Virus record (IMG/VR): IMGVR_UViG_3300027793_000339
Span: 1-20,462 of that record
Reading direction: 5' to 3' (one strand)
Origin: a virus
Length of the DNA stretch: 20,462 nt
Shown here: piece after piece, positions 1 through 20,462 of the stretch
How the letters are laid out: each line of letters starts with the position of its first letter
How positions within the stretch are numbered: the first letter of the stretch is position 1
Notes under the pieces: generated by a model
The model's input: only the letters and a program-made list of their open reading frames with translations
Told to the model about the DNA's origin: nothing
Database searches by the model: none
Position numbers and translations under genes: made by a program

Positions 1-466
1 GGCCTCCTGGCGTTGGCAGAGGGGCCGGCAGGATCGGCGTGGTCGATGAACCGGTGGAGTCCGGCATGAGCCGAGCCGCCAGCTCCATCGACATATTTGA
101 TACTTCTGCGCCACCCTCCACGCGATTGATACGTGGTGGGGAGTCTTCAATAAAGTACCAGAGAAGCCCAGGATAGGCCGAGCCATCAAGAAACAGCCTC
201 AGGTCATCACCAGCACCACGAAAAAAGCTTTCGTAAAAGGCAATCGGCGCAAGTCCCCTTGAGTTGATGCAGGTGAGCAGCACCTGGGCGCACAGATAGT
301 TCGAGATATTCCTGAATTCAACTGTAAGCCTGCCATCGTATTGACGATTGCCAAACTTGCGTCTTGACGAAACGCCGCCAAGACTTGTATCGGACCCCAC
401 CGGAAAGCGCGGGGCCACAAAATCCATTGACGAAGGGGTGATGTCTGGGAACTGTACGAAGTTCAT
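1..466 (-). CDS. Putative phage tail protein, 3' end cut by window edge
   Basis: The frame opens with ATG at 466-464 and stays open to position 2, giving at least 155 residues starting MNFVQFPDITPSSMDFVAPR. It overlaps the stop of the upstream tail-tip gene by four bases (ATGA, 463-466), so translation is probably coupled to it. The visible part is a soluble, mixed beta-type sequence with no signal peptide or membrane segment. Its last visible residues are Pro/Thr/Ser-rich, like a linker to a further domain outside the window. I do not recognise a named family. Its place just after the J-like protein suggests a tail-tip or receptor-binding accessory, which is inference from position only. It has no stop inside the window, so its length is unknown. 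Confidence 0.75.
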   Translation of the reverse strand, partial: MNFVQFPDITPSSMDFVAPRFPVGSDTSLGGVSSRRKFGNRQYDGRLTVEFRNISNYLCAQVLLTCINSRGLAPIAFYESFFRGAGDDLRLFLDGSAYPGLLWYFIEDSPPRINRVEGGAEVSNMSMELAARLMPDSTGSSTTPILPAPLPTPGG

Positions 467-3400
467 TTTTCAATCACCCAGTTTTCGTCAGTGGACAGCC
501 CTCCCCAATTCTGGGACAAGATCAGCCTGCCATTTTCATCAGTCGGAGTCTCAATGGCATTTGCGATGAATCCGCTGTTTTCGGCCGGATCAATGTCCAG
601 AATTCTGTAGGTCTTGTAGTCGGAGCCGGATTCCTTGATCACGAAAATGATGCCAGATGGTGAAGCCGTGCCATCTTCGTTGATCGTCAACTCAGATTCC
701 GTGACCTCGCTTTCAAGGATGCCATCCCAGATCATCGCCTGATAAGTTCCAGGCTCAATGTCGGTGACGGAAATCACAAGGCCATCGCTCTTAACGATGC
801 CAGTCTTGTATTCATTGAAGAATGTCACTTCAACAGGGACTTGCACATAGTCGCCTGGCTTGATTGGTGCGAGCAGCGAGTCCTGCGTCAACTCCATTGT
901 AATGCCATGTGTTGAAAGCCTGCGAATACGGGCCTTCATCTTCAGATAGTCAATCAGGTGCTTCTCGTTTGTCGCAAAATCTGATAGATCAAACGACTGG
1001 ATCGGATCATCCTCCGACGAAAGCGCACCAGCTTCGCGCAACAGAATCTCGCGCTCAACAGGGAAGATCCCAGGATTCGTGATCGTGCTCAGTTTCCGCT
1101 CTTCCCGCCAGCGACCAGAAACCTTGATCGACCTACGAGACTCTTCGTCAATCGCCGAGAATGAGAAGCTGCGCATTTGCAGCAGGCCGAATACACCCTT
1201 GATGTCAACGGGTGCGTTCCAGTTGGTTCGGTCACCCTCCACGTACGGGAACATGGGACGCAGCACGTAACGCCCATCAATCTCCATGAAATACAGCAGG
1301 TGCTCTTCCGCTTTCTTGGCTACCCATTCCTTGATATTCGTCGGGAGATAGACGAGATCACAGAAATACCTGTTGTCGTAGCACCACTGAGCTGATTCAC
1401 GGAAGCTATCAATGTCAATCTGCTCATCGCTGACCTGATCGCCGGTTCCGTAGACCGGATTGGTGAACAGCTCAAGAGCGATGTCGGGGAACAGGTGCGT
1501 CGGCCCCGGCGTCATGTCATTCAGGAGTCTGCGAGCCTCTGGATAGCCAGCGTTCGCATAGCCAGAGAGCTGCCCCAGCTGCTGGAATGTGTTTCCAGGG
1601 AGGAGGTTCAGGCCGACAATGCCCATGTCCGGGTAGAGCGGCAGCGTCTCGTTCTGAACGATCTCGGTCACGGAGACGATTTCATGCTCCGGTCCGCCCT
1701 CAGCCGTTGAAGAAACCTCAGGGAATACGAATGTTTCAGCTAGCGCGCCAAATTCATCGACGAACTGCACGCCATCAGTGTATCCATAGCCAAGGTTCCC
1801 GTATCCCTGCGCCTGGTCCTTGTGGACGGCTGGCAGCCGGAACGGATCATCGCCATCGTTGACAACGCCAACGTCACTGCCGTTACCCTCTTTTCCATAA
1901 ACCTGCAGCACAACTGATTCGTGCGCTCTGGTGATCAGATTTCCATTCGCCTGCCGCTTATCTTCGATCAGGACGTAGGCGCCAGAAGCGTTACCAGATC
2001 TGATCTCCCAGCCAGAAAGCGGCTCAAACTCAATTTCCCACTGTTCAACGGTTGGGAACTGGAGTCTGACCGTATTGAACTGACTTTGTTGATTGATTCC
2101 ACGAATGCAATAGCACTCGGGAAAGGTGATCCATTCTCCAGTGCTGCTGCTTGGTCTGACGCGAATCCTGAAGAACGAGTACCGCATCTGAGCGGTCGTT
2201 ACCGTTCCAGACGTATAGTTGAATTGCTTGAGCGTTGATCCCTTGGAGATCGTGTCGCCCCTGTAGTCAAGACATGCCTTGTTATCTGCAGCTCCGTAGG
2301 AAATAGTGTCCCTGAAGTTGCACAGATTGTTGATCCTGATGCCAAGAGTGCTCCTGATGATGATTTCAATCAGGCGCGTCGGCCTTGTGGTCGTGATTGT
2401 TGCAATTGAAACCCTGAACAGGTGCGGGAAATTTGTTGCCGTGTAGCGGTCAATGTTGCTGCCAACGTTCGCATTGACACGGAGGTCGGAAATAGTCGTC
2501 AGATCAATGACGCCGGGTCTGACAACGGTGAACGTGGCTTCAATGCTTTGACCTGGGCGCGGATCTTGTGAGCCAGGATCAGAGAAGTTTGCCTCGCTAG
2601 TGAAGACCTCGCCTTCGGGGCTGCGCCCGGTGCATACGACAAGAGCCGTGCCGAACTTGTAAAGAGAGCCGATCTGAATTGCGTCGTCCCACTGCTCTTG
2701 CTTTCCGGCGATGGCGGAAGCGATGTCAGCGGCTGGCTCGCTGTAAAGCTCACCCTTATTTAGCGTTGCTTGAACCGTTTCCCTTGAATCAGCGGTTGAT
2801 TCAACAACGTAAATAGTTGAGGCTGAACTGTAATTGCCGGAGAATGTCTGGTTGATGAAGTCGACATCGTAGTTTGCTTCAACGTCGGTTTCCTGTTGAA
2901 CGTTGACGCGGTAGTAAGTTGACGGCTCTTCGTCATCGTCAACTGCCCCATTCACGAATGTAATCTTGAATCTTGAATACAGCAGCGCCTTCTTCTGATC
3001 GTTCGTCAGCCCGGAAGCGTTGTACTGAAGTCGCGTACTGAGTGTTACGCGCTTGCCGGACTGCTGGGTGACGGTGACGATTGGATTCGGTACGACCTGA
3101 TCACCCGAGTCAAGCCATTGGATACCAGCTTCAAGAGCCGAGAGGCTTCCACTGAAAGCGGTGGATCTAAGTCCAGTGGTTGAATTGGTTGATCTGTATT
3201 CATTTACGGTTGTCCCACTCCCACCAATTCGCTCAACCTCAACATTGACATCCCATGCTTGAGCATTGAACGCTTTGCTGAAGTCAGTTTCAACATCGCT
3301 GCTCTTGTCAAGAACGTATGTCAGTGTGTTGCCGATCGCGCTTGCGTCGCCAGAGATGAAACCAGATCGAGTTGAGTAGACTGCGCGTGTTTTGTCACGT

Positions 3401-4320
3401 TGCGCCGCTGCTACATCATCAATCTGACAAACAACCTTAGCATCGCCATCATCACCCTTTGGAATGAGTTGAGCTTGGTACTGAGCCCTGATGACAGGAT
3501 TTATACGATAAGCGAGATTGTTGCCGATTGGAGAATAAACGCCAAAAGCAGCATTTGAACTGGGTCTGACGACAGAACAGAAGTCACCAGCCCATGCTCT
3601 GTCAATAGAGCGAGCTGCAAAAACATCGTCGCCACCCTGATTCTCAGCATTCCCCGGATCCAGATTTGCAAGTCTGCCGGCAATTCTGTCCTCAGACGTG
3701 ATTCTGCCGCCATCCGGCCTGAAGTAGATGACGTACGAGGATCCTAATTCTGTTCCTGGTCCAATGTTATACGCATTCAGAAGATTATTGCCCAGAGCAA
3801 AACCATTAGGGTCAAGTTCAGCAATTCCGCCATCGCCAGCAAGGAAAACAGCACGGAGTAGTTGCTGACCATTGCTTGTTTGCAGCTGACTCCACAGTAG
3901 ATCCATGTTGACGCGGATGCCACCGTAGGTTTCGCCGTCAATCACCTCCTTCAGAGCGAAAACCATCGGCATCGGCTGGCCGATCGCTGCCGGCTGCTGC
4001 AGCGAATCGAAGCCCTCCCGAGGGGCGTAGCGGCGCACATCGCTGACCGTCTTGCCCAGGCGCTCGCTGCTCTGGATCCGGGCTGGCTCCACCTCCCCAG
4101 GCCGGAAGAACTGGGCGATGATCGTCAGCCCCACGGAGATCGCCGAGGCGACCAGGGAGATCACAGCCAGCGTTCCCAGGGGCTCGCCGGCCACAACGGC
4201 TGGTCGAGGCCCTTTGGCAGCCCTCTTGGCAGCCTCTGCGTAGAACCGCTTCACCTCCTCCGGCCGGATCCCCAAGATGCGACCGAGGCGATAGTGCATC
4301 GGCAGGAGATGAGGCTTCAC
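463..4320 (-). CDS. Central tail-tip / host-specificity (J-like) protein
   Basis: This large protein (1285 residues from the chosen start) is the last big gene of the tail-tip cassette and follows an NlpC/P60-like gene, the place of lambda J-type proteins. Residues about 49-72 form a hydrophobic segment (LGTLAVISLVASAISVGLTI), flanked by a basic N-terminal part. The middle is long beta-rich sequence. Residues about 965-1030 (around QWCYDNRYFCDLVYLPTNIK) resemble the conserved core of phage tail-tip proteins. The frame is open up to 4377, but I chose GTG at 4320-4318 because it overlaps the preceding TGA by four bases, as at other junctions here. ATG at 4299 is the alternative. Neither has a clear Shine-Dalgarno. 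The tail-tip role rests on size, order and general resemblance; domain assignment needs a profile search. Confidence 0.75.
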   Translation of the reverse strand: MKPHLLPMHYRLGRILGIRPEEVKRFYAEAAKRAAKGPRPAVVAGEPLGTLAVISLVASAISVGLTIIAQFFRPGEVEPARIQSSERLGKTVSDVRRYAPREGFDSLQQPAAIGQPMPMVFALKEVIDGETYGGIRVNMDLLWSQLQTSNGQQLLRAVFLAGDGGIAELDPNGFALGNNLLNAYNIGPGTELGSSYVIYFRPDGGRITSEDRIAGRLANLDPGNAENQGGDDVFAARSIDRAWAGDFCSVVRPSSNAAFGVYSPIGNNLAYRINPVIRAQYQAQLIPKGDDGDAKVVCQIDDVAAAQRDKTRAVYSTRSGFISGDASAIGNTLTYVLDKSSDVETDFSKAFNAQAWDVNVEVERIGGSGTTVNEYRSTNSTTGLRSTAFSGSLSALEAGIQWLDSGDQVVPNPIVTVTQQSGKRVTLSTRLQYNASGLTNDQKKALLYSRFKITFVNGAVDDDEEPSTYYRVNVQQETDVEANYDVDFINQTFSGNYSSASTIYVVESTADSRETVQATLNKGELYSEPAADIASAIAGKQEQWDDAIQIGSLYKFGTALVVCTGRSPEGEVFTSEANFSDPGSQDPRPGQSIEATFTVVRPGVIDLTTISDLRVNANVGSNIDRYTATNFPHLFRVSIATITTTRPTRLIEIIIRSTLGIRINNLCNFRDTISYGAADNKACLDYRGDTISKGSTLKQFNYTSGTVTTAQMRYSFFRIRVRPSSSTGEWITFPECYCIRGINQQSQFNTVRLQFPTVEQWEIEFEPLSGWEIRSGNASGAYVLIEDKRQANGNLITRAHESVVLQVYGKEGNGSDVGVVNDGDDPFRLPAVHKDQAQGYGNLGYGYTDGVQFVDEFGALAETFVFPEVSSTAEGGPEHEIVSVTEIVQNETLPLYPDMGIVGLNLLPGNTFQQLGQLSGYANAGYPEARRLLNDMTPGPTHLFPDIALELFTNPVYGTGDQVSDEQIDIDSFRESAQWCYDNRYFCDLVYLPTNIKEWVAKKAEEHLLYFMEIDGRYVLRPMFPYVEGDRTNWNAPVDIKGVFGLLQMRSFSFSAIDEESRRSIKVSGRWREERKLSTITNPGIFPVEREILLREAGALSSEDDPIQSFDLSDFATNEKHLIDYLKMKARIRRLSTHGITMELTQDSLLAPIKPGDYVQVPVEVTFFNEYKTGIVKSDGLVISVTDIEPGTYQAMIWDGILESEVTESELTINEDGTASPSGIIFVIKESGSDYKTYRILDIDPAENSGFIANAIETPTDENGRLILSQNWGGLSTDENWVIEK

Positions 4321-4724
4321 TTTACAAAACGGCGAAAGTTGAACTTTGGCAGTCCGGGAGTTGTAAGAGGAAGCCAAACAACACCTTTCCTTGTGTGAAT
4401 TGTAACGACACCAAGATTGCCGCTATTTTCAAGTACCGTAGAGATCCCGAGCTTTGGGTGTCCGCCGGCTCCCCTGTTCCGCGTCATTGCTACACAGCCC
4501 TGCTCAACAACATCAGTTGGACAGGTGTGATGATTCCAAGCCGTCTCCAGTGAACCCCAGAGTCCAGCAGCGGCCATGTCCATCCAACGAGGATCAATCT
4601 CTGGCCTGTAGATTCCGGCTTCATCGAGAAGGGTGAAACAGAGGAGCAAGCAATCTGCGGCTTTTCCTTCTTTCGGGTCAGCCCAGAACTCATGCTTCAG
4701 TCCAAGATACTGATGAAGGCTCAT
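4317..4724 (-). CDS. NlpC/P60-like tail assembly cysteine peptidase (probable)
   Basis: This is a 135-residue soluble protein. An Asp-Cys pair (D24-C25, in GKAADCLLLCFTLLDEAGI) is followed 85 residues later by H110 (in LGVVTIHTRKGVVW). That matches the order and rough spacing of the catalytic Cys and His of NlpC/P60 peptidases, which in phage tail tips (lambda K type) cut cell-wall peptide links or help assemble the tip. The gene starts with ATG at 4724, overlapping the previous stop by four bases (ATGA), and ends beside the start of the J-like gene, the usual place for this family. The protein is short and the motif around the Cys is not the most typical form, so a catalytically changed or merely structural relative is possible. 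Confidence 0.55.
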   Translation of the reverse strand: MSLHQYLGLKHEFWADPKEGKAADCLLLCFTLLDEAGIYRPEIDPRWMDMAAAGLWGSLETAWNHHTCPTDVVEQGCVAMTRNRGAGGHPKLGISTVLENSGNLGVVTIHTRKGVVWLPLTTPGLPKFNFRRFVK

Positions 4725-5209
4725 ACGGAAATGGTTCCAGATGTTGGCAGCGCTCCCACAAGCGACTGTGAAAGCGGTCTACCACCAACTGTAGCGTTGA
4801 CAGTATCAAGTGGACTGGCAAGCTGAAGAACAGATTGACCCGGCCTGCCCATCTCAACCGCACCCTCAACCCTGCAGGACCACAGCATCTTGGTCAGCTG
4901 CGTAAGTTCTTGATCGGTTTCAGTGTCAATCTCTACTGAAGTTACCTCAACCAGCCACTTACTGGAGTCCGCTTGCCAGAAGATGTTTTGGACAAGGGTG
5001 TTGGCTGGACATACGATCGCACCCCTGCTGCGTTCTCCGCCCTGCTTGCCGCCACCACCAGAAACGCCAAGAGGGGCAAAGTCGTAATCAACTCCACCGT
5101 AAGTGCGCGTTTCGTTAATGAAATAGTTTTGGTACGCATAGGGGAGGTAGCCCCCTCCCCCGCGTTCCTTGAAGCGGATGTAGCTGACAATTGCGAATTC
5201 CCCTTTCAC
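4721..5209 (-). CDS. Minor tail protein of unknown family, downstream of tape measure
   Basis: This 162-residue protein starts at GTG (5209-5207), with a GGGG stretch about ten bases upstream. It has no signal peptide or membrane segment. The N-terminal third is rich in Tyr and Gly. The C-terminal half is well ordered, with a conserved-looking core around WLVEVTSVEIDTETDQELTQ. By position, between the tape measure and the NlpC/P60-like protein, it fills the place of lambda gpM/gpL-type tail-tip proteins; I see no motif that proves this. Before the tnpB element arrived, the gene probably began four bases after the tape measure stop. That old gene end still lies directly upstream (5214-5246). 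Confidence 0.7.
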   Translation of the reverse strand: MKGEFAIVSYIRFKERGGGGYLPYAYQNYFINETRTYGGVDYDFAPLGVSGGGGKQGGERSRGAIVCPANTLVQNIFWQADSSKWLVEVTSVEIDTETDQELTQLTKMLWSCRVEGAVEMGRPGQSVLQLASPLDTVNATVGGRPLSQSLVGALPTSGTISV

Positions 5210-5213
5210 TGAA

Positions 5214-5243
5214 TCAGAGCCCCAGGCGCTTACGTGTCTTCAT
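5214..5243 (-). CDS. Orphan 9-codon ORF: displaced 3' end of the tape measure gene
   Basis: An ATG at 5243-5241 opens a frame of nine codons (MKTRKRLGL) ending in TGA at 5216-5214. With the preceding AGC codon it repeats the last ten residues of the tape measure protein. It is best read as the original gene end, cut off by the tnpB element. A GGAAG motif supplied by the right end of the element lies seven bases before the ATG, and the stop is four bases before the GTG of the next gene. It could therefore be translated as a leader peptide that keeps coupling to the downstream tail gene. Translation is inference. Confidence 0.4.
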   Translation of the reverse strand: MKTRKRLGL

Positions 5244-5246
5244 GCT
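5214..5246 (-). repeat. Displaced original copy of the tape measure 3' end
   Basis: These 33 bases encode SMKTRKRLGL-stop (TGA). They share their first 11 bases (AGCATGAAGAC, 5236-5246) exactly with 6606-6616, and 23 of 33 positions overall. All differences are synonymous, counting the stop. The copy lies directly against the right end of the element and four bases before the next tail gene, so it is probably the ancestral gene end. Confidence 0.85.
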
Positions 5247-5372
5247 TTGACTTCCAGCCACCATACAGATGGTAGCCTCCTTCTACGCTGTGCATGGGAA
5301 TGCCTCAGCGATCGGGTGGGTTGACGCTTCACAGCCTGCCGCCACCGAAAGGGTGGACTGATGCACGGCTCC
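5227..5372 (-). ncRNA. Putative TnpB guide RNA (omega/reRNA): scaffold plus guide
   Basis: TnpB proteins use an RNA made from the 3' end of tnpB and the right end of the element, with the guide taken from the flanking DNA. Here the right end folds well. A hairpin at 5256-5277 pairs GCTACCAT with ATGGTGGC (one G-U) around a CTGT loop. A second hairpin (CCACC/GGTGG) lies near 5341-5355. GTGCAT (5361-5366) can pair with ATGCAC (5290-5295) over a longer range. The scaffold would end at TCAA (5247-5250), and the guide would start at 5246 with AGCATGAAGACACGT, matching the displaced tape measure end. The 5' boundary is a guess, and the RNA is inferred from family behaviour. Confidence 0.45.
5247..5250 (-). 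other. Probable right-end cleavage site (TCAA) of the tnpB element
   Basis: On the minus strand the bases are TCAA. From memory, TCAA is the right cleavage site of the IS608 type in the IS200/IS605 family. The duplicated tape measure gene end begins at the very next base (5246), so two independent signs place the element boundary here. The assignment is inferred because no transposase is present to test it. Confidence 0.4.
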
Positions 5373-6491
5373 ACGCCCGTTTTGACTCTCCGCCAGTCCG
5401 GCGGCGAGGATGTTCAAAGCAGCGTTGATGTCGCGGTCGTGAACCGTTCCGCAACTCGGGCACTGCCACTCCCGAATCGACAGCTCTTTCTTGCCGTCGT
5501 GATGGCCGCAAGCTGAGCAGACCTGACTGGTAGGGAGCCATCGGTTGATGACAACCACCTGCCTGCCATATTGCTCAGCCTTGGACTCCAGCAGAGCCCT
5601 GAACTGCCGCCAACCCGCATCGGCAATCGAGCGGGCCAGCTTCTTGTTCTTCAGCATCCCCGAAACGTTCAGGTCTTCCAGCACCACCGTTTGGTTTTCA
5701 CGGATGATGCGGGTCGAGAGCTGATGCAGGAAGTCGAGGCGCCGATCAGCAGCCTTGGCGTGCAGCTTGGCTACCCTGCGTCTAGCGAAAGCCAGACGGT
5801 TAGAGCCCTTTTCCTTGTGCTTCAGGTTGCGCTGCAGCCGCCGCAGCCGCTTAAGCGCCGAGCGCAGAAACCTCGGCGGAGCAATCTTTTTGCCATCTGA
5901 GGTAACGGCGAGGGATGTCAAGCCCAAGTCTATGCCAATCACTTTGCCGTTTTTCGGCATTTGACTTGGCTCGACTTCTACAACAAAGCTTGCGAAATAA
6001 CGTCCGCTGGAATCACGAATAATTGTGACACTGGTTGGCGATGACGGCAGTGAGCGACTCCAAATAATTGGCACTGAACCAATTTTTGCAAGAATCAAAC
6101 GATTATTTTTTACGCGAAATGCATTGGATGTAAAACGAGCTGACTGGGTGCCGCACTTTTTCTTGAAGCGCGGCGGGCCAACCCCACTGCCCCTGCGCTT
6201 TCCTTTTAGGCTATTCCACCAATTACGATAGGCTCTGTCAAGGTCGCGCACAGACTGCTGAAGTATCGTATTACTTGGTTCGGCAAGCCACTTTCTTTCA
6301 GGAGTCTGCTTCGCTTGAGTAATGCAAAGCTTGGCTAAAATTGGATAGGTAACTTTTTGACCAGCACTGTATAGCTCGCGGCTTTTGGCTAGAGCGTCAT
6401 TCCATACAACGCGAGCGCAGCCAAAGGCCTTGCCGATCGCACCTATTTGGTGCGGGTGTGGATACAGGCGAAACCGGTAGCGTCGCTTCAT
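5283..6491 (-). CDS. tnpB: TnpB RNA-guided nuclease (IS1341-type, no TnpA partner)
   Basis: This 402-residue protein has the normal TnpB length and all key parts: an OrfB-type N-terminal helix-turn-helix region (residues 1-40), the split RuvC nuclease core with D188 ([13 protein letters not shown]), E272 ([12 protein letters not shown]) and D354 ([13 protein letters not shown]), and a zinc ribbon C325-x2-C328 / C344-x2-C347. Nothing is missing, so it should be active. TnpB nucleases cut DNA next to a short adjacent motif, guided by an RNA from the element's right end. No TnpA transposase lies in the window, so the element cannot move alone by the usual peel-and-paste route. The start is ATG at 6491-6489, directly behind an extended -10 promoter. 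The gene sits between the tape measure and a minor tail gene in the same direction, where it breaks a tightly packed tail operon. Confidence 0.95.
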
Positions 6492-6497
6492 CAGTCA

Positions 6498-6503
6498 ATT
6501 ATA
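6498..6503 (-). promoter_or_regulatory. Extended -10 promoter of tnpB
   Basis: On the minus strand TGGTATAAT is a perfect extended -10 (TGn plus TATAAT). There is no good -35, which an extended -10 can do without. The transcript should start within a base or two of the ATG at 6491, giving a leaderless or nearly leaderless tnpB mRNA. Confidence 0.6.
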
Positions 6504-6583
6504 CCACGCGGGGCCACTCCTACCCACCCCCGGCTTCCCGTCGCCTTGGCGTATGGTCGCTTAATTGCCCGACAAGTATATAA

Positions 6584-6616
6584 CTACAGGCCGAGTCGTT
6601 TTCTGGTCTTCATGCT
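6584..6616 (-). repeat. Recoded copy of the tape measure 3' end, now in use
   Basis: These 33 bases form the present end of the tape measure gene and encode SMKTRKRLGL-stop (TAG). After the shared AGCATGAAGAC (6606-6616), every codon differs from the copy at 5214-5246 without changing an amino acid. Against the predicted guide it mismatches at positions 12, 13, 15, 18 and 21 counted from the element boundary. Confidence 0.85.
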
Positions 6617-9600
6617 ATCGGCAAGTTCACGAATCGTCTGGTTCCGGGCCACCTTAGCAGTACGGGCATTAGATGCCTCAAGCTGCTCGGGAGTGACGAA
6701 ATCGTACTCGTTGACGCGAGTGGTTTCGTACTTGATCGGAGGCAGTTCTTTCGGGCTGCTGGTGACACGCTCCAGTCGGTCGATCTCCCTGGTCGTTTCA
6801 CTCCGCTGATACGGAACGGCCCGACCATAGTTGCCGGTGTAGATGGTGTCACTAGATTCACCATCACCGCTCTCCATGCTGCTCGCGGCGCGACGGGTAT
6901 AGCGGCCGATCGAAGGGGCACTGCCGCCCTTGTCGTCAAGGCCGGGGACGTACAGCTCGTCGTTGGGAATGATCGTGCCTGGGCGGTCGGGAACCCACAG
7001 CTCAGGGCCGTTCTCGCCGATGATCGCCGGGTCGTAGGGATCAGGGCGACCGCCCGAGGCATAGCCAGGCAGGCCGAGGTTGCCGAGGTTGAGCATTTCG
7101 CCGGTAAAGCCGGGGAGCGACGACTTCGGCTTGCTGCCAAACAGACCTGACAGTCCACCGCCAGCGCCAAACATTCCAGTGATAGAGCTGATGGATCCGA
7201 AGATTGAAGCTGCACCCATCAGGGTGTTGTAAGCCCCGCCCTTGCGGATCATCTGAGCGCCGCCAACGCCCATCGCGATGCTGCTGATCGCTTGCAGGCC
7301 GATGCCAACTGTTTTCTGGAACTTGGTGACAGAATCTGACATCTGAGTGCCGAGATCCTGAACGCTATCTGTCGCTTGCGCGGCTGCCTGGCCAAGCTGA
7401 CCCAGCGATTCGGCCGTCTGATTTCCAGCTGCAGTAGCGGGACCATAGGCAGCGCCAACAGCCTCGCGCATTGCATCGTAAGCCTCAAGCATTCTCCTAG
7501 CATTTTCCTCAGCATTGAACTGAGGAGCTGGCTGAACCTGGGACACAACAGAGCCAATTTCGGAAAGAAGCTTGCTGGTGATCGCAGGGTTTAGGCCGGG
7601 CTCTCTGCCTGGGCCGTGGAAGAAGTTCTGCCCCTCGGCTCGCAGGAAGTCGCCCTGCATCATATTGCCGTACTGGCTAACGCCTTTGAAATACAAGCGG
7701 CCATTGATGTCCTTGATCGACTGCTCAAGAAGTGCGGGATCAAGAAGCTCGGCCTTGACCTTGTTGAACAGGTCGGCGCCGTAACGATTTGGATTGACGA
7801 CTTGGGCGCGACTCAGGCCAAAATTTGGTGCATACTGGCCGGCTTGGGTTACGACATCCACCAGATTCGATGGATACTGACCGGAGCGTGAGCGGCTGAG
7901 GATGTTCGCGAAAACATCAGTTCTGCCCAGCGGATCGGATCCACCATATTCGCCAATTGCAGTATTGACTGCAGCCGCAATTTCTTCATCCGTAAGACGC
8001 AGCGCCTCCTTGATGCTTCTGCCGGTCATCGGCAGATCAGGCCCGCCAACGCCCGTGAACTGTCCAGTTGCTCCACTGGACTGAGCGTCCCGATACCACT
8101 GACCGCTCTTGGGGGGCTCCGTTGCCGGCGACCTGCCGCCTGGACCTGGGACAATCCCGTTCGCGGGAGCCGTGGCCGGGGCCGGAGTGGCGCCGCGAGC
8201 CGCCGCAGCCGCAGTCTCAGCCTTTTTGACAAGTTCAATGGCAGCCTGAAGAATCTTGTCGGTATTGTCCTTGACAGCAGTAATTGGCTGAAGCAGGGGG
8301 TTCTGCTCAGGTTTGATGCCTAAGACATCGGAGAGATTCTTGAACAGCTGATCCTGCAGGGGGCGCAGCGTAAACTCAAGGAGGACATCAAGAGTCCGAT
8401 CTGCAACGCCTTCAGCGAAACGCTGAACAGATTCCAGCAGGTTCCCGCCTTTCAGCAGTTCTTTATTGAGCTGGATAAACGAGTCGGTCCAGCCACTTGC
8501 AATATCCCTAAGTCCATTAAGAACCTTGAGCTTGGCATTCAAGTTGTCAAGCGCTTTTGCGTTTCTGAGGATTTCCTCCTCCTGTCTTGGGTTGATGCCA
8601 AGCCCGCCACGGCTGTTGATGATTTGCAGCCACTTATCATATTCGCTGACAGGGAGCAGGAGCGCAGAAATCTCACCCCTCGCCTGAGTAATGGAGTTGC
8701 TGAGCTGGTCGTTTGACTGGGTGTAAAACTCAATTGTTGGCCGCAGCTTTTCAAACTCGACAGTAACTTTTTCCGCAGTGGCAATTAAGCCGAGCAGTTC
8801 GGGTGTCAGCTTGAAATCTGGCCGCCTTGCAAGAGAGCTGACAAGGCTTGTGTAAGAGCCTTGAATGACGCCGATGGCAATTGAGAAATCGTCTGCGACA
8901 AGGCCAAGTGCCTTCCTGGATCTAGTAAGAGAGTCGTCAAGCTCTTTGAATGGACCGGTGGCAAGATCGCTTATGCGACCAATAAATTCATTGAAGTTGC
9001 CAGCCTGACCAGAATTGACAAGTGAAGTTTCAAGGTCGAGCAGGGTCTTCTGAAGCTGATCCCCGCGTGCCACGGCCTGCGTTACGCCAGCAGTAGAAAC
9101 ACTCCGAGTGGAGACAGACGGAATCTCCCTGAGCTTTGGAGGAGCCTTTGTTGTCTCAATCGCTTTCAGGTTTTCGCCCGCGAGCTTCAGATTTTCTGTG
9201 ATGTTGTCGAAGATTGTTTGATTTGCCGTGAGTACGTCTTGATAGACCTGCTTGCCAGGATTCTCCTTCGCATTGACCTTTGCGCTTTCAAGGAAGCTGC
9301 TCTGCCTTGCCTGCATGACAAGGAGTTCGTTCTTGATAACCTCTGCCTTAAGCGAGGCAATTTTCTTTTCGGCTTCAAATGTATTCAGGGCCGCATCTTC
9401 GTTTCTGCGTGCAACGCTTCTGTTGATCTCCTGAATTTTTTCGGCGGTGCTGATATTCAGGTCCGAAACCCTCTTGGCAACCTCGGCCTTGTACTTTTCA
9501 AGCTCAACCTGTTGGTTGCTAATCGCAATCTCAAACTGCTTACGGCGTTGCTCGATCTGATCCTGGGCCGAAAGCTGAGCGCCAAGGTAGGTGGTTACAG

Positions 9601-12600
9601 CGTCCGCAAGGCTTTGCGCAAGCTCGTCGCCAGCCAGCTCATTGCGAACCTCAAGCGCAGCATTCTTAAACTGCTGCTCCCTGATCTGACCCTGCTTGAC
9701 AAGGATCTCAAGCTCTTTCTGGGCGTTTTCTTGACGAAGCTGGGAGATCCTGTCTTCAACGCCACGGCGAATATCCTCGATCTGCTTTTCGTAGTCACGA
9801 CGCAGCTCAAAGGACTGACGATCAAGATCTTCCTGCTCGCGCTTGATGGCGTTGGCTTGTTGCTTGAAGCCCTTCAGGATGTCCGCTCCTTCGTTCCGCT
9901 TATTGAATACTTCGAGATCGCGTTGAGCTGTGTCGCGGCGGGTTTCTGCGTCCCTGATCGCCTTGTCGCGTTGCTCCTGTGGCTTGAGCTGTGGCGCAGG
10001 AGTGGATCTTACAAGTCCAGCGGTGATTTCAGCCAAATCTTTAGTCGGAATCCCAAGAATTGAACCAGCTCCACCGCCTCCAAGCGGGCGGCCAATCAAC
10101 CTCTCAAGAAGTCCAGATCCCCTTGGTGCGCCTGCTTTTTCAGCGGCAGCCTGCAACTGCCTGTTTGCAGCCGCTCTAGCTTCTGGTGTGGCTGCAGCAA
10201 AGGCATTCTCAAATCTTTTTTCCGTCCCGCTTCTCTCCAGTCCTGATGCAATAGCATTCAAGATGTCAGTAAGCGGCCCAGCAACAAGAAGCTGGATCTG
10301 TACGCCAAGGTCGGCCATTGCACGCTTCAGGCGATCACCAGCATCAGCGGCTTCACGAAGCTTCGTAGCTCCATCGACCCCGAGCTTGTTATTCAGTTCA
10401 CCCTGGATAATCGAGTAGGCAGCGGTCTTATTCCCAGCCTCAATCAGATTGCCAATCAGCTTTTCCTGGCCACGGCTTGCAAGCAGGCCGGAATCCTTGA
10501 TCTGCTCAAAGTTGCCGACCAGATCACGCAGCATGTTGCCGGTGTCCTGGGTCGCCTGCATCAGCATGTCCACCTGGGAGCCGATCGCCGTGCCAGCAAG
10601 CGACAGGCCGAAGCCCAGCGTGCCGCCGGCCAGGCCACCGAAGAAGCCGCCCAGACCGCCACCAGCAGCGGCTCCGGCGCCCTGACCGAACAGGAGGGGG
10701 AAGGCGCCACCGATCAGGCCTTCCCCGACCGCCTGGCCGCCTCTCTGGCCGAACCTGCGGGTCAGGAAGTCAGCCCCGGTATCCCGGCGAGCAATCTGGT
10801 CGTCAACCTTGTTCAGAACTTTGGTCAGCTGATCAAAGCTCGCGTCCGTCATCTTCACGCCTTCGCGTGTTTCAGACAGCGCCTGAGACAGAAGCTGCAG
10901 CTGCTTGATGCTGGCGCCTGACATATCAGCCAGATCCTTCAGGCCAAGAAGCTGATCAGCATTGCCGCGAGCAGCATTTACGCGGCCCTCAAAGTCGCCA
11001 GGATCCGGTCCGGCAGGAGGGGCTGGAGGATTCGGCCCACGACCGCCGCCGCCAGCAGACCGAACAGCGGAAGAGGTGAAATTGGCAGCAGATTGAACGC
11101 TGAGCGCAAAGTCGCGAATCGGCTTTGTAGCGGAATTCAGTGCTTGCTGCAATTTTTCAAGCGGGGATCCAATAGCGGCACCGGCTTCGCTACCAAGGGT
11201 CTGCGTCTTACCAAAAGCAAAGATTGACGAAAGCGGTGATCCAATGCCGCGCCCCTGAATCTGATTGGCGGAAAACAGGGGATTAGAAGGTGGAGCGCTC
11301 TGAAGAGTTGGTAGCTTACCGCGAATTCTTTGGTCGCGACTCATCAGAATACCAGGGTTCAGAATTGATGACTCGCCCGCTTGTCCGGCAACCGGAGACA
11401 TGGGTGCCGTTACGAACCTGGCAGAGCTGAACTTGTTGGCACTCTTGACGAAGGCGTCATCAATCTGCTTTTCAAGAAGCCCCGGAAGGTTCCTGAAAAT
11501 TCGCTCAAGCTTCATTTCCGGGAATACGTCCTGGAACGTACCCCTTGCGCTCGACTCCCTCAGTATTTCGGTTGGGAAGTTCTGGAGCCCAACCGCATCA
11601 ATTCGCCTTCTGTATTTAGCCGAATCAATTGTCAGGTCAGCAATGGATTGCGAAAGTGTTCCATAGTTAGCTCCAAGGCTCGGACGCTTCACCGCAAAAT
11701 CAAACTGACCTGCGATTCCAGTCTGCGGATTTCTAGTAGGAAGGTTTAGGGAGGCAGTCGCTATGCCCTCTCTTGCCGTTTTAACGGCTTTCCCAACTGC
11801 ATTCGCGCCAGCACCAAAGGCCTTGCTGAAGGCCGCTTCAATAGCAGAAGTACCCTGCTCAAGCCTGCTAGTAGTGGCATTGATGATGTCACTGATTAGC
11901 ATAAGAATGAACTTGGGAGGGCTGTTCCTGCCAAAGACCTTATTGATCGCTTTTGTTGCAGCAGACGCAAACTTGGTTGCCGCCGCAGCAGCGCTGGATG
12001 AACCGCCGGCAAGCTTGTCGGCAAAAGTGCTTACAACGCTCGCGCCAGTTTCAGCGGCGCCAGAGACTGCGCCCTTGAGGCCGCCAGCACCAGTTCCTGT
12101 AGCTTTCCCGCCAACAGAAGCGTTGAACGCACCGATGATGTTGCTCAGGGCTTGCTCGCCACTGCGACCGCCACGGAAGACCTTGGCGGCAGTGTCTGCA
12201 CGTCCGAGATCACCAAGAATCGAGGTCAGGGTTCCGGTATCGCGCTGCTGCCCACGGCCAAGCCTTTTTGCAAGCTGCTCGGATGCTTTTGACTCAGCCT
12301 GCGCATTGGCCGCTCTTTGCTTCTCTAGCGCAAGCAGTTGCCTTGTTCCGTTTAGCTCTTCATCAAGAATATCCAGGCTCTTCGCGGAAATCTCAAACGT
12401 ATCAGCCTTTGCGGCATTGAGTGTATTTTGGAGCTTGACAAGGGTGTCACCAATCTCAACGCCTTTTGCCTGCGCTCCGGCAAGTTTCTCCTGCAAAAGG
12501 AGGCCAGAGGCGAGGATGTTAGCGAGTCGCTTTGGCGCATCAATTGGTGAGACGTCAGTGGTTCGGATATTTGAAGGCCTGATTTGTCCAGCCTGGCCGG

Positions 12601-13984
12601 CTCCAGCCTTGGTGGACACTCCACTGGAAAGCTCCTCCACCTGAGCTAATGCACTTCTCCAGTTTATTCCCTTTGCTGCAAGTTTCTGCGCCTCAGTTAC
12701 TGGCGTTGGCGTTCCACGTCTATTCAGGCGCTCAAGCGACATTCGCTGGCGGTCAATTTCAGCTGTCTGACGCTTCGAGGCCGTTAGATCCCTTTCGGCA
12801 AGCGAGGAAGTTGCCTTGTCAAGCTTTTGGCGAAGCTCAAGTTTTTGGTTTTGACTGAGAAATGCTTGGTCAACACGAGTCTCAAGAGCCGCAATTCGAT
12901 CAAGCTGCAGTTCAATCTTATCATAGTATCCCTGCTTCTTGATGATTGATTTCGGATCATCAAGCCTGGAGGCAGGGCCAAGCTGCGGCTGAATCTTCAT
13001 ACTTTGGCCACGCAGGCCAAATCCGCTCATTTCCTCGCGAACAGATGCAATCCGCTCCTCAAGAGCCCGGTACTCATTGGAGATAACAGGAACAAGAGAG
13101 CGCAGTCTTTCTAGGTAGCCAAGGTATGAGTCCATTGCGGCCTCGCTTCTTGTCACCGTGTCACCCATTGCAAGCGCGGAAGCAATGAGCTTGCGGGAGC
13201 CGGCAAGATTGGCTTCTGATGTACCTTGACCAAAATTTTGACGCTGAGCCTGAGGAGATAAACCAAAGGCGATAGCCCGAAAGCGTTGCTGTTCGGCTTC
13301 TGCGAGCTTCTTGTTCGCCCCCTCTACGGCAACACTGAATCTATTGAAATCGGCAGACGCAATTTTAACGTTATTTGCAACCAGCGAAAGAGCGGATGCC
13401 TGCTCTTTGAGCTGACTTATGCTTGCGTCAAGGCCTACGTCTTTGCCAAGCCCGCCAGTTACGAGTTTCTTGCGGAGATCTCCAATGCGGAGATAGGCAT
13501 CAGCAAGGCCCTGAAGCGCGTTTACGCTTGCCTGGTTTTTCATGGCAAGGCCAAGGGCTCTGTTAAGCCCGATCGCCCCGGTCTGGGCCTCCCTCTGCCT
13601 CTGTGTTAGCTGGGCTGTTTTGCTGTTGAGTTCATCAATAGCGCTGGCCGCGTCAAGAATATCTTGCTGTAACTTTTTATAGGTTTTTGTTTCTGGATTT
13701 TTCAGTCTTGACAGTCTTTGCTGCGCCTTTTCGATTTTATCAAAGTTTTTTTGAATTTCAGCTCCAGCCCCAGCAATACCCTTTCCAGCATCGTCCGAAA
13801 TACGGTTAAGCGCAGTCATGCTTGACTGCAGCTTTTCCACATCACGCACAGCTCTTGACGCGGATACGTCCAGCGGGGAGCTATTTAGCCTATTAACAAT
13901 GTCGTCAAGCTTGCTAACTCTTTCAATCAGCCTGTCAACAGCTGAGCGGCCAGTTACCAGAAGGTCAATTGAAGCGCCAGCCAT
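6584..13984 (-). CDS. Tape measure protein with SleB-like hydrolase domain
   Basis: This 2466-residue protein is the tail-length ruler. It starts with ATG at 13984. Coiled-coil-prone, Gln/Lys/Glu-rich sequence covers residues about 1-140, 340-440 and 1330-1585. A Gly/Ala-rich hydrophobic stretch (about 1087-1140, GEGLIGGAFPLLFGQGAGAA) is typical of the part that inserts into the host membrane. Residues about 1985-2125 look like a SleB-type cell-wall hydrolase: a helix followed by GEYGG with candidate catalytic E2012, then NILSRSRSGQYP, and ending in NFFHGPG. A classic tape-measure C-terminal motif lies near 2320-2340 (GENGPELWVPDRPGTIIPN). It follows the chaperone and a gp10-like gene, the normal place. 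Its last ten codons are the recoded copy next to the tnpB element. At about 0.15 nm per residue, the tail would be near 370 nm. Confidence 0.92.
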   Translation of the reverse strand: MAGASIDLLVTGRSAVDRLIERVSKLDDIVNRLNSSPLDVSASRAVRDVEKLQSSMTALNRISDDAGKGIAGAGAEIQKNFDKIEKAQQRLSRLKNPETKTYKKLQQDILDAASAIDELNSKTAQLTQRQREAQTGAIGLNRALGLAMKNQASVNALQGLADAYLRIGDLRKKLVTGGLGKDVGLDASISQLKEQASALSLVANNVKIASADFNRFSVAVEGANKKLAEAEQQRFRAIAFGLSPQAQRQNFGQGTSEANLAGSRKLIASALAMGDTVTRSEAAMDSYLGYLERLRSLVPVISNEYRALEERIASVREEMSGFGLRGQSMKIQPQLGPASRLDDPKSIIKKQGYYDKIELQLDRIAALETRVDQAFLSQNQKLELRQKLDKATSSLAERDLTASKRQTAEIDRQRMSLERLNRRGTPTPVTEAQKLAAKGINWRSALAQVEELSSGVSTKAGAGQAGQIRPSNIRTTDVSPIDAPKRLANILASGLLLQEKLAGAQAKGVEIGDTLVKLQNTLNAAKADTFEISAKSLDILDEELNGTRQLLALEKQRAANAQAESKASEQLAKRLGRGQQRDTGTLTSILGDLGRADTAAKVFRGGRSGEQALSNIIGAFNASVGGKATGTGAGGLKGAVSGAAETGASVVSTFADKLAGGSSSAAAAATKFASAATKAINKVFGRNSPPKFILMLISDIINATTSRLEQGTSAIEAAFSKAFGAGANAVGKAVKTAREGIATASLNLPTRNPQTGIAGQFDFAVKRPSLGANYGTLSQSIADLTIDSAKYRRRIDAVGLQNFPTEILRESSARGTFQDVFPEMKLERIFRNLPGLLEKQIDDAFVKSANKFSSARFVTAPMSPVAGQAGESSILNPGILMSRDQRIRGKLPTLQSAPPSNPLFSANQIQGRGIGSPLSSIFAFGKTQTLGSEAGAAIGSPLEKLQQALNSATKPIRDFALSVQSAANFTSSAVRSAGGGGRGPNPPAPPAGPDPGDFEGRVNAARGNADQLLGLKDLADMSGASIKQLQLLSQALSETREGVKMTDASFDQLTKVLNKVDDQIARRDTGADFLTRRFGQRGGQAVGEGLIGGAFPLLFGQGAGAAAGGGLGGFFGGLAGGTLGFGLSLAGTAIGSQVDMLMQATQDTGNMLRDLVGNFEQIKDSGLLASRGQEKLIGNLIEAGNKTAAYSIIQGELNNKLGVDGATKLREAADAGDRLKRAMADLGVQIQLLVAGPLTDILNAIASGLERSGTEKRFENAFAAATPEARAAANRQLQAAAEKAGAPRGSGLLERLIGRPLGGGGAGSILGIPTKDLAEITAGLVRSTPAPQLKPQEQRDKAIRDAETRRDTAQRDLEVFNKRNEGADILKGFKQQANAIKREQEDLDRQSFELRRDYEKQIEDIRRGVEDRISQLRQENAQKELEILVKQGQIREQQFKNAALEVRNELAGDELAQSLADAVTTYLGAQLSAQDQIEQRRKQFEIAISNQQVELEKYKAEVAKRVSDLNISTAEKIQEINRSVARRNEDAALNTFEAEKKIASLKAEVIKNELLVMQARQSSFLESAKVNAKENPGKQVYQDVLTANQTIFDNITENLKLAGENLKAIETTKAPPKLREIPSVSTRSVSTAGVTQAVARGDQLQKTLLDLETSLVNSGQAGNFNEFIGRISDLATGPFKELDDSLTRSRKALGLVADDFSIAIGVIQGSYTSLVSSLARRPDFKLTPELLGLIATAEKVTVEFEKLRPTIEFYTQSNDQLSNSITQARGEISALLLPVSEYDKWLQIINSRGGLGINPRQEEEILRNAKALDNLNAKLKVLNGLRDIASGWTDSFIQLNKELLKGGNLLESVQRFAEGVADRTLDVLLEFTLRPLQDQLFKNLSDVLGIKPEQNPLLQPITAVKDNTDKILQAAIELVKKAETAAAAARGATPAPATAPANGIVPGPGGRSPATEPPKSGQWYRDAQSSGATGQFTGVGGPDLPMTGRSIKEALRLTDEEIAAAVNTAIGEYGGSDPLGRTDVFANILSRSRSGQYPSNLVDVVTQAGQYAPNFGLSRAQVVNPNRYGADLFNKVKAELLDPALLEQSIKDINGRLYFKGVSQYGNMMQGDFLRAEGQNFFHGPGREPGLNPAITSKLLSEIGSVVSQVQPAPQFNAEENARRMLEAYDAMREAVGAAYGPATAAGNQTAESLGQLGQAAAQATDSVQDLGTQMSDSVTKFQKTVGIGLQAISSIAMGVGGAQMIRKGGAYNTLMGAASIFGSISSITGMFGAGGGLSGLFGSKPKSSLPGFTGEMLNLGNLGLPGYASGGRPDPYDPAIIGENGPELWVPDRPGTIIPNDELYVPGLDDKGGSAPSIGRYTRRAASSMESGDGESSDTIYTGNYGRAVPYQRSETTREIDRLERVTSSPKELPPIKYETTRVNEYDFVTPEQLEASNARTAKVARNQTIRELADSMKTRKRLGL

Positions 13985-14018
13985 TGAGCCAAAAACTCTT
14001 CTCTAGCCAGTATAGGCA

Positions 14019-14609
14019 CTATAAGCGAAAACCGATTTCGACCCCTCTCCGAACATTGAAAGATAGCTGGCCGCCTCTTGTGTAGGTCTGGAACCAAAAC
14101 TTCGGAGCAGTAATTGAAGCATTTGGATCTTCCCTTGTGTATCCAATGGCAATGTCAGGGCGAAGGCCAAAGTCTTGCATTCCACCTCCATCCTTGCGCC
14201 TGAATCCACGCTCAATCACCGGCTTAATGGGAGTGCCGATCGCAAAGAAAAGCCCCTCTTCTTCGTCAATTGCAATTCCAGCATAAGGAGATGAGTTCGT
14301 GATTTCAAATCTAATCATATCGCTGCCAACTTTTGAATTCAGAACTCGCTCGTATCTGCTGAGAGGGAAGTTTCTTTTGTTGTACGAGTAGACGGATCCC
14401 TCCTTTCTTGGGGGGCTTGCGGCGCCGCCAGGGATCACCACATCCCAAGCAGACGAAAAGCTGCCGCTCCACGCGGGACCGGCCTGCGCAAGTCCATTCG
14501 TCACCTCAACGGCGACCTGTTGCACCGCCTTTGCAACTGCCTTATTGATCTGCCCCTGCAGATCCTTGGCAAGGCTGATGTTTTGTCCGCGCCTTCTTAC
14601 TCTGGCCAT
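14019..14609 (-). CDS. gp10-like tail completion protein, second paralogue
   Basis: This 196-residue protein starts at ATG 14609 and has a basic N-terminus. It is clearly related to the protein at 16576-17211. Both share an N-terminal helix ending in NGLA followed by GPA(W/Y)SG and an Ser-x-W turn (N38 to W55 here). Both also have FEI-x-N-(S/T)-SPYA in the middle and a C-terminal Y-x-RGG plus Val-Arg ending. This pattern fits HK97 gp10-like proteins, which sit at the head-tail joint and complete the tail. This copy lies apart from the other neck genes, between the chaperone and the tape measure, and just behind a terminator. It may have taken a role in tail initiation or tape measure handling; this is inference. 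Confidence 0.7.
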   Translation of the reverse strand: MARVRRRGQNISLAKDLQGQINKAVAKAVQQVAVEVTNGLAQAGPAWSGSFSSAWDVVIPGGAASPPRKEGSVYSYNKRNFPLSRYERVLNSKVGSDMIRFEITNSSPYAGIAIDEEEGLFFAIGTPIKPVIERGFRRKDGGGMQDFGLRPDIAIGYTREDPNASITAPKFWFQTYTRGGQLSFNVRRGVEIGFRL

Positions 14610-14632
14610 TTTTTATTTCAACTCTAGCCAAG

Positions 14633-14656
14633 AAAAAGGGGCCTACCGGCGGCCCC
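14633..14656 (-). terminator. Intrinsic terminator after the tail chaperone gene
   Basis: On the minus strand the stem GGGGCC/GGCCCC (plus one A-T pair) closes a seven-base loop and is followed by TTTTT. The stop codon of the frameshifted chaperone (14643-14645) lies at the edge of the loop, so ribosomes finishing the long product would disturb the hairpin. The next gene starts 24 bases after the T-run. Confidence 0.75.
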
Positions 14657-15205
14657 TCTTCGCTTTACTTATCGCCTCTTCTTGATCTTCCTGTTTGATC
14701 TTGAAGTAAGCTGACCAGAGGATTAGTTCCTCTGGGGTCATCGTCGTATCGACTTCGCGGAGACTCTTGCCAAGAGTTTCTGCAACTACCAGTTTCAGGT
14801 AGGTCCAGCGGTCTTCGCGGAGTTCGTCTGCGATTTTTTTGTCGAGGACTCAACCTCATCATCCTCACTGCCAAGGACAACAAGAATCAGCTTGTCAAGA
14901 TCCTCAGCACGAATCGCGGTCTTCAGCTCGGGGATTTCCCCAGCTGCAAACATCGCGCTGCCATCAGCATTCTTGGCCTTGCTGACGAGCAGATAGATCA
15001 GCCAGTCGGAATCGTCATCCTTGGTCTTGGATGCAGCACGGGCATTGCGACGAGCCCGGTCACGCTCAGCTGCAACCAGCGGCGTGATATACATTTCAAG
15101 CTCGGTGAAGCCATCGCTGAGAGGAACGACCTTCTTGATTGGTTCAAGATTGGCGGCCTGCTTCAGCTTTTCAAGAGCTGTGCCGAAGCCAGTAGTGGAG
15201 GCCAT
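14643..15205 (-). CDS. Tail assembly chaperone, -1 frameshifted (G-T type) long form
   Basis: A -1 slip on AAAAAAA (14834-14840) joins the first 124 codons of the chaperone frame to 63 codons of the next frame and ends at TAG (14645-14643), giving 187 residues. The -1 frame continues with IADELREDRWTYLKLVVAET, then GKSLREVDTTMTPEELILWS and ends KRGRR. This is a charged, helical domain, with a TPEELILW-type segment of the kind seen in tail chaperone extensions. In lambda, gpG and gpGT coat the tape measure and recruit the major tail protein, with the long form made at a low ratio. The phase (A AAA AAA), the position before the tape measure and the length all fit the family. Confidence 0.88.
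14795..15205 (-). CDS. Tail assembly chaperone, short (G-type) form
   Basis: This is the zero-frame product of 136 residues, starting at ATG 15205 (MASTTGFGTALEKLKQAANL) and ending at TGA 14797-14795. The frame is open further upstream to 15289, but that part runs through a terminator hairpin and reads like nonsense, so ATG 15205 is preferred. There is no clear Shine-Dalgarno. The sequence is mainly helical, with an acidic tail just before the slippery site. Like lambda gpG, it should be the abundant partner that binds the tape measure during tail assembly. It lies between the major tail protein and the tape measure genes, with terminators on both sides, which should set its dose. Confidence 0.85.
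   Translation of the reverse strand: MASTTGFGTALEKLKQAANLEPIKKVVPLSDGFTELEMYITPLVAAERDRARRNARAASKTKDDDSDWLIYLLVSKAKNADGSAMFAAGEIPELKTAIRAEDLDKLILVVLGSEDDEVESSTKKSQTNSAKTAGPT
14834..14840 (-). other. Programmed -1 ribosomal frameshift site (A AAA AAA)
   Basis: Seven A residues on the minus strand are read as ACA AAA AAA in the chaperone frame, the exact X XXY YYZ phase for a -1 slip. A GAGG motif ends 13 bases upstream and could act as an internal Shine-Dalgarno stimulator. I see no strong hairpin just downstream. Confidence 0.87.
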
Positions 15206-15238
15206 GTGAATAGACGGAGGCTTGAACAGGATAGCAAC

Positions 15239-15264
15239 AAAAAAGCCCCCGAACAAGCGGGGGC
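15239..15264 (-). terminator. Intrinsic terminator after the major tail protein gene
   Basis: On the minus strand a perfect 7-bp stem GCCCCCG/CGGGGGC with a six-base loop is followed by TTTTTT. It begins 25 bases after the major tail stop and lies before the chaperone start. It should end most transcripts at the highly made major tail protein and let fewer through to the chaperone and tape measure. Confidence 0.9.
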
Positions 15265-15288
15265 AGGCGAGGCTCCAGCCGAACAGCA

Positions 15289-16041
15289 TCAGGTGCGGGT
15301 CAGGTCGAAGGTGACGTTGCCAGACGGACGGAAGTTGATGCTCACGCTCTGGGCATCATCCGGGTTCACGTTCAGGCTTGCGGAAGTCAGTACAACCTCA
15401 GTCGAGATCGAACGGCTCAGCGTTTCGGACAGCGTGCCACCCGAATACACGGCGTCAATGTAAAGCTTGACGGCGGTGCCGGTTTGACGACGCTGCAGCA
15501 CATCGCTGATCAGACGGTTCGACATAGCCGAGTCGGCATCCGTGAAGTACACGGTGGTCGTGCCAGTAGCATCAGCAAAGCTGGTCACGTAAGTCCTGAA
15601 AGGAGCAAACTGACCATTCGGGACGCCGATGGTGGTTACGTCGATCTCAGCTCGCGTGATCTCCAGGCTCCAGTCCCGAACCTGGGCGATCGGGGCGAAG
15701 GCCTTGTAGACGATGGTGGCCAGCTGGCTGCCAAAGTTGGTCGGAGCAGCGGTTGCAGTAGCAGCCGTGCCGCCAACAGTGCTGGAAAGCGTCATGATCC
15801 CAGTTGCGGGATCATACGTCTTCACGAAGTAGTCGCCAGCCGCGATGGCATTGGTGACAGTCGCACCAACGGGATAGGTGAGGGTCACGGGGTCATCGAC
15901 CTTGAAACCCAGGAAATCACCAACCGTGATATTGCTGCCGGTGGTGGGAAAAGCAGAGGCGCCGAGGCAGGCCTGGGTGTTTGCCGGCTTATACCAGAAA
16001 GCGCCCGAAGTGCCCGTCAGTACCGTGGTGTCACAGGACAT
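15289..16041 (-). CDS. Major tail (tube) protein
   Basis: This 250-residue protein begins at ATG 16041 (MSCDTTVLTGTSGAFWYKPA). It is beta-rich and low in charge, with a Thr/Val/Gly-rich middle and a C-terminal part (TLSETLSRSISTEVVLTSAS and after) typical of tail tube proteins. It sits between the tail terminator and the chaperone and is followed by a strong terminator, as befits the most abundant tail protein. The frame is open to a TTG at 16089, which has a GAGGTG motif ten bases before it and would add 16 residues; I prefer the ATG, which gives a normal N-terminus. The tube role is inferred from order and style. Confidence 0.8.
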   Translation of the reverse strand: MSCDTTVLTGTSGAFWYKPANTQACLGASAFPTTGSNITVGDFLGFKVDDPVTLTYPVGATVTNAIAAGDYFVKTYDPATGIMTLSSTVGGTAATATAAPTNFGSQLATIVYKAFAPIAQVRDWSLEITRAEIDVTTIGVPNGQFAPFRTYVTSFADATGTTTVYFTDADSAMSNRLISDVLQRRQTGTAVKLYIDAVYSGGTLSETLSRSISTEVVLTSASLNVNPDDAQSVSINFRPSGNVTFDLTRT

Positions 16042-16061
16042 GGACTTTGAAGAAATGAACA

Positions 16062-16077
16062 GCAGTGCGGGCACTGC
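16062..16077 (-). other. Small hairpin in the leader of the major tail gene
   Basis: GCAGTG pairs with CACTGC around a four-base loop, about 20 bases before the ATG of the major tail gene. There is no T-run, so it is not a terminator. It could stabilise the mRNA 5' end or tune translation; this is speculation. The rest of the 106-base gap (16042-16147) shows no convincing promoter. Confidence 0.35.
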
Positions 16078-16147
16078 CCGATGTACCAATCCTAGCCACC
16101 ACCTCGTTTCAGGCCGAATGAGAAGCCGTAGCCGGTAAGGTCAGTCC

Positions 16148-16579
16148 TTAGCCGAGATTGGTCGCATCCCAGGAAGCAGACATTCTCGCCATGAAATGCG
16201 GCTGCTCCTGATCCATGTAAAACATCGGACCGGAAATATCGCGAACTCTCACAAAGGTTCCTGTCGCCGGCTTTTTTGTTGAGCCGAGATTCTTCAGGAC
16301 GCAGGAAGCCGTTTCGGCAAGCTGTCTTGCACGCCTTCCGCCATTCCCCTTGCGCGTAAAAATGCGGATGATAATTGCACCGCGAGCGCGATCAAGGCTT
16401 TCTTCGAGAGCGGTTTCACTTGTTAGGCCAAATGTGATGTTGACCATCACGTACTCGCCAGGGGGATCCGGCGACATGGCAATGAGGTTATCAAAGTAGA
16501 TGCTGACAGGGGGAGTGAGCGCAGCAAATGCACTGTTGAGCGGGGTTTCAAGTGCTGCGCAGATTGCTTGGTAGTTCAA
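16148..16579 (-). CDS. Tail terminator-like protein
   Basis: This 143-residue protein starts at TTG (16579-16577), overlapping the previous TGA by four bases (TTGA). No upstream start fits, and the next ATG would remove about 33 residues. It opens MNYQAICAALETPLNSAFAA, a helix followed by beta strands (GEYVMVNITFGL, GAIIIRIFTRKG) and a helix, which is the fold order of phage tail terminator proteins of the gpU/DUF4128 kind. These form the ring that stops tube growth and joins the tail to the head. Its place between a gp10-like protein and the major tail protein agrees. The family name is from memory of the pattern. Confidence 0.7.
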   Translation of the reverse strand: MNYQAICAALETPLNSAFAALTPPVSIYFDNLIAMSPDPPGEYVMVNITFGLTSETALEESLDRARGAIIIRIFTRKGNGGRRARQLAETASCVLKNLGSTKKPATGTFVRVRDISGPMFYMDQEQPHFMARMSASWDATNLG

Positions 16580-17211
16580 TTGACGACCACTCCACTGTCA
16601 CCCTTTCTAAAGGCAAGTCTAACGACGCGCTTCACATCGGCAGACATCTCACCGCCGCGAGCATAGTTTTCATACCAATCACGCTCTGCGGTTGACACAT
16701 TTGTCCCCTGCGGGTCTGGCTTGACATCCCAACGGAATGTAGGCCCTTTTTCCCTGATGCCATATACTGGTTTGAACTCAATTCCACCAACCGGCTTTTC
16801 GGGCGTCTTCGGCTTTATCCACCTGCCTTCAAGAATATCCATTGCATACAGCGCGTATGGCGAAGTATTCACAATTTCAAACACCGTCACTCTTTGCAAA
16901 GCCTTGACAGTTGTTTTCAGCTGTGGAACGTCTTGGATTCTGTAGGGGTATCCCTTGGGTGATGGCTGATTCTTTGCGAAACCACCAAGCGCGTTGGCTC
17001 TCCAGCTATTACGGAAGTCTCCGCTATAGGCCGGACCCTTGGCAGCGAGTCCATTCATGATCTCAGCAGCTGCCCTTCTCGCTGCGTTGTTAATATCTCT
17101 TTTGATCCTTTCTGGAACTTCCGACCATGGCTTGCCGCTGAGGGGATCTTTTTTGCCCCTCCTTGCGATTGTGCTTGGCCTGGGCTTACTCGGCCTTCTT
17201 GGGGTTGCCAT
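16576..17211 (-). CDS. gp10-like tail completion / head-tail joining protein, first paralogue
   Basis: This 211-residue protein starts at ATG 17211 with a very basic N-terminus (MATPRRPSKPRPSTIARRGK). Residues 53-70 (NGLAAKGPAYSGDFRNSW) and the later FEIVNTSPYA and YARGGEMSADVKRVVRLAF match the gp10-like pattern, and also the paralogue at 14019-14609. It stands directly before the tail terminator, the usual location for the protein that completes the tail and docks it to the head. A candidate promoter lies 25-55 bases upstream, so this may be the first gene of a tail sub-operon. No clear Shine-Dalgarno is visible. Confidence 0.75.
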   Translation of the reverse strand: MATPRRPSKPRPSTIARRGKKDPLSGKPWSEVPERIKRDINNAARRAAAEIMNGLAAKGPAYSGDFRNSWRANALGGFAKNQPSPKGYPYRIQDVPQLKTTVKALQRVTVFEIVNTSPYALYAMDILEGRWIKPKTPEKPVGGIEFKPVYGIREKGPTFRWDVKPDPQGTNVSTAERDWYENYARGGEMSADVKRVVRLAFRKGDSGVVVN

Positions 17212-17235
17212 GCCTGGGACTGCAACTCTTGCTTA

Positions 17236-17266
17236 ATTGTAGCCCAACAGGTAATCAAAGTGCCAA
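17236..17266 (-). promoter_or_regulatory. Candidate sigma70-type promoter before the tail completion gene
   Basis: On the minus strand TTGGCA (17261-17266) and TACAAT (17236-17241) each differ by one base from consensus. The spacer is 19 bases, longer than ideal, which lowers confidence. A transcript would start near 17229, about 18 bases before the ATG at 17211. Confidence 0.35.
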
Positions 17267-17271
17267 AAATG

Positions 17272-17550
17272 CTAAACGCGCTTCCAAGTGGCCGAATCGC
17301 TCCAGCTTCCAGCCTTGACGGCTCTGATCGGCTTGTTAGGTAGGCATCCCCTCGGCATCACAGTTGCAGGTCCATCCCACACCGAAATGCTGCCGATGAT
17401 TTCAGCCGTTCGTCCGCTTGGCACTTGAACTACTGCTGGCTCACCGTTCGATCCGTAGACATCGCCAATGACGATCAGATCATTCAGAGCGAGAAGCTGA
17501 AGGATCGGCTTGCGGATCCAGCGGATGAAGCTCCTGTAACCTTCAGTCAT
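17272..17550 (-). CDS. Small phage protein of unknown function
   Basis: This 92-residue protein starts at ATG 17550, chosen because GGAGG lies eight bases upstream. The frame is also open from GTG 17622 (touching the previous stop) and ATG 17580, but neither has such a site. It opens with a basic amphipathic stretch (MTEGYRSFIRWIRKPILQLL) and then a short beta-like domain. It ends with IRAVKAGSWSDSATWKRV, which closely matches the N-terminus of the 681-residue fibre protein next door (IVRAVKSGNWSDPTVW). I do not recognise a family. It could be a small head decoration or fibre-attachment protein. Confidence 0.6.
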   Translation of the reverse strand: MTEGYRSFIRWIRKPILQLLALNDLIVIGDVYGSNGEPAVVQVPSGRTAEIIGSISVWDGPATVMPRGCLPNKPIRAVKAGSWSDSATWKRV

Positions 17551-17622
17551 CGTTGCGCCCTCCGGTGGCGTGATGGTCATGGACCGGGTGCTGCAAGCAC
17601 GCCGGTCCGACCAATCATACAC

Positions 17623-19668
17623 CTACGTCTCAAGAGCGTCTTGCACGATGTCGCCGACCTCCTGGGTGGTTGCACAGTTCGCAACGCGAGAAAGCTCTGG
17701 CGTCAATTCAGTTCGCACTTCATCTGCAATCTGGCCAGGAGTCGGCACTGTTGGCGCGTTCGTCAGGCTCGTAGCCGTATCAGTCAGCGTGACGCGGGCC
17801 AGGGTGTCAGACGGCTTCAGGCGGCTGCTCACCGTGGCGTCGATTCGCGATAGTTCCGTGCTCAGCTCGGCGCGGACCGCTGTGGCATTGTCGGCAGCGC
17901 TGGGGCCTGGGTTGGCCGTGAGCGTGCGGGTGGCCGCGCTCCAGGCCGTGGTGGCGATACTGGCGGCACTCGGCGGCGCCGTGTAGCCGGAAGAGGGCAG
18001 CCGGCTGCTGACGGTGGCATCCAGGTTGCCCAGCTCCGGGGCCAGCTCTGTGCGCACCTGAGCTGCAGTCAGGGTCGAGCGGGTGGCGAGGGCGCCGCCG
18101 GTCCGCTCCAGATCTGCACGGATGGCGGCCACCAATGCCACTTGATCAATGTTCTGGTTGCCAATTGCACCAACAATTGCATTCAAAATTGCCTGACCGT
18201 CATTTTCGTTCAAGATTGACTGTTCAACTGCTGTTGCAATCGCTTGCCGTTCTCCGCTGGTGAGGGAGAAGCCGGTTCTATCAAGGGCGCTGTTGACAGC
18301 GGTGGCAATAGCAGAAGCGGTTGGGGGAGTCGTATAAGAAGAGGTTGCAAGCCTTGTTGAAATTGCAACGTCAAGACGCCCCAGTTCAGTGCTCAGCTCG
18401 GTGCGGACAGCCGTGGCGATCTCGGCCTCTGTCGGCACATCCGGGGCGTTGGTGAGGGTGGTGACGGTATCGGCAAGGGTGACGCGGGCCAGGGTGCCAC
18501 CAGGCGCGAGCCGGCTGCTGACGGCGTCGTCGATCCTGCCAAGCTCAGTTGCCAGCTCCGACCGCACGGCGGTTGCGGCCTCGGCGGCAGTGGGCAGGGC
18601 ATCGAGCTGCGTGTCCAGGTTGGCGCTGGCCAGGCCTACGGCGGCGCGGATGCTGGCGCCATCAATGGCAGCAGTGCCGGTGGTGGCATCAACGGGCACG
18701 CCAAGCGCCACGGACCCGGCAGGGGGGACGGCGCAGGTGCCGGTCAGCTCACCAGCAGGGCCGTAGACCGTGCCGCTGCGGACGTTGCTGGTGGCTGGGT
18801 TGCCGCCTACAGAGTCGGCGGTGTAGAGACTGCGGATGATTCCTGACCCACCTACCCTAACCTGATAGTAAGTAGAAGAAGGGCTGGCTATCCAGCCCCA
18901 TCTTATTGCGTAAATCGGATTGATTCCATTTATTGAAGTCAAAAGCGGGCCGGTTACTAACACTTGAGCGGCACTGCTGGTGCTACTGACACCAGCAGCG
19001 CTGCCCGACGCCGTGATTGTGCCATTCACGGTAAGACTTCCCGCCCCTGTTAAACCGATTCCGGCTGCGACACCGGCATTTACACTTCCAACTACTGAAA
19101 TTGAACCAGTACCATTGCTAAAAATTGCACTTCCGATAGCGGCAGTTACGGTGCCCGTAACATTAACAGTTCCTGAAGATGTGAGTCTAATCGCCTCGGC
19201 ATTGGAAACAGCGGAAACATTGCCTGTGAAGTTAAAAGTTCCTGAAGAACTAACCCTGACGCCACCAGTGTCAGTGGTAGAGCCTAGAATATTGGGTACA
19301 ATTGATCCGACCATGTTTAGGGTGCCGGTGCCGTTGAAAAGTATTCCGACAGCGCCTGCTGATGCTCCATTATGATTTCCATTAAGCTGAACTGACGTAC
19401 CAGTATTGTTAGATACCGTTAAAACTGTTGCAGTGCTTGCGATAGTATTTGCCGTCAGCGTGATTCCATTGGCACTGATTAAAAACCCACCACCCGCCGT
19501 CACCCCCGTCGTACTCGCGTTGCTTATCTGCAGCACCGTCGGGCTGACATCAATCGTCACCGTGAACGTATTGCTATACACATCATCCGCCGCAGTCGGC
19601 AACGCCCCGGTGTTCCACACCGTTGGGTCAGACCAGTTCCCAGATTTGACCGCCCGAACGATTGCCAT
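17623..19668 (-). CDS. Fibre-like protein with beta-helix and tandem repeat modules
   Basis: This 681-residue protein starts at ATG 19668, three bases after the previous stop, with AAGGGG upstream. Residues 1-40 carry a W-S-D-P-x-x-W motif. Residues about 95-240 hold at least five turns of a repeat of the form G-(T/S)-x-x-x-x-G-(S/N)-(V/I) (for example GTFNFTGNVSAV, GTVNVTGTVTAA, GSISVVGSVNAG), as in right-handed beta-helices of phage fibres and adhesins. The last 320 residues repeat A-VR-(T/S/A)-EL-x-x-EL-x-x-(L/I)-D-x-x-(V/I)-S-(S/T)-RL four times, plus a weaker fifth copy, probably helical and trimer-forming. There is no signal peptide. Its place near the head-tail joint suggests a head or neck fibre that touches the host or its surroundings; this is inferred. 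Confidence 0.7.
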   Translation of the reverse strand: MAIVRAVKSGNWSDPTVWNTGALPTAADDVYSNTFTVTIDVSPTVLQISNASTTGVTAGGGFLISANGITLTANTIASTATVLTVSNNTGTSVQLNGNHNGASAGAVGILFNGTGTLNMVGSIVPNILGSTTDTGGVRVSSSGTFNFTGNVSAVSNAEAIRLTSSGTVNVTGTVTAAIGSAIFSNGTGSISVVGSVNAGVAAGIGLTGAGSLTVNGTITASGSAAGVSSTSSAAQVLVTGPLLTSINGINPIYAIRWGWIASPSSTYYQVRVGGSGIIRSLYTADSVGGNPATSNVRSGTVYGPAGELTGTCAVPPAGSVALGVPVDATTGTAAIDGASIRAAVGLASANLDTQLDALPTAAEAATAVRSELATELGRIDDAVSSRLAPGGTLARVTLADTVTTLTNAPDVPTEAEIATAVRTELSTELGRLDVAISTRLATSSYTTPPTASAIATAVNSALDRTGFSLTSGERQAIATAVEQSILNENDGQAILNAIVGAIGNQNIDQVALVAAIRADLERTGGALATRSTLTAAQVRTELAPELGNLDATVSSRLPSSGYTAPPSAASIATTAWSAATRTLTANPGPSAADNATAVRAELSTELSRIDATVSSRLKPSDTLARVTLTDTATSLTNAPTVPTPGQIADEVRTELTPELSRVANCATTQEVGDIVQDALET
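17680..18595 (-). repeat. Internal repeats of the fibre gene
   Basis: Five related coding units (about 18515-18595, 18350-18425, 17990-18065, 17815-17885 and 17680-17725) encode the VR-x-EL-x-x-EL...SRL module. Some DNA stretches are nearly identical; for example GTGACGCGGGCCAGGGTG (plus strand) occurs at 17789-17806 and 18479-18496. Such repeats can recombine and change fibre length. Confidence 0.75.
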
Positions 19669-19671
19669 GAC

Positions 19672-19965
19672 TCACAGCCCCTTTGCATCAATGAACGCCT
19701 GAGCCGCTGCCTCCAGCGCCTGCAGGAATCCAGCCACCGCTGGGTCGCTCGCAGCAGCCTCCACCGCATCGCCATAGACCACCGCCTGCGCTGCATCATC
19801 CAGGCGCTCCGGGCCATCCGGGCCCGCCCGGTAGGGCGTCAGCCGCACTGCAATGCTCACGCCCATCCCATCGGCGTGCCACATCGGAGACAGCGCCAGG
19901 TTTGCCGCCAGCCGGTCAAAGACCTTGCCGTCGCGCTCAACAGGTCGGTTGGTGTGGAGAGCCAT
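19672..19965 (-). CDS. Small acidic protein of unknown function
   Basis: This 97-residue protein starts at ATG 19965 (MALHTNRPVERDGKVFDRLA), four bases after the stop of the preceding gene. The frame is open to 20106, but an earlier start would overlap that gene by about 137 bases. The N-terminal half looks beta-stranded (GMGVSIAVRLTPYR). The C-terminal half is an Ala-rich acidic helix ending AFIDAKGL. I do not recognise a family. It ends three bases before the fibre gene, so the two are probably translated together; it might be a fibre partner or chaperone, inferred only from position. Confidence 0.6.
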   Translation of the reverse strand: MALHTNRPVERDGKVFDRLAANLALSPMWHADGMGVSIAVRLTPYRAGPDGPERLDDAAQAVVYGDAVEAAASDPAVAGFLQALEAAAQAFIDAKGL

Positions 19966-19969
19966 CGGA

Positions 19970-20462
19970 TCAGGTGTAGGTGTGGCCTGCTCGGCCGGTC
20001 CAGGTGACGTTGACTGCCGTGCCCTTGCTGGTGCGGACGCCAGCAGCGTTGTAGATGCTGCGGGTGATAGTCCAACCAACTGAAGATTCGGCCAGGCCAT
20101 AAACACCGCGACCGACGTAAATAACGCCTTGGGTGTCTGTATCGACTCTGACCTCCTTCACTTCTCTGGCTCTTTCCGGCAGCTGAGTTGGATCACTTGT
20201 ATCCACCACCATGATAGACCTGCCGATAACAGAGTGAAGTATTGGTTTTGAGCCTCTGTGCGTCAGCGGAGTGATTATCTTGGCTGTGATAATCAACTCA
20301 GCCTGAGCGTATTCAATGCAATCATCTGGCTTTGGAAAATAGTCGCCAAGATACGAAGCTGGAATCAGAAACTTTGTATCCGTGATTCTGATTTCACCAT
20401 TCACGTCATCCGGCGCTACATTCAACGGAATGACAGATGTAGTGACTCTCGTGTCTGCGACG
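19970..20462 (-). CDS. Phage structural protein, 5' end cut by window edge
   Basis: The frame is open from the right edge to TGA at 19972-19970, giving at least 163 residues. A TTG at 20425 could serve as a start, but the sequence upstream (VADTRVTTSVIPL) reads as sensible protein, so the gene most likely begins outside the window. The visible part is beta-rich, with a Pro-rich segment (DYFPKPDDCIEYAQAELII) and a C-terminal unit ending GVRTSKGTAVNVTWTGRAGH plus three residues. I do not recognise the family. Its position before the fibre and neck genes suggests a head or neck component. Confidence 0.65.
   Translation of the reverse strand, partial: VADTRVTTSVIPLNVAPDDVNGEIRITDTKFLIPASYLGDYFPKPDDCIEYAQAELIITAKIITPLTHRGSKPILHSVIGRSIMVVDTSDPTQLPERAREVKEVRVDTDTQGVIYVGRGVYGLAESSVGWTITRSIYNAAGVRTSKGTAVNVTWTGRAGHTYT

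What the first reader, a model, noticed from the sequence alone, without database searches (positions are those of the whole stretch)
5214..6616. tnpB element carries a fully recoded copy of the host gene end it displaced
The last ten codons and stop of the tape measure gene appear on both sides of the tnpB element, and both encode SMKTRKRLGL-stop. The first three codons are identical (AGC, ATG, AAG). After that every codon differs: Thr is ACC in the live copy and ACA in the displaced copy; Arg AGA and CGT; Lys AAA and AAG; Arg CGA and CGC; Leu CTC and CTG; Gly GGC and GGG; Leu CTG and CTC; stop TAG and TGA. Chance or a plain insertion cannot easily give synonymous change at every codon. The element seems to bring its own replacement gene end, so the tape measure protein is unharmed. 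I know of genes rebuilt after integration into tRNA genes and of homing endonucleases beside recoded sites, but not of a TnpB element that does this in a phage tail gene. Alternative: recombination between two diverged phages at the shared 11 bases.
Basis: partly seen in the sequence, partly recalled or inferred. Interest (0 to 1): 0.93.

Follow-up and report, generated by a model that had tools for sequence, protein, structure and literature searches.

The report
Phage TnpB element with rescue gene end
A cyanophage carries a small RNA-guided DNA cutter (TnpB) at the end of its tail-length gene, with a rewritten copy of that gene's last codons; this keeps the gene intact and makes it mismatch the cutter's own guide, so it looks like a natural version of the 'home-and-rescue' gene drives that people engineer, and two other virus or plasmid records show the same layout.

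Summary
Both sides of the tnpB element encode SMKTRKRLGL-stop; after 11 shared bases all codons, stop included, differ synonymously. Six tnpB-less relatives settle the polarity: their tape measure gene reads straight into the displaced-type end (2-5 differences in 33 bases; 10-13 from the live end) and then the next gene. So the live, recoded end is the newcomer.

Empty relatives match it with as few as one mismatch in 20. In the phage itself, the recoded end mismatches at positions 12, 13, 15 and 18, and the perfect copy has no TAM. tnpB is intact, under purifying selection, and its omegaRNA hairpin is kept by six two-sided compensatory changes.

In a survey of 153 TnpB loci, two unrelated ones repeat the layout (L352, L308), also starting at the first guide base.

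Best reading: a TnpB homing element carrying a cleavage-immune replacement gene end, i.e. a natural home-and-rescue drive. Fungal mitochondrial homing endonucleases with 'foreign C-termini' are the precedent; RNA guidance, and phages, are new. Cleavage and homing are untested.

The parts
6584..13984 (-). tape measure gene, 2466 aa, live copy ending in the recoded tail
   Evidence: ORF; relatives align to its C-terminus at 66-87% identity; no Pfam hit, so 'tape measure' rests on length, position and homologues
6617..6621 (-). CCGAT, TAM-like pentamer just upstream of the target (CTGAT or CCGAT in empty relatives; TTGAT in the parent IS605 family)
6584..6616 (-). recoded live gene end, SMKTRKRLGL-stop; bases 6605..6584 carry synonymous changes in every codon
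6492..6583 (-). leader between the recoded stop and tnpB; holds TATAAT at 6503..6498; canonical IS605 left end is absent
   Evidence: no match in phages, 201 Cyanobiaceae-type genomes, or other viral contigs
5283..6491 (-). tnpB, 402 aa, intact RNA-guided nuclease
   Evidence: Pfam OrfB_IS605, Cas12f1-like_TNB, HTH_OrfB; near full-length match to ISDra2 TnpB structures 8bf8/8exa/8h1j; catalytic D188, E272, D354 and zinc cysteines invariant; dN 0.12, dS 0.96 against L016
5256..5277 (-). omegaRNA terminal hairpin, GGCTACCAT-CTGT-ATGGTGGCT
   Evidence: 9 of 9 pairs kept, 6 with changes on both sides against L014/L016
5247..5255 (-). conserved right-end terminus GGAAGTCAA, last bases of the element
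   Evidence: alignment of 13 right ends; sequence diverges completely after TCAA
5227..5246 (-). guide segment AGCATGAAGACACGTAAGCG (16-20 nt), identical to the start of the displaced gene end
   Evidence: position from right-end alignment; guide rule from PMC8612924; mismatch table
5214..5246 (-). displaced ancestral gene end, SMKTRKRLGL-stop, now serving as guide and probably still as ribosome-binding region for the next gene
   Evidence: matches empty relatives
4721..5209 (-). next gene (162 aa), start GTG 4 bases after the displaced stop
   Evidence: ORF; 84-99% identical homologues

Best explanation
This is a TnpB homing element fixed at the 3' end of a conserved phage gene. Its omegaRNA guide is the native end of that gene, displaced downstream of the element. 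Related phages without the element carry that sequence next to a TAM-like CYGAT. TnpB would cut them there (inferred), and repair from the element-bearing phage would copy tnpB together with the replacement gene end (inferred). The recoded end does two jobs: it restores the full tape measure protein (shown by sequence) and it mismatches the guide, so the carrier's own gene is not a target (mismatches shown, immunity inferred). It also leaves only 11 bases of uninterrupted homology between the two ends, which limits loss of the element by recombination (inferred). The original TnpA-dependent left end is gone, so homing would be the element's only mobility. In short, a natural home-and-rescue drive.
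For: Empty relatives carry the displaced version in place, joined to the next gene. The displaced copy begins at guide base 1, defined independently by 13 aligned right ends. Guide mismatches in 20: one (position 15) in three empty relatives, two in another, but 12, 13, 15, 18 in the live recoded copy; the perfect displaced copy is preceded by AGTCAA, not a TAM. Native ends hardly vary synonymously (0-3 of 7 codons) between phages whose gene bodies differ at 15-56% of comparable codons (about 50% in most pairs), yet the recoded end differs at 7 of 7 plus the stop; 0 of 325 equal-length windows of the gene body against the nearest relative do so. Flanks are only 9-11% diverged on both sides, so the change is focal. 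tnpB intact and constrained, omegaRNA hairpin covarying. The layout recurs in L352 and L308 with different TnpBs and genes, again starting at guide base 1; shuffled-pair maximum 28 against 49 (this phage), 49 (L308) and 92 (L352). TnpB gene-drive behaviour is published for plasmids (PMC11870625).
Against: No cleavage, homing or transcript data. The TAM at empty sites is CTGAT or CCGAT, not the family's TTGAT, so activity may be weak. Three or four mismatches at 12-18 reduce but may not abolish cleavage. Only one phage lineage carries this copy, so transfer between phages is not seen. The recoded bases beyond the guide (positions 21-33) are not explained by guide escape alone. No empty site was found for L352 or L308, and L308's tnpB is frameshifted. 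Folding of 144 nt of the 3' region was no better than shuffles.
Confidence: 0.7

Rival explanations
1. Foreign end by recombination: the live end is the native tape measure end of a diverged phage, joined at the shared 11 bases when or after the element entered. It works as rescue, but the recoding is just divergence, not selected for escape from TnpB. (This concerns the origin of the bases and can be true together with the homing mechanism.)
For: Random codon draws would change all eight codons about 9% of the time (own estimate); in L308 the two ends differ in protein sequence as well, and in L352 partly, as expected of foreign ends; fungal cases were read as horizontal transfer.
Against: A degenerate scan of 2.9 million viral contigs for T-[RS]-K-R-L-G-L-stop found the recoded end only in this phage. 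Native ends are almost frozen at the base level in the family and carry a GGGG run 12-15 bases before the next start, which the recoded end lacks.
Confidence: 0.4
2. Plain IS605 insertion near a gene end; the similar upstream end is a chance or pre-existing duplication of no consequence.
For: Nearly all TnpB loci surveyed lack any tail copy.
Against: Empty relatives have one end only; chance gives at most 4 matching residues in 2000 trials; canonical left end and tnpA are absent; recurrence in L352 and L308.
Confidence: 0.04
3. Domesticated TnpB: the nuclease is kept as a phage-versus-phage exclusion weapon against relatives lacking the element, and copying of the element is incidental.
For: Same guide and immunity logic; left end and tnpA lost; nuclease constrained. 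Nuclease-linked marker exclusion is known in T4 (PMC2988022).
Against: Not separable from homing with sequence alone; location at the cut site is what homing predicts.
Confidence: 0.2
4. Assembly artefact joining two phage strains.
For: Metagenomic contigs; a shared 11-mer could mislead an assembler.
Against: Two separate contigs carry the same two junctions at 100% identity and another covers the right one; the right junction falls exactly at a biological boundary; no strain with the recoded end but without tnpB exists in the collection.
Confidence: 0.03

Closest known systems
Fungal mitochondrial mobile endonuclease elements with foreign C-termini (Allomyces atp6; Rhizopus atp9; Mortierella cox2; Glomus atp6, atp9, cox2, nad3; PMC3630166)
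   Same: Nuclease gene at a gene's 3' end; inserted C-terminus fused to the gene; native C-terminus displaced downstream and near-identical to relatives; differences often synonymous.
   Different: Those use LAGLIDADG or GIY-YIG proteins in mitochondria. Here the nuclease is RNA-guided, the displaced end is itself the guide, and the host is a phage.
Engineered home-and-rescue (HomeR) and cleave-and-rescue drives (PMC7968924)
   Same: Guide against the 3' coding end of a needed gene; re-coded 3' end (22 or 27 aa in HomeR) upstream of the drive cassette; wild-type end displaced downstream.
   Different: Natural, 10-codon rescue, TnpB instead of Cas9, guide taken from the displaced end itself. 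Drive not demonstrated.
IS200/IS605 TnpB (ISDra2; PMC8612924) and TnpB gene drive in plasmids (PMC11870625)
   Same: Near full-length TnpB homology, right-end omegaRNA, guide from the downstream flank, TTGAT-type family.
   Different: Canonical elements have a left end, and autonomous ones tnpA, and carry no host coding sequence; here both are missing and the left side is a gene end.
T4 free-standing homing endonucleases (mobE in nrdA of Aeh1, mobA at gene 39/60; PMC2988022)
   Same: Phage homing nucleases in or beside essential genes, spreading by repair in mixed infection.
   Different: When they enter a coding region they split the gene; none is described there as bringing a replacement end. 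Cut sites are distant and protein-recognised.
TnpB at the tape measure/minor tail junction of mycobacteriophages QuickMath and Pollywog
   Same: TnpB at the 3' end of a tape measure gene, protein unharmed.
   Different: Antisense, clean insertion after TTTAC; the right end TCAA supplies the stop codon (TGA); no recoded tail.

Membership tests
TnpB RNA-guided nuclease | OrfB/TNB domains with RuvC triad and zinc finger | tested here: met
TnpB RNA-guided nuclease | omegaRNA ending at the right end with conserved hairpin and terminus, guide following | tested here: met
TnpB RNA-guided nuclease | TAM next to the target in the empty site | tested here: inconclusive
   CTGAT or CCGAT instead of the family's TTGAT
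TnpB RNA-guided nuclease | guide-dependent cleavage | not testable with these tools
   needs biochemistry
IS200/IS605 transposon | TnpA (Y1) transposase, or at least a left end TnpA could use | tested here: not met
   no Y1_Tnp in the 86-kb contig; left-end motif absent with up to 3 mismatches
Mobile endonuclease with replacement C-terminus (fungal mORF type) | gene fused to an inserted C-terminus, native C-terminus displaced and matching relatives | tested here: met
Mobile endonuclease with replacement C-terminus (fungal mORF type) | LAGLIDADG or GIY-YIG endonuclease | tested here: not met
   TnpB only; so it works like one but is not a member
Home-and-rescue drive | rescue copy immune to the guide, target intact in empty alleles | tested here: inconclusive
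   mismatch pattern fits; cleavage immunity not measured
Home-and-rescue drive | copying into empty alleles | not testable with these tools
   needs co-infection or plasmid assay; only one carrier lineage known

The most novel reading that the evidence does not exclude
Phages and phage-like plasmids harbour a recurrent class of TnpB homing elements that carry a cleavage-immune replacement gene end: natural home-and-rescue drives in which selection against self-targeting drove full synonymous recoding of the rescue copy, and in which the displaced native end is kept because it is the guide.
Probability: 0.4. Interest if true: 0.93.

Novelty: new variant of a known kind. Interest (0 to 1): 0.85.

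Why it matters
It shows how an RNA-guided selfish element could settle inside a conserved gene without harming it, and gives a natural counterpart of engineered rescue drives. It makes TnpB homing in phages directly testable, since guide, target, immune copy and empty relatives are all known to the base. It also offers a simple sequence signature (a gene tail repeated exactly at guide base 1) with which to find more such elements; two were found in a modest survey.

Tried and rejected
Chance duplication: rejected. Pre-existing tandem ends in relatives: rejected. Long tract imported from a diverged phage: rejected, flanks are 89% and 91% identical to L004. Native donor of the recoded end: none found. 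Known RNA family: no Rfam hit. First flank test on about 70 TnpB loci and on 18 annotated phage TnpB loci found no second case; the stop-anchored test on 153 loci did. L350, L355 and L297 also scored but are duplicated omegaRNA scaffolds, not gene ends. L326 looks like tandem paralogues. Relatives of the ParM-ParR operon have ParR tails such as KKKLPQFG and RRRLPPGFGG, so the displaced L308 end (KKKLPFGAKKG) is recognisably a ParR end. Coordinates out of frame, a wrong handle, an overlong fold and a bad search term gave errors only.

Full report
The window is a 20.5-kb viral contig (IMG/VR) of a tailed phage, probably infecting picocyanobacteria, since the nearest tnpB relatives sit in Cyanobiaceae-type genomes. 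On the minus strand a 2466-aa tape measure gene is followed by tnpB and then by a conserved 162-aa gene.

Observation. The last ten codons and stop of the tape measure gene occur at 6616..6584 and again at 5246..5214. Eleven bases are shared; then every codon, including the stop, differs while the peptide SMKTRKRLGL is unchanged. Resampling of the flanks never gave more than four matching residues before a shared stop, against ten observed.

Polarity. Eleven other contigs encode the 162-aa neighbour. L002, L003 and L010 are the same phage at 100% identity. Six lack tnpB at this site and cover the junction (L004/L023, L005/L024, L006, L007/L026, L008/L027, L009/L025). All read the tape measure gene straight into ACN-CGY-AAG-CGY-CTGGGGCTCTGA and then the next gene. 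They differ from the displaced copy by 2-5 bases of 33 and from the live copy by 10-13.

The recoding is focal. Against the nearest empty relative the tape measure 3' region is 89% identical and the downstream region 91%. Native ends are unusually static: between empty relatives, 0-3 of the last 7 codons differ, although in most pairs about half of all comparable codons in the gene body do. The recoded end differs at 7 of 7 and at the stop; none of 325 windows of seven codons in the body does so against L023. A likely reason for the stasis is that the native end carries the ribosome-binding region of the next gene (GGGG 12-15 bases before GTG; AGGAGG in the distant relative L028). The displaced copy keeps that role; the recoded copy lacks the motif (inference from sequence).

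The displaced end is the guide. Thirteen related elements share a right end that finishes in a hairpin and GGAAGTCAA (one with GGGAGTCAA), after which sequences are unrelated. In the window the base after GGAAGTCAA is the first base of the displaced copy. TnpB guides are the ~16 nt following the right end (PMC8612924). The guide is therefore AGCATGAAGACACGTAAG(CG), the native gene end. Empty relatives match it in 20 positions with one mismatch (L023, L006, L027), two (L024), three (L025) or four (L026), behind GCCGAT or GCTGAT. The live recoded copy keeps GCCGAT but mismatches at 12, 13, 15 and 18; the displaced copy matches perfectly but follows AGTCAA. Neither copy in the carrier is a full target. 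In an archaeal TnpB, single mismatches strongly reduced editing at weak TAMs but were tolerated at strong ones (PMC11043419), so immunity here is likely, not proven. The family inserts after TTGAT (L014, L016, L033); CTGAT or CCGAT at this site is a deviation that must be tested.

The nuclease looks functional. It has the TnpB domains, aligns over most of its length with ISDra2 TnpB structures, keeps catalytic and zinc residues, and shows dN 0.12 against dS 0.96 with L016. The terminal hairpin has 9 of 9 pairs, six with both bases changed relative to its relatives. By contrast many copies of this tnpB family in cyanobacterial genomes are broken. The canonical left end is absent, and no Y1 transposase is found in the 86-kb contig, so it is not an intact IS605 transposon.

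Recurrence. Among 153 distinct TnpB loci a stop-anchored test gave a shuffled-pair maximum of 28. The phage of the window scored 49. Two unrelated loci also stood out as gene ends. In L352 (a phage tail region, next to a sheath gene) the live gene ends SNVFQGTESPAVQISIRERSKITLGGNMILIP-stop, tnpB follows, and then SNVFQGTETPSVQISIRERTKITLGGNMVLIP-stop without a gene body. The copy begins at AAACGAT, directly after the terminal omegaRNA hairpin and TATAC; the fold beats shuffles at z -3.8. In L308 (a ParM-ParR operon in a Firmicutes-type record) the ParR-like gene end and terminator are duplicated, score 49, and the displaced end starts right after AACGG, which 17 aligned right ends, most of them well conserved there, mark as the boundary. 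Those ends differ in protein sequence as well, so they look like foreign or old replacement ends. In both, the live copy mismatches the guide (L352 at 8, 9, 10, 14, 20; L308 at 11 of 20). L308's tnpB reads in two overlapping frames, so it may be decaying.

Mechanism. The evidence fits a homing element that targets a conserved gene end and carries a replacement end. Shown: empty sites, element boundary at guide base 1, intact protein, mismatch pattern, conserved nuclease and omegaRNA, recurrence. Inferred: cleavage of empty relatives, copying by repair, immunity of the recoded end, suppression of deletion between the two ends. Not settled: whether the recoding arose by selection in place or came from a diverged phage. 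A scan for donors found none.

Precedent. Fungal mitochondrial endonuclease elements carry C-termini that replace and displace the native end, with synonymous differences in several cases (PMC3630166). HomeR drives use the same layout by design, with 22 or 27 recoded residues (PMC7968924). TnpB-driven spread has been shown in plasmids (PMC11870625). T4 homing endonucleases that enter coding regions split the gene instead (PMC2988022). Literature searches here found no report of a TnpB element with a replacement gene end, within an open-licence library only. I therefore call it a new variant of a known kind, with high interest because the RNA guide makes every step testable to the base.

Noticed in passing
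L350 (flanks of tnpB, 1-700 and 1760-2000) and L355: tnpB flanked on both sides by near-identical omegaRNA-like scaffolds, each followed by CRISPR-like repeats (GTGCGCCCCACAGGCGCGGGGAACGGC in L350); looks like a TnpB with small arrays, possibly an intermediate towards Cas12.
   Followed up: no
L195 (QuickMath) and L209 (Pollywog), around 2700; empty site L210 at 720: Mycobacteriophage TnpB inserted antisense at the end of the tape measure gene after TTTAC; the element's terminal TCAA, read on the other strand, supplies the gene's TGA stop, so the protein is unchanged. A second, independent case of TnpB at a tape measure 3' end.
   Followed up: partly
L297, about 1830-2000: An extra omegaRNA-like copy with its own AACGG terminus lies upstream of tnpB, with a different putative guide.
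   Followed up: no
L028/L029 at 6660; native ends of all empty relatives: Tape measure gene ends appear to double as the ribosome-binding region of the next gene, which may be why the base sequence is conserved and a good homing target.
   Followed up: partly
G001, G068, G136, G191, G202 (Cyanobiaceae-type genomes): Relatives of this tnpB are numerous but largely fragmented or with internal stops in host genomes, whereas the phage copies are intact.
   Followed up: no

Follow-up and report, generated by a model that had tools for sequence, protein, structure and literature searches.

The window, as we call the whole 20,462-nucleotide stretch of viral DNA that was analysed, carries all of its late genes on the minus strand. 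In the order of transcription, the part considered here consists of a major tail candidate, a terminator, the short chaperone, its -1 extension, a second terminator, a gp10-like gene and the tape measure gene (Table 1). The major tail candidate had no PHROG match; it sits between the tail terminator gene (phrog_179) and the chaperone, and a homologue precedes the chaperone in relatives as well. The first-pass annotation had placed a second gp10-like gene and then the tape measure gene downstream of the chaperone, and this order was confirmed, the gp10-like protein proving to be a paralogue of another one in the window. The second copy looks lineage-specific, as in the relative G001 the tape measure gene follows directly after the terminator. 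Among named phages, the gp10-like protein had no match at either the DNA or the protein level, and the only match to the short chaperone was in KBS-S-2A. Two further minus-strand features of the window are a 681-aa repetitive protein at 17623-19668, with no PHROG or Pfam match, and an IS605-family OrfB/TnpB at 5283-6491, inserted in the tail gene cluster. Several copies with 80% identity to this TnpB are present in Cyanobacteria bacterium UBA5018; because of this match and of the chaperone relative in Synechococcus phage KBS-S-2A, the hosts are likely picocyanobacteria. The host marker psbA was absent from three related phage contigs.

Table 1 Features of the tail gene region, in the order of transcription.
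Feature	Position	Strand	Basis or remark
Major tail protein candidate	15289..16059	-	Open reading frame, by position
Intrinsic terminator after the major tail gene	15245..15264	-	24 nt past the stop; normal spacing, used for comparison
-10-like TATCCT after the first terminator	15228..15233	-	Sequence; relatives have TATAGT/TACAGT here
Short tail assembly chaperone, zero frame, stop TGA 14797-14795	14795..15205	-	phrog_20784, E=1.3e-19; relative in cyanophage KBS-S-2A
Slippery heptamer A_AAA_AAA	14834..14840	-	Correct phase; A7 run in all window-clade loci
-1-frame extension of the long chaperone, ends TAG 14645-14643	14643..14837	-	Open from the slippery site; phrog_337 tail protein, E=3e-4
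Terminator hairpin GGGGCC-GCCGGTA-GGCCCC, long-product stop in the loop	14638..14656	-	Fold, relatives, shuffles
T-tract of the terminator, T5	14633..14637	-	T5-T6 in all window-clade relatives
-10-like TAGAGT inside conserved TGGCTANNNT	14621..14626	-	About 11-12 nt past the stem
gp10-like paralogue between terminator and tape measure	14019..14609	-	33% identity to 17211-16576, E=2e-22
-10-like TATACT immediately upstream of the tape measure gene, with a second TGGCTAGAG after it	14009..14014	-	Sequence; putative
Tape measure gene, 2466 aa	6584..13984	-	By length and position

A short and a long chaperone are predicted to arise by -1 frameshifting at A_AAA_AAA: the heptamer is in phase, an open -1 frame overlaps the zero frame, and both lie between the major tail and tape measure genes, which is the arrangement of G/GT-type chaperones. 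Conservation of the -1 extension extends to 137 viral contigs, and C_CCA_AAA serves as the slippery site in relatives. The short chaperone of marine relatives, L016 and L044 among them, ends right at this site, whereas that of the window runs about 40 nt beyond its heptamer.

On the minus strand at 14656-14633, six G-C pairs enclose a loop of seven nucleotides and are followed directly by five T residues, so that a GC-rich stem and a T-run stand together on the gene strand. The stop codon of the long chaperone was indeed found at the loop, as noted in the first pass: the T and A of TAG 14645-14643 are loop bases, and its G is the first base of the 3' arm. The short product, said to end about 140 bases earlier, stops at TGA 14797-14795, 138 nt before the stem. 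The minimum free energy of the 19-mer was -12.9 kcal/mol, or -16.5 kcal/mol with an A-U/G-U extension of the stem, and the fold of the whole 61-nt region (z = -1.84 against shuffles) was, taken alone, only moderately unusual. Shuffles of the gene strand contained 0.03 hairpin and T-tract sites on average; the window has two, this one and that at 15264-15245 after the major tail gene. A generic terminator scanner missed the 14656-14633 hairpin on the minus strand, probably because the A-U extension consumes the T-tract. A chance hairpin was ruled out by the shuffles together with the conservation described below, and a terminator for the opposite strand by the plus-strand tail, CTTCGCTT, which has no T-run. 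Judged by its sequence, the element is a strong, well-formed intrinsic terminator, and it is predicted to end transcription.

Junctions following the long-product stop were taken from all fetched relatives, giving 87 distinct sequences, and hairpins were sought in the interval reaching from 35 nt upstream to 75 nt downstream of the stop. A terminator was present in 12 of the 87, and in every one of these 12 the long-product stop lies in the loop. At least five stem sequences are represented: GGGGCC, GGGGGC, GCCCGC (L017 and L019), GACGCCG (L059 and L071) and GCCGCCG (L093 and L133). Within the window clade the stem is kept despite diverged flanks, and L169-L171 re-form it as GGGGGC/GCCCCC with matching arms; the stem has been conserved through sequence change from GGGGCC to GGGGGC, and unrelated stems occupy the same site elsewhere. 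On a tree built from about 500 nt of upstream sequence, from which L133 was left off as too short, the terminator junctions fall in at least four separate places. Related viruses have, by these sequences, arrived at the same layout with different stems in at least four lineages. The layout for frameshifting is retained in the remaining 75 junctions, which lack a terminator; KBS-S-2A has none at its long-product stop. The terminator must therefore be often gained or lost and be dispensable for frameshifting; as most relatives do without one, an obligate part of the frameshift device was ruled out.

The position of this terminator contrasts with that of nearly all others. In the same loci, 94 terminators were each paired with the open frame, 100 codons or longer, that precedes it; 78 of them begin 24-29 nt past the stop and none of the others falls within 0-17 nt, most of the 94 being orthologues of the site after the major tail gene and hence not independent. 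The spacing at 15264-15245 likewise recurs, at 24-30 nt, in nearly all relatives. In L078 an apparent overlap was due to the choice of a wrong frame, the true gap being 25 nt; a further terminator, which follows a frame shorter than 100 codons, stands at 17 nt. Elsewhere in related whole genomes two terminators lie 0 and 8 nt past a stop. In picocyanobacterial genomes 45 of 47 terminators begin at least 18 nt past the stop and none at 0-17 nt, one of the two exceptions having a weak tail and the other depending on a doubtful gene call, whereas the same script placed 7 of 15 terminators from Bacilli flanks below 18 nt; both figures come from crude gene calling and small samples. In B. subtilis, a member of the Bacilli, the polymerase has been reported to outrun the ribosomes (PMC7858274). 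The avoidance of the 0-17 nt zone in phages and hosts alike suggests that the presence of a ribosome close to a terminator is of consequence here, and gives an indirect sign that a ribosome may follow the polymerase closely enough to block a hairpin. We found no measurement in the literature of how closely ribosomes trail RNA polymerase in picocyanobacteria, on which this spacing bears. Nearly every other terminator keeps its distance, the 0- and 8-nt cases elsewhere excepted, and the long-chaperone stop appears to be the one place where these phages put a terminator under a ribosome, and then under frameshifted ribosomes only.

What such a position may do is indicated by work in E. coli, where a terminator a few bases past a stop codon is almost fully repressed by the ribosome (Li et al., PMC4824070). 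In the same reporters, a one-base insertion that shortened the distance from the stop to the terminator downstream of it from 28 to 5 nt lowered termination from about 90% to below 10% (PMC4824070), which is nearly the contrast that the two reading frames of the window would present. Read-through by frameshifted ribosomes should follow from this anatomy and the E. coli data, as a prediction rather than a cyanobacterial measurement.

Directly past the terminator stands a -10-like hexamer with no clear -35, and an element of this kind also comes after the terminator of the major tail gene, so that a terminator-promoter boundary seems to occur repeatedly. In six divergent relatives whose flanks have diverged, TGGCTA and the final T of the TGGCTANNNT region are invariant. 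TANA[AG]T occurs in 10 of the 12 terminator junctions, against 0.6 expected, and in 36 of the 75 junctions that lack a terminator, against 11.4 expected. Since a -10-like element comes directly after the terminator, the gp10-like and tape measure genes probably have a promoter or promoters of their own, for which these hexamers are candidates. The sequence TGGCTAGAG appears twice on the minus strand of the window, at 14621-14630 before the gp10-like gene and at 14003-14011 before the tape measure gene, as if the promoter-like element had been duplicated along with the inserted gp10-like gene. GCTAYAGTW is found 12:0 on the gene strand in G001, G002, G003 and G005 (two of these contigs are apparently the same species), which suggests a phage-specific promoter element; some of the copies lie inside genes, for which reason GCTAYAGTW was set aside as a general promoter and the junction copies alone were used.

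From these results, a hypothesis may be put forward that we consider probable, though by no means secure. The chaperone unit would end in a working intrinsic terminator, with a promoter-like element for the following gene directly behind it, a boundary like that past the major tail gene. The hairpin would have been placed across the final codons of the -1 frame, where only the minority of shifted ribosomes arrives; ribosomes in the main frame would leave the message well upstream and could not block the hairpin, which would normally be free to fold. A leading ribosome that had shifted and ran close behind the polymerase would cover the loop and the 3' arm and let the polymerase through, so that frameshift-dependent read-through would be real but secondary. 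Phages would avoid terminators beneath heavily used stops, and the long-chaperone stop would be exempt because few ribosomes reach it.

The first-pass annotation had gone further: in its model, the frequency of frameshifting would chiefly decide how much transcription enters the gp10-like and tape measure genes, by ribosome-dependent antitermination, and tape measure output would be matched to that of the long chaperone. That frameshifting bears on read-through was upheld in part: the terminator is conserved and recurrent, with the stop in the loop in all twelve cases and at least four lineages, the spacing rule elsewhere implies that ribosomes matter, and, as attenuation of the pyrBI type would have it, a reading frame (here the -1 frame) runs into the terminator and ends in its loop. 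A change of frame alone can, moreover, turn a terminator off in E. coli (PMC4824070). The hosts also appear to lack Rho, so that the hairpin would be the sole terminator here: none was found above the cut-off in 41 family genomes, the weak matches fall in open frames, most of them around 500 aa long, that presumably encode ATP synthase subunits. On the same count, polarity through Rho downstream of the short stop is unlikely. What was not supported is control from this source alone. The -10-like element past the stem, the tape measure gene's own TATACT with the gp10-like gene that intervenes in this species, and the relatives that frameshift with no terminator led us not to accept the full model. 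The promoter-like element directly downstream argues against full dependence of the downstream genes on read-through, which is unlikely to be their sole source of expression and may add to it; the proposed tie between tape measure and long-chaperone output is left unsupported by this element and by the 75 terminator-less junctions. As a whole, we hold this stronger model to be unlikely. Its most far-reaching form is speculative and on the improbable side too: the fraction of leading ribosomes that shift would set the fraction of polymerases passing the terminator into the tail-length genes, and chaperone ratio and tape measure supply would be linked on one transcript, in a layout repeatedly evolved in cyanobacterial siphophage-like viruses.

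The overlap could also have arisen with no link to ribosomes. A C-terminus rich in arginine and lysine has GC-rich codons that offer a ready 5' arm, and a complementary arm with a T-run would then be the easiest terminator to make; neither ribosomes nor frameshifting would be involved, as polymerase and ribosome would not be close together in the host. In line with such compaction, the 5' arms lie within AKRGR/RRR codons and the intergenic space is short. Other assigned terminators in the same loci, however, do not overlap gene ends, and host and phage terminators shun the 0-17 nt zone, unlike those of the Bacilli flanks, and we therefore regard compaction alone as rather unlikely. Very improbable is a reversed role, in which the hairpin would stimulate frameshifting from a distance. 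An influence of this sort is reported for the terminator of T7 gene 10: according to a review (PMC5009743), frameshifting there is affected by a CCCC that lies in the terminator, more than 200 nt downstream. The window has GGCCCC about 180 nt downstream, but most relatives frameshift without the hairpin, and a nearer structure could serve (-13.8 kcal/mol, as a raw folding energy, in the first 58 nt past the spacer).

In short, the terminator itself is ordinary, whereas its position is unusual and has evolved repeatedly; the observation of the first pass was confirmed and its interpretation supported in part. The chaperone resembles the lambda G/GT type in its slippery heptamer, which lies close to where the short gene ends, its -1 extension and its place between the major tail and tape measure genes, and differs in the terminator that 12 of 87 relatives carry over the long-product stop; we know of no terminator over the long-product stop of lambda G/GT. 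Phage tail-gene frameshifting is known as a means of setting protein ratios, and here the shifted frame ends, repeatedly, inside a terminator, a layout that offers a testable link between translational recoding and transcription of the next gene. In the literature covered, which includes few subscription journals, we found no report of a terminator over the frameshift stop of a tail chaperone. T7 gene 10A/10B with T-phi is similar in that the zero-frame stop lies about 160 nt before the terminator and the -1-frame stop right at it (10B stop at 24162, termination at 24210, stem beginning about 8 nt past the stop); it differs in that the stop precedes the stem instead of lying in the loop, and in that the gene encodes the capsid. 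T7 gene 10 is transcribed by a fast phage polymerase, and ribosome coupling is hence not expected there. In E. coli attenuation of the pyrBI type, folding of the terminator depends on the reach of a coupled ribosome and involves metabolite-dependent pausing of the polymerase. The E. coli tR2 reporters likewise have terminator folding set by how far the coupled ribosome reaches (Li et al. 2015, PMC4824070). Compared with both, the choice proposed here would be made by programmed frameshifting instead of metabolite-dependent pausing. In the ermC leader, telithromycin induces frameshifting, and the shifted ribosomes open an RNA structure further downstream and turn on the following gene (PMC5009743); there the event is drug-induced and translation initiation is controlled, whereas here transcription termination would be the step affected.
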